Source: Streptomyces sp. TLI_146 (lineage in GTDB: Bacteria; Actinomycetota; Actinomycetes; Streptomycetales; Streptomycetaceae). From it: a DNA stretch of 64,000 nucleotides. Below are positions 1-64,000 of the stretch, in pieces; positions within the stretch are counted from its first letter, which is position 1; every line of letters begins with the position of its first letter. The stretch covers positions 2,294,001-2,358,000 of the forward strand of contig NZ_PJMX01000001.1 in assembly GCF_002846415.1 (NCBI RefSeq), in the 5' to 3' direction. Position numbers and translations under genes: made by a program. The notes below the pieces were generated by a model. It worked only from the letters and a program-made list of their open reading frames with translations, was not told where the DNA came from and did not search any database.

Positions 1-182
1 GGCAGCTGGGAGGCGCGGACGGTGGCCCTGCCCTTGGCCCAGCCGGGGGTGGCGGCGGTGCTGGAGGCGGCGGCCCCGGAGGGCTTCGCCTCCTTCTTCG
101 ACGCTCCCCCGCACCCCGCGAGCAGGAGCGCCAGACACGCGAGCAGGACGGCGACGGTCGTTCGGGCGGACCTGGTGAGCAT
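1..182 (-). CDS. Lipoprotein, N-terminal part only (runs off the window start)
   Basis: Reading the minus strand from an ATG at 182 gives 60 codons with no stop before the window edge. The first residues are a classic lipoprotein signal: basic start (MLTRSARTT), a hydrophobic stretch VAVLLACLALLLA, then the lipobox LAGC with the modified Cys at residue 24, followed by GGASKKEAKPSG, a flexible acidic/basic and Ala/Ser-rich linker. The mature protein would be anchored to the outer face of the membrane. Its function cannot be told from this fragment. It is divergent from the DNA ligase gene, and its existence argues that the ligase starts at 241 and not further upstream. Confidence 0.7.
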   Translation of the reverse strand, partial: MLTRSARTTVAVLLACLALLLAGCGGASKKEAKPSGAAASSTAATPGWAKGRATVRASQL

Positions 183-240
183 GGGCCGATGCTGTCATCC
201 AGAGCCTGCGGGCGCGAACGCGCCGGGTGACGATGAGGGC

Positions 241-1785
241 ATGCTCCTCGCCGATGTGGCCCTCACCTCCCGGGAGATCGCGGCGACCTCCTCCCGTACG
301 GAGAAGTCCGCGCTGCTCGCCGCGCTGTTCCGCCGGACCGCGCCGGACGAGGCCCCGCTGGTGGTCACCTATCTGGCGGGACGGCTGCCGCAGCGCCGCA
401 CCGGGCTCGGCTGGAGCACGCTCAAGGACCGCCCGCCGCCCGCCGCGAGCCCCGCCCTGACGGTCCAGGAGGTCGACGCGGCGCTCGACCGGATCTCCGC
501 CCTGGCGGGCAAGGGCGCCGGGAGCGAGCGCAAGCGGCTCGCGCGTGAGCTGATGGCCGCCGCCACCGAGGAGGAGCAGCGCTTCCTGATCGGCCTGATC
601 ACCGGCGAGGTCCGCCAGGGCGCGCTGGACGCGGCCGCCGTGGAGGGGCTCGCCGAGGCGGCCGGCGCCCCGGCGGCGGACGTGCGGCGCGCGGTGATGC
701 TCGGCGGCTCGCTGGGGACGGTGGCCGCGGCGCTCCTCGGCGGCGGCACCGACGCGCTCGCCGCCTTCCGGCTGGACGTGGGCCGGCCCGTGCTGCCGAT
801 GCTGGCGCAGACCGCCAAGGACGTGGACGAGGCGCTGGACCGGCTCGGCCCGTGCGCGGTGGAGGAGAAGCTCGACGGCATCCGGGTCCAGGTGCACCGC
901 GACGGCGAGGAGGTGCGGATCTTCACCCGTACGCTCGACGAGATCACCGGACGGCTGCCCGAAGTGGCCTTCGCCGCCCGGGAGTTGACGGCACAGCGGG
1001 CGATCCTCGACGGCGAGGTGATCGCGCTTGACCTGGAGGGGCGGCCGCGGCAGTTCCAGGACATCGCGGGCCGGGTCGGCTCGCGGCTGGATGTGGCCGG
1101 GGCGCAGGACCGGTTGCCGCTGTTTCCGGTCTTTTTCGATCTGCTCTCGGTGGACGGCCGCGATCTGCTCGACCTCTCCGTACGGGAGCGCGCCGCGGAG
1201 CTCGTCCGGGTGGCGCCCGAGCCGCGCCGGGTGCGGCGGGTGGCGGTGGAGGACCCGGACGACCCCGAACAGCGCGCGGCGGCACGGGAGTTCGCGGCCC
1301 TGACGCTGGAGCGCGGCCACGAGGGCGTGGTGGTGAAGGCGCTGGACTCGGCCTACAGCGCGGGCCGCAGGGGCGCCTCCTGGCTCAAGGTCAAGCCGGT
1401 GCACACCCTCGACCTGGTGGTGCTCGCGGCCGAGTGGGGACACGGCCGGCGCACCGGCACGCTGTCCAATCTGCACCTGGGCGCCCGCCGCCCGGACGGC
1501 TCCTTCGCCATGCTGGGCAAGACTTTCAAGGGCCTCACGGACGTGCTGCTCGCCTGGCAGACCGAGCGGCTGAGGGAGCTGGCGGTGGCCGAGGAGCCGT
1601 GGGGGGTGCGGGTGCGGCCGGAACTCGTCGTAGAGATCGCCTTCGACGGGGTGCAGAGATCGTCGCGCTACCCGGAGGGGGTGACACTGAGGTTCGCGCG
1701 GGTAGTGCGCTACCGCGAGGACAAGAGCGCCTCGGAGGCGGACACGGTCGCCACGGTGAAGGCACTGGGCGGCGGGAGGGACTGA
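241..1785 (+). CDS. ATP-dependent DNA ligase
   Basis: The protein has 514 residues when started at the ATG at 241, the usual length for actinobacterial ATP-dependent ligases. It seals nicks using ATP and is separate from the essential NAD-dependent LigA. An N-terminal DNA-binding region (about residues 1–190) is followed by the nucleotidyltransferase domain with motif I EEKLDGIRV, where Lys210 is the AMP acceptor, and motif IV-like LDGEVIALD. The OB-fold domain includes the motif V segment GVVVKALDS and SWLKVKP. The open frame extends back to 22, but that extension overlaps the opposite-strand lipoprotein signal peptide and lacks ligase-like sequence. The next gene begins 4 bases after its stop. 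Confidence 0.92.
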   Translation: MLLADVALTSREIAATSSRTEKSALLAALFRRTAPDEAPLVVTYLAGRLPQRRTGLGWSTLKDRPPPAASPALTVQEVDAALDRISALAGKGAGSERKRLARELMAAATEEEQRFLIGLITGEVRQGALDAAAVEGLAEAAGAPAADVRRAVMLGGSLGTVAAALLGGGTDALAAFRLDVGRPVLPMLAQTAKDVDEALDRLGPCAVEEKLDGIRVQVHRDGEEVRIFTRTLDEITGRLPEVAFAARELTAQRAILDGEVIALDLEGRPRQFQDIAGRVGSRLDVAGAQDRLPLFPVFFDLLSVDGRDLLDLSVRERAAELVRVAPEPRRVRRVAVEDPDDPEQRAAAREFAALTLERGHEGVVVKALDSAYSAGRRGASWLKVKPVHTLDLVVLAAEWGHGRRTGTLSNLHLGARRPDGSFAMLGKTFKGLTDVLLAWQTERLRELAVAEEPWGVRVRPELVVEIAFDGVQRSSRYPEGVTLRFARVVRYREDKSASEADTVATVKALGGGRD

Positions 1786-1789
1786 ACAA

Positions 1790-3118
1790 GTGCGGTCGGA
1801 GCAGGTGCGGGAGCGGGTACAGCGGGCCCGGCAGGAGGCGGCGCGGCTGGCCGCCGAAGGGGTTCGCGCGGTGGCGCTGACCTCGGTGGACAACGCGGGC
1901 ATCGCGCGCGTGAAGGCGGTGCCCGCGGGCCGCCTCCCGGCGGTCGTGGAGCGCGGGGTCGGCATGTCGCCGTGCTTCGACGCCTTCCTGGTGGACGACT
2001 CGGCCACCTCCAGCCGCTACAGCGGCGGCCCGGACGGCGATCTGCGGCTCTTCCCCGATCTGGACCGGCTCACCGTGCTCGCCGGACAGCCCGGCTGGGC
2101 CTGGGCCCCGGTCGACCGCTACGACCAGCAAGGGGGTGAACACCCGGGCTGCCAGCGGCTGTTCGCCAAGCGGATGACGCGCCGGGCCGCCGAGCGGGGC
2201 CTGTCGCTGCGGATGGGCTTCGAGACGGAGTGGACGGTCTCGCCCTCCCTCGAAGGCCCGGCGTACGGGATGGCGCGGGTCGTGGAGCGCTCCGCTTACG
2301 TGGGTGATGTGCTCGGCGCACTCCTGGAGCAGGGCGTGGAGGTGCTCCAGATCCACCCCGAGTACACCGAGGGCCAGTTCGAGGTGTCGGTGGCCCCCGC
2401 CGATCCGGTGGGCGCGGCGGATCTGGCGGTGCTGGTGCGCGAGACGATCCGCGCGGTGTCGGTACGGCACGGGCTCACCCCGCTCTTCGGCCCGGTCGTC
2501 ACGGCGGGCGGCGTCGGCAACGGCGCCCACCTCCACCTCAGCCTCTGGCAGGAGGGCCGCAACCTGTGCGGCGGCGGGGACGGCCGCTTCGCCATGACGT
2601 CGGACGGCGAGTCGTTCCTCGCGGGCGTCCTGGCGGCCCTGCCCGCCCTCCTCGCCGTCGGCGCCCCCTCCCCCGCCAGCTACCTCCGCCTGGAACCCTC
2701 CCGCTGGGCCGGCGCGTTCCAGTGCTGGGGGCTGGAGAACCGGGAGGCCGCCCTCCGCTTCATCGCCGGCGCACCCGGCGACCCGGACGCCGCCAACGCC
2801 GAGGTCAAGTGCTTCGACCCGGCCGCCAACCCGTATCTGGCGGTGGGCGCGGTGATCGCGGCGGGCCTGGCGGGCCTGGACGCGAAGGCGATGCTGCCGG
2901 ATCCGGTCACGGGTGACCCGGCGGTGGTCGGCGGCCGCCCCCGGCTCCCCGCCTCCCTGCCCGAGGCGCTGCGCCACTTCACCGCCTCCGACGTGCTGCG
3001 CGAGGCGATGGGCGACCCGCTCTTCGAGTCGTTCGCGGCGGTCCGCCAGGCGGAGGCGGCCCTGTTCGAGGGCAAGTCCGCCCAGGAGATCGCGGACGCG
3101 ACGCGGGGAAGGTACTGA
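1790..3118 (+). CDS. Glutamine synthetase-like enzyme (probable gamma-glutamyl ligase)
   Basis: 442 residues, GTG start behind GGAGGG. It belongs to the glutamine synthetase superfamily: ETEW around residue 147, EGQFEVS (glutamate and metal binding), NGAHLHLSLW with the catalytic-domain His, SYLRLEPSRWAGAFQCWGLENREA (ATP/glutamate region) and DPAANPYLAVGAVIAAGL. The N-terminal beta-grasp region is short. The sequence diverges from true GlnA at several of these motifs, so an amino group other than ammonia, such as an amine or polyamine, is the more likely acceptor; this is inference. It is directly followed, one base after the stop, by an amidohydrolase gene, suggesting a shared pathway of gamma-glutamyl conjugation and hydrolysis. 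Confidence 0.85.
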   Translation: MRSEQVRERVQRARQEAARLAAEGVRAVALTSVDNAGIARVKAVPAGRLPAVVERGVGMSPCFDAFLVDDSATSSRYSGGPDGDLRLFPDLDRLTVLAGQPGWAWAPVDRYDQQGGEHPGCQRLFAKRMTRRAAERGLSLRMGFETEWTVSPSLEGPAYGMARVVERSAYVGDVLGALLEQGVEVLQIHPEYTEGQFEVSVAPADPVGAADLAVLVRETIRAVSVRHGLTPLFGPVVTAGGVGNGAHLHLSLWQEGRNLCGGGDGRFAMTSDGESFLAGVLAALPALLAVGAPSPASYLRLEPSRWAGAFQCWGLENREAALRFIAGAPGDPDAANAEVKCFDPAANPYLAVGAVIAAGLAGLDAKAMLPDPVTGDPAVVGGRPRLPASLPEALRHFTASDVLREAMGDPLFESFAAVRQAEAALFEGKSAQEIADATRGRY

Positions 3119-3119
3119 G

Positions 3120-4283
3120 GTGGCGGGAACGGACGCCCCCCGGAGCACCGCCGTGCAGGCACCGCCGGGCACCCTCCTCGACCACCACTGCCACGGCGTG
3201 CTGCGCACCGACCCCGACCCGGCGGCCTTCGAGGCGTTCCTGACCGAGGCCGACGGGCCCGCCGCGCCCGGCACCAGCTTCTTCGACACCCAGCTCGGCT
3301 TCGCGGTACGCCGCTGGTGCCCGCCGCTGCTCGGTCTGGAGCCGCACTGCGCGCCGGAGCGCTATCTGGCCCGGCGCCGCGAGCTCGGCGCCCGCGAGGC
3401 GACCCGGCTGCTGCTGCGGGGCAGCGGCATCGGGGCGTACGTCATGGACACCGGCCTCCCCGGGGACATCACCGGGCCCGCCGAACTCGCCGAGCTGAGC
3501 GGCGCCCCCGTCCACGAGATCGTGCGCCTGGAGCGGCTGGCCGAGCTCGCCGCCGACACGACCGGGGACGCGGACGCGTTCCTGGCGGAGGTGGCGGCGG
3601 GGATCCGCTCCGCGGCGAACACGGCGGTGGGCTTCAAGTCGGTGGCCGCGTACCGCTACGGGCTCGACCTCGCCCCCGAGCCGCCCGCGCTCCACGAGGT
3701 GCGCGAGGCGGCGGCGAATTGGCTGAAAAAACGGCCGAAGGGCGACCGCCCGAGAGAGAAGGACGACCGGCTGAGGGATCCGGTCCTGCTGCGCCATCTG
3801 CTGTGGTCGGCGGTGGCCACCCGGCTCCCGCTCCAGCTGCACACCGGTTTCGGCGACCCGGACCTGCGGCTGCACCGCTGCGACCCGCTGCTCCTGACCG
3901 ACTTCATCCGGGCCACGCGCCGCTCCGGCACCCCGCTGATCCTGCTGCACGGCTACCCGTACCACCGCAACGCGGCCTATCTCGCCCACGTCTATCCGCA
4001 CGTGTACGCGGACATGGGCCTCACCCTCAGCCACACGGGCGCCCGGGCCGGCGCCGTACTGGCCGAGATGCTGGAGCTCACCCCGTTCGGCAAGCTCCTG
4101 TTCTCGACGGACGCGTACGGCCTGCCCGAGCTGTACGTGGTCGGCGCCCGCCTCTTCAGGGAGGGCCTGGACGAACTGCTGGGGACCTGGACGGGTTCGG
4201 GGGCGTGGTCACGTACGGACGCGGACAGGGTGGCGGAGCTGCTGGCGAGCAGGAACGCCGAGCGGGTGTACAGCGCCCCGTAG
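3120..4283 (+). CDS. Amidohydrolase family protein (FluG N-domain-like)
   Basis: 387 residues from a GTG that sits one base after the upstream stop, with GGGAAGG as ribosome binding site inside the previous gene. It is a metal-dependent TIM-barrel hydrolase of the amidohydrolase-2 type: DHHCHG near the N terminus (metal-binding H-x-H), GFKSVAAYRYGL in the middle, LQLHTGFGD and LLHGYPYHRN on later strands, and the terminal metal/catalytic Asp in LLFSTDAYGLPE. In fungi the same two domains are fused in FluG (amidohydrolase followed by a GS-like domain). Here they are separate neighbouring genes in the reverse order. The substrate is unknown. Confidence 0.82.
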   Translation: MAGTDAPRSTAVQAPPGTLLDHHCHGVLRTDPDPAAFEAFLTEADGPAAPGTSFFDTQLGFAVRRWCPPLLGLEPHCAPERYLARRRELGAREATRLLLRGSGIGAYVMDTGLPGDITGPAELAELSGAPVHEIVRLERLAELAADTTGDADAFLAEVAAGIRSAANTAVGFKSVAAYRYGLDLAPEPPALHEVREAAANWLKKRPKGDRPREKDDRLRDPVLLRHLLWSAVATRLPLQLHTGFGDPDLRLHRCDPLLLTDFIRATRRSGTPLILLHGYPYHRNAAYLAHVYPHVYADMGLTLSHTGARAGAVLAEMLELTPFGKLLFSTDAYGLPELYVVGARLFREGLDELLGTWTGSGAWSRTDADRVAELLASRNAERVYSAP

Positions 4284-4325
4284 CGCCCTGGACACGCGGG
4301 TGTGCAGCACCACCGTCCCCCTAAG

Positions 4326-4352
4326 GGGCGCGGGGAACTGCGCGACCAGCCA
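4326..4352. repeat. Dispersed Streptomyces intergenic repeat, copy A
   Basis: A 27-base block containing GGAACTGCGCGACCAGCC is identical to 8570–8596. It lies between the convergent amidohydrolase and SorC-regulator genes and merges into a GC-rich hairpin region. I recognise this motif as one that recurs in intergenic regions of many Streptomyces genomes. Confidence 0.75.
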
Positions 4353-4377
4353 TCCACGGTCCGCAGACGAAAGGGGG

Positions 4378-4395
4378 CCGGGGGCGAAGCCCCGG
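4378..4395. terminator. GC-rich hairpin between convergent genes
   Basis: CCGGGG and CCCCGG arms around a GCGAAG centre form a short, very stable stem-loop midway between two converging genes (stops at 4283 and 4422). It can serve both strands. There is no clean U-tract, as is common in streptomycetes. Confidence 0.5.
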
Positions 4396-4421
4396 AAAGG
4401 GGCCCGGCCCCGCCGGAGGAC

Positions 4422-5450
4422 TCAGTCCCCGTCGGGGTCGGCCCGGTCCAGCGCGGGCCGAGGCTGCGCGCCGGTCTCATGCAGCAGGAAATCGGCCGCG
4501 GCGGTGTCCGTCACCAGGCTGGTGACGAGGCCGGACCGCAGCACCGCGTCGATGGCGGACGCCTTCCGCTGCCCCCCGGCGATCGCCACGACCTCCGGGA
4601 TCCGCCGCAGCCGGTCCGCCTCGACCGTGATGCACCGCTCCCCGAGGTCCCGGCCGACCCGGCGGCCCTCCGCGTCGAAGAGGTGCGCGGACATCTCCGC
4701 CGCGACGCCGAGCGAGGCGTAGTGCGCCCGCTCCTCGTCGGTCAGCATGTCGTGCACCGTGGAGATGCCCGGCTCCCACGAGCCGATGGAGACCGCCGCG
4801 ACCGTCACCTTGTCGAAGTACTCGAAGGCCCGCGCGATCCCGGTCTGGTTGCGCAGCGCGGCCGCGGTGGCCGCGTCCGGCAGCAGCATCGGCGCGTAGA
4901 TGGGGTGGGCGTCGCCGCCGGAGACCTGGGCGGCGCGCCGCACGGCCTCCACCGAGCCGCGCTCGGCCGTGCCCGCGTCGTACACCCCGGTGAGCTGCAC
5001 GACCGTGCACGGCGGCAGCCGGTCGAGGGCCGCGGCCATGTGGATGGTGGACCGGCCCCAGGCCAGACCGAGCACATCGCCCTCGCTGACCAGCTCGCCG
5101 AGCAGGTCAGCGGCGACCTCGCCGAGGTTCTCCGGGTCGGGCGACGACTCGTCCTCGCCGGCCTCGGGGGACTCGACGACGACGGCGTGCCGCAGCCCGT
5201 ACCGGGCGCGCAGCGCGTCCGAGCGCTCCGCGTCCAGCTCGGCCGGGACGCGGATCTCGATCCGCACCAGGTCGCGTTCGAGGGCGGTCTCCAGGACCCG
5301 GGCCACCTTGAAGCGGCTGACGCCGAACTCCTCGGCGATCTGGATCTTGGACTTGCCCTCCAGATAGAAGCGGCGGGCCATGGCCGCCGCCTGCACCAGC
5401 TCCGCGGGTCCCATCCGCAGGGCTGACCGACCCGCCGACATTGCAGACAC
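4422..5450 (-). CDS. SorC/DeoR-type sugar-binding transcriptional regulator
   Basis: About 342 residues. An N-terminal helix-turn-helix (KSKIQIAEEFGVSRFKVARVLETA) is followed by a large C-terminal effector domain of the sugar-binding SorC/DeoR-like type (GLAWGRST, GGDAHPIYAPML, SIGSWEPG, MLTDEE). Such proteins sense phosphorylated sugars. Start choice: GAGGAG lies 6 bases before a GTG at 5450, while the longest frame begins at a GTG at 5474 that would contain this ribosome site. It lies 79–103 bases downstream of rpe on the same strand, so sensing a pentose phosphate is plausible but unproven. Confidence 0.85.
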   Translation of the reverse strand: MSAMSAGRSALRMGPAELVQAAAMARRFYLEGKSKIQIAEEFGVSRFKVARVLETALERDLVRIEIRVPAELDAERSDALRARYGLRHAVVVESPEAGEDESSPDPENLGEVAADLLGELVSEGDVLGLAWGRSTIHMAAALDRLPPCTVVQLTGVYDAGTAERGSVEAVRRAAQVSGGDAHPIYAPMLLPDAATAAALRNQTGIARAFEYFDKVTVAAVSIGSWEPGISTVHDMLTDEERAHYASLGVAAEMSAHLFDAEGRRVGRDLGERCITVEADRLRRIPEVVAIAGGQRKASAIDAVLRSGLVTSLVTDTAAADFLLHETGAQPRPALDRADPDGD

Positions 5451-5553
5451 CGCGATCTCCTCACTGCTGTTCACACTCTGGACTCGCTGTTCATCCTGTC
5501 AGATCCAACGGTCCTTGATCAGCCCCGTAGGGCCGCGTTCACCGAGCCGTGGC

Positions 5554-6237
5554 TCAGTGGCCGCATGCCCATGGGGCGCTCGCCGTGCTGCGTTCCGCCA
5601 TGGAGCGCAGGGTACGCACCGCGTCGGCGGGGTCCTTCGCTCCGTATACGGCCGACCCGGCCACGAAGACGTCCGCGCCCGCCTCCGCGCACCGCTCGAT
5701 GGTCGTCGCGGAGACCCCGCCGTCCACCTGGAGCCACAGTTCGAGGCCGTGCTTGGAGATCAGCTCCCGGGTGCGGCGGATCTTCGGCAGCATCACGTCC
5801 AGGAACGGCTGGCCGCCGAAGCCCGGCTCCACGGTCATGATGAGCAGCATGTCCAGCTCGGGCAGCAGGTCCTCGTACGGCTCGATGGGCGTCGCGGGCT
5901 TGAGCGCCATCGACGCCCGCGCCCCCTTGGCCCGGATCTCCCGCGCGAGCCGCACCGGCGCGGCGGCGGCCTCCGCGTGGAAGGTGACCGATCCGGCCCC
6001 CGCCTCGACGTACTGCGGGGCCCATCGATCCGGGTCCTCGATCATCAGATGGCAGTCCAGCGGGGTCTCCGTCGCCCGGCGCAGGGATTCCACGATCGGC
6101 ACGCCGAGCGTGAGGTTCGGCACGAAGTGGTTGTCCATGACGTCCACGTGCAGCCAGTCGGCGCCTTCGACGGCCTTGGCCTCTTCGGCGAGGCGTGCGA
6201 AGTCGGCGGAGAGAATGCTGGGGTTGATCTGAGCCAT
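5554..6237 (-). CDS. rpe: Ribulose-phosphate 3-epimerase
   Basis: 227 residues, starting [13 protein letters not shown]. The enzyme interconverts ribulose 5-phosphate and xylulose 5-phosphate in the pentose phosphate pathway. Diagnostic segments are [21 protein letters not shown] (metal-binding His and catalytic Asp), [17 protein letters not shown], and the phosphate-binding VDGGVS and VAGSAVYG near the C terminus. The ATG at 6237 fits the family start; the longer open frame upstream is not homologous to anything I recognise. Codirectional with the SorC regulator downstream and divergent from the MMPL transporter. Confidence 0.95.
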
Positions 6238-6418
6238 GCCCCAAGCCTGCCATGCCTCGCACCACTTGCCTGCCACGGTACGGATACGGGGCCCCCGGGA
6301 GGCGAGACCTACGTCTCTCCTACGACTCGCCGGAGCGCGAGACTCCGTGTAATCCTGGTGTTTCAGGCCATTTCGGAAGCGGCATCCCGCGCCGACCGCG
6401 GGCCCCCTGGGGGACGTG

Positions 6419-8632
6419 ATGTCCGACGCGCGCAACCACCCTGACCTCAGCGAAGAACGCCCCGCGGCGACCGGGCGGGCCCCCGGCCCCCGCGGAGTCG
6501 CGTGGCTGGTCTGCGGCCGCCGTACCAAATGGCTGGTGCTCGTCCTCTGGCTGATCGTGGTCGCGGTCGCCTTCCCGCTGGCGCAGAAGCTCACCGACGC
6601 CCAGGACAACGACGCCACCTCGTGGCTGCCCGGCAGCGCCGAGTCCACCCAAGTCTTCAACTCCGCCAAGGCGTTCAGGCCGGAGGAGGTCCCGGCGATC
6701 GTCGTCTACGCGCGCGACGGCGGCCTCACCGTCGCCGACAGGCAGAAGATCGGCGCCGACGCGACGGCGATGCGCGCGATGAGCGCGGACGGGATCCAGG
6801 GCGCCCGCGTCCAGGGCCCGCAGTTCGACGCCGGTGCCACCGCCGCGCAGATCCTCGTGCCGATCAAGATGGACAAGAACGGCTGGAACCACATCGCGGA
6901 CGCCGTGGACCGGCTGCGCGACCGGTCGGGGACCGGCGACAACGGGCTCCAGGTGCACATCACCGGCCCGGGCGGCACCTCCGCCGACTTCGCCAAGGCC
7001 TTCTCCGGCATCGATTCGACCCTGCTCTTCTCGGCGCTCGCGGTGGTCGTGGTGATGCTGTTGATCACGTACCGCAGTCCCACGCTGCTCCTGGTGCCGG
7101 TGATCTCCGTGGTCTGGGCGCTGTCCGCCGCGCAGGCGCTGATCTATCTGCTGGCCCGGCACGCGGGCCTGACCGTCAACGGCCAGAGCGCGGGCATCCT
7201 CACCGTGCTGGTCTTCGGCGCGGGCACCGACTACGCGCTGCTGCTCGTCTCCCGCTACCGCGAGGAGCTGCGCCGCCACGAGGACCGGCACGAGGCGATG
7301 GCGCGCGCCCTGCACCGGGCCGGGCCCGCGGTCCTCGCCAGCGGCGCCACGGTGGTCCTGGGCATGCTGGTGCTGATGGTGGCCGAGATGAACTCCACCA
7401 AGGGCCTCGGCCCGGTCGCGGCCATCGGCGTCGCGGTCGCGCTGCTCGCCATGCTCACGCTGTTCCCGGCGCTCCTGGTGATCTTCGGCCGGTGGATCTT
7501 CTGGCCGGTCAAGCCGGTCTTCGGCTCCCTGGACCCGACCGCGCGCGGGGTCTGGGCCCACACCGGCCGCCGCATCGCCACCCGTCCCCGTACGGTCTGG
7601 GTGACGACCGCCGTGGTGCTCGCGGCGTGCTCGCTCGGCCTGCTCCAGCTGAAGGCGGACGGGCTGAGCAACGCGGACTCGTTCACCGGGAAACCGGACT
7701 CGATCGTGGGTGCCGAGGTGCAGGCGAAGCACTTCCCCGCGGGCAGCGGCGACCCCCTGGTGATCATTACGGCGGCGGACAAGGCGGCGGACGTACGCCG
7801 GGCCGTCGCGGCCACCGACGGCGTGGTGCCCGCGTCGATCGGGGTGCCACCGGGCACCGCGGCCGAGCACGACGGCGAGGTCCTGCTCGAAGCCACCATG
7901 ACCGCGAGGCCGGACAGCGACGCGGCGCACGCGACCGTCGAGCGGGTGCGGGACGCCGTCCACGCGGTGCCCGGCGCGCACGCCCGGGTGGGCGGCGGCA
8001 CGGCCGCGGTCCTGGACATGGAGAAGGCCACCACGCACGACAACAAGCTGGTCATCCCGCTGGTGCTGCTTGTGGTGCTGTGCGTCCTGGCGATCCTGCT
8101 GCGGGCGCTGGTCGCGCCGCTGCTGCTGATCGCGACGGTGGTGCTGTCGTTCGCGGCGGCGCTGGGCATCAGCGCGCTCGCCTTCCGCCATCTCTTCGAC
8201 TACGCGGGCGAGTCCACCGACTTCCCGCTCTTCGTCTTCGTCTTCCTGGTGGCGCTGGGCATCGACTACAACATCTTCCTGTCCACCCGGATCCGCGAGG
8301 AGGCGGCCCACCAGGGCACCCGCCGGGGCGTGGTGACCGCCCTGGCCGCCACCGGCGCCGTGATCACCTCGGCGGGCCTGGTCCTGGCGGGCACCTTCGC
8401 GGTGCTCGGCACCCTGCCGATGACGGGCTTCGCCGAGATCGGCTTCGCGGTGGCGCTGGGCGTGCTGCTCGACACCTTCATCGTCCGCTCGATCCTGGTG
8501 ACGTCGCTGTTCCTGGACGTGGGGCGGCGGGTGTGGTGGCCGCACCGGTTGTCGGGCCGCGCCGACAACGGGCGCGGGGAACTGCGCGACCAGCCACCAC
8601 CAAGCCGCACCGTCAACGAAACGCGCGGCTGA
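6419..8632 (+). CDS. MMPL-family (RND) membrane transporter
   Basis: About 737 residues from the ATG at 6419 (a GTG lies one codon earlier; GGGGGA precedes both). The topology is the MmpL duplication: one N-terminal membrane helix, an extracytoplasmic loop, a block of helices including [18 protein letters not shown], then a second soluble loop and a second helix block including [18 protein letters not shown]. The paired Asp-Tyr residues of these two helices are the proton-relay positions of MmpL3-like pumps. Likely exports a lipid or small hydrophobic molecule using the proton gradient. The last residues ([14 protein letters not shown] and onwards) are encoded by a dispersed intergenic repeat, so the original gene probably ended a little earlier. 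Confidence 0.9.
8570..8596. repeat. Dispersed Streptomyces repeat, copy B, inside the MMPL 3' end
   Basis: Identical over 27 bases to 4326–4352 (core GGAACTGCGCGACCAGCC). Here it is read in frame as GRGELRDQP at the C terminus of the transporter, just before a 22-base gap to the converging rsmB stop. Confidence 0.75.
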
Positions 8633-8654
8633 GGAAACACGTTTTGCCCGGCGC

Positions 8655-10112
8655 TCAAGCCGTCCGCCGCAGCAGCGCCAGATACATCGCGTCCGTCCCG
8701 TGCAGATGCGGCCACAGCTGTACGTCGGGGCCCTCGCCCAGGCCCGCGACGCCCGGCATCAGCGGCCGTACGTCGATCCACTCCGCCTCGACGGGCGCCC
8801 CGCCCCGGCCCTTGAGCACGTCCTCCACCACGATCCGCGTCTCGGCAAGGTGCGGCGAGCAGGTCGCGTAGCCGACCACGCCGCCCACCCGGACCGCCGA
8901 GAGCGCCTCGCGCAGCAGCCCGCGCTGGAGCGGCGCGAAGCCCTCCAGGTCCTCGGGGCGGCGGCGCCAGCGGGCCTCGGGGCGGCGGCGCAGCGCGCCG
9001 AGCCCGGAGCACGGCACGTCCATGAGGACCCGGTCGAACGAGCCCTCCCGCCACGGCGGCCGGGTGCCGTCGGCCGCGATCACCTGGTACGGGCCGGGGT
9101 TGCCGGCGAGCGCGCGCTCCACAAGGCGGGCCCGGTGGGGCTGCTTCTCGGAGGCGAGCAGGGCGGCCCCGCGCCTGGCGGCGAGCGCGGCGAGCAGCGC
9201 CGCCTTGCCGCCGGGACCCGCGCAGCCGTCCAGCCAGCGCTCGTCACGGCCCTCGATCGGCGCGTTCGCGAGTGCGACGGCCACCAGCTGGCTGCCCTCG
9301 TCCTGCACACCGGCCCGGCCGTCCTTCACCGCCTCCAGCGCGCCCGGCTCGCCGCCCTCGGCCATCCGTACGGCATAGGGCGACCAGCGGCCGGGCAGTG
9401 CGCCCTCCTCGCCGAGCGCGTCCATCAGCTCGTCGGTGGTGGACCGGCCGGGGCGGGCGACCAGGGTCACCTCGGGCCGCTCGTTGTCGGCCTCCAGGAG
9501 GTCCTCGATGCCCGCGCGGCCGCCACCCAGTGCGTCCCAGAGCGCCGAGACGACCCATCGCGGATGCGAATGCACGATCGCGAGATGGTCCTCGGCGTCG
9601 TCGTCGTACGGGGGCGCGACCTTCTCCAGCCAGCCGTCCAGGTCCTGTGCCGCGATCTTGCGCAGTACGGCGTTGACGAACCTGGCCCGGCCGTCGCCGA
9701 GCACCACACGGGCGAGCTCGACGCTGGCGGAGACCGCCGCGTGGCTCGGGATGCGGGTGCCGAGCAGCTGGTGCGCGCCGAGCGCGAGCACGTCAAGGAC
9801 CGGCGGGTCCACCTCGCGCAGCGGCCGGTCGATACAGGCCGCGATGATCGCGTCGTAGGTGCCCTGGCGGCGCAGCGTGCCGTAGACGAGCTCGGTGGCG
9901 AGCGCGGCGTCACGGCCGTCGAAGTTGCCGCCCTCGCGGGCCTTGCGCAGCAGCGGCGGCAGCACGAGGTTGGCGTACGCGTCCCGCTCGTCGACGGCGC
10001 GCAGCGCCTCGAAGGCGAGGATGCGGACGGGGTCCTTCTTGGGGCGGCGGTACGGCTTGCCGCCGCCCTTGCCGTCGCTGTTCCGGGGACGGCTACGCGG
10101 CTGATCGTTCAC
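8655..10112 (-). CDS. rsmB: 16S rRNA (cytosine-967-C5)-methyltransferase
   Basis: 485 residues from a GTG at 10112 with GGAG upstream. The N-terminal third (after a basic RPRNSDGKGGGKPYRRPKKD tail) is a NusB-like RNA-binding domain (RILAFEALRAV, LATELVYGTLRRQGTYD, LLGTRIPSHAAVSASVELAR). The C-terminal part is a Rossmann methyltransferase with SAM motif DGCAGPGGKAALL, the DVPCSGLGALRRRPEARW motif and the catalytic-cysteine motif YATCSP. It methylates C5 of a cytosine in small-subunit rRNA. It is immediately downstream of fmt, a pairing common in actinobacteria. Confidence 0.93.
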   Translation of the reverse strand: MNDQPRSRPRNSDGKGGGKPYRRPKKDPVRILAFEALRAVDERDAYANLVLPPLLRKAREGGNFDGRDAALATELVYGTLRRQGTYDAIIAACIDRPLREVDPPVLDVLALGAHQLLGTRIPSHAAVSASVELARVVLGDGRARFVNAVLRKIAAQDLDGWLEKVAPPYDDDAEDHLAIVHSHPRWVVSALWDALGGGRAGIEDLLEADNERPEVTLVARPGRSTTDELMDALGEEGALPGRWSPYAVRMAEGGEPGALEAVKDGRAGVQDEGSQLVAVALANAPIEGRDERWLDGCAGPGGKAALLAALAARRGAALLASEKQPHRARLVERALAGNPGPYQVIAADGTRPPWREGSFDRVLMDVPCSGLGALRRRPEARWRRRPEDLEGFAPLQRGLLREALSAVRVGGVVGYATCSPHLAETRIVVEDVLKGRGGAPVEAEWIDVRPLMPGVAGLGEGPDVQLWPHLHGTDAMYLALLRRTA

Positions 10113-10202
10113 GTGAAAGGTGCTCCGCTGGTCAGATGGTGCGAACCCGACCAGCGTACGACTCTTCACCGCGCGCCCCCACCCGGGTCGGCGCGCCTCA
10201 TC

Positions 10203-10224
10203 GGCCCGGGGCGTGCCCCGGGCC
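10203..10224 (-). terminator. Hairpin between fmt and rsmB
   Basis: Perfect 10-base arms GGCCCGGGGC and GCCCCGGGCC around a two-base centre, 11 bases beyond the fmt stop. No U-run. It may reduce read-through from fmt into rsmB. Confidence 0.5.
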
Positions 10225-10234
10225 GCTCTCCGGG

Positions 10235-11164
10235 TCAGCCGACGTGCTCGTCCGGGGCGATGCGCACGCCGCGCGCCCAGTCCGCGCCCTTCATCGGCTT
10301 CTTGCCCTGCGGCTGGACCCAGAGCAGCTCGACGGCGTGCGAGCCGGTGCCGACGTACACGTTGTTCTTCCCGGCGGACAGCTCGCCCGGCGCCAGGTCC
10401 GTGCGGTCCGGGACCGGCACCGCCTGGACCAGCTTGAGCCGCTCGCCGCGGAAGACGGTCCAGGCACCCGGGGCCGGGGTGCAGCCGCGCACCACGCGGT
10501 CGACCCGAAGTGCCGGGGCGGACCAGTCGATCTGCGCGTCCTCGACGGTGATCTTCGGGGCGAGGGTGATCCCGTCGGCGGGCTGCGGAACGGCCTTGAG
10601 GGAGCCGTCCTCGATGCCGTCCATGGTCGCCGCGAGCAGCCCGGAACCCGCGAACGCGAGCCGGGTCAGCAGGTCGCCGCTGGTGTCGGTCGGACGGATC
10701 ACCTCGGTCACCGTCCCGTACAGCGGACCCGAGTCGAGCCCGCGCTCGATCTGGAACGTCGAGGCGCCGGTGATCTCGTCGCCCGCCATCAGCGCGTGCT
10801 GCACGGGGGCGGCGCCGCGCCAGGCGGGGAGCAGCGAGAAGTGCAGGTTGACCCAGCCGTGGACCGGGATGTCCAGCGCGACCTGCGGGAGCAGCGCCCC
10901 GTAGGCGACGACCGGGCAGCAGTCGGGGGCGATCTCGCGCAGCCGCGCAAGGAAGTCCTCGTCGCTCGGCTTCACCGGCTTCAGCACCTCGATGCCGGCC
11001 TCCTCGGCGCGCTGGGCGACGGGGCTGGCCACCAGCCGACGGCCGCGTCCGGCGGGCGCGTCGGGCCGGGTCACCACGGCGGCGACCTCGTGGTGGCCGG
11101 AGGCGATCAGGGCGTCCAGGGCGGGAACGGCGACCTCGGGGGTGCCTGCGAAGACGAGCTTCAC
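10235..11164 (-). CDS. fmt: Methionyl-tRNA formyltransferase
   Basis: 309 residues from a GTG ([15 protein letters not shown]). It transfers a formyl group from 10-formyl-tetrahydrofolate to initiator Met-tRNA. The formyltransferase fold is shown by [10 protein letters not shown], the signature [18 protein letters not shown] with catalytic Asn and His, and [11 protein letters not shown] carrying the catalytic Asp region. The C-terminal beta-barrel tRNA-binding domain follows ([30 protein letters not shown]). The GAGG ribosome site is 9 bases before the start. rsmB follows; a small HTH gene is divergent on the other side. Confidence 0.95.
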
Positions 11165-11366
11165 TGGGGGATACCTCGCTTTGTAGAGAGCGACGCCCAG
11201 TCTATTGGGTGTCCGGGCCCGCCGGTTGGGTGTCCCGGCCGTGCCGCCGGGGCTCCGGTCAGGGGTTCCGTACGCGGTAGGAGGGCAGGGGCGTACGCGG
11301 CGCCGCGCGCCCCGTGCATATGCCCATACGCCCCCGCAGCGTGACCACAAGAGCAGGTGGCGCGTT

Positions 11367-11976
<610 letters not shown>

Positions 11977-12080
11977 CCGCACACCCTTTTCCGTGCCCTC
12001 GTCGCACCTGAACGTGCGCCGGGGGCACCTGTCTGCGCGTGCGCGCCTTTGGAGGGCGTACGTACGGGGCAGGGCGCCCC

Positions 12081-12107
12081 GGGTGCGACGGGTGCGACGG
12101 GTGCGAC
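12081..12107. repeat. Three tandem copies of GGGTGCGAC
   Basis: A 9-base unit repeated exactly three times in the 203-base gap between the converging HTH gene and priA. No gene is seen in this gap. Confidence 0.7.
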
Positions 12108-12179
12108 GGCGCAGGCTTCCGGAAGCAGGCCCGCCACCCACGGCAGCCCGCCCGCGCACCCCCCGCGCGCCCAGCCCCC

Positions 12180-14327
12180 TCAGCCGATGTCCGGCGGATC
12201 CACCCTGATCCGCACCGGGTCGCCGCCCCCGCGCGCCAGCCGTCCCGCCTGCGCGGTCTTCAGCGCGGCGGCCAGGGCCGAGCCGCTGCCCGGGGGCACC
12301 CTCAGCAGGGCTCGCTCCCAGGTCTCCCCCACCGGAGGGTCTCCGGGGCGCCGGGCCCGGCCCGGCTCGGTCGGCCGCATCAGGACCGGGCCGAGCACCT
12401 GCGCGTCGGACGGCAGCCGAGCGCTCTTCAGGAACGCCTCGACCGCCTCGGGGCGGCCCAGGACCTCGGCCATCCGGGAGACCGGCGGGAACCCCAGCTC
12501 GGCCCGCTCGGCCAGCTCGCGCAGGGCGTGCCCGACCGGGTCCCAGCGGACCAGGGCCTGGACCGGCCGCAGGGTCGGCTCGGCGACCACCACCACCGTG
12601 CCGCCCTCGTCCTGGCCGCGCACCAGCGAGGCCGCGCCGATCCAGCGCCGCAGGGCCTCCTCCCCGGCGCGCAGATCGGGCCGCCCGAGCATCGCCCAGC
12701 CGTCGAGCAGCAGCGCCGCCGCGTAACCGCCCTCGGCGACCGGCTCGGCGCCCGGGGTGGAGACGACCAGCGCGGGCCGTCCGGGCACGCTGTCCAGCAC
12801 GTGGTCGCGCCCGGACGTCCGGACCGGCACCGCCGGGAACGCCCGGCCGAGCTCCTCGGCGGTCCGGCGCGCGCCCACGACCGCCGCCCTCAGCCGTACG
12901 CCGCCGCACTCCGCGCAGCGCCACTGCGGCTCGCCGCGCCCGCACCACCCGCACTTCAGGTCCCGCTCGTCCGGCGCCTCAAGGGGTCCGGAGCAGTGCC
13001 GGCAGCGCGCGGGCGTGCGGCACCGCTCGCAGGACAGCCTGGGCACGTATCCCCGCCGGGGCACCTGGACCAGGACCGGGCCGCTCTTCAGCCCGTCCCT
13101 GACGGCCTGCCAGGCGAGGCTGGGCAGCCGGGCGGCGCGCGCCGCCTCGTCCCGGGCCAGCTCGCCGTCGCCGACGGTGCGCACCAGCGGCGCCGCCGCC
13201 CGCACGGTGGCCCGGTCCGCCACCAGCGGCGCCGCCCAGCCGCTCTCGACGAGCTGGGCGGCCTCGACCGTACAGCTCGTACTGCCCAGCAGGAACGCGC
13301 ATTTGTCGTGGGTGGCGCGCAGTTCGAGGACCTCGCGGACGTGCGGGAACGGCGCGTGGTCGTCGCTGTGGCTGGAGTCGCCGTCCTCCCAGACGACGAC
13401 CAGGCCGAGCTTCTCGACCGGGGCGAACATCGCGGCCCGGGTGCCGACCACGGCCCGCACCGAGCCCCGCCGCACCGCGAGCCACTGCCGGTAGCGCTTC
13501 TCCGGGCCGGACTCTGCGGTCAGCAGCGCGTGCCGGCCCTCGCCGAGCAGCGCGGTGAGCGCGGCGTCGACCCGCCCGGCGCTGCGCCCGTCGGGCACCA
13601 CGACCAGCGCCCCGCGCCCGCCCGCGAGCGTGGCGGCGACGGCCCGGGCGATCTCGTCGGCCCAGGAGGGCCCGGGCAGCGCGGTCCACACCGCGCGCGG
13701 CGCCCCGCCCGCGGCCAGCGCGCGCAGGAACGCGCCCCCGTTCCCGTACCGCACCCAGGTCCCCGGGTCCGGCACCGGCGGCGGCCCCGGCGGCTCGGGC
13801 GAGGGCTTCGACTCGGCCCGCGCGTTCCTCGGCGGCACCGCGAGCTGGAGCACGTCCGCCAGGCTGCCCGCGTACCGGTCGGCGACCGCGCGGGCCAGGG
13901 CCAGCGTCTCGGGGCTGAGCACCCGCTCCGGCGAGACGACGCTGGCGAGCGCGGCCAGCGGCCCCGAGTAGTCGGACTCGGCGAGGCGCTCGACGACGAA
14001 CCCGTCGATCAGCCCGCCGCCCTCCCGGCGCCCGCCCTGCACATTGCGCGCCCCGGCCCCGAACCGCACCCGCACCCGCACGCCCGGCTGCGCGTCGGCG
14101 TCCAGCTCCTCCGGTACGGCGTAGTCGAAGTACCGGTCGAGGTGGACGCCGCCCTTGTCGACCACGACCCGCGCCACCGGCAGCCCCTTGGCCAGGGCGG
14201 CCCCGCGCCAGGTCCGCGGCTTGGCCTTGGGCACCTTGGCCTTGCGCACGGTCTCCCGAATAAGCGCGAGCTGCTCCGCCCCGCCCCCCTCGGCGCCCCC
14301 GTCCGGCTTCTCGTTCTCGCTGCTCAC
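12180..14327 (-). CDS. priA: PriA-like primosomal protein N' lacking helicase motifs
   Basis: 715 residues from a GTG at 14327 (AGGA ribosome site 8 bases upstream). The N-terminal 3'BD domain (VARVVVDKGGVHLDRYFDYAVPEEL) and the zinc-binding module (CERCRTPARCRHC, CGWCGRGEPQWRCAECGG) mark it as PriA, which recognises stalled forks and reloads the replisome. The nucleotide-binding loop expected before residue 230 is replaced by ALPGPSWADEIARA, and the DEEH box by VVWEDGDSSHSDD, so ATP hydrolysis and unwinding are unlikely. This is a known trait of actinobacterial PriA. It follows metK on the same strand. Confidence 0.9.
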   Translation of the reverse strand: MSSENEKPDGGAEGGGAEQLALIRETVRKAKVPKAKPRTWRGAALAKGLPVARVVVDKGGVHLDRYFDYAVPEELDADAQPGVRVRVRFGAGARNVQGGRREGGGLIDGFVVERLAESDYSGPLAALASVVSPERVLSPETLALARAVADRYAGSLADVLQLAVPPRNARAESKPSPEPPGPPPVPDPGTWVRYGNGGAFLRALAAGGAPRAVWTALPGPSWADEIARAVAATLAGGRGALVVVPDGRSAGRVDAALTALLGEGRHALLTAESGPEKRYRQWLAVRRGSVRAVVGTRAAMFAPVEKLGLVVVWEDGDSSHSDDHAPFPHVREVLELRATHDKCAFLLGSTSCTVEAAQLVESGWAAPLVADRATVRAAAPLVRTVGDGELARDEAARAARLPSLAWQAVRDGLKSGPVLVQVPRRGYVPRLSCERCRTPARCRHCSGPLEAPDERDLKCGWCGRGEPQWRCAECGGVRLRAAVVGARRTAEELGRAFPAVPVRTSGRDHVLDSVPGRPALVVSTPGAEPVAEGGYAAALLLDGWAMLGRPDLRAGEEALRRWIGAASLVRGQDEGGTVVVVAEPTLRPVQALVRWDPVGHALRELAERAELGFPPVSRMAEVLGRPEAVEAFLKSARLPSDAQVLGPVLMRPTEPGRARRPGDPPVGETWERALLRVPPGSGSALAAALKTAQAGRLARGGGDPVRIRVDPPDIG

Positions 14328-14379
14328 AGCCAAATTCCTACCAGACGGCACTGACAGCGGCCCGGGCCCGGACGCACCG

Positions 14380-14408
14380 CGGCCCCGGACCGCAGGGGTC
14401 CGGGGCCG
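14380..14408 (-). terminator. Terminator after metK
   Basis: 12-base perfect arms (CGGCCCCGGACC and its complement) with a 5-base loop, starting 18 bases past the metK stop. This partly separates metK from priA. Confidence 0.6.
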
Positions 14409-14426
14409 TCGTGAAGCCGGGTCGGG

Positions 14427-15635
<1,209 letters not shown>

Positions 15636-15876
15636 AATGCTCCCTGGGGTTGCAGCGGCTGCTGGCTGATCATGGGTGGGACGGGCCGGAGGCTGCGCCC
15701 GGCGTCGTTCCACCACCAGTTTATCGGTCGGCACCGGTCATCGGGCCACTTGTCTCGCACATTGAAAGCTCTGTGACCTGCGACACCGCATTCCGCGGTA
15801 CGAAGATCGGCCTTCGCCAGGGGCCGCGGGACCGGAATTTGGCGGGTTTGGAGCAGCCTCGGGGATGAACGTGAAT

Positions 15877-17079
15877 TCACGCGAAACGCGGAACGACGAG
15901 ATCCCACACGACGTCGGCGAGCGCTTCCTTGGGCCCGTACGGAACCGGGGTCTCGGTCCCGTCGGCGCCCAGCACGACCGCTTCGTTCTCCTCCGAGCCG
16001 AAGGTCTTGCGCTCCCCCACCTCATTGACGACCAGCAGGTCACAGCCCTTTCGCTGCAATTTCCTGCGGCCGTTGGCGAGGACGTCGTCGGTCTCGGCGG
16101 CGAAGCCGACGACCACCTGGTCCGGGCGCGGCCGGTCGGCGGAGAGCTCGGCCAGGATGTCGGGATTGCGGACCAGCGCGAGCGGCGCGGGCTCCTGTCC
16201 GTCCTTCTTCTTGATCTTTCCGGCGGCGTACGACTCCGGCCGGAAATCGGCGACCGCGGCCGCCATGACCACCGCGTCCGCGTCCGAGGCGGCCTTCAGC
16301 ACCGCCTCCCGCAGTTGAACGGCGGTCCCCACCCGGACGACGTCCGCCCCGGCCGGGTCGGGCAGCCCGGTGTTGGCCTCGATCAGCGTGACCCGGGCGC
16401 CCCGGGCCACGGCGGTGCGGGCCAGGGCGTACCCCTGCTTCCCGGAGGAACGGTTCCCCAGGTAGCGGACCGGGTCCAGCGGCTCGCGGGTGCCGCCCGC
16501 GCTGACCACCACGTGGCGGCCCTCCAGGTCCCGTTCGGCGCTGCCCCGGGCGAGCACCCTGCGGCACACCTCGAAGATCTCGGCGGGCTCGGGCAGCCGC
16601 CCCTTGCCGGTGTCGACGCCGGTCAGCCGGCCCACCGCGGGCTCGATGACGACCGCGCCCCGGCGGCGCAGCGTCGCCACGTTCTCCTGGGTGGCGGGGT
16701 GCTCCCACATCTCGGTGTGCATCGCCGGGGCGAAGACCACCGGACATCGCGCGGTGAGCAGGGTGTTGGTGAGCAGGTCGTCGGCGAGGCCGTGGGCCGC
16801 CTTGGCCAGCATGTCGGCGGTGGCGGGGGCGACCACCACGAGGTCGGCCTGCTGGCCGATCCGCACGTGCGGCACCTCGTGGACGTCGTTCCAGACCTCG
16901 GTGGAGACCGGGTGCCCGGAGAGCGCGGACCAGGTGGCCGCGCCCACGAAGTTGAGCGCCGACGCGGTCGGCACCACGCGGGTGTCGTGCCCGGACTCGG
17001 TCAGCCGGCGCAGCAGCTCGCACGCCTTGTAGGCGGCGATCCCGCCGCTGACCCCCAGAACGACCTTCGGCTTGTCCAC
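15877..17079 (-). CDS. coaBC: Bifunctional phosphopantothenoylcysteine decarboxylase/synthetase
   Basis: 400 residues from a GTG at 17079 (GGGGAG 7 bases upstream; longer starts lack a ribosome site). It carries out two steps of coenzyme A synthesis. The N-terminal CoaC flavoprotein half shows VLGVSGGIAAYKACELLRRL, VVAPATADMLAKAAHGLADDLL and the FAPAMHTEMWEHPAT motif. The C-terminal CoaB half shows VSAGGTREPLDPVRYLGNRSSGKQG and KIKKKDG, which bind CTP and the phosphopantothenate. It lies between rpoZ and metK, the order seen across actinobacteria. Confidence 0.96.
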   Translation of the reverse strand: MDKPKVVLGVSGGIAAYKACELLRRLTESGHDTRVVPTASALNFVGAATWSALSGHPVSTEVWNDVHEVPHVRIGQQADLVVVAPATADMLAKAAHGLADDLLTNTLLTARCPVVFAPAMHTEMWEHPATQENVATLRRRGAVVIEPAVGRLTGVDTGKGRLPEPAEIFEVCRRVLARGSAERDLEGRHVVVSAGGTREPLDPVRYLGNRSSGKQGYALARTAVARGARVTLIEANTGLPDPAGADVVRVGTAVQLREAVLKAASDADAVVMAAAVADFRPESYAAGKIKKKDGQEPAPLALVRNPDILAELSADRPRPDQVVVGFAAETDDVLANGRRKLQRKGCDLLVVNEVGERKTFGSEENEAVVLGADGTETPVPYGPKEALADVVWDLVVPRFA

Positions 17080-17123
17080 CGCGTCTCCCCGCATTCGGAT
17101 ACGTACTCCCCTATGACACACCG

Positions 17124-17181
17124 CAGGCCCGGCAGTCGCTCCCCCAGCTGAAACGCTGGGAGGTGCCCCCTGCCGGGCCTG
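17124..17181. repeat. Nested hairpin repeat between rpoZ and coaBC
   Basis: Outer arms CAGGCCCGGCAG (17124–17135) and CTGCCGGGCCTG (17170–17181) enclose a second hairpin CCCAGC/GCTGGG within a CTCCCCCAGC...GGTGCCCCC block. I recognise the inner block as a frequent dispersed Streptomyces palindromic repeat. It starts about 20 bases after the rpoZ stop and may act as terminator or processing site. Confidence 0.6.
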
Positions 17182-17202
17182 TGGTCACACGAAACGGAGG
17201 CC

Positions 17203-17475
17203 TTACTGGGCCGGGCCCTCGATGGCCTCGGAGGTCAGCAGACCCGCGTTGATCTCGCGAAGCGCGATGGAGAGCGGCTTCTCGTGGACGTGGGTGTCCA
17301 CCAGCGGGCCGACGTACTCCAGCAGGCCCTCACCGAGCTGCGAGTAGTACGCGTTGATCTGGCGCGCGCGCTTGGCGGCGTAGATCACGAGGCTGTACTT
17401 CGAGTCGGTTGCTTCGAGCAGCTCATCAATCGGCGGGTTGATGATGCCCTCGGGCGTGGTGATGGAAGAGGACAC
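17203..17475 (-). CDS. rpoZ: RNA polymerase omega subunit
   Basis: 90 residues from the GTG at 17475 ([25 protein letters not shown]), with GGAAGG in front. Omega binds the beta' subunit, helps assemble RNA polymerase and, in many bacteria, forms part of a ppGpp site. The conserved core is [19 protein letters not shown]. In S. coelicolor, rpoZ loss is known to impair sporulation and antibiotic production. The longer reading to 17505 would overlap gmk and lacks family sequence. It follows gmk by 26 bases and probably shares its transcript. Confidence 0.96.
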
Positions 17476-17501
17476 GTCTGCCTTCCGAAGGGGGATAAAG
17501 A

Positions 17502-18095
17502 TCAAGCGACTTTCATCAAGGCTAGCAGCTCGCGTGCTACGTCCTCGACGGAGGTGTTGACCAGGGTCGTATCGAACTCCTCCTCGGCGGCGAGTTCGAT
17601 CTTCGCGGCGGCCAGCCGGCGCTCGATGACGTCGGGCGCCTCGGTCCCCCGGCCGGTGAGCCGGCGGACCAGCTCGTCCCAGCTCGGCGGGGCGAGGAAG
17701 ACCAGTTGGGCCTCGGGCATCGACTTGCGCACCAGCCGGGCGCCCTGGAGGTCGATCTCCAGGAGGACCGGCTCACCGGCCTCCAGTCGCTCCAGGACGG
17801 CGCGGCGGGGTGTGCCGTAGCGGTTGCCCGCGAACTCGGCCCACTCCAGCAGCTCGCCGTTGGCGACGAGCTTGTCGAACTCCTCGTCGTCCACGAAGAA
17901 GTAGTGAACGCCGTGGCGTTCGCCGGGGCGCGGCTTGCGGGTCGTCGCCGACACCGAGAGCCAGACCTCGGGGTGAACCTTGCGCATATGAGCGACGACC
18001 GTGCTCTTGCCGACCCCGGAGGGGCCGGAGAGCACGGTCAGCCGCGGACGTGCGTCCGGGGGTACGGGGGATGACCCCCGGGGTGTAGCTGCCAT
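17502..18095 (-). CDS. gmk: Guanylate kinase
   Basis: 197 residues. It phosphorylates GMP to GDP. P-loop [10 protein letters not shown] at about residues 23–32, GMP-binding [30 protein letters not shown] and the lid-region [17 protein letters not shown] are all present. The first ~17 residues are a variable, Pro-rich tail. It sits between sIHF (38 bases upstream) and rpoZ; gmk–rpoZ pairing is widely conserved and connects GTP supply with transcription and ppGpp control. Confidence 0.96.
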
Positions 18096-18133
18096 GCAGC
18101 GATTATTCCAGCTTCCCGGGGGTGCCCGGGACG

Positions 18134-18457
18134 TCAGGCCCCGGAGCCGCCGAACTCACGCTCAAGGGATGCGATCTGGTTGGAGCCGAGACCCCGCACT
18201 CGGCGGCTCTCGGAGATCCCCAGCCGCTCCATGATCTGCTTGGCCCGGACCTTGCCCACGCCGGGCAGGGACTCAAGGAGGGCGGAGACCTTCATCTTGC
18301 CGATGACGTCGTTCTCCTGGCCCTGCTTGATGACCTCGTGGAGGGAGGCGCCGGAGTGCTTGAGTCGATTCTTGACCTCGGCCCGCTCCCGGCGAGCCGC
18401 GGCGGCCTTTTCGAGCGCGGCTGCGCGCTGTTCAGGGGTAAGGGGCGGAAGAGCCAC
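18134..18457 (-). CDS. sihF: Integration host factor, actinobacterial type (nucleoid-associated)
   Basis: 107 residues from a GTG with GAGGTG 8 bases upstream, the length of S. coelicolor sIHF. It is unrelated to the HU/IHF fold: a long N-terminal helix ([26 protein letters not shown]) packs on a helix-two-turns-helix DNA-binding core ([33 protein letters not shown]). The known homologue bends and compacts DNA, stimulates topoisomerase and affects sporulation septation and antibiotic production. It has its own promoter region after the pyr operon terminator and leads the gmk–rpoZ unit. Confidence 0.95.
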
Positions 18458-18504
18458 GCCTACGTCACCTCGGATGTCGAACTGTCGGATACGGACCGGT
18501 GAGG

Positions 18505-18533
18505 AACCTAGTCGCCCCACACCAGGCGAGCAA
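18505..18533 (-). promoter_or_regulatory. Candidate sigma-HrdB promoter for sIHF
   Basis: On the minus strand TTGCTC (18533–18528) is followed after 17 bases by TAGGTT (18510–18505), a TAnnnT −10 element 47 bases before the sIHF start. No experimental support. Confidence 0.4.
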
Positions 18534-18622
18534 CGAGCGACGCACAATGCCCGTTCGCTCGTCTCTGCTCTCGTCGGAGACTAGCGGCCTAGACCGCTCC
18601 AGTCAGCGAGAACAGACGAAAA

Positions 18623-18650
18623 GTCCTGGTCAGCCTTGGCCGACCAGGAC
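18623..18650 (-). terminator. Intrinsic terminator at the end of the pyr operon
   Basis: Arms GTCCTGGTC and GACCAGGAC pair over 9 bases, with an inner GCC/GGC pairing. On the minus strand the hairpin is directly followed by CTTTTCG, a real U-rich tail. It lies about 80 bases past the pyrF stop. Confidence 0.75.
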
Positions 18651-18731
18651 ATTCGCGACATAACACCCCGGTTTTGGGTATGGAATGCGTCAACTTGGTG
18701 GCGCGGAATCTCGCGAAGAGCCCGCGGACCA

Positions 18732-19567
18732 CTACGCCGAGGCCACCGCCGTACGGATCTCGTCCGCGAAACGGGCGGCCGAATCCCGCAGTCCGGCGAG
18801 GTCGGGACCGTGACGCAGAACACCCCGGCTGACGTTCGGGACCACGTTGCGGACGGCCGCGCCGAACACCGCGGGAAGGTCCGCGGCCGTCGCGCCCTGC
18901 GCCCCGATGCCCGGAGCGAGCAGCGGCCCGTTGATGTCGAGGTCGAAGGCCGACAGATCGCCGAGCGTCGCCCCCACCACGGCGCCGAACGAGCCCATCG
19001 GGGTCGCGTCGGCGTTCTCGGCCGCCAGGTGCGCCAGCATGGTCGCGCCGATCGTCCGCCCGTCCTCGCGCACCGCGCGCTGGACCTCCGCGCCCTCCGG
19101 GTTGGAGGTCAGGGCGAGCACGAAGAGCCCGGCGCCGCTCTCGCGGGCCAGCTCCACGGCGGGCCTGAGGGAGCCGTAGCCGAGGTAGGGCGAGACGGTG
19201 AGCGCGTCGGAGAACAGCGGCGCGTCCTTGTGCAGGAAGGTCTCGGCGTACGCGGCCATGGTGGAGCCGATGTCGCCGCGCTTGGCGTCCATCAGGACCA
19301 GCGTGCCGGCCGCGCGGGCGTCCGCGACGGTCCGCTCCAGGACCGCGATGCCGCGCGAGCCGAAGCGCTCGAAGAAGGCCGCCTGCGGCTTGAAGACGGC
19401 CACGCGCTCGGCCAGCGCCTCCACGACCGTACGGGAGAACCGCTCCACGCCCGCCACGTCGTCGCTCAGGCCCCAGTCGGCGAGCAGTGAGGCGTGCGGG
19501 TCGATGCCGACGCAGAGCGGACCGCGCTCGTCCATGGCGTGGCGCAGCCGCGCGCCGAAGGGAAGAG

Positions 19568-19571
<4 letters not shown>
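18732..19571 (-). CDS. pyrF: Orotidine 5'-phosphate decarboxylase (type 2)
   Basis: 279 residues from a GTG that overlaps the pyrD stop by four bases (GTGA). It performs the last step of UMP synthesis. The long form and the signature VLMDAKRGDIGSTMAAYA place it in the actinobacterial type 2 family; CVGIDPH at the N terminus and VVPNVSRGVL/PGIGAQGA at the C terminus bind the phosphate. It is the last gene of the operon, followed by a U-tailed terminator. Confidence 0.96.
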
Positions 19572-20677
<1,106 letters not shown>

Positions 20678-20696
20678 GTCGGTGTCCTCATGCGGA

Positions 20697-20723
20697 GGGG
20701 GACACCGGATTCCGGTGTCCCCC
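20697..20723 (-). terminator. Strong intra-operon hairpin between carB and pyrD
   Basis: Arms GGGGGACACCGG and CCGGTGTCCCCC are perfect over 12 bases with a 3-base loop, directly upstream of pyrD (start at 20677) and 12 bases past the carB stop. It could partly terminate, stabilise the upstream mRNA or mark a processing site. Confidence 0.55.
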
Positions 20724-20734
20724 TCGGGCGGTTG

Positions 20735-24035
<3,301 letters not shown>

Positions 24036-24043
<8 letters not shown>

Positions 24044-25175
24044 GCTGGCCCTCCATGAGCTCTACGAAGCGGTCGAACAGGTAGGCGGCGTCGTGCGGGC
24101 CCGCTGCCGCCTCGGGGTGGTACTGGACGCTGAAGGCCGGCTGGTCGAGCAGCTGGAGGCCCTCCACCACGTTGTCGTTGAGGCAGACGTGGGAGACCTC
24201 GGCGCGGCCGAAGGGGGTGTCGGAGACCTTGTCGAGCGGGGCGTCGACGGCGAATCCGTGGTTGTGAGCGGTGACCTCGACCTTGCCGGTCGTGCGGTCC
24301 TGCACCGGCTGGTTGATGCCGCGGTGGCCGTACTTCAGCTTGTACGTGCCGAAGCCGAGCGCGCGGCCCAGGATCTGGTTGCCGAAGCAGATGCCGAACA
24401 GCGGGGTCTTCCGCTCCAGGACGGCCCTCATCACGGAGACCGGGCCGTCGGCGGTGGACGGGTCGCCGGGGCCGTTGGAGAAGAACACGCCGTCCGGGTT
24501 GACCGCGTACACGTCCTCGGCGGTGGCCGTGGCGGGCAGCACGTGCACCTCGATGCCGCGCTCGGCCATCCGGTGCGGGGTCATGCCCTTGATGCCGAGG
24601 TCGACGGCGGCCACGGTGAACTTCTTCTCGCCGATCGCCGGGACGACGTACGTCTCCTTGGTGGCGACCTCGGCGGAGAGGTCGGCGCCCGACATCTCGG
24701 GGGCCTGGCGGACCTCGGCGAGCATGGTGCCCGCGTCGGGCAGCGCGTTGCCGGAGAAGATGCCGACGCGCATCGCGCCGCGCTCGCGCAGATGGCGGGT
24801 GAGCGCGCGGGTGTCGATGCCGGAGATGCCGACGACGCCCTGCTTGCGCAGCTCCTCGTCGAGCGAGCGCCGCGAGCGCCAGTTGGAGGGCACGCGCGCG
24901 GGGTCGCGCACGACGTAGCCGGCGACCCAGATCCGCTGCGACTCGGGGTCCTCGTCGTTGACGCCGGTGTTGCCGACGTGCGGCGCGGTCATCACGACGA
25001 CCTGGCGGTGGTACGACGGGTCGGTGAGGGTCTCCTGGTAACCGGTCATGCCGGTGGAGAACACGGCCTCGCCGAAGGTCACCCCCACGGCCCCGTAGGC
25101 GCGGCCGTGGAACGTACGGCCGTCCTCCAGGACGAGTACTGCGGGAGCCTGGGCTCCTCTGGTGGAGGTCGTCAT
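24036..25175 (-). CDS. carA: Carbamoyl phosphate synthase, small (glutaminase) subunit
   Basis: 379 residues from ATG at 25175 (GGAAGG nine bases upstream). It hydrolyses glutamine and passes ammonia to CarB. The N-terminal domain ([32 protein letters not shown]) is followed by a class I glutaminase domain with the nucleophile in [10 protein letters not shown] and the His-Glu pair in SVQYHPEA. The start overlaps the upstream membrane-protein stop (ATGA), and the end overlaps carB, so the three genes are translationally coupled. Confidence 0.97.
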
Positions 25176-25762
25176 CGTGCGGCGCCTTCCGTCGTGGTGG
25201 TGGGGTGGTTCATGGAGTTGATGGCTTCGATCCAGGCGGCGTGCTCGGACGCCCGGTCGGAGCGGAAGCCGGAGTCGATCAGCTTGTCGCCGTGGGCCCA
25301 GGTGACGACCAGCAGGCCGCCCTCCGGGAGGACCTTTCCGGCGATGGCCTTCTCGGTCCGGGCCTCGCGCAGCGCGGCGGCCGGGATGAAGAAGTCGTTC
25401 GCCCCGGGGCGTACGACGTTCACTCCCTCGGCCGTCAGGGTGAGCTCGGCCTTGCTGCGCACGCCCAGACCGTGCGCGACGATCCGGTCGAGCCACTGCC
25501 CGGCCGTGGTGGAGCCGTGGTAGCGGCCGCTCATGCTCAGTGTCGCCGGGCCGGTCGCCTTGGGCACGGCGGGCAGCTCCGGCAGGTCCGACTGGAGGGT
25601 GCCGCGCCACTTCCAGCCCTGGCGCATCAGCCAGTACACGAAGCCGATGAAGATCAGCACGCCGACGACCCAGGCGATCCGGGCCCCCCAGTGCGTCACC
25701 TCGGCCGACTTCTGCTCGGCGGCCAGCGCCGCCCCGCCGAGATTGAAGAGTGCAGGTGTCAT
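25172..25762 (-). CDS. Membrane-anchored PH-like protein of the pyr operon, function unknown
   Basis: 196 residues. One clear transmembrane helix ([23 protein letters not shown], about residues 27–49) is followed by a cytoplasmic domain of about 130 residues with alternating strands and a final helix ([14 protein letters not shown]), resembling the bacterial PH-like fold; that fold call is inference. The gene overlaps pyrC (ATGA at 25759–25762) and carA (ATGA at 25172–25175), so it is fully built into the pyrimidine operon. No enzymatic motif is visible. It could tether CarAB or PyrD at the membrane. Confidence 0.85.
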
Positions 25763-27045
25763 GCCAGCTTCCCGTCCACGACCGTCGCCCTGCCCCGCAG
25801 GAAGGTGTGGGTGACGCGACCCGGCAGCTCACGGCCCTCGTACGGGGTGTTGCGGCTGCGGGAGGCGAAGCCCGCGGGGTTCACGGGACCACGGTATGCC
25901 GGATCCACCAGCGTCAGGTTGGCGGGCTCGCCTGCCGAGACGGGGCGGCCGTGGTCCTCGGCGCCGCCGATCCTGGCGGGCTTGACGGACATGCGGTCGG
26001 CGACATCGGCCCAGTTCATCAGGCCGGAGTCGACCATCGTGTGCTGGACGACGGAGAGCGCGGTCTCCAGGCCCACCATGCCCATGGCGGCCGCGGCCCA
26101 CTCGCAGTCCTTGTCCTCGTGCGGGTGCGGGGCGTGGTCGGTGGCGACGATGTCGATCGTGCCGTCCGCGAGCGCCTCGCGCAGCGCCATCACGTCGGCC
26201 TCGGTGCGCAGCGGCGGGTTCACCTTGTAGACCGGGTTGTACGAGCGGACCAGCTCGTCGGTGAGGAGCAGGTGGTGCGGGGTGACCTCGGCGGTGACGT
26301 CGATGCCGCGGGACTTGGCCCAGCGGACGATCTCGACCGAGCCGGCCGTGGAGAGGTGGCAGATGTGGACCCGGGAGCCGACGTGCTCGGCGAGCAGCAC
26401 GTCGCGCGCGATGATCGACTCCTCCGCGACGGCCGGCCAGCCGCCGAGGCCGAGCTCGGCCGAGACGACGCCCTCGTTCATCTGGGCGCCCTCGGTGAGG
26501 CGGGGCTCCTGGGCGTGCTGGGCGACGACGCCGCCGAAGGCCTTCACGTACTCCAGGGCGCGGCGCATGATCACCGCGTCGTCGACGCACTTGCCGTCGT
26601 CGGAGAAGACGGTGACACCCGCGGCCGAGTCGTGCATGGCGCCGAGCTCGGCGAGCTGCTTGCCTTCAAGGCCCACGGTGACGGCGCCGATGGGCTGCAC
26701 GTCGCAGTAGCCGTGCTCGCGGCCCAGGCGCCAGACCTGCTCGACGACGCCCGCGGTGTCGGCGACCGGGAAGGTGTTGGCCATGGCGAACACCGAGGTG
26801 TAGCCGCCGCGCGCGGCGGCCCGGGTGCCGGTCAGGACGGTCTCGGAGTCCTCGCGGCCCGGCTCGCGCAGATGGGTGTGCAGGTCGACCAGGCCGGGGA
26901 GCAGGATCTGCCCGTCGGCCTCGATCACCTGGGCGCCTTCGTCAAAGAGCCCGGTGCCGACGGCCGCGACCGTCTCGCCGTCGATCAGGACGTCCTGGAC
27001 CTCGCCGCCCAGCACCTTCGCACCACGGATGAGGATCTTGCTCAT
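25759..27045 (-). CDS. pyrC: Dihydroorotase
   Basis: 428 residues from the ATG at 27045, two bases after the pyrB stop. It cyclises carbamoyl aspartate to dihydroorotate. This is the long, class I type: zinc ligands in [13 protein letters not shown], substrate-binding NTFPV, the His of [19 protein letters not shown], and the catalytic Asp in [12 protein letters not shown]. The C terminus ends with the composite-domain strands [19 protein letters not shown]. The much longer upstream open frame is only the shadow of pyrB. Confidence 0.97.
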
Positions 27046-27047
27046 GA

Positions 27048-28034
27048 TTACTTGGTCTCCGAATCGACGGGGCGGGCGTGGCTGACGGCGGGCTCGTTGC
27101 CGCCCAGAAGCAGATAGAGGACCGCCATCCGGGTGTGGACGCCGTTGGCGACCTGCTCGATGACGGTGCAGCGGTCGGAGTCGGCGACCTCGGCGGTGAT
27201 CTCCATGCCCCGGACCATCGGGCCGGGGTGCATCACGATGCCGTGCTCGGGCATCCTCGCCATCCGCTCGCCGTCCAGGCCGTAGCGGCGCGAGTACTCG
27301 CGCTCGGTCGGGAAGAAGGCGGCGTTCATCCGCTCGCGCTGCACACGCAGCATCATCACCGCGTCGGACTTCGGCAGCACGCTGTCGAGGTCGTACGAGA
27401 CGTCGCAGGTCCAGTGGTCGACGCCGACCGGCAGCAGGGTGGGCGGGGCCACCAGGGTGACCTCGGCGCCCAGGGTGTGCAGCAGGTCCACGTTGGAGCG
27501 GGCGACCCGGCTGTGCAGCACGTCGCCGACGATGGTGATGCGCTTGCCCGCCAGGTCCTGGCCGAGCCCGGCGTCCCGGCCGACCAGGCGGCGGCGCATG
27601 GTGAAGGCGTCCAGCAGGGCCTGGGTGGGGTGCTGGTGGGTGCCGTCGCCGGCGTTGATGACGGCCGCGTCGATCCAGTCGGAGGTGGCGAGCCGGTAGG
27701 GGGCGCCGGAGGCGCCGTGCCGGATGACCACGGCGTCCACGCCCATGGCTTCGAGGGTCTGGGCGGTGTCCTTCAGGGACTCGCCCTTGGAGACGCTCGA
27801 TCCCTTGGCGGTGAAGTTGATGACGTCGGCCGACAGGCGCTTCTCGGCGGCCTCGAAGGAGATCCGGGTGCGGGTCGAGTCCTCGAAGAAGAGGTTGACG
27901 ACGGTACGGCCGCGCAGGGTGGGCAGCTTCTTGATCGGCCGGTCGGCGACCCGGGCCATCTCTTCGGCGGTGTCGAGGATGAGCACGGCGTCGTCGCGGG
28001 TGAGGTCGGCGGCCGAGATGAGGTGACGCTTCAT
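27048..28034 (-). CDS. pyrB: Aspartate carbamoyltransferase, catalytic chain
   Basis: 328 residues. It condenses carbamoyl phosphate and aspartate. Carbamoyl-phosphate binding motif [13 protein letters not shown] (about residues 49–61), [21 protein letters not shown], and the aspartate-binding loop [10 protein letters not shown] are all present. No pyrI regulatory subunit gene is nearby, as usual in Gram-positives; its regulation would come from PyrR at the leader. 95 bases separate it from pyrR. Confidence 0.97.
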
Positions 28035-28129
28035 CTGGTTTCTTCTCCAGGAGGGTGGAGGTTCGGGCGTACGGGCGCGCAGAAGTGCCGCACGGGCCGG
28101 TGCGACCCGTGCTCCGTGCGGAGGGTGGC

Positions 28130-28738
<609 letters not shown>

Positions 28739-28843
28739 GGACCTTAAAGGACGTCGGAATTACTCCGTCCAAGGTACCAGGGCCTTTGCCCGTCTTCACA
28801 CGGGGTCGTCACCCGTCTGGGGTGGGGGTATGGACCATTCGGC

Positions 28844-28873
28844 TTGACGCGGGCAAGTAACGCTGCGTAACCT
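28844..28873 (+). promoter_or_regulatory. bldD promoter
   Basis: TTGACG (28844–28849) and TAACCT (28868–28873) spaced by 18 bases, about 60 bases before the bldD start. This is a good fit to the vegetative sigma consensus. Confidence 0.6.
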
Positions 28874-28916
28874 CACAGTGAGTTACCAGCCACGCGGCGG
28901 AGCCGCACGTTGTCAC
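28873..28916. promoter_or_regulatory. Probable BldD autoregulatory half-sites
   Basis: TCAC-A-GTGA (28873–28881, as TCACAGTGA) overlaps the −10/start region and a further TCAC lies at 28913–28916. AGTGA and TCAC are the known half-sites of BldD, which represses its own promoter in S. coelicolor. Placement downstream of the −10 fits a repressor. Confidence 0.5.
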
Positions 28917-28933
28917 AGCGTCCGGGGAGCTAT

Positions 28934-29434
28934 ATGTCCAGCGAATACGCAAAACAGCTCGGGGCCAAGCTCCGCGCCATCCGCACCCAGCAGGGTCTGT
29001 CGCTCCATGGTGTGGAGGAGAAGTCCCAGGGCCGCTGGAAGGCCGTCGTGGTCGGGTCGTACGAGCGCGGCGACCGCGCCGTGACCGTACAGCGCCTTGC
29101 CGAGCTGGCGGACTTCTACGGGGTCCCGGTGCAGGAGCTGCTGCCCGGCACCACGCCCGGCGGGGCCGCCGAGCCGCCGCCGAAGCTCGTGCTCGACCTC
29201 GAGCGCCTCGCGCACGTCCCGCCGGAGAAGGCGGGCCCCCTGCAGAGGTACGCGGCGACGATCCAGTCGCAGCGCGGCGACTACAACGGCAAGGTGCTGT
29301 CGATCCGCCAGGACGACCTGCGCACCCTCGCCGTCATCTACGACCAGTCGCCCTCGGTCCTCACCGAGCAGCTGATCAGCTGGGGCGTCCTGGACGCGGA
29401 CGCGCGCCGCGCGGTCGCCCACGAGGACAACTGA
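28934..29434 (+). CDS. bldD: BldD, c-di-GMP-responsive master repressor of development
   Basis: 166 residues from the ATG at 28934. An N-terminal XRE-type helix-turn-helix domain (residues 1–70: LGAKLRAIRTQQGLSLHGVEEKS, SYERGDRAVTVQRLAELADFYGVPVQELLPG) binds DNA. The C-terminal domain carries both c-di-GMP motifs, RGD at 114–116 and RQDD at 125–128, at the same residue numbers as in S. coelicolor. Tetrameric c-di-GMP makes BldD dimerise and repress sporulation genes during vegetative growth. The gene is monocistronic, divergent from pyrR and closed by two strong hairpins before the converging nusB. Confidence 0.98.
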   Translation: MSSEYAKQLGAKLRAIRTQQGLSLHGVEEKSQGRWKAVVVGSYERGDRAVTVQRLAELADFYGVPVQELLPGTTPGGAAEPPPKLVLDLERLAHVPPEKAGPLQRYAATIQSQRGDYNGKVLSIRQDDLRTLAVIYDQSPSVLTEQLISWGVLDADARRAVAHEDN

Positions 29435-29463
29435 CGCCTCCGCCGCTTCAGCAGAAACGTGCC

Positions 29464-29513
29464 GCCGCCGGGCCGGCCGGGACCCTTCGGGGTTTCCTGG
29501 CCGGCCCGGCGGC
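29464..29513 (+). terminator. bldD terminator hairpin
   Basis: 15-base perfect arms (GCCGCCGGGCCGGCC, 29464–29478, and its complement 29499–29513) with a 20-base loop, 30 bases past the bldD stop. Confidence 0.65.
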
Positions 29514-29564
29514 GTTCTGCGCGCCCCACGCGGCCGGGTGCGTCTCTCGGGTCTCCCTGGGCCC

Positions 29565-29618
29565 GGACACACGAAGGGGCCCGCTGTACGTGCGTACAGC
29601 GGGCCCCTTCGTGTGTCC
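29565..29618. terminator. Bidirectional terminator between bldD and nusB
   Basis: 26-base perfect inverted repeat (29565–29590 and 29593–29618) with only two central bases. On both strands the hairpin is A/GAAGGGGCCC-based and symmetric, so it can end transcription from bldD and from nusB (stop at 29643). Confidence 0.75.
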
Positions 29619-29642
29619 GGCGCCTGAGGCGTCCGTCGGAGG

Positions 29643-30074
29643 CTAGGCGTCCCGGCGGAGGCTCGGCTTGAGTTCCTTGAAACGGGCCAGCAGCCCGTTC
29701 ACGAAGGCCGGGGAGTCGTCCGTGGAGAACTCCTTCGCCAGCTGCACCGCCTCGTCGATGACGACGGCGTCCGGCGTCTCGTCCTCCCAGACGAGCTCGT
29801 ACGTCCCGAGCCGCAGGATGTTCCGGTCGACGACCGGCATGCGGTCGAGCGTCCAGTCGACGGCGTACGTGGAGATCAGGTCGTCGATCCGCGCCACATG
29901 CTGCGCGTACCCCTCGACGAGCTGCATCGTGTACTCGTTGACCGGCGGCTGACGGTCGTCGGACCGCGAGTGGCGCACCCAGTCCGCGAGGACCGTCTGC
30001 ACGGACTCGCCGCGCTGGTCGGCCTCGAAGAGGATCTGGAAGGCGCGCTTGCGCGCCTTGTTCCGGGCAGCCAC
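29643..30074 (-). CDS. nusB: Transcription antitermination protein NusB
   Basis: 143 residues from a GTG two bases after the efp stop. With NusE (S10) it binds boxA RNA to keep RNA polymerase processive on rRNA operons. The all-helical fold is shown by ARNKARKRAFQILFEADQRGE, WTLDRMPVVDRNILRLGTYEL and the C-terminal VIDEAVQLAKEFSTDDSPAFVNGLL. It is coupled to efp, so translation and rRNA transcription factors share a transcript. Confidence 0.96.
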   Translation of the reverse strand: MAARNKARKRAFQILFEADQRGESVQTVLADWVRHSRSDDRQPPVNEYTMQLVEGYAQHVARIDDLISTYAVDWTLDRMPVVDRNILRLGTYELVWEDETPDAVVIDEAVQLAKEFSTDDSPAFVNGLLARFKELKPSLRRDA

Positions 30075-30076
30075 GG

Positions 30077-30643
30077 TTAGCTGTTCACCCGGCCGAGGTA
30101 GTCGCTGGTGCGGGTGTCGACCTTGACCTTCTCACCGGTGGTGATGAAGAGCGGGACCTGGATCTGGTAACCGGTCTCCAGGATGGCGGGCTTGGTGCCA
30201 CCGGTGGAGCGGTCGCCCTGGACACCCGGCTCGGTCTCCTGGATGACGAGCTCGACGGCGGCCGGCAGCTCCACGTAGAGCACCTCGCCCTCGTGCTGCG
30301 CCACGGAGGCGGTGAAGCCCTCGATCAGGAAGTTGGCGGCGTCGCCGACGTTCTTGCGGTCGACCATCAGCTGGTCGTACGTGTCCATGTCCATGAAGAC
30401 GAAGTACTCGCCGTCCATGTACGAGAACTGCATGTCGCGGCGGTCGATGGTGGCGGTCTCGACCTTCACGCCGGCGTTGAAGGTCTTGTCGACGACCTTG
30501 CCGGAGAGCACGTTCTTGAGCTTGGTGCGCACGAAGGCCGGGCCCTTGCCGGGCTTGACGTGCTGGAACTCGACGACGGACCAGAGCTGGCCCCCGTCGA
30601 GCTTGAGCACCATGCCGTTCTTGAGGTCGTTCGTGGAAGCCAC
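30077..30643 (-). CDS. efp: Elongation factor P
   Basis: 188 residues from a GTG at 30643. EF-P relieves ribosomes stalled at proline runs. Domain I KOW-like barrel holds the tip loop [13 protein letters not shown] with Lys33, the residue that is modified in some bacteria; I see no neighbouring modification gene. Domain II/III include [30 protein letters not shown] and the terminal [26 protein letters not shown] segment (given here in parts). Full length. It lies 58 bases after the M24-like gene. Confidence 0.97.
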
Positions 30644-30701
30644 GGTTGCGGAATCTCCTGGACTGAAGCTGGTGGGACCGAGGATGCGCGGCACAGCGGA
30701 G

Positions 30702-31808
30702 CTAGAGCGCGAGCAGTTCCTTGGTCGTAATGGTGAGTAGCTCTGGCCCGCCATCCGCCTCGGGGCGGACGACGAGCGTGTCATCGATTCGGACACCACC
30801 CCGGCCCGGGAGGTGGACCCCCGGTTCGACGGTGACCGGCACGCAAGCGTCCAGTTTACCCATGGCTCCAGGTGCGAGCTGCGGGTCCTCGCTGATTTCG
30901 AGGCCGACGCCGTGTCCGGTGCACGCTCCCAGGCCCTCCGCGTGGCCCGCCGCGTCCAGCACCTGACGCGCCGCGCGGTCCACCGCACGGTACTCGGCGC
31001 CCGGCGCCAGGGCCTCCCGGCCGGCCCGCTGAGCGGCGAAGACGACGTCGTACAGCTCGATCTGCCAGTCGGCGGGAGTCGTCCCGATGACGAACGTACG
31101 GCCGATCTCGCAGCGGTAGCCGCGGTAGGTGGCGCCGAGGCAGACGGAGAGGAAATCTCCTTCCTCCACCCGTCGGTCGGAGGGCCGGTGGCCGCCGCGG
31201 CCGGAGTTGGGGCCGGTGCCGACGGAGGTGGGGAAGGCGGGGCCGTCGGCGCCGTGGTCGACCAGACGGCGCTCCAGCTCCAGGGCGAGGTGGCGCTCGG
31301 TGCGGCCGACGAGGATCGACTCCAGGAGCTCACCGAGCGCCTGGTCGGCGATCTCGGCCGCGATGCGCAGACACGCGATCTCCTCCTCGTCCTTGACCAG
31401 CCGCTTCTGCTCGACCGCTCCCCCGAGGTCGCCGAGGAGCAGCCGGGGCGCGACCGAGCCGATCGCCCGGTGCCGGGCGACCGTGAGGTCGTGCTCCTCG
31501 ACGCTCAGCGAGTCGGCGCCGCTGGCCTGGGCGAGGTCGGCGGCGGCGACCGCGGGGTCGCCCGAGGGCGTGGGCAGCACGGTGATCCGCAGCTGCTCGT
31601 CCAGCCGCCCCTCGACGAGGTCACCGGTGGGCGTACGGGGGCAGAGCAGGACGTCCTCGGCCGGGCCGAGCAGCAGGACGGCGCCGGGCGGGGCGCCGCC
31701 CGCGAGATAGCGGACGTTGGCGGGGCGGGAGACCAGGGCCGCGGCGCTGCCCGTGGCGGCGCAGCGGTCCTTGAGCCAGCCGCGGCGGAGCCCATACACC
31801 TCTGACAT
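30702..31808 (-). CDS. M24 (Xaa-Pro peptidase) family protein with a degraded active site
   Basis: 368 residues, with the creatinase-like N-domain and pita-bread C-domain of aminopeptidase P/PepQ. Compared with active members the metal site is altered: the first Asp (in xDFGA) is Cys in [11 protein letters not shown], the second Asp (SDITRT) is Glu in RCEIGRTF, and the last Glu (RIEDD) is Asp in VRIDDT. The metal His of GHGVG and the Glu of VEPG remain, but the catalytic His of E-H-E is Ser (EISED). The protein may be inactive or bind another ligand. Conserved position next to efp suggests a role connected with proline-containing peptides, which is speculative. Confidence 0.85.
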
Positions 31809-31886
31809 GCGTCGAGCGTATGAGGGGGCCGGGGGATCGGCTGTTTCTGCGCGTCCGACCGGGGGCCGGTCCGCGCGGCCGGGTCC

Positions 31887-32789
31887 CTACCAGCTCGGCG
31901 GGCTGGCGATCGCCCTCGCCAGGACGTCGTCCAGGAGGCGGGCCGTCGTGGGGACGTCGTACTGGGAGTTGTCGATGATGGGGAGGCCCGAGCCGTACCA
32001 GCCCGCCATGCGGCCGTGGATGCCCGCGACCTCCTCGTCGGAGAGGCGGCGGTTGCCGGACCGTTCGGCGTTGCGCTCCAGGACGATGTCCAGGCCCGGG
32101 AGCAGGACGACAGGCAGCAGGCCCGGGCCCACGTGGCGCTTCCAGCCGCCGAGGCCCACCACCGGGCGGTCCGGGAAGACGGCGTCGTCGAGGATGCAGG
32201 AGATGCCGTTGGCCAGGAAGTTGCGCGCGGCGAAGCCGCAGGTGCGGCGGGCCAGGCGGTACTGCGCCTCGGAGTGGTCGTTCCAGCCCGACTGGGGGTC
32301 GGCGAAGCCCGCGCAGACCCATTCGCGCACGTCGTCCAGGCTGATGTGGGCGGTGGGGACGCGGCGGTGCTGGGCCCAGTAGCGGGCGACCGTGGTCTTG
32401 CCCGCGCCCGCCGGGCCTATGAGCAGCACCGCGAGCGTGGTGACCCCGGTGCCCTCCGGGGCCTGCGGCAGCGGCACGGGGCCGCCCGGGGGCAGCTGGA
32501 CGTGCCCCGTGGTGTCCCGGGAGGGCGGCGCGTGCCAGCCCGGGGCCGTCGGCGGCGCGGGCGGCGGGCCGGGGACGGGGGGCGGCTGGGCGCCGTGGGC
32601 GAGGGGCTGGTGGGCACCCGGCGCCACAGGAGCCTGGGCCGCGGGCTGGTGGGCGCCCGGCGCCACGGGACCGGCCTGGGCCACGGGGCGGGCCACGGGC
32701 TGGTGGGGGGCGACGAAGGCCCAGTCGGGCCCCGCTCCGTGCCCCGGCGCGTGGGGCGGCGGAAGCGGCGCTCCCGCTTCGTGCTGCAT
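31887..32789 (-). CDS. P-loop kinase-like ATP-binding protein with Pro-rich N terminus
   Basis: 300 residues from an ATG at 32789 (GGAG nine bases before; a TTG eight codons earlier has no ribosome site). Residues 1–115 are Pro/Ala/Gln-rich, with VAPGAHQP occurring twice, probably disordered. Then a zeta-toxin/polynucleotide-kinase-like AAA_33 fold: P-loop LLIGPAGAGKTT at 122–133, SLDDVREWVCAG, a helical segment ARRTCGFAARNFLANGISCILDDAVFP (split here), and an Arg-rich lid ERNAERSGNRRLSDEEV. Probably phosphorylates a small molecule or nucleic acid end; substrate unknown. It lies between aroQ and the M24-like gene. Confidence 0.8.
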   Translation of the reverse strand: MQHEAGAPLPPPHAPGHGAGPDWAFVAPHQPVARPVAQAGPVAPGAHQPAAQAPVAPGAHQPLAHGAQPPPVPGPPPAPPTAPGWHAPPSRDTTGHVQLPPGGPVPLPQAPEGTGVTTLAVLLIGPAGAGKTTVARYWAQHRRVPTAHISLDDVREWVCAGFADPQSGWNDHSEAQYRLARRTCGFAARNFLANGISCILDDAVFPDRPVVGLGGWKRHVGPGLLPVVLLPGLDIVLERNAERSGNRRLSDEEVAGIHGRMAGWYGSGLPIIDNSQYDVPTTARLLDDVLARAIASPPSW

Positions 32790-32860
32790 CCGGTGCCACT
32801 CCGTCTCGTACAAGGCAACTGGCGCTGTTCCGACGCCCGTCGGAGGCGTCCGGTCCAGAA

Positions 32861-32904
32861 CCGTACCTTCCCCGGCCGTCCCAGTGTGAACGGCCGGGGT
32901 ACGG
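32861..32904 (-). terminator. Terminator after aroQ
   Basis: Arms CCCCGGCCGT and ACGGCCGGGG, extended by CCGTA/TACGG with a 4-base bulge, start 14 bases past the aroQ stop and close the aro gene run. Confidence 0.65.
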
Positions 32905-32917
32905 CGAAGGTGCCCGG

Positions 32918-36145
<3,228 letters not shown>

Positions 36146-36298
36146 CGGTGCTCCTCGTTGCTCGCGCGTCCTGGTGCTTCTTCGGCGCGGCCGGGGTGCG
36201 CGGCCCTGGCCCGCCACCCTCTGATCCTCCCACGTCCCCGGTCGTACCTGGTCACCGGTCCAGCAGGCGGACGGTGATTTCGTCAGGTGCGGCACGCC

Positions 36299-37144
36299 TC
36301 AGCGGGACGCCAGGGCCTTCTCGCCCGCCTCGCGCATGGCCGCCAGCGGTGCCTTCTCGGCGCCCGTCATCTGTTCCACCTGGAGCACCGCCTGGTGTAC
36401 GAGGAGGTCCAGGCCGCCCACCACCGCTCCGCCGCGCGCGGACCAGGCCGCCGCCAGCGCCGTCGGCCAGGGGTCGTACAGGACGTCGAAGAGCGTGCCG
36501 GGGCGGTCGGGGACGGCCGTCGCGAGCGTGTCGGTGGTGCCCGCCGGGGTGGTGGCGATGACCAGCGGTGCCTCGAAGGCCTCCGCCGCGTCCGCCCAGT
36601 CGGCGGTGCGCAGGGCGACCCCGAGCCGCTCGCCCCAGCCCCGCATCTCCTCGGCCCGGGCGGCGCTGCGCACATACGCGGTGACCTCCCCCGTACAGAT
36701 ACGGGCGAGGGCGGCCAGCGCGGAGGAGGCGGTGGCGCCCGCGCCGAGCACGGCGGCCGACGGCACGCGCTCCACACCGCGCTCGCGCAGCGCGGCGATC
36801 ATGCCGGGGATGTCGGTGTTGTCGCCGTAGCGGCGCCCGTCGCCGGTGAGGACGACCGTGTTGACCGCCTCCACCGAGGCGGCGGTGTCGCTGATGCCGT
36901 CGAGCAGCGGGATGATCGCCCGCTTCAGCGGCATCGTGAGCGAGAGCCCCGCCCACGACCGGTCGAGCGCGTCGACGAAGCCGGGCAGCGCGTCCTCGTC
37001 CACCTCGAAGCGGTCGTACGACCAGTGGGTGAGGCCGAGTTCCCGGTAGGCGGCGCGGTGCAGCACCGGGGAGAGCGAGTGCGCGATGGGCGATCCCAGT
37101 ACGGCCGCCCGTCGCGCACCGCTCTCCTGGCTCACGGAGCTCAC
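36299..37144 (-). CDS. aroE: Shikimate dehydrogenase
   Basis: 281 residues from a GTG overlapping the mltG stop (GTGA). It reduces dehydroshikimate with NADPH. Shikimate-binding GSPIAHSLSPVLHRAAY, SLTMPLKRAIIP with the catalytic Lys, NTVV and GDNTDIPG are present. The nucleotide-binding loop is AVLGAGATASSALAAL, a slight change from the usual GAGGA. LYDPWPTALAAAWSARG and GLDLLVHQAVLQ finish the fold. Coupled to mltG rather than directly to aroC. Confidence 0.94.
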   Translation of the reverse strand: MSSVSQESGARRAAVLGSPIAHSLSPVLHRAAYRELGLTHWSYDRFEVDEDALPGFVDALDRSWAGLSLTMPLKRAIIPLLDGISDTAASVEAVNTVVLTGDGRRYGDNTDIPGMIAALRERGVERVPSAAVLGAGATASSALAALARICTGEVTAYVRSAARAEEMRGWGERLGVALRTADWADAAEAFEAPLVIATTPAGTTDTLATAVPDRPGTLFDVLYDPWPTALAAAWSARGGAVVGGLDLLVHQAVLQVEQMTGAEKAPLAAMREAGEKALASR

Positions 37145-38868
37145 TGGCCGGATTTCTCCTTCTCGTACTTCTTGCGGTTCTGCTCGTGCTCTTCGTTGGT
37201 GACCGCGAACAGGGTCTCGTTCTCGGTGACGGAGACGAAGTAGTACCACGGGCCCGGCGTCGGGTTGAGCGCCGAGTGCAGCGCGGACTCACCGGGGTTG
37301 CCGATCGGACCGGGCGGCAGACCGTGGATGTAGTACGTGTTGTACGGGTGCTTGAAGTGGCGCAGGTCCTTGACCGCGCCGGTGTCCAGGGTCGACTCGC
37401 TCTTGGCGTAGTTGACCGTGGAGTCGAAGTCGAGCAGGCCGTAGGTCTCGGTGTTGTTCGGCTTGAGGCGGTTGAGGACGACCCGCGCGACCTTGTCGAA
37501 GTCGTGCTTGTACTTGCCCTCCGCCTGGACGAGGCTCGCGACCGTGATGACCTGGAGGGGCGACTTCAGGCCGAGCTTGGCGGCCATGGCCTTCAGGTCG
37601 ACCTTGCCGTACTCCTGGTTGGCGCGGGAGACCATCTTGCGGAGCACGTCCTCGGGCTTGGCGCCCTTGGCGACCGGGTAGCTGGCCGGGTAGAGGAACC
37701 CTTCCAGCGGGTCGGCGATCTCCTTGTTGTCGTTCGCCCAGTCGGGCAGACCGAGGTTCTTCGCCTGGGCCTTGGCGACGTCCTTGGTGGTGCCCGGCTT
37801 GAGTTCGAGGCGCTTGTCGATCTGCTCGTAGACCCAGGCGTTGCGCTTGCCCTCGGGAATGATGAAGTTGCTGCGGCTGGCCGGGTTGAGCATGGCCGCG
37901 ACCGCGTTCGCCGCCGACATCCCCTTGTTGAGCGTGTAGACGCCCGCCTGGAGGGTCTTGCCCTTGGGGTTGTCGTTCTGCGCGGAGACGAACGCGCCCT
38001 GGCTCTTGACCACTCCGGCCTTGGCCAGGATGCTGCCGATCTCATAGCCGCCGGCGCCCTGCGGGATCTCCACCTGGACCGGGGTGGTGCCGGTGCCGAC
38101 GTAGTCGGGAGCCGCGCCGAACTTCTTCTGCCAGAACTGGTAGCCGAAGTAGCCGGCGCCGCCCACGCCGAGCGAGAAGACCACGACGAGCACCAGGCAG
38201 GCGCGTCCGCTCTTGCCCTTCTTCTTCCCCTTGCCGCCCCGGCGGTCGCGGCCACCGCCGCCGCGCCGGGAGCCGCGCGGCTCGTCCTCGTCGGAGCCGG
38301 GCTCGTCGCCGCCCTTGCCGTCGCTGAAGAAGGGGTGGTTCTCCTCCTCCGGCTCCTGCTCCTCCTCGGGCGTCCACTCCGGCGCCTGCTCGGGCACCGC
38401 GCGCCGCTGGCCCGGGGGCTGCGGCGGCGGATACGCCTCGGGCGTGCCGTAGTAGTCCTGGGTCTCGGTGCCGTAGCCCGGGTAGCCCTCGGCGCTCTGC
38501 TGGGCCGCGTAGGGCATGGCGGCCTGCTGGCCTGTGGTGTCCCAGCCCGCGGTGTACTGGGCCTGCTGCTGTACGTACTGCTCCTGCGGGTAACCCTGCT
38601 GGGGCTGCTCACCGTAGTGCTGCTGCCCGTACGGGTCGTGCGCCTGCTGCGCGTACTGCTGCTGGTGCTGGGGCTGCTGCTGAGGATGCTGCTGGTGCTG
38701 CTGGACCTGCGGGTTCTGCTGCTGGGCGTACTGCTGCTGCGCCTGCTGCTCGCCGTACTGAGCCTGACCGGGCGCGACCTGCTGCTGCGCTCCCCACCCC
38801 TGGTCCCCGTAGAGGGGATCCTCGGGATGCCACGGTTCGGAGCCTGCGCCCCGGCCATACTCAGTCAT
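37141..38868 (-). CDS. mltG: Endolytic peptidoglycan transglycosylase MltG with Gln-rich N terminus
   Basis: 575 residues from ATG at 38868 (GGGGA upstream). Residues 1 to ~165 are very rich in Gln, Tyr and Gly (QQQ, HPQQQPQHQQQYAQQ), followed by an acidic stretch and a basic RGGGGRDRRGGKGKKKGKSG patch. A single membrane helix ACLVLVVVFSLGVGGAGYFGYQF comes next, then the external YceG/MltG domain, with the catalytic Glu in VASLVQAEGKYKHDF and the LPPGPIGNPGESALHSALNP motif. It cuts nascent glycan strands to set their length. The cytoplasmic tail is likely disordered and may bind divisome or polar-growth partners. Confidence 0.93.
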   Translation of the reverse strand: MTEYGRGAGSEPWHPEDPLYGDQGWGAQQQVAPGQAQYGEQQAQQQYAQQQNPQVQQHQQHPQQQPQHQQQYAQQAHDPYGQQHYGEQPQQGYPQEQYVQQQAQYTAGWDTTGQQAAMPYAAQQSAEGYPGYGTETQDYYGTPEAYPPPQPPGQRRAVPEQAPEWTPEEEQEPEEENHPFFSDGKGGDEPGSDEDEPRGSRRGGGGRDRRGGKGKKKGKSGRACLVLVVVFSLGVGGAGYFGYQFWQKKFGAAPDYVGTGTTPVQVEIPQGAGGYEIGSILAKAGVVKSQGAFVSAQNDNPKGKTLQAGVYTLNKGMSAANAVAAMLNPASRSNFIIPEGKRNAWVYEQIDKRLELKPGTTKDVAKAQAKNLGLPDWANDNKEIADPLEGFLYPASYPVAKGAKPEDVLRKMVSRANQEYGKVDLKAMAAKLGLKSPLQVITVASLVQAEGKYKHDFDKVARVVLNRLKPNNTETYGLLDFDSTVNYAKSESTLDTGAVKDLRHFKHPYNTYYIHGLPPGPIGNPGESALHSALNPTPGPWYYFVSVTENETLFAVTNEEHEQNRKKYEKEKSGQ

Positions 38869-38969
38869 CGGTCCCCTAGAGCCGCGAGGCATCCGGACGG
38901 TCCGCCTCTTTTGCTGTGCGGCAGCTGTTCGAATGTCGCCGCATCGCGCGGAACGTTACCGTATCGCGA

Positions 38970-39434
38970 TCAGATAACCACTTCGACGCCCTCGCCGGGC
39001 GGGCGTCCTGACACCCGTTCGGCCTCAAGCGCGTTCTGCAGGATGACCACCGCGGCGGCCTGGTCGATGAACGACCTGCCCTTCTTCGCCTTCACCCCGG
39101 AAGCGCGCAGTCCCTGGGTGGCTGTGACCGTTGTCATCCGCTCGTCGACCAGCCGGACCGGGATCGGGGCGATCCCCTTCGCCAGTTCCCCGGCGAACTT
39201 GCGGACCTTGACGGCCGCCGGGCCCTCGCCCCCGCTGAGGGAGCGAGGCAGCCCCACGACCACCTCGATGGGCTCGTACTCCTCGACGATCTGGCGCAAC
39301 CGCCGGTGGGCGGCCGGGACGTCACGTCCCGGCACGGTCTCCACCGGCGTGGCGAGGACCCCGTCGGGGTCGCACGAGGCGACCCCGATCCGGGCGTCCC
39401 CGACGTCGATCGCGAGACGGCGTCCGCGTCGCAT
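38970..39434 (-). CDS. ruvX: Putative pre-16S rRNA nuclease / Holliday junction resolvase-like
   Basis: 154 residues; the ATG overlaps the alaS stop by one base (TGATG). The RNase-H-like fold shows the catalytic Asp in LAIDVGDARIGVA, VVVGLPRSLSGGEG, VRLVDERMTTVTA with the conserved Glu, and the terminal Asp in KGRSFIDQAAAVVILQ. YqgF/RuvX proteins process the 16S rRNA 5' end. The alaS–ruvX–mltG order is widely conserved in bacteria. Confidence 0.94.
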   Translation of the reverse strand: MRRGRRLAIDVGDARIGVASCDPDGVLATPVETVPGRDVPAAHRRLRQIVEEYEPIEVVVGLPRSLSGGEGPAAVKVRKFAGELAKGIAPIPVRLVDERMTTVTATQGLRASGVKAKKGRSFIDQAAAVVILQNALEAERVSGRPPGEGVEVVI

Positions 39435-42103
39435 CAGACGGTCTCGCCGACCTGGCGCTCGACGGCGTCGATGGCGTCGCCGATCGCGTCCGGGTTCTGG
39501 CCGCCGCCCTGGGCGACGTCCGGCTTGCCGCCACCGCCGCCGCCGAGGGTCTTGGCGGCGGTACGGACCAGCTCACCGGCCTTGAGACCGCGCTCGCGGG
39601 CGGCCTCGTTGGTGGCGATGACGGTGACCGGGCGGCCGTTGGCCGTGGTGAAGAGCGCCACCACGACCGGACGGTCGGAGGAGATGCGGCCGCGCACGTC
39701 GAGCACGAGCTTGCGCAGGTCGTCGGCGGAGGTGCCGTCCGGCACCTGGCCGGTGACCAGGGCGACACCCCGGACGTCCTTGGCGCCCTCGGCCAGCCCG
39801 GCGGCGGCCTGGAGCACCTTCTCGGCGCGGAACTTCTCGATCTCCTTCTCGGCGTCCTTCAGCTTGCCGAGCATGGTGGAGATCTTCTCCGGCAGCTCCT
39901 CGGGACGGCCCTTGACCAGCTCCTGGAGCTGGGCGACGACCGTGTGCTCGCGGGCGAGGAAGTTGTACGCGTCCACGCCGACCAGGGCCTCGATGCGGCG
40001 CACGCCGGAGCCGATGGACGACTCGCCGAGCAGCTTCACCAGGCCCAGCTGGGCGGTGTTGTGGACGTGCGTACCGCCGCAGAGCTCCTTGGAGAAGTCG
40101 CCGATGGTGACCACGCGGACGCGCTCGCCGTACTTCTCGCCGAACTCGGCGATGGCGCCCTGCTTCTTGGCCTCGTCGATCGACATGACCTCGGCCTGGA
40201 CGTCGAGCTCCCGCGAGAGGACCTCGTTGATCTTCTGCTCGACGTCGGTGAGGACCGTGCCGGGAACGGCGGCGGGCGAGCCGAAGTCGAAGCGGAAGCG
40301 GCCCGGCGAGTTCTCCGAACCGGCCTGGGCGGCCGTCGGGCCGAGCGCGTCGCGCAGCGCCTGGTGGGTCAGGTGCGTGGCGCTGTGGGCGCGGGCGATG
40401 GCGCGGCGGCGCTTGATGTCGATGCTGGCGTAGGCCGAGGCGCCGACCGTGACCTCGCCGACCTGGACGACGCCCTTGTGGACGTGGACGCCGGGGACCG
40501 GCTTCTGCACGTCGCGGACCTCGATGACGGCGCCGCTGTCGAGCCTGATGCGGCCCTGGTCGGCGAGCTGGCCGCCGCCCTCGGCGTAGAACGGGCTGCG
40601 GTCGAGGACGACCTCGACCTCGTCGCCCTCGGAGGCGGCGGGCGAGGGCACGCCGTCGACGAGGAGGCCGACGACCGTCGACTCGTTCTCGGTGAGCGTG
40701 TAGCCGGTGAAGTCGGTCTCGCCGGAGTTGTCGGCCACCTCGCGGTAGGCGGACAGGTCGGCGTGGCCGGTCTTCTTGGCCTTGGCGTCGGCCTTGGCCC
40801 GCTCGCGCTGCTCCTTCATCAGACGGCGGAAGCCGTCCTCGTCCACGGAGAGGCCCTGCTCGGCGGCCATCTCCAGGGTGAGGTCGATCGGGAAGCCCCA
40901 GGTGTCGTGGAGCAGGAAGGCCTTCTCGCCGGCCAGGACCGTGCCGCCGGAGGCCTTGGTCTCGGTGACGGCGGTGTCCAGGATGTTGGTGCCGCCCTTG
41001 AGGGCCTTGAGGAAGGCGGCCTCTTCGGCGAGCGCGACCGTCTCGATGCGCTTGCGGTCGGTGATCAGCTCCGGGTACTGCAGGCCCATCGTGTCGATCA
41101 CGACGTCGATGAGGTCCTGGACGACCGGGCCGGTGGCGCCCATCAGCCGCATGTTGCGGATGGCGCGGCGCATGATGCGGCGCAGCACATAGCCGCGGCC
41201 CTCGTTGCCGGGGGTCACGCCGTCGCCGATGAGCATCACGGACGTACGGATGTGGTCGGCCACCACACGCATGGAGACGTCGGTGTCGTGCTTGTCGCCG
41301 TAGCGCACACCGGTCAGCTCGGTGGCCTTGTCCATGACGACGCGCAGGGTGTCGGTCTCGTACATGTTCTGCACGCCCTGCAGGATCATGGCGAGGCGTT
41401 CGAGACCGAGACCGGTGTCGATGTTCTTCGACGGCAGGTCGCCGAGGATCGGGAAGTCCTCCTTGCCCTCGCCGGCGCCCCGCTCGTACTGCATGAAGAC
41501 GAGGTTCCAGATCTCCACGTACCGCTCGTCGTTGACGGCCGGGCCGCCCTCGACGCCGAACTCGGGGCCGCGGTCATAGTTGATCTCGGAGCAGGGGCCG
41601 CAGGGGCCGGGGACGCCCATGGACCAGAAGTTGTCCTTCTTGCCCAGACGCTGGATGCGCTCGGCGGGGACGCCGATCTTCTCGCGCCAGATCTGCTCGG
41701 CCTCGTCGTCGTCGAGGTAGACCGTGATCCAGAGCTTCTCGGGCTCAAGGCCGAAGCCGCCGTCCGCCACGGAGCTGGTCAGCAGCTCCCAGGCGTACTT
41801 GATGGCGCCTTCCTTGAAGTAGTCGCCGAACGAGAAGTTGCCGCACATCTGGAAGAACGTGCCGTGCCGGGTGGTCTTGCCGACCTCTTCGATGTCCGGC
41901 GTACGCACGCACTTCTGCACGCTGGTGGCGCGCGGGGCGGGCGGCTTGGTCTCGCCCAGGAAGTACGGCTTGAACGGCACCATGCCCGCGTTGACCAGGA
42001 GCAGAGTCGGGTCGTCCGCGATGAGCGACGCCGAAGGGACGACGGTGTGACCGCGCTCCTCGAAGAAGCTCAGCCAGCGGCGGCGGATTTCAGCCGACTC
42101 CAT
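39434..42103 (-). CDS. alaS: Alanyl-tRNA synthetase
   Basis: 889 residues. It charges tRNA-Ala and edits misactivated Ser/Gly. The class II catalytic core starts [20 protein letters not shown] and includes [27 protein letters not shown] (split here). The editing domain carries zinc-binding [12 protein letters not shown] and the [15 protein letters not shown] motif. The C-Ala/DHHA1 domain ends in a Gly-rich [21 protein letters not shown] segment that binds tRNA. It is coupled by one-base overlaps to both the DUF6167 gene and ruvX. Confidence 0.98.
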
Positions 42104-42444
42104 CAGTGGTCCTCATTCCGGTTGTACGAGATCTTCTTGTAGGAGATCTTCGGGTTCTGCTGGTTGGGTTGGTCGATGGCCGCGAGGCGGCGCTGCGCCG
42201 GGAGTTCCCGCACGTTGGAGGCGTTCAGCCCCAGCGCGTCGTTGAGTTCGGACTCGCGCTGGACCATTCCTGCCTTCACGTCGAGCGCGAAGTCCTTGAG
42301 CTTGTGGCCCGCCTCGATCGCCTTGTCGGCGGTGCGCGCGGCCAGCGACTCCGGGGTGAGCTGCTTCAGCTTCCGGTTGACCTTGGTGGTGGCCCACACA
42401 CCGGCTGCGGCGCCCGCGGTGAACCAGAACGTACGGCGGAACAT
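42103..42444 (-). CDS. DUF6167 family small protein
   Basis: 113 residues. A short hydrophobic N-terminal segment ([20 protein letters not shown]) is likely a membrane anchor, followed by a basic [18 protein letters not shown] helix and an amphipathic helix. This is a conserved actinobacterial protein of unknown role always beside alaS. Its stop shares one base with the alaS start (TGATG), meaning translational coupling. Seven bases separate it from the DUF948 gene. Confidence 0.85.
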
Positions 42445-42451
42445 CGCAGCG

Positions 42452-42874
42452 TCAGCCCTTTCGCTTGCTCCGCCGCGCGGACGGCAGAGTCCGCCCGACG
42501 ATCACCGTACGAGGCGGCTCGGCGGGCCCGGTTTTCCGTCCGATGGCCCGGCGCACCCCGTACCCGAAGGCCGCGACCTTCACCAGCGGGCCGCCGAAGG
42601 TCGAGGCGACCGTGGTGGAGAGCGCCGACGCGTTGGAGGTGACCTCCTGGACGTCCGAGGCGATCGCGTCGACCCGCTCCAGCTGGGTCTGCGCCGAGCG
42701 CACCGCCGTCGAGGCGTCCGCCAGGAGCGGGACGGCCTGTTCGGTCACGTCCGCCACCAGCTTGGTCGTCGCCTTCAGCGTCTGGGCCAGCCTCACGAGG
42801 ACTACGGCGAGGAAGGACACCAGGATCGCCCAGAAGACGGCCACCAGGATCCCGGCCACCTCTCCACCGGACAC
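42452..42874 (-). CDS. DUF948 membrane protein
   Basis: 140 residues from the GTG at 42874 (GGGAG upstream). One N-terminal membrane helix (EVAGILVAVFWAILVSFLAVVLVRLAQTL, shortened) leads into a long helical region with heptad-like spacing (LVADVTEQAVPLLADASTAVRSAQTQLERVDAI in part), typical of DUF948 proteins which resemble chemoreceptor-like coiled coils. It ends with a basic SARRSKRKG tail. Role unknown; it heads the DUF6167–alaS–ruvX run. Confidence 0.85.
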   Translation of the reverse strand: MSGGEVAGILVAVFWAILVSFLAVVLVRLAQTLKATTKLVADVTEQAVPLLADASTAVRSAQTQLERVDAIASDVQEVTSNASALSTTVASTFGGPLVKVAAFGYGVRRAIGRKTGPAEPPRTVIVGRTLPSARRSKRKG

Positions 42875-43035
42875 TTCGCACCGCTCCCTGCGCATCGACC
42901 GTCGGACAAGAAAAAGTTGTCTCCCGACCCTATCGCGCCGAGGGTCTTGCCCCCTACCGCATTAGGGCCCCGCGCGAGCGGAGTCGCGCACGCCGGTTGT
43001 ACGTACTGCGCACGCGTGAGTACTCTGCGTGTTCC

Positions 43036-45195
43036 ATGCGCTCCCATCTGCCGTCGGAGCTGAACGGCTTCGTCGGGCGAGAACGTGAACTGGCCGCGCT
43101 GCACGGGCTGCTGGCCGAGGCGCGGCTGACCACCGTGGTCGGGGTCGGCGGCGTCGGGAAGACCCGGCTGGCCCTGCGCGCCGCGTCGGCCGCGGCGGTG
43201 CAGGAACGCTTCCGCGATGGGGTGTGGCCCGTGGACCTCTCCACGGTCACCGACCCGGAACTGCTCGACCACGCGGTCCTGGAGGCGCTCGGCCTCACCG
43301 ACCACACCAGCCGCCCGCCCCGCCGCATCCTCCTGGAGCACCTCGCCGACCGCACCCCGCTGCTGGTCCTGGACGGCTTCGAACAGCTCGTGGACGCCTG
43401 CGCGGAGCTGGTGTGCGACCTGCTGCGGCGCTGCCCGGGGCTGCGGGTGCTCGCCGCGGGACGGCTGCCGCTGCGCCTGGCCGGGGAGCGGCTGCTCGCG
43501 CTGGCGCCGATGGACGACGAGGACGCGGTGGCGCTCTTCGCCGACCGCGCCGCCGCCGGACGCGGCGGCTTCGCGCTCACCGACGACCTGGCGGCGGCCG
43601 TCCTGGAGCTGTGCCGCAGGCTCGACGGGATCCCGCTCGCCCTGGAGCTGGCGGCCGGGCGGCTCGGCGCGCTCTCGCTGGAGCAGGTGCTGCGCCGCCT
43701 CGACGACCGGTTCCGGCTGCTGACCGGCGGCGGGCGCGGGGTGCTCGCGCGCCACCAGACCCTGCGGACGACGATCGGCTGGAGCCACGAGCTGTGCACC
43801 CCGGCCCAGCGGCTGCTGTGGGCTCGCCTCTCGGTGTTCGCCGGGCAGTTCGACCTGGAGGCGGTCGAGTACATCTGCGTCGGCCCGGACCTGCCGCCCG
43901 AGTCCGTCCTGGACGTGGTGCAGGAGCTGCTGGACCACTCGCTCGTGGTGCGCGAGGACGGCCCGGCGGGCGTGCGCTACCGGATGCTCGACACCGTACG
44001 GGAGTACGGCGCGGACTGGCTGGCGGCGGCCGGTGACGCGCAGCGGCTGCGCCGGCGCCACCGCGACTGGTACCTGGGGCTCGCCACCTGGTGCGAGCTG
44101 GACTGGTTCAGCCCGCGCCAGGCCGAGGTGGCGGTGCGGGTGGAGGCCGAACTGCCCAATCTGCGCGCCGCGTTGGACTACTCGCTCGACTCCGAGCAGG
44201 ACACGCATCTGGCCCAGTACCTGGCCGGGACGCTCTGGTTCTGCTGGGTCGGCTGCGGGCGGCTCGCCGAGGGACGGCACTGGCTGTCCCTGGTCCTGGA
44301 GGCCGGGGGCGGCGACCACGACGGCGCCCGGCTCAAGGCGCTGTGGGTGCTCGGCTACGTCTCGGTGCTGCGGGGCGAGACCGCGGCGGCGATCGCGGCC
44401 CTGCACGAGTGCCGCGAGGAGGCCGAGCGCACCGGCGACGCGGTGGCGCGGGCGTACGCGGTGCACCGGACGGGCTGTCTGGCGCTGGTCTCGGACGACA
44501 TGCCGAGGGCCGAGGAACTGCTGCGCACGGCCCTCGCCCAGTACGAGGAGATCGGCGAGCTCAACAGCAATGTGCTGATGGCGCGCATCGAGCTGGCGAT
44601 GGCGGTGGCCTTCGGCGGCCACCTCGAAGAGGCCGTCGTGATGTGCGAGCAGGTGGTGGAGGTCTGCGCGGACCACGGCGAGCGCTGGGCCCGGGCGTAC
44701 GCGCTGTACGTCCTCGGGTACGCGGCCTGGCACGCCAAGGACCTGGGCCGGGCGCGGACACTGCTCGCCGAGTGCCTGGTGATCGACCACGCCTTCCACG
44801 ACCTGCTGGGCACCGTGCTGGCGCTGGAACTGCTGGCGCTGGTCGTGGTGGACGGCGGCGATCCGGCGGAGGCGGCGGTGCTGCAGGGGGCGGCCGAGGG
44901 GATCTGGCCGTCGGTGGGGCTGCCGCTGTTCGGGTCGGTGTCCTTCAACGCGGCGCATGTGCTGTGCGAGCAGCGGGCCCGGGAGCGGCTGGGCGACCCG
45001 GCGTACCAGTCGTTCCGGGCCGTGGGCCGCGGGCTCGGCCCGGACGCGGCGGTGGCCCGGGCGCTGGCGGGACCGGACGACGCGGCCCCCGAGGCGCCCG
45101 GGGCCCGTGGCGTACCGGCCCAGGAAACGCGAGGGCCCGCCGCCTCCCGCTCCGTGCGGAGCGAGGGGACGGCGGGCCGGAGCGCGGAGCGCTGA
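43036..45195 (+). CDS. STAND-type ATPase with TPR tail, no DNA-binding domain
   Basis: 719 residues from the ATG at 43036. The NB-ARC-like core starts FVGRERELAALHGLL and has Walker A VGVGGVGKTRLAL (residues 35–47), Walker B TPLLVLDGFEQLV and the GxP sensor DGIPLALELAAGRLGALSLEQVL (in parts), then winged-helix WSHELCTPAQRLLWARLSVFAGQFDLEAVE (in parts). The second half is TPR-like helices (LGYVSVLRGETAAAIAALHECR, YVLGYAAWHAKDLGRARTLLAECL). AfsR and LuxR-like relatives carry a SARP or HTH domain; none is present here, so it is either a signalling partner or a conflict-type sensor. The last ~25 residues are encoded by a hairpin that terminates rpsD. Confidence 0.85.
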   Translation: MRSHLPSELNGFVGRERELAALHGLLAEARLTTVVGVGGVGKTRLALRAASAAAVQERFRDGVWPVDLSTVTDPELLDHAVLEALGLTDHTSRPPRRILLEHLADRTPLLVLDGFEQLVDACAELVCDLLRRCPGLRVLAAGRLPLRLAGERLLALAPMDDEDAVALFADRAAAGRGGFALTDDLAAAVLELCRRLDGIPLALELAAGRLGALSLEQVLRRLDDRFRLLTGGGRGVLARHQTLRTTIGWSHELCTPAQRLLWARLSVFAGQFDLEAVEYICVGPDLPPESVLDVVQELLDHSLVVREDGPAGVRYRMLDTVREYGADWLAAAGDAQRLRRRHRDWYLGLATWCELDWFSPRQAEVAVRVEAELPNLRAALDYSLDSEQDTHLAQYLAGTLWFCWVGCGRLAEGRHWLSLVLEAGGGDHDGARLKALWVLGYVSVLRGETAAAIAALHECREEAERTGDAVARAYAVHRTGCLALVSDDMPRAEELLRTALAQYEEIGELNSNVLMARIELAMAVAFGGHLEEAVVMCEQVVEVCADHGERWARAYALYVLGYAAWHAKDLGRARTLLAECLVIDHAFHDLLGTVLALELLALVVVDGGDPAEAAVLQGAAEGIWPSVGLPLFGSVSFNAAHVLCEQRARERLGDPAYQSFRAVGRGLGPDAAVARALAGPDDAAPEAPGARGVPAQETRGPAASRSVRSEGTAGRSAER
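45134..45178 (-). terminator. rpsD terminator embedded in the ATPase 3' end
   Basis: Arms GGCCCGCCG (45134–45142) and CGGCGGGCC (45170–45178) enclose an imperfect inner stem CTCCG/CGGAG. It lies within the coding end of the opposing gene and 30–75 bases past the rpsD stop. Confidence 0.6.
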
Positions 45196-45209
45196 CTACT
45201 GCGCCTGGA

Positions 45210-45824
45210 TCAGCGGGCGTAGTACTCGACGACGAGCTGCTCGTCGCAGATGACCGGGATTTCCTTGCGGTTCGGGTCACGGTCCAGGCGGAAGGCCAGG
45301 GCCTTCAGGTTCACCTGGAGGTAGCGCGGGGTCTCGCCCTCGCCGGCGTAGCCACCCTCGCGGGCAACCTGGAAGGGGTGCTTCTCGCGGCTGCGCTCGC
45401 GGACGGTGATGACGTCGTCCGGACGGACACGGAACGACGGCTTGTCGACCTTGCCACCGTTGACCTCGATGTGGCCGTGGACGACCATCTGGCGGGCCTG
45501 GTAGATGGTGCGGGCGATGCCCGAACGCAGGACCAGGGCGTCGAGGCGGCGCTCGAGCTCGACGACCAGCGCCTCGCCCGTCTTGCCCTCGGCCTTCTTG
45601 GCGCGGTCGTAGGCACGCGCCATCTGACGCTCAGAGATGTCGTACTGGGCGCGCAGACGCTGCTTCTCGAGCAGACGGACCTTGTAGTCCGAGTTCTGCT
45701 TGCGGCCACGGCCGTGCTCGCCCGGCGGGTACGGACGGGCCTCGAAGTACTTGACGGCCTTCGGCGTCAGCGCGATACCGAGCGCACGGGACTTCTTGAC
45801 CTTGGGACGCGACTGGTTAGGCAC
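45210..45824 (-). CDS. rpsD: 30S ribosomal protein S4
   Basis: 204 residues from the GTG at 45824, the same length as other Streptomyces S4. It nucleates 30S assembly and binds 16S r[43 protein letters not shown] (in parts) at the N terminus has no zinc cysteines, so this is the Zn-independent form. The S4 RNA-binding domain is [27 protein letters not shown] (in parts). A TTG at 45833 gives a slightly longer reading. It stands alone, outside the usual ribosomal protein clusters. Confidence 0.97.
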
Positions 45825-45848
45825 GTTCTCCAAACCTCCATGGTTGGG

Positions 45849-45867
45849 TTAGGTTAGGCTCACCTTA
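45849..45867. promoter_or_regulatory. Iron box (DmdR/IdeR operator) between rpsD and the DUF2470 gene
   Basis: TTAGGTTAGGCTCACCTTA matches the IdeR/DmdR1 19-base palindrome (TTAGGTTAGGCTAACCTAA) at 17 of 19 positions. It ends 3 bases before AAGGAG and 15 bases before the ATG of the downstream gene, so bound repressor would cover the promoter. Confidence 0.75.
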
Positions 45868-45881
45868 CTCAAGGAGATCGT

Positions 45882-46775
45882 ATGTCTCGTCCGGGGAACA
45901 CCAGTCACATCACGGACAGCACGAAGAAGGCCGACCCTCAAGAAGGGGCCGGCTCCACCAGCCCTCAGAATGGGGCCGGTACCGGTGCGCAGCATGCCAC
46001 CGGTCACGTGACGGAGGTCCGATCAGATCGTGGTCAGCCGCGTCCCAGCGGACTTGAAATCGCGCGGATGCCGTCAGCAGCCGAGCGCACACGAACTCTC
46101 GTACATAGTACCTGCTCCTCGGCGCTGCTCATCACCGGCCTCGAGGGCGCCCGCCCGGAGCAGCTGGAGCCACGGCTGCGGAACGTGGGCCCCGAGGGCG
46201 ATCTGTTCCTGCTCTTCCCCGCCGACTCGCCCGTCGTACGGGCCGCGACCCACGCCCAGGACGACGAGCTGTCGGCCGTCCTGGAGATCACCGATGTGGC
46301 GCCGGTCTCCGTCCCGCACCGTATCCGCGGCCGCGCCTGGATCACCGGCTGGCTCACCCGCGTCCCCGGCCTGGCCCCGCCCGGCAGCATGACGCTGCGC
46401 CTGGAGGTCAACGAGGCGTACGTGGACGACCTGTGGGGCGCCTGCGCGGTGGAGCCCGAGGCGTTCGCGGCCGCCCTGCCCGATCCGCTGGCCCGGGACG
46501 AGACGGAGCTGCTCCAGCATCTGCACGCCCACCACGGGGAGCAGGTGCGGTCGCTGTGCGGGCTGGTCGACCGCGAAGGGCGCGAGGGACACGACGGGAA
46601 CCGGCGGATCAAGTCGGTCACGCCGCTCGCCCTCGACCGGTTCGGGCTGCGGGTCCGCTTCCAGGACACCGACGGGCGCTGCTTCGACGCGCGCTTCGAG
46701 TTCCCCGAGCCGGTGACCGGCCTGGGCCCGCTGCGCCGGGCTATGCGCCGGCTCTTCGAGGCGGCGACGGACTGA
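45882..46775 (+). CDS. DUF2470 domain protein, probable iron/heme-related, iron-box controlled
   Basis: 297 residues from the ATG at 45882, which has a strong AAGGAG. The first ~62 residues are low-complexity (EGAGSTSPQNGAGTGAQHATG) and may be absent in relatives; MPSAAERTRTLVHSTCSSALL at residue 63 (ATG 46068) looks like the usual family start but has a poor ribosome site. The middle is a flavin-reductase/HugZ-like split barrel (FLLFPADSPVV, LEITDVAPVSVPHRIRGRAWITGW in parts). The C-terminal DUF2470 (DETELLQHLHAHHGEQV, VTPLALDRFGLRVRF, GLGPLRRAMRRLFEAA) is the domain found in heme-degrading HugZ proteins. A DmdR/IdeR box lies right upstream. Confidence 0.82.
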   Translation: MSRPGNTSHITDSTKKADPQEGAGSTSPQNGAGTGAQHATGHVTEVRSDRGQPRPSGLEIARMPSAAERTRTLVHSTCSSALLITGLEGARPEQLEPRLRNVGPEGDLFLLFPADSPVVRAATHAQDDELSAVLEITDVAPVSVPHRIRGRAWITGWLTRVPGLAPPGSMTLRLEVNEAYVDDLWGACAVEPEAFAAALPDPLARDETELLQHLHAHHGEQVRSLCGLVDREGREGHDGNRRIKSVTPLALDRFGLRVRFQDTDGRCFDARFEFPEPVTGLGPLRRAMRRLFEAATD

Positions 46776-46830
46776 GGGGCAGAGACAAGGACACGGTGGT
46801 ACGAGGCCGAGCGGCCGGGGGCGAGGGAGA

Positions 46831-48183
46831 CTACTCGCCCCGGCCCAGCCGCTCGCGGACCTTCTCCACCACGTCCGCGTACCGCGCCTCCGCGCCGTAG
46901 CGCGTCGGCTCGTAGTAGCGCTTGTCGGCCACCGCGTCCGGTGCGTACTGCTGCGCCGCGATCGCGCCCGGCACATCGTGCGGATACACATAGCCCTGGG
47001 CGTGGCCGAGCTTGGCCGCGCCCTTGTAGTGGCCGTCGCGCAGATGCGGCGGGACGGGCCCGGCCAGGCCCTTCCGTACGTCCTCCATCGCGGCGAAGAT
47101 CGCGTTCGTCGCCGCGTTCGACTTGGGGGCGAGCGCCAGGGCGATGGTGGCGTGGCTGAGTGTGAGGGCCGCCTCGGGGAAGCCGATCATGGCGACGGCC
47201 TGGGCGGCGGCGACGGCCGTCGGCAGCGCCGTCGGGTCCGCGAGGCCGATGTCCTCGCTCGCGGAGATCATCAGGCGGCGCGCGATGAACCGCGGGTCCT
47301 CACCCGCCTCGATCATCCGGGCCAGATAGTGCAGCGCCGCGTCCACGTCCGAGCCGCGGATCGACTTGATCAGGGCGCTCGCCACGTCGTAGTGCTGGTC
47401 GCCGTCCTTGTCGTACTTCACCGCCGCCCGGTCGACCGTCTCCTCGACCGTCTGGAGCGTGACCTCCCGCTCCTCCTTGGCCAGGGCCGAGCCCGCCGCC
47501 GCCTCCAGGGCGGTCAGGGCGCGCCGGGCGTCGCCGCCCGCGATCCGCAGCAGATGCGCCTCGGCGTCCTCGGCCAGCGCCACCGCACCGCCGAGCCCGC
47601 GCTCCTCCGCGACCGCCCGGCGCAGCAGCGCGCGCAGGTCGTCGTCGGTGAGCGGCTCCAGGGTCAGCAGCAGGGAGCGGGAGAGCAGCGGGGAGATCAC
47701 CGAGAAGTACGGGTTCTCGGTCGTCGCCGCGATCAGCGTCACCCAGCGGTTCTCCACCGCCGGGAGCAGCGAGTCCTGCTGGGCCTTGGAGAAGCGGTGG
47801 ATCTCGTCGAGGAAGAGGACGGTCTCCTTGCCGAAGCCGCCGATGGCCCGGCGGGCCCCGTCGATCACGGCCCGCACTTCCTTGACGCCCGCGGTGATCG
47901 CGGAGAGCTCGACGAACCGCTTGTTGGTCGCCTTCGACACCACGTAGGCGAGGGTCGTCTTGCCGGTGCCGGGCGGGCCCCACAGGATCACGGAGGAGGG
48001 TCCGGCGGGGCCGCCGCTCCCCTCCCCCACCAGGCGCCGCAGGGGCGAGCCGGGCTTCAGCAGGTGCTGCTGCCCGACCACTTCGTCGAGGGTGCGCGGG
48101 CGCATCCGGACGGCCAGAGGGCTGCCCGCCGGGTCTTTCTCCTGGCGGTCCTCTGCGGCTGCGGTGAACAGGTCGGGCTCCAC
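46831..48183 (-). CDS. rarA: Replication-associated recombination protein A (RarA/MgsA)
   Basis: 450 residues from the GTG at 48183 ([17 protein letters not shown]). An AAA+ clamp-loader-like ATPase acting at stalled replication forks. Walker [18 protein letters not shown], Walker [21 protein letters not shown], sensor 1 AATTENPYF, arginine finger region [12 protein letters not shown] and sensor 2 [12 protein letters not shown] are present. The C-terminal tetramerisation region has [24 protein letters not shown] and [11 protein letters not shown]. It converges with the DUF2470 gene and follows the VKOR gene by 66 bases. Confidence 0.95.
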
Positions 48184-48249
48184 GTCCAGAACCCTATGCC
48201 ACCCCACTGACAACGCCGTCAGAGCGGGCGAACCCCCAGGTCAGGCAGG

Positions 48250-48882
48250 TCAGCTGGTCCAGAAGTCCCACCAGCGCGTCAGGATCAGCATCCCGATGAT
48301 CCCGACGTGCACCACGGGCAGGACCCAGGTGAACTCCGACAGGAACGACTTCAGCCAGCCCGGCGCCGGCAGCAGGCCGCGGCGGATGTTGTGCGAGGTC
48401 AGGTACCAGAACATGAAGATCGTGGCGACCCAGGCCAGGCTGCACCACAGGCACAGCGCGTTGATCCGGTACAGCGACTGGAACTGGAGCCAGGTGCAGA
48501 ACCCGACGCCGAAGAGCGTGCCCGCGTTGAAGGTCAGCCAGTACCAGCGCCGGAAGCGCGCGCCCGCCAGCAGGCTCATGCCGACCGCGATCACGATCCC
48601 GTACGCCACCAGACCCAGCATCGGGTTCGGGAAGCCGAACGCCGAGGCCTGGTCGCTCTTCATGATGTTGCCGCAGGAGACCACCGGGTTGAGGCTGCAG
48701 CCCGGCGTGAAGTTCGGGTCCTCCAGCAGCTTGAACTTGTCGATGGTGATGACCCAGGCCGCGAGCAGTCCGGCGGCCCCCGTGATCACCAGGAGCCACG
48801 CGAACGCGCGGCTGCCGCCGACGGTGCCCTTGGTGCTCACCTGCTCCTGGCCGGAGGAGACGTCGTCAACTGTTGTGGTCAT
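48250..48882 (-). CDS. Vitamin K epoxide reductase (VKOR) family protein
   Basis: 210 residues with four or five membrane helices. In actinobacteria VKOR reoxidises the DsbA-like enzymes that make disulfides in exported proteins, using menaquinone. The active-site CxxC is C144-LW-C147 in [12 protein letters not shown] at the outer end of a helix, and the loop cysteines are C62 ([11 protein letters not shown]) and C70, the relay pair. An extra C129 is in GFCTW. No DsbA-type gene lies next to it. Confidence 0.93.
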
Positions 48883-48981
48883 ATCGCCGTTCCGTCATTC
48901 CGTGGCTGCTGGGCAGGGCCATTGTGCCGCAATCGGTGGCCCGGCCACCGTTCGCTGGGGATAAGGACGGCGGCGGCCACC

Positions 48982-49017
48982 GTGCCAAGTCCGGCCCGCG
49001 GGGACCGGACTTGGCAC
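48982..49017 (-). terminator. Terminator after hisS
   Basis: 13-base perfect arms (GTGCCAAGTCCGG and its complement) with a 10-base loop, 57 bases past the hisS stop. The rest of the 192-base gap to the VKOR gene shows no gene. Confidence 0.65.
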
Positions 49018-49074
49018 TTCGGCCTCGGCGTCATCCATCAGGACGACGCCGTACGCACCGAGTTGACCCGGCCG

Positions 49075-50337
49075 TCAGGCCAGGCGGGCGCGCACGGCCT
49101 CGACGACCTCCGCGACGGGGACCGCCACCTGGTCGCCGGACTCCATGTCCTTGAGCTGGACCACGCCCTCGGCCAGGTCCCGCTCGCCCGCGACGATGGT
49201 GAGGCGGGCGCCGGAGCGGTTGGCGTTCTTCATGGCGCCCTTGAGGCCCTTGCCGCCGTAGCTGAAGTCCGTCGCGACCCCGCCCCGGCGCAGCTCGGTG
49301 ACCACGCGGAACAGCACGCGGCGGGCCTCCTCGCCCAGCGGCACCGCGAACACGCTGGTCGCGGAGGGGATGTCGAGGGCGACGCCCTCGGCCTCCAGCG
49401 CCAGCACCGTACGGTCGACGCCCAGCGCCCAGCCCACCGACGGCAGCGCGGGGCCGCCGATCATCTCGGAGAGGCCGTCGTAGCGGCCGCCGCCGCCGAC
49501 CGCGGACTGCGAGCCCAGGCCGTCGTGGACGAACTCGAAGGTGGTGCGGGTGTAGTAGTCGAGGCCGCGCACCAGCTTCGGGTCGTCCTCGTACGCGACG
49601 CCCTCCGCGGTCAGCAGCTCGCGCACCTCCTCGTGGTACGCCTTGCAGGCGTCGCACAGGTAGTCGCGCAGCAGCGGCGCGCCCACCAGCTGCTTCTGGA
49701 CCGCGTCCCGCTTGTCGTCGAGGACGCGCAGCGGGTTGATCTCGGCGCGGCGCAGGGTGTCCTCGTCGAGGTCGAGGCCGCGCAGGAAGTCCTGGAGGGC
49801 GGCCCGGTAGACCGGACGGCACTCCTGGTCGCCCAGCGAGTTCAGCAGGATGCGGAAGTTCCGCAGGCCGAGCGAGCGGTAGGCGTCGTTCGCCAGGATG
49901 ATCAGCTCGGCGTCGAGCGCCGGGTCCTCCGCGCCAATCGCCTCGGCGCCGACCTGCGAGAAGTGCCTGTAGCGGCCCTTCTGGGGGCGCTCGTAGCGGT
50001 AGTACGAGCCCGAGTACCAGAGCTTGACGGGCAGGTTGCCGGCCTTGTGGAGATTGGCCTCCAGGGCCGCGCGCAGCACGGACGCGGTGCCCTCGGGGCG
50101 CAGCGCCAGCCTGTCGCCGCCCTTCGTCTCGAAGGCGTACATCTCCTTGGTCACGATGTCGGTGGACTCGCCGACACCGCGCGCGAAGAGCTCGACGTTC
50201 TCGAAGCCCGGGGTCTCCACGTAGCCGTAGCCGGAGTTGCGCAGCGGGGCCGCGATCGCCTCGCGGACGGCGAGGTAGGTGGCGCTGTTCGGCGGCAGCA
50301 GGTCGTAGGTGCCCTTGGGGGCCTGGAAGGTACTCAT
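49075..50337 (-). CDS. hisS: Histidyl-tRNA synthetase
   Basis: 420 residues from the ATG at 50337. Class II synthetase: motif 1 region [19 protein letters not shown], motif 2 [16 protein letters not shown] and [18 protein letters not shown], the His-specific [13 protein letters not shown] and GGGGRYDGL, motif 3 [14 protein letters not shown], then the anticodon-binding domain ([37 protein letters not shown]). It follows the metallo-hydrolase gene by 14 bases and they probably share a transcript, an arrangement seen in many actinobacteria. Confidence 0.97.
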
Positions 50338-50351
50338 GGGGAAGCTTCTCG

Positions 50352-51062
50352 TCACATTCCTCGTCGGGGAGAGGCGATGCCCTCTCCCAGGCCGGCGGCC
50401 ACCTGCCGCAGATACGGGTTGGTGGCGCGCTCCTGGCCGATGGTGGTCTGGGAGCCGTGGCCGGACAGCACCACGGTCGAGTCGTCGAGCGGCAGGCACA
50501 CGCGGCCCAGCGACTCAAGGAGCTCGGCGTGGCTGCCGCCGGGCAGGTCGGTGCGTCCGACGGAGCCGGCGAAGAGCAGGTCGCCCGAGAACAGGATCGG
50601 AGGGATGTCCTCCGCCTCGGGCAGCCCGAACGTCACCGACCCCTTGGTATGGCCGGGCGCGTGCGACACGGTGAGCTCCATGCCGGCCAGCTCCAGCGTG
50701 GCACCGTCCGTCAGCTCCTTGACGTCGTCCGGTTCGCCGATGGTCAGCTCGCCCATGATCTGCGCGCCGAAGGAGCGGCCGAGCGCCTTCTCCGGGTCGC
50801 TCATCATGTACCGGTCCGAGGGGTGGATCCAGGCGGGCACGTCGTGGGCCCCGCAGACCGGGACGACCGAGGCGCAGTGGTCGATGTGGCCGTGGGTGAG
50901 GACGACGGCGACGGGCTTGAGCCGATGCTTCCTGAGCGCGTCCTCGACTCCCTGGGCGGCCTGGTGGCCCGGGTCGATGATCACGCACTCCTCGCCTGCG
51001 GCGGGGGCGACCAGATAGCAGTTGGTGCCCCAGGCCCCGGCGGGGAACCCGGCAATGAGCAC
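50352..51062 (-). CDS. Metallo-beta-lactamase fold hydrolase (glyoxalase II-like)
   Basis: 236 residues from the GTG at 51062 (GAGG six bases upstream; a TTG four codons earlier also fits). Zinc site: [13 protein letters not shown] (HxHxDH), [13 protein letters not shown] with the third His, [16 protein letters not shown] with the bridging Asp and [13 protein letters not shown] with the last His. This is the YcbL/glyoxalase II-like branch, which hydrolyses thioesters such as lactoylglutathione-type compounds; in mycothiol-using streptomycetes the true substrate is unclear. It is divergent from the cyclophilin gene. Confidence 0.88.
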
Positions 51063-51210
51063 GATCGTCCTCAATTTCTCGTACGACGGGTGATTGCGGC
51101 TGTTCAGAGCCTACCGGCGCTGCTCCTGTCACAGCGAACCCATATACGGTACGGGCACAGTCCGCGCGTACACGCGTCCTACCCGACTACACCGCACAAG
51201 GAGACCACCG

Positions 51211-51999
51211 GTGGTCAGCAGCGATCAGCGCCGGCGCCAGCTCGCCCGGGAGAAGTTCGAGCGTCAGCAGCGCCGCCGCGAGGAGGCCCGGCGCAAGTCC
51301 AAGCTCCGCAACACCGTCATCGCGGCCGTCCTCGCGGTGGTCGTCGTGGGGGGCGGGGCGGCCTACGCCACGGGAGCCTTCGACGGCGACGACAAGAAGA
51401 AGTCGGACTCGGCGGCGCCGAGCGAGACCCCGACGCCCCAGGCGAGCAAGGACTCCGGGCCGGAGCCGAAGATGGCGATCGACCAGAAGGCCTCGTACAC
51501 GATGTCGCTGAAGACCAGCGCCGGGGACATCGCGTTCAAGATGGCGGCGGCGAAGACCCCGCACACGGTCAACTCGTTCAAGTCCCTCGCCGACAAGGGC
51601 TACTTCACCAACACGAAGTGTCACCGACTGACCACGCAGGGCATCTTCGTGCTCCAGTGCGGCGACCCCAAGGGCGACGGCACCGGCGGCCCCGGCTACA
51701 CGATCCCCGACGAGAACCTGACGGGTCTGGGCAAGGCGGGCGCGGACGGCACCGTGACGTACCCGGCGGGCACCGTCGCCATGGCCAACACCAGCCAGCC
51801 GCACACCGGCGGCAGCCAGTTCTTCCTGGTCTACAAGGACAGCAAACTGCCGCCCAGCTACACGCCGTTCGGCACGATGGACGCCGCGACGCTCAAGGTG
51901 GTGCAGGACGTGGCGAAGGCGGGCGTGGCCGGCGGTGCCGGGGACGGCGCGCCGAAGACGGCCGTCACCATCACCAAGGCCGCCGTCAACAAGGACTGA
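51211..51999 (+). CDS. Membrane-anchored peptidyl-prolyl cis-trans isomerase, cyclophilin type
   Basis: 262 residues from the GTG at 51211 (AAGGAG 7 bases upstream). A highly charged cytoplasmic N terminus (RRRQLAREKFERQQRRREEARRKSK) precedes one membrane helix (NTVIAAVLAVVVVGGGAAYATGAF), a Ser/Thr/Pro-rich linker and an external cyclophilin domain of about 170 residues: SFKSLADKGYFTNTKCHRLTTQG, LQCGDPKGDGTGGPGY, PAGTVAMANTSQPHTGGSQFFL (in parts). The catalytic Arg in CHRL and the Gln-Phe-Phe of SQFFL are present. Likely helps fold secreted proteins. Codirectional with the DUF349 gene. Confidence 0.93.
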   Translation: MVSSDQRRRQLAREKFERQQRRREEARRKSKLRNTVIAAVLAVVVVGGGAAYATGAFDGDDKKKSDSAAPSETPTPQASKDSGPEPKMAIDQKASYTMSLKTSAGDIAFKMAAAKTPHTVNSFKSLADKGYFTNTKCHRLTTQGIFVLQCGDPKGDGTGGPGYTIPDENLTGLGKAGADGTVTYPAGTVAMANTSQPHTGGSQFFLVYKDSKLPPSYTPFGTMDAATLKVVQDVAKAGVAGGAGDGAPKTAVTITKAAVNKD

Positions 52000-52174
52000 C
52001 CCGCGGAATTCGGCCGTGCTGAGTGCGGACAGCCGGGCGGCCGGTCGCCTAGATTGGCGTTGTGCAGCGCGGTGGAAAACGCGCTGTGGAGGGCGGGCGA
52101 GGCCCGTCCCGGAAACTGTGGACGATGCCACGAGGGCCGAACCCCTCGCGCAGGCATCATGTGGAGGAGGCGCT

Positions 52175-53404
52175 GTGAGCAGCGACCCGTGGGGCCGCGT
52201 CGACGAGACGGGCACCGTGTATGTGCGTACAGCCGAGGGCGAAGTGGTCGTCGGATCGTGGCAGGCGGGGACTCCCGAGGAGGCCCTGGCCTACTTCGAG
52301 CGCAAATACGAGGGCCTGGTTGTCGAGATCGGCCTCCTCGAACGACGGGTGAAGACCACCGACCTGTCGGCGAAGGACGCCCAGACCGCGATCGACCATC
52401 TGCGCACCCAGGTGGACGAGCACCACGCGGTGGGCGACCTCGAAGCGCTGCGCAAGCGGCTCGACAAGCTCGTCGAGACCGTCGAGTCGCGGCGCGAGGA
52501 GCGCAAGGTCCAGAAGGCCAAGCAGACCGACGAGGCCAAGCACGCCAAGGAGGCGCTGGTCGCCGAGGCCGAGGAGCTGGCGCAGAGCGAGCAGTGGCGC
52601 TCGGCCGGCGAGCGGCTGCGGGCTCTCGTGGACACCTGGAAGGGCCTGCCGCGGCTCGACCGGAAGTCCGACGACGAGCTGTGGCACCGCTTCTCGCACG
52701 CGCGCTCGGCGTTCTCCAAGCGCCGCAAGGCGCACTTCGCGTCGCTCGACGCGCAGCGCGAGGAGGCCCGCAAGGCCAAGGAGAAGCTGGTCGCCGAGGC
52801 TGAGGCGCTGTCCTCGTCCACGGACTGGGGCACCACGGCCGCCCGCTACCGCGAGCTGATGGCGGACTGGAAGGCGGCGGGCCGCGCCCAGCGCGAGGCC
52901 GAGGACGAGCTGTGGAACCGCTTCCGCGGCGCCCAGGACGTCTTCTTCGCCGCGCGCGGCGAGGTCTTCGCGGAGCGTGACGCCGAGCAGACCGAGAACC
53001 TGAAGCTCAAGGAGGAGCTGGCCGTCGAGGCCGAGAAGCTCGTCCCGGTGACCGATCTGAAGGCGGCCCGCGCCACCTTCCGCGGCATCAACGAGCGCTG
53101 GGAGGCCATCGGCCATGTGCCGCGCGACGCCCGCCCGAAGGTCGAGGGCCGGATGCACGCCGTGGAGCGGGCCCTGCAGGAGGCCGAGGAGTCGGAGTGG
53201 CGCCGCACCAACCCGGAGGCACGCGCGCGTGCCGCGGGTCTGACGGGCCAGCTTCAGGCCGCCGTCGACAAGCTGCGCGGCCAGATCGACGCGGCCCGCG
53301 CGGCGGGCAACAACGCCAAGGCCGACAAGCTGGCCAAGGAGCTGGAGGGCCGCCAGGCCCTGCTCGACCAGGCCCTGAAGGGCCTGGAGGAGTTCGGCGG
53401 CTGA
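52175..53404 (+). CDS. DUF349 domain protein (three coiled-coil repeats)
   Basis: 409 residues from the GTG at 52175 with GGAGGAGG. After a short N-terminal beta-rich part (DPWGRVDETGTVYVRTAEGEVVVG in part) the protein is almost entirely helical. Three DUF349 repeats of about 75 residues are recognisable by W-x-x-x-G/A and the E-L-W-x-R-F signature: DDELWHRFSHARSAF, EDELWNRFRGAQDVFF and a third degenerate one at RATFRGINERWEAIGHV. It ends in another coiled coil (AAVDKLRGQIDAARAAGNNAKADKLAKELEGRQ in parts). Such proteins bind RNA or ribosomes in some bacteria; its role here is unknown. Confidence 0.88.
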   Translation: MSSDPWGRVDETGTVYVRTAEGEVVVGSWQAGTPEEALAYFERKYEGLVVEIGLLERRVKTTDLSAKDAQTAIDHLRTQVDEHHAVGDLEALRKRLDKLVETVESRREERKVQKAKQTDEAKHAKEALVAEAEELAQSEQWRSAGERLRALVDTWKGLPRLDRKSDDELWHRFSHARSAFSKRRKAHFASLDAQREEARKAKEKLVAEAEALSSSTDWGTTAARYRELMADWKAAGRAQREAEDELWNRFRGAQDVFFAARGEVFAERDAEQTENLKLKEELAVEAEKLVPVTDLKAARATFRGINERWEAIGHVPRDARPKVEGRMHAVERALQEAEESEWRRTNPEARARAAGLTGQLQAAVDKLRGQIDAARAAGNNAKADKLAKELEGRQALLDQALKGLEEFGG

Positions 53405-53426
53405 CCCACCGCCGTCGCCGCACCTG

Positions 53427-53463
53427 AAGGGGCCTCCCGTACGTGACGTACGGGAGGCCCCTT
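53427..53463. terminator. Bidirectional terminator between DUF349 gene and caspase gene
   Basis: 17-base perfect arms (AAGGGGCCTCCCGTACG and its complement) with a 3-base loop, flanked by A- and T-containing ends on each strand, 22 bases past the DUF349 stop. Confidence 0.75.
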
Positions 53464-53464
53464 G

Positions 53465-53498
53465 CGTATGTGAGGCCCCTTCGTATGTGAGGCCCCTT
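53465..53498. repeat. Two tandem copies of a 17-base unit
   Basis: CGTATGTGAGGCCCCTT occurs twice in direct succession (53465–53481, 53482–53498). The GAGGCCCCTT part repeats the 3' arm of the neighbouring terminator, so the array probably arose by duplication of that arm. Confidence 0.8.
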
Positions 53499-53509
53499 CG
53501 TTGTGCCGC

Positions 53510-54661
53510 TCAGGCCGTGGCGCCGGGCTGGCGGGTGGCGCGCTCCAGGCTGTCCAGCGCGTGGCGCAGCACCTCGCAGGCCTGGCTGTGGTTGCCGGCG
53601 GTCTGGAGCAGTTCGGACAGCCGCCGGGAGACGGTGACGGCCTCCGGGCCGAACCGCTTGTGGGTCTGGTGGAAGGCGCTCTCCAGGACCTGGATGGCCT
53701 GCTGGTCCTGGCCGGTCTCGGTGAGCAGTTCGGCGAGCTCCAGGTGCACGGTGATGGTGTCGCCGTCGGCGTCGGGCACGCTGTTCTGGAGGATCATGCG
53801 GAGCACGGGCAGGGCGTCCCTGCTGCGGCCGACGGATCTGAGCAGTCGCGCCAGTTGGAGCCCGGAGGAGACCATCGCGGCCTCCACGTCGGCGTCGATG
53901 ACCGGCCCGGCCGGGGCGTCGGGCGAGGCCTTGGCGCGGTTGCGCACCAGCGGGAGGCGGCCGACGTCGTTCTCCTGGCTGCGCTGCGGACGCGGCCGGT
54001 TGCGCGCGCCGAGCCGGGCGTCGACCGCGCGGAACAGCGTCTCCAGGTCCAGGGTGTCGGGTGCGTCCGGGAGTCCGTTGTCCAGGACGTGCAGCAGCTC
54101 GCCGGTGAAGGCGGTGTGCCGCTCGCCTTCCGGGGCGAGGGCGACGTGGTCCTTGGGCGAGGCGGTGAGCACATAGGCGCCCTGGATCCCGGCCTGTGCG
54201 GCCAGGGCGCCGGGGCTGCTGAGGGTGCGGGCGGCGCGCCCGCTGAAGCAGCAGTCGAGTACGACGATCTTGCGGCGGGCCGGGGAGGCGAGGATCGCGG
54301 CGCGCAGATGCCGGTATTCGACCGCCGTGTAGCCGGAGCTCTCGCGCGAGCCGGTGAGGGCGACGTAGAGGTCGGCGGAGTCGGAGTCGCGCAGGCCGTG
54401 GCCGCAGTAGTAGACGAACAGGGTGTCCTCGGCGCGCTCGCCCGCCGCGTACACGGGGTCGAGGAAGGCGGCCGGGGTCTCCGGGTCGGCGACCGTCAGG
54501 GTGTTCGCGCCCGGCAGCCCCCACACGGTCGGGTCCTGGAGGATCTTCGACAGGTCCGCGATGTTGGTCTCGACGGCCGGCAGCTGCGGCAGGTGCAGAT
54601 AGCTGCTCGTGCCGATCAGGACGGCCGCCGAGGCGGAGGGGTCAGGCAGGCCCGCCGGCAT
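53510..54661 (-). CDS. Caspase-like protease, EACC1-associated type, with TPR tail
   Basis: 383 residues from the ATG at 54661 (GAGGAG 8 bases upstream, inside the preceding gene). The N-terminal ~250 residues are a peptidase C14 (caspase-hemoglobinase fold) domain: AVLIGTSSYLHLPQLPAVETN, the catalytic His88 in FVYYCGHGLRDS and the catalytic Cys in KIVVLDCCFSGRAART (Cys138 by alignment to DSCHSG of metacaspases). A linker then leads to TPR-like helices (residues ~265–380: GLQLARLLRSVGRSRDALPVL, ELAELLTETGQDQQAIQVLESAF, LSELLQTAGNHSQACEVLRHAL). It has no signal peptide. It overlaps the EACC1 gene by 20 bases. Confidence 0.9.
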   Translation of the reverse strand: MPAGLPDPSASAAVLIGTSSYLHLPQLPAVETNIADLSKILQDPTVWGLPGANTLTVADPETPAAFLDPVYAAGERAEDTLFVYYCGHGLRDSDSADLYVALTGSRESSGYTAVEYRHLRAAILASPARRKIVVLDCCFSGRAARTLSSPGALAAQAGIQGAYVLTASPKDHVALAPEGERHTAFTGELLHVLDNGLPDAPDTLDLETLFRAVDARLGARNRPRPQRSQENDVGRLPLVRNRAKASPDAPAGPVIDADVEAAMVSSGLQLARLLRSVGRSRDALPVLRMILQNSVPDADGDTITVHLELAELLTETGQDQQAIQVLESAFHQTHKRFGPEAVTVSRRLSELLQTAGNHSQACEVLRHALDSLERATRQPGATA

Positions 54662-55028
54662 CGCCCTGCTCCTCGTCCGTGTGCTCCCTCAGCAGCTCGG
54701 CGATCTCCCGTACGGTCCGGGCGTCCGCGCCGTCCACCTCGATCTCCCAGCCGTCCCTGCGCAGCGTGACCCGACGGGCGCCGCGCCGGCCCGCGCGCCA
54801 CTGGTCGATGGCCAGGGAGAGCTGTGCGGCGGAGAGGCCGCCGCTCACACCGAGCGAGATGAGGTCGAGCAGGACGCCCAGGTGGTCGGGGCGGGCGGGC
54901 TCGGAGCTCGCGAGCACCCCGTGCACACCGCGTCCGATGTCGTCGTCCGCCTTGAGCCAGCGCAGCAGTGAGCGCAGCTCCTCCTCGGAGTCGGCTCCGC
55001 CGGTCACCCGGACCTCGATCTGCGTCAC
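54642..55028 (-). CDS. Effector-associated constant component EACC1 protein
   Basis: 128 residues from a GTG ten bases after the kinase stop. The small alpha/beta protein has a TQIEVRVTGGADSEEELRSLLRWLK start, a central hydrophobic helix (DHLGVLLDLISLGVSGGLSAAQLSLAIDQW in parts) and a final ARRVTLRRDGWEIEVDGADARTVREIAELL strand-helix (in parts). This matches the EACC1 family described from comparative genomics as a fixed partner of caspase and other effectors in actinobacterial conflict systems. Its likely role is to keep the caspase inactive or link it to a sensor. Its 3' end overlaps the caspase gene. Confidence 0.85.
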   Translation of the reverse strand: MTQIEVRVTGGADSEEELRSLLRWLKADDDIGRGVHGVLASSEPARPDHLGVLLDLISLGVSGGLSAAQLSLAIDQWRAGRRGARRVTLRRDGWEIEVDGADARTVREIAELLREHTDEEQGDAGGPA

Positions 55029-55038
55029 TGGGCCCTCA

Positions 55039-56367
55039 TCACCTTTCGTCCGGAGGATGCGGTTCGGCGCCCGGGGCGAGCCGGGCGAGCTGCTGCTGGG
55101 TGAGGGCGCGGTGGGAAGCGGCGGACACGGTCGAGAACTTGGCGACCGCCTCCCCGGCGGCGCCGAGCCGGGCGAGGCAGACCCCCTGCCAGTAGGCGCA
55201 GGTGAGGGTGGCCGGGTGGTCGGGGCCGTGGATGGTGCGCCAGACCTCGGCGACCACGGCGAGGAGCTGCACGGCCTCTTCGAGGGAGCCCCGCAGGACG
55301 AGGTTGACCGCTTCGCGCTGGCGGGCCTCGGCGGCCTCGGGCGACATGGCCCGCAGGATCTGGCCGCGGGTGCCGCTGCTGAGGGCGAGCGGCTGGTCGG
55401 GCTGCGGCAGCTGCCACGGGGGCGCCTCCCGCGCCGCGGCCGCCGACGGCTCCCCGGTCACCGGGGGGACGTCGAACACGACCTCGGGGGGCGAGGCGAA
55501 GGACTCCAGGGCCCGTTCGCGAAGCTCCCCCGTGACGGCCGCCGCGACCAGTGCGTCGGCGTCCGCGGGGCAGCGCAGCAGGGCGATGACCGTCTGGGCG
55601 TCGGGCCGGTCGGCCGGATCCTTGCGCAGCAGCGCGTCGACCAGGTCCGCGAGGTCGTCCGGGATCCCTGGGCTGCCGTGCAGAGGCGGCGCCGGTTCCT
55701 GGGCGATGCGGAACATGACGGCGTGCATCGAATCCGCCGCGAACGGCGGAGCGCCGGTCAGCATCTCGTAGACGCAGCTGCCCAGGGCGTACATGTCGGA
55801 CTGCCGTCCGGACGGCGCGCCCCTGACCTGCTCGGGCGCCATGTAGGCGGGCGTGCCGACGACGAGGCCGGACTGGGTGATCGCCGTGGAGTCGTGCTGC
55901 TGGGCGATGCCGAAGTCGTGCAGGGCCACCCGGCCCGTCCTGGTGAGCTGGATGTTGCTGGGCTTGACGTCCCGGTGCACCATGCCGGCCTCGTGCACGG
56001 CCGCGAGTGCCCGGCAGACCCCGGCGGCCACCGCCCGTACCGTCGCCTCGTCCTGCGGCCCGCGCTCCCGGAGCAGCTGCTGGAGACCGACCCCCTCCAG
56101 CAGCTCCATGACCAGGTAGGGGACGTCGTCCTGGACCCCCGCCTCGTACACGGTGACCACGTTGGGGTGGTCGATCCTGGCCAGCGCCCGCGCCTCCCGG
56201 GCGAACCGCGCGCCCGACTCCTCGGACAGGAGCGCGGAGCGGATGAGCTTGACGGCGACCCGGCGGTCGAGGGCCGTGTCCAGCGCCTCGTAGACCTCGC
56301 CCATGCCGCCGGCTCCCAGGCGCCGCAGCACCGCGAACCGCCCGCCGATCAAGGTTGGCTCCGCCAT
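55039..56367 (-). CDS. Soluble Hanks-type Ser/Thr protein kinase with TPR-like tail
   Basis: 442 residues. Residues ~11–275 form an intact PknB-like kinase: Gly-rich loop RLGAGGMGEVYEA, Lys40 in RVAVKLI, αC Glu in FAREARAL, catalytic loop HRDVKPSNIQL with Asp133, DFG at 151–153, activation segment GLVVGTPAYMAPEQVRG and SDMYALGSCVYEML. There is no membrane helix and no PASTA domain. The C-terminal ~150 residues contain TPR-like helices (LRGSLEEAVQLLAVVAEVW, HPATLTCAYWQGVCLARLGAAGEAVAKF in parts). It is the first gene of a three-gene unit with EACC1 and the caspase, 92 bases after relA. Confidence 0.93.
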   Translation of the reverse strand: MAEPTLIGGRFAVLRRLGAGGMGEVYEALDTALDRRVAVKLIRSALLSEESGARFAREARALARIDHPNVVTVYEAGVQDDVPYLVMELLEGVGLQQLLRERGPQDEATVRAVAAGVCRALAAVHEAGMVHRDVKPSNIQLTRTGRVALHDFGIAQQHDSTAITQSGLVVGTPAYMAPEQVRGAPSGRQSDMYALGSCVYEMLTGAPPFAADSMHAVMFRIAQEPAPPLHGSPGIPDDLADLVDALLRKDPADRPDAQTVIALLRCPADADALVAAAVTGELRERALESFASPPEVVFDVPPVTGEPSAAAAREAPPWQLPQPDQPLALSSGTRGQILRAMSPEAAEARQREAVNLVLRGSLEEAVQLLAVVAEVWRTIHGPDHPATLTCAYWQGVCLARLGAAGEAVAKFSTVSAASHRALTQQQLARLAPGAEPHPPDER

Positions 56368-56459
56368 CTCACCCCCCGTTGCCGCCCGCCCCGATCATTC
56401 GCCCAACCCGGCCGTACCGCAAGCCGATTGGAGGATCCGGGCGGGCGCCCGCGAAAGGG

Positions 56460-58937
<2,478 letters not shown>

Positions 58938-58950
58938 GAGCGCTCCTCTG

Positions 58951-58980
58951 GGGGTCCCCCCGGACCGAGTCTGGGGGAGG
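58951..58980. repeat. Dispersed palindromic repeat in the relA 5' leader
   Basis: Contains GGTCC-CCCC-GGACC (58953–58966) and matching CCCCC/GGGGG arms. On the minus strand it reads CTCCCCCAGACTCGGTCCGG, a block type common between Streptomyces genes. It ends directly at the GAGGAG of relA (start 58937), so it may affect relA translation. Confidence 0.55.
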
Positions 58981-59132
58981 ATCCGGGTCCCCCGGTCAGG
59001 CCCGGAGAGCCCATGGTATCGATCCTGGGCGGCCGGTTCGTGTCGGGCGGGTGTGACGGGCTGTACCCAGTGAACGCGGAAGACGGGCGCCGGATTCCTC
59101 CGACGCCCGCCTTACGGGGTTTACCGCCCTGG

Positions 59133-59675
59133 TCAGAGCGTGATGAGTGCCTCCAGCGGGGCCCCGCGCAAGGCGGGTTCCAGCCGGTTGCGCCCGGCCA
59201 GGAAGCCGAGCTCCATCAGGACCGCCACTCCGGCCACCTCGGCCCCGGCCCGCCGGATCAGCTCCAGGGAGGCCTCGGCCGTGCCGCCGGTCGCGAGGAC
59301 GTCGTCGATGACCATGACGCGGTCGCCCGCGGCCAGGTCCTCGGCGTGCACCTCGATCTCCGCCGTGCCGTACTCCAGCTCGTACGCCTGCGAGAGCGTC
59401 GCTCCGGGGAGCTTGCCCGCCTTGCGCACGGGGATGAAGCCGATTCCGGCGCGGACCGCGACGGGGGCCGCCAGGATGAAGCCGCGCGCCTCCAGACCGA
59501 CGATCTTCGTCGCCCCGTGCCGTACGCACAGCTCGGCGAGGGCGTCGGTCAGGGCCGTGAACGCCAGCGGGTCCGCGAGCAGCGGCGTGATGTCCTTGAA
59601 CAGCACGCCCGGCTTCGGGTAGTCCGGTACGTCACGGATGCGGCTGAGCAGCAGCTCCTGGGTGGAGACCGTCAT
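59133..59675 (-). CDS. apt: Adenine phosphoribosyltransferase
   Basis: 180 residues from the ATG at 59675, which overlaps the secF stop (ATGA). It salvages adenine to AMP with PRPP. Signatures: RDVPDYPKPGVLFKDITPLL, GLEARGFILAAPVAV, FIPVRKAGKLPG, and the PRPP-binding VMVIDDVLATGGTAEASLEL. Its position between secF and relA is the same in other actinobacteria. Confidence 0.97.
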   Translation of the reverse strand: MTVSTQELLLSRIRDVPDYPKPGVLFKDITPLLADPLAFTALTDALAELCVRHGATKIVGLEARGFILAAPVAVRAGIGFIPVRKAGKLPGATLSQAYELEYGTAEIEVHAEDLAAGDRVMVIDDVLATGGTAEASLELIRRAGAEVAGVAVLMELGFLAGRNRLEPALRGAPLEALITL

Positions 59676-60766
59676 CGGCGCTTCCCCCGGTTGTTGCGGG
59701 ACGGCTGGCGGCGCTGGCCGACGACCGCGCCGGCGGTCTCGGCCTCGGCCTCGTCCTGCGGCTCGGCGTCCTGCGGCTCGCCCGTCTCGCCCTTGGCAGC
59801 GGCGGCGGCCCGCTTGGCGAGCACCCGCTTCTTGAGGGCCTTCATCTGCGGGTCGCGCTCCTTGAGGTCCGCGACCAGCGGGGTGGCGATGAAGATCGAG
59901 GAGTACGCACCGGCCGCGAGGCCGACGAACAGCGACAGCGAGATGTCGTTCAGCATGCCGGCGCCGAGGACGCCGCCACCGATGAACAGCAGGCCCGCCA
60001 CCGGGAGCAGCGCGACGACCGTGGTGTTGATGGAACGCACCAGGGTGCCGTTGAGGCTCTTGTTCGCCATCTCGCTGTAGGTGAGCCTGGTCTGCTTGGT
60101 GAGGCCCCGCTGGCCCTCCTTGAGACCGTCGAAGACGACGACGGTGTCGTAGAGGGAGTAACCGAGGATGGTCAGCAGACCGATCACGGTGCCCGGGGTG
60201 ACCTCGAAGCCGACCAGCGCGTAGACGCCGACGGTGATCGTGATGTCGTGGATCAGCGCGACCAGGGCCGCGAGCGCCATACGCCACTCGAAGGCGATCG
60301 CCAGATAGATCACCACGAGGATCATGAACACGATCAGACCGGTCCACGCCTTGTTGGCGATCTGGTCGCCCCAGCTGGGACCGACGAGGTCGGCGTTGAT
60401 GTCCTCGGCCGGGACCTTGAGCTCCCTGGAGAGCTCGGTCTTGATCGAGTCCGACTTGTTGGTGTCGATCCCGCTGATCTGGATGCGCAGGCCCTTGTTG
60501 CCGAGCTTCTGCACGATCGCGTCGTGGCCGGAGGCCTTCTCCGCGACCTCCTCCGCGTGGGCGACCGAGGCGCTGGTCTTCGGGGTGGTGAAGACGGCAC
60601 CGCCCTCGAACTCGATGCCCATCGTCAGACCCCGCACCGCCAGGCCCACGATGGCCGTGATGGTGATCAGGATCGAGATGCCGTACCAGATCTTCCGCTT
60701 GCCGACGAAGTCGTAGCCGACCTCACCGCGGTAGAGCCGGGCGCCGAGATGACCGAGTCGCGACAT
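59672..60766 (-). CDS. secF: Protein translocase subunit SecF
   Basis: 364 residues from the ATG at 60766 (AAGGAGG). It works with SecD to drive and release secreted proteins using the proton gradient. Six membrane helices: the first WYGISILITITAIVGLAV, then the periplasmic domain starting GIEFEGGAVF, and the five-helix block with VALIHDITITVGVYAL and TILGYSLYDTVVVFDGLKEG. The C-terminal ~50 residues are a charged, Ala/Glu-rich cytoplasmic tail (KRAAAAAKGETGEPQDAEPQ). One base separates it from secD. Confidence 0.97.
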   Translation of the reverse strand: MSRLGHLGARLYRGEVGYDFVGKRKIWYGISILITITAIVGLAVRGLTMGIEFEGGAVFTTPKTSASVAHAEEVAEKASGHDAIVQKLGNKGLRIQISGIDTNKSDSIKTELSRELKVPAEDINADLVGPSWGDQIANKAWTGLIVFMILVVIYLAIAFEWRMALAALVALIHDITITVGVYALVGFEVTPGTVIGLLTILGYSLYDTVVVFDGLKEGQRGLTKQTRLTYSEMANKSLNGTLVRSINTTVVALLPVAGLLFIGGGVLGAGMLNDISLSLFVGLAAGAYSSIFIATPLVADLKERDPQMKALKKRVLAKRAAAAAKGETGEPQDAEPQDEAEAETAGAVVGQRRQPSRNNRGKRR

Positions 60767-60767
60767 C

Positions 60768-62531
60768 TCACGCCTCCTTCGGGTCGGTGGGGGCGGACGA
60801 GGTGCGGCGGGAGCGGCGCAGCGGCGGCTTGGCACCGAGGCGCTGCGGGTCCAGACCGGACCACGAGTGGCCGCTGGCGAAGAACTTCTTGCGCGCCAGG
60901 AGCGTCATCACCGGCTTGGTGAACAGGAACACCACGACGATGTCGAGCAGGGTGGTCAGACCCAGCGTGAACGCGAAGCCCTGGACCTTGCCGACGGTCA
61001 CGATGAACAGCACCGCGGCGGCGAGGAACGACACGAAGTCGGAGACCATGATCGTGCGCCGCGCGCGGGGCCAGGCCCGCTCGACGGCCGGACGCAGCGT
61101 GCGGCCCTCGCGGATCTCGTCCCGGATCCGTTCGAAGTACACGATGAACGAGTCCGCGGTGATACCGATGGCGACGATGGCGCCGCAGACCGCGGGCAGG
61201 TTCAGCGCGAAGTTGATGGCCGGGCCGAGCAGCGCCATGATCACGTACGTGAGGATCGCGGAGACCACGAGGCTCAGGATCGCGACCAGCGCCAGACCCC
61301 GGTAGTAGAGCACCAGGTAGATGATGACCAGCGCCAGACCGATGGCACCGGCGATCAGACCGGCGTGCAGCTGGTCGGCGCCGAGGGCCGCGGTGACGGT
61401 GGTGACGCTCTGCTCCTCGAAGGAGAGCGGCAGGGCGCCGTAGGACAGCACGTTCGCCAGGTCGGTGGCGGAGCGCTGGTTGAAGCTGCCGGAGATCTCG
61501 GCGCTGCCGCTGAGCGTCTGGCTCACCGACGGGGCCGAGACGACCTGGCCGTCCAGGGCGATGGCGAACTGGTTCTGCGGGGACTGCTGCTTCGACAGCT
61601 TGCCGGTGATCGACTGGAACTTCTTCGAGCCCTTGCCCGTGAAGTCCATCTGGACGATCCACATGCCGCGCTGCTGGTCGATGACCGCCTTGGCCTTCTT
61701 GACGTCCGTACCCTCGATCTCGGCCGGGCCGAGGATGTACTTGGCGTCACCCGTCTGGCTGCAGGCCGCGATCGTGTCGGTGGCCTTGCTGCCGAAGGCG
61801 GCCTTGGCGCGGGACTCCTTGGTGGAGCAGTCGAGCGACTCGAAGTCCTTCTGGAGCTTGGCGACGGCGGCCGCGTCGTTGGCCGGCGGGGGCGTGGTGC
61901 CCGGCGTCGTCCCCGGCTTCGGGGTGGTCGGCGGCGTGGTCTTCGGGGACGGCTTGCCGTCCGCCTTCAGACCGTCGGTGAGCGCGCGGCCCTGCGGCGT
62001 CGCCTTCGAGCTCGGCTTGTCCGACGGCGTCGAGGACGGCTTGTTCTTGTCGCCGTTCTTGTCCGCGCCCTTGCTGGCCGAGGGGCTCGGCGTGGTGCTG
62101 GGGGCGGGCTTCGTCGGGGTACCGGCGGCGACCGTCAGGACGGGCCGGAAGTAGAGCTTGGCGGTGGTGCCGACCTGCTGGCGGGCCTGCTCCGAGTTCG
62201 TCCCCTTGGGGATGTTGACGATGATGTTGCGATCGCCCTGGGTCTGGACCTCGGCCTCGGAGACACCCAGGCCATTGACACGGCGGTTCATGATCGAGAC
62301 CGCGGTGTCCATGTTGGCCTTGTTGATCGCCTTCTCCTGGCCGGGCTCGGCCTTCGCCTTGAGCGTGATGCTCGTACCGCCGGCGAGGTCGATGCCCAGG
62401 CGCGGCGTCGTGTGCCCGGAGGCGAACATGCCGCCCGCGAGGGCCACCATGGCGATCAGGAACAGGACCAGGGTGCGCCCCGGCCTGCCCTGGGCCCCCG
62501 CCGGCCTTCGGCCCTTCTTCGGTGCTGCCAC
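60768..62531 (-). CDS. secD: Protein translocase subunit SecD with low-complexity insert
   Basis: 587 residues from a GTG. The first helix TLVLFLIAMVALAGGMFASG leads to LGIDLAGGTSITL, then the external P1 domain. Between residues ~140 and ~235 it contains a Thr/Pro/Ser/Lys-rich, probably unfolded insert (TPTKPAPSTTPSPSASKGAD and on). P1 continues with EIEGTDVKKAKAVID, QFAIALDGQVVSAPSV, and the membrane part carries ALPLSFEEQSVTTVTAALGADQL (in parts) and ITADSFIVYFERIRDEIREGR. It is coupled to secF. Confidence 0.96.
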   Translation of the reverse strand: MAAPKKGRRPAGAQGRPGRTLVLFLIAMVALAGGMFASGHTTPRLGIDLAGGTSITLKAKAEPGQEKAINKANMDTAVSIMNRRVNGLGVSEAEVQTQGDRNIIVNIPKGTNSEQARQQVGTTAKLYFRPVLTVAAGTPTKPAPSTTPSPSASKGADKNGDKNKPSSTPSDKPSSKATPQGRALTDGLKADGKPSPKTTPPTTPKPGTTPGTTPPPANDAAAVAKLQKDFESLDCSTKESRAKAAFGSKATDTIAACSQTGDAKYILGPAEIEGTDVKKAKAVIDQQRGMWIVQMDFTGKGSKKFQSITGKLSKQQSPQNQFAIALDGQVVSAPSVSQTLSGSAEISGSFNQRSATDLANVLSYGALPLSFEEQSVTTVTAALGADQLHAGLIAGAIGLALVIIYLVLYYRGLALVAILSLVVSAILTYVIMALLGPAINFALNLPAVCGAIVAIGITADSFIVYFERIRDEIREGRTLRPAVERAWPRARRTIMVSDFVSFLAAAVLFIVTVGKVQGFAFTLGLTTLLDIVVVFLFTKPVMTLLARKKFFASGHSWSGLDPQRLGAKPPLRRSRRTSSAPTDPKEA

Positions 62532-62629
62532 CTTGTCGTTTCTCCCTGTCCAACCGCCCGCGCCGGGTGTGCGCCTGGGCGGCCACGAAGTGTTGTGGGG
62601 ACGTCCCCCGTGGAAGTCGTCACCCTCGG

Positions 62630-62667
62630 CGGGACCGGCGGGCGCGGATGCGCGCCCAGCGGTCCCG
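62630..62667 (-). terminator. Hairpin between yajC and secD
   Basis: Outer arms CGGGACC/GGTCCCG and inner arms GGGCGCG/CGCGCCC with a small internal loop, starting 9 bases past the yajC stop. Possible partial terminator or mRNA-stabilising element before secD. Confidence 0.5.
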
Positions 62668-62675
62668 GAGAGTGG

Positions 62676-63137
62676 TTACTTCGCGTCCGACTCGCCGTCT
62701 GCCTTGCCGTCCTTGGGCGCGGCGGCGTCGTCCGCCTCGTCCTTCTTGCCCAGGTCGATCTTGTCCGCCGGGGCGGCCTCGGCCGCGTCGTCGGCGGTCT
62801 CGGTCAGCGACGAGGCGTCGTCCGGCACGGCCGGGAGGTCGGACGTCTCGCCCGAGTCGCCGTGCACGATGCGGTTGTACTCCTCGTCGGAGAGGACCGC
62901 GCCGATCGCGTTCTTCGCGTAGACGGCGTGGACGCCCGGCGCCACCTCCAGAAGGACCGTGTCGTCGCCGAGCTCCTTCACGGTGGCGTACATACCGCCG
63001 ATGGTGCGGACGCCGGTGCCGGGCTGCATCTCCTCGCGCATCGAGGCGGCCTGCTGCTGCTTCCTCTTCGCCGAGCGGGTCATGAGGAACATGGCCCCGA
63101 TGAGGACGATGAAGGGGAGAAGGGTCACGAGACTCAC
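62676..63137 (-). CDS. yajC: Preprotein translocase subunit YajC
   Basis: 153 residues from a GTG at 63137 (GGAAG 8 bases upstream). One N-terminal membrane helix (LLPFIVLIGAMFLMTRSAKRKQQQ in parts), then the conserved MREEMQPGTGVRTIGGMYATVKEL and VLLEVAPGVHAVYAKNAIGAVL (in parts). The last ~60 residues are acidic and Asp/Ala-rich, longer than in E. coli YajC. It associates with SecDF. ruvB lies upstream on the same strand. Confidence 0.94.
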   Translation of the reverse strand: MSLVTLLPFIVLIGAMFLMTRSAKRKQQQAASMREEMQPGTGVRTIGGMYATVKELGDDTVLLEVAPGVHAVYAKNAIGAVLSDEEYNRIVHGDSGETSDLPAVPDDASSLTETADDAAEAAPADKIDLGKKDEADDAAAPKDGKADGESDAK

Positions 63138-63306
63138 GGGACGAACTTCCTTCGCACGACCGCGCAAGGAGTGCGGCCTGATCTGGGGGTGGGTATGCCG
63201 ACCTGTAAATGTAAGGGCGGCATCGGCGGAGTCTAAGCGAGTCCGCACAGCTGGAACAACGCCCAGCATCCCACCGGGGTTCCTCCCCGCGCACCCACCC
63301 GCGCCG

Positions 63307-64000
63307 TCACGGCCCGAAGAGCCCCTGTTGTCCGCTTCCCGAGACGCCGCCCTGGCCCTGCTGGGGCGGGACCAGGCCCAGGTGCGCCCAGGCGGCGGGG
63401 GTGGCGACGCGCCCGCGCGGGGTCCGCGCGAGCAGGCCTTCCCTGACGAGGAAGGGCTCGGCCACCTCCTCGACGGTCTCGCGCTCCTCCCCCACCGCGA
63501 CCGCCAGCGTGGACAGGCCGACCGGGCCGCCGCCGAACAGTTTCAGCAAGGCCTGGAGCACCGCCCGGTCCAGCCGGTCCAGACCCCGGCCGTCCACCTC
63601 GTACACCCCCAGGGCCTTCGCGGCGATCTCCTGGGTGATCACGCCGTCGGCCTTGACCTGCGCGTAGTCCCTGACGCGGCGCAGCAGCCGGTTGGCGATA
63701 CGGGGCGTGCCGCGCGAGCGGCCGGCGATCTCGGCCGCGCCCGCCGGGTCGATCTCCACGTCGAGCAGACGGGCCGAGCGGTGGATCACCCGCTCCAGCT
63801 CGGCGGGCTCGTAGAACTCCATGTGCCCGGTGAAGCCGAAGCGGTCGCGCAGCGGGGGCGGCAGCAGCCCCGCGCGCGTGGTGGCGCCGACCAGGGTGAA
63901 CGGGGGCAGCTCCAGCGGGATGGCGGTGGCGCCGGGGCCCTTGCCGACGATCACGTCGACCCGGAAGTCCTCCATCGCCATGTAGAGCATCTCCTCGGCG
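63307..64000 (-). CDS. ruvB: Holliday junction DNA helicase RuvB, C-terminal part (runs off the window end)
   Basis: About 230 residues are visible; the frame continues past 64000 with [24 protein letters not shown] (in parts). It is the motor of the RuvABC branch-migration complex. Present here are sensor 1 [11 protein letters not shown], the arginine finger region [14 protein letters not shown], sensor 2 [19 protein letters not shown], and the winged-helix domain [29 protein letters not shown] (in parts) ending [18 protein letters not shown]. The P-loop half is outside the window. Confidence 0.97.

Follow-up and report, generated by a model that had tools for sequence, protein, structure and literature searches.

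The gene beside efp in Streptomyces sp. TLI_146 raises the question of whether a protein with the fold of an Xaa-Pro peptidase is still an enzyme. The earlier note on the window, that is, on the whole stretch of 64,000 nucleotides analysed here, had read this gene as a full-length M24 relative with three altered metal ligands and a lost catalytic histidine, possibly a pseudoenzyme with a regulatory or binding role. The evidence assembled below favours, with a probability of about 0.62, a clade-wide pseudo-prolidase, the di-metal site of which would have been lost once and the protein kept since for a non-peptidase job as a binding protein.

Catalytic Site and Predicted Fold

The open reading frame extends exactly from an ATG at position 31808 along the minus strand to 30702 and encodes 368 aa (Table 1), and all motifs quoted in the earlier note, VRIDDT included, are found in it. 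Both expected domains are matched above the cut-off, PF00557 (Peptidase_M24) with E = 4.2e-51 and PF01321 (Creatinase_N) with 1.2e-7, which places the protein in the M24 fold family and agrees with the description of the gene as full length. At the level of individual enzymes, the NCBIfam cut-offs were reached neither for archaeal PepQ (162 of 630 bits) nor for PepP (70.5 of 465 bits). A promoter and terminator scan returned no candidates.

The assignment of the catalytic positions was obtained from alignments with solved structures of real prolidases, in which C223, E234 and D342 lie opposite Asp, Asp and the last Glu, and S306 lies opposite the second His; H207, H299 and E328 are kept. The three altered metal ligands and the lost catalytic histidine are therefore placed as the earlier note had proposed. 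For the active Xaa-Pro peptidases of the PepQ class (MEROPS M24B), the five metal ligands are D, D, H, E and E, and the window protein has C, E, H, E and D at these positions; the equivalent of the catalytic His243 is present (H207), and that of His361 is replaced (S306). Three further changes accompany those already described: G206 breaks the HH pair, His replaces the canonical Tyr at position 332, and neither of the N-terminal motifs FxGS and TDxRYxxQ remains.

Table 1. Position of the genes, codons and motifs discussed in the text, in window coordinates.
Feature	Position	Strand	Length or remark
nusB	29643..30074	(-)	
efp, elongation factor P, PGKGP loop	30077..30643	(-)	188 aa
M24 pita-bread protein, altered catalytic site	30702..31808	(-)	368 aa
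Asp342 codon, place of last ligand Glu406	30783..30785	(-)	
His332 codon, newly near-fixed	30813..30815	(-)	Tyr in all canonical rows
Glu328 codon, kept ligand	30825..30827	(-)	
Ser306 codon, place of catalytic His361	30891..30893	(-)	
His299 codon, kept ligand of GHG motif	30912..30914	(-)	retained in 164/173
Glu234 codon, place of bridging ligand Asp271	31107..31109	(-)	
Cys223 codon, place of metal ligand Asp260 of E. coli aminopeptidase P	31140..31142	(-)	
His207 codon, place of His243	31188..31190	(-)	retained in 173/173
TDxRYxxQ motif (N-terminal), lost	31620..31640	(-)	residues 57-63
FxGS motif (N-terminal), lost	31686..31697	(-)	residues 38-41
P-loop (AAA_33) kinase-like gene	31887..32813	(-)	start codon uncertain
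Conserved motif TGHVQLPPGGPVPLP in Pro-rich tail of kinase	32466..32510	(-)	

The structure predicted by AlphaFold2 from 20 aligned sequences is a complete pita-bread model with a mean pLDDT of 85.7. The only segments of at least three residues with pLDDT below 50 are 295-313, which corresponds to the altered His loop, and 361-368. The best PDB matches of the model in Foldseek are Xaa-Pro dipeptidases and aminopeptidases, with creatinases also present among the fold matches, and the 16 best of these matches show 27-32% identity to the M24 protein of the window.

Distribution of the Changed Site

The earlier note had suggested an alignment of Streptomyces orthologues as one check and had stated that normal ligands in close relatives would indicate strain-specific decay. 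The changes turn out to be conserved: the site is altered in all 24 same-genus genomes of the first draw and in 74 of 74 further named family loci, nearly all of them Streptomyces, and both Asp ligands are lacking in 173 of 173 distinct changed proteins. Strain-specific decay is ruled out by this conservation across relatives. Six other named loci, from Embleya, Yinghuangia and Catenulispora, have the normal set D, D, H, H, E, E. Loci were read in all 17 genera of the family, and 15 genera are changed and two (g7 and g10) keep the full ligand set; these two correspond to Yinghuangia and Embleya, three of the coded rows being identical to named rows over efp and nusB. Normal metal ligands are likewise observed in Catenulispora (two named loci), in five loci of the same order, and in every one of the 22 loci read from the phylum beyond the family. 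These 22 come from the top 30 loci by score in a sample of 198 genomes, of which 168 gave a match; one of the 22, L250, reads Ala at the His243 position.

The M24 gene is found in 391 of the 394 family genomes at E<=1e-50. The three genomes without it are also devoid of efp, which indicates that these assemblies do not contain the locus. Four of the sampled copies, namely L095 (G113), L097/L098 (G123), L107 (G270) and L125 (G380), are broken up over more than one reading frame; if the damage is real and not an assembly error, some genomes can do without an intact gene. A plasmid search at E<=1e-40, from which records near the window may be excluded, gave two records, both below 60% identity and neither of streptomycete origin. 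Four same-order genomes (G028, G032, G033 and G035) are without a close M24 orthologue, their best match lying at approximately 1e-30 to 1e-33.

Residue Conservation in Changed and Canonical Proteins

Residue counts were taken over 173 distinct changed and 33 canonical proteins. The starting sets of 177 and 34 shrank to these sizes once a genome that had been sampled twice (L094/L130) and rows that agree along their final 230 residues were merged. The sets cover non-identical, intact proteins of 340-410 aa in which no position is unread; they are mostly from Streptomyces, so the residue shares describe that sample. Among the proteins left out by length is the 444-aa relative L096 (G054), which is longer by about 70 residues immediately ahead of the GHG motif and likewise has a changed site (E, A, H, V, E, Q). 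As a side observation, the locus named Kitasatospora aureofaciens NRRL B-2183 (L220) falls inside Streptomyces in the efp and nusB tree, and the final 230 residues of its M24 protein are the same as in Streptomyces sp. MH60 (L210); the name is possibly outdated.

Asp occurs at position 223 or 234 in none of the 173 changed rows and at each of them in all 33 canonical ones. The residues found instead are Cys in 122 rows, Arg in 27, Gly in 9, Ala in 9, Ser in 4, Thr in 1 and Val in 1 at position 223, and Glu in 138, Gln in 17, Ser in 6, Ala in 5, Arg in 5, Gly in 1 and Cys in 1 at position 234. At the place of the catalytic histidine, position 306, Asp is found in 110 rows, Gly in 31, Glu in 18 and His in 3, and the Ser of the present genome is found in this genome only (1 row). 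Position 328 is Glu in 158 rows (Gly 11, Asp 3, Gln 1), and position 342 is Asp in 161 (Glu 11, Gly 1), with Glu in 33 of 33 canonical proteins. New residues have become fixed as well: position 332 is His in 168 of the 173 changed rows, in contrast to Tyr in every canonical one, and Gly203 is present in all 173.

The comparison of whole columns leads to the same two-sided picture of a core kept and a catalytic apparatus lost. Of the 77 columns that reach 95% fixation in the canonical proteins, 54 also reach it among the changed ones and 19 drop below half. The latter correspond mostly to catalytic residues and to the two N-terminal motifs, and include three metal ligands, the catalytic His, the first His of HGLGHG and one His of the HH pair. 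Each FxGS and TDxRYxxQ column is fixed in at least 97% of the 33 canonical proteins and kept in at most 8% of the 173 changed ones.

Single Origin and Selection

In a tree of 51 proteins from which the 19 lost columns had been removed, all 35 changed rows form one clade with a support of 100/100. The stem of this clade is long (0.40 changes per column), and for the same tree the program gave a warning that two long branches were joined among the outgroups. A tree based on efp and nusB (65 rows, short search) also needs a single change, at a low branch support of 57. Taken together, the trees indicate that the di-metal site was lost once, in the streptomycete ancestor after Embleya and Yinghuangia had split off.

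When changed pairs with dS above 0.1 are considered, the 15 closest (dS 0.11-0.22) have dN/dS ratios between 0.06 and 0.35; in canonical pairs of at least 85% identity the ratios fall between 0 and 0.18. Over 4547 changed pairs the median is 0.30, a value that includes ratios at higher divergence, which are unreliable because dS saturates. By these coding-sequence comparisons, the changed M24 gene is under purifying selection. Neutral decay that is still unfinished, or a sequencing or strain artefact, is consequently very improbable: the four split copies and the long stem are what such decay could leave behind, but the gene is present in nearly the whole family, the change is common to loci from 15 genera, and dN/dS in close pairs lies well below 1. 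Collectively, the loss of catalytic residues, the retention of the fold and selection on the gene, the three features by which a pseudoenzyme is recognised, are all found at the sequence level.

Metal Binding and Residual Activity

All four positions of metal site A are occupied by D, E, H or C in 138 of the 173 changed rows, and one metal might therefore bind in most Streptomyces. In the loci read in g8, g9, g15, g16 and g19, Glu328 is replaced by Gly (Ala in one) and positions 223 and 234 carry small or neutral residues, from which it follows that a metal role is not general. The variation at positions 223, 234 and 306, and the Gly at position 328 in several genera, led us to reject a fixed alternative metal site as a general rule.

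The same residues bear on a different reading, in which the protein is an altered enzyme for another reaction, working in Streptomyces proper through a single-metal centre (E234, H299, E328, D342 and perhaps C223) or, without metal and in the manner of creatinase, through His207. This is rather unlikely, although several observations are consistent with it: the composition of site A just mentioned, the recurrence of the set C223-E234-H299-D306-E328-D342 in 95 of the 173 rows, the invariance of His207 together with the near-fixation of His332, and the creatinases among the fold matches. Creatinase is a pita-bread hydrolase that works without metal; its identity to the window protein is 18-20%, and the likeness lies at the level of the fold. 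Against a rebuilt site as a general feature, these positions are A, S, G, R or V in sister genera that share the gene and its locus, and the FxGS and TDxRYxxQ motifs are also lost.

As regards the ancestral reaction, the accessible part of PMC10377022 reports that mutants of E. coli aminopeptidase P at Asp260 or Asp271 are inactive, as is H243A, and the accessible part of PMC5723419 describes H243A of the Pseudomonas enzyme as inactive too. Since the two aspartates correspond to C223 and E234, it is likely that the changed protein no longer cleaves Xaa-Pro peptides. Two observations weigh against the pseudo-prolidase reading, namely the ligand-type residues kept at site A in most rows and the retention of His207, the counterpart of the essential His243, in all 173. 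The genome contains nine M24 matches, the window gene included, and the nearest relative, L001, is PepQ-like with normal ligands; this paralogue could cover Xaa-Pro cleavage. An aminopeptidase P gene of S. lividans was reportedly cloned by Butler in 1993.

The presence of these paralogues also allows for the fold being retained merely as a passive subunit or stabiliser of another M24 enzyme, in a heterodimer with one of the eight other matches. The PepQ-like protein with normal ligands could be such a partner, and a precedent is offered by PID-5, which, in the accessible text of PMC10377022, is proposed to heterodimerise with APP-1. Nevertheless, the nearest other M24 protein shares just 34-39% identity with the window protein, and such a relic is improbable.

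The efp Neighbourhood and the Upstream Kinase

The gene was described earlier as part of a conserved operon beside efp, and both efp and nusB are indeed found in every orthologous locus examined, the canonical ones included. In the window, efp and the M24 gene are 58 bases apart, and the kinase-like gene lies upstream at 78 bases from the M24 gene. Its fold search points to generic small-molecule and nucleotide kinases, with Atu3015 (PDB 1zp6) as the best match, and of the 27 matches up to E = 1 in a PDB sequence search only 1zp6 lies below 0.001.

The kinase gene follows the changed group closely. It is absent within approximately 1.5 kb of ten canonical M24 copies, absent genome-wide from 7 of 7 sampled g7 and g10 genomes (ligands read in 5 of the 7), and absent from all 9 genomes searched in the same order; of the 198 genomes in the phylum sample, 8 carry it, and these 8 share the genus of the window. 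Within the family it is present in 384 of 394 genomes, a count that includes G279, which holds a kinase fragment only and no M24 gene. The ten without it are the seven g7 and g10 genomes, G073 and G230, in which the efp/M24 locus is missing, and G324, a 560-contig assembly in which the M24 gene is present. In the changed genera, 384 genomes contain the M24 gene, and 383 of these have the kinase, the ligands having been read in the fetched loci.

Two apparent signals in this distribution were discarded. Co-loss cannot serve as evidence of a partnership, as G073, G230 and G279, which are without the M24 gene and an intact kinase, are also without efp. The kinase first seemed to be missing nearby in g19, and was then found beside aroQ in both genomes examined: an insert of about 11 kb (L262) or 5 kb (L263) lies between the kinase and the M24 gene, both genes are kept, and the flanking order aroB-aroQ-kinase ... 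M24-efp-nusB is preserved. This separation counts against the kinase as a partner.

The 90 residues preceding the P-loop domain of the kinase are Pro-rich (median 34%), although, given the uncertain start codon, part of this region may precede the true start. At least one PPP is found in the region in 119 of 139 distinct rows, and a TGH motif, usually continuing x-x-LPPGGPV, in 121 of 139. The polyproline runs of the kinase should themselves need EF-P, which is encoded two genes downstream. The gain of the kinase and the catalytic loss are two single events in the same part of the tree and therefore provide no independent evidence of interaction; their co-occurrence may reflect shared ancestry only.

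Proposed Function

The loss of the cutting site in a gene that has yet been kept beside efp probably points to a different, non-cutting job. The M24 fold of active relatives recognises proline at the second position of the chain. His207 and a reshaped pocket have outlasted the cutting centre, and the simplest function that the protein could have retained is to bind without cleaving. In the pseudo-prolidase reading, the ancestral gene beside efp encoded an Xaa-Pro peptidase. The sequences show that its two Asp ligands were lost, along with FxGS and TDxRYxxQ at the N-terminus and, in most rows, the catalytic His, whereas the core of the fold was kept and the pocket remodelled (G203 and H207 in all rows, H332 in nearly all). 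We propose that the remodelled pocket binds a peptide or a protein tail that contains proline and leaves it intact, the protein acting as a sensor or adaptor. The foremost candidate partner is the kinase with its Pro-rich tail; proteins linked to EF-P and a further M24 subunit are others. It is from gene order and co-occurrence that we infer both the binding role and the partner.

A more specific version of this scheme would be a streptomycete-specific module, in which the dead pocket docks the TGH-x-x-LPPGGPV motif of the kinase and the kinase reports on the EF-P-dependent translation of proline runs. Such an arrangement is a long shot. The general binding role of a pseudo-prolidase is the reading retained in the comparison below.

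Comparison with Known Systems

The closest active counterpart is the Xaa-Pro dipeptidase/prolidase PepQ (PDB 3q6d, 1pv9 and 5giu), with which the window protein shares the full-length two-domain pita-bread fold, PF00557 plus Creatinase_N, and from which it differs in the absence of both Asp ligands, the catalytic His and the N-terminal motifs. The canonical efp-linked M24 proteins of Embleya, Yinghuangia and Catenulispora are orthologues with 54-57% identity and the same efp-nusB neighbourhood, and keep D, D, H, H, E, E. These sister orthologues are living controls for the change from enzyme to non-enzyme, of which the locus offers a natural record: it happened once, judging from the trees, in one branch of a model bacterial group and at the EF-P locus. 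The case also warns against the automatic annotation "Xaa-Pro peptidase" in streptomycete genomes.

A literature search, with subscription journals mostly outside its coverage, found no report on a streptomycete pseudo-prolidase, and neither did a search under the S. coelicolor gene number SCO1492. A synteny paper of 2026 names the bldD-nusB-efp block, and none of the terms "M24", "aminopeptidase P", "Xaa-Pro" and "AAA family ATPase" turned up when its main text was searched. Pita-bread pseudoenzymes are known in eukaryotes, according to the accessible parts of PMC11266112 and PMC10377022; the clade-wide bacterial form of this known kind is new.

Two eukaryotic proteins serve for comparison. 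Ebp1/PA2G4, as presented in the accessible part of PMC11266112, combines the M24 fold with incomplete metal ligands and non-peptidase roles, and differs from the streptomycete protein in belonging to the methionine aminopeptidase line. PID-5 of Caenorhabditis elegans is nearer, as a predicted pita-bread pseudoenzyme of the aminopeptidase P line that has lost ligands and would hold at most one metal; the case has been made that it lacks activity and may touch a Pro-rich tail (accessible part of PMC10377022). It carries an eTudor domain and, in the same partial source, has no equivalent of His243, in contrast to the streptomycete protein, which keeps it. Relative to these two eukaryotic cases, the changed M24 protein offers a tractable bacterial pseudoenzyme of the aminopeptidase P type.
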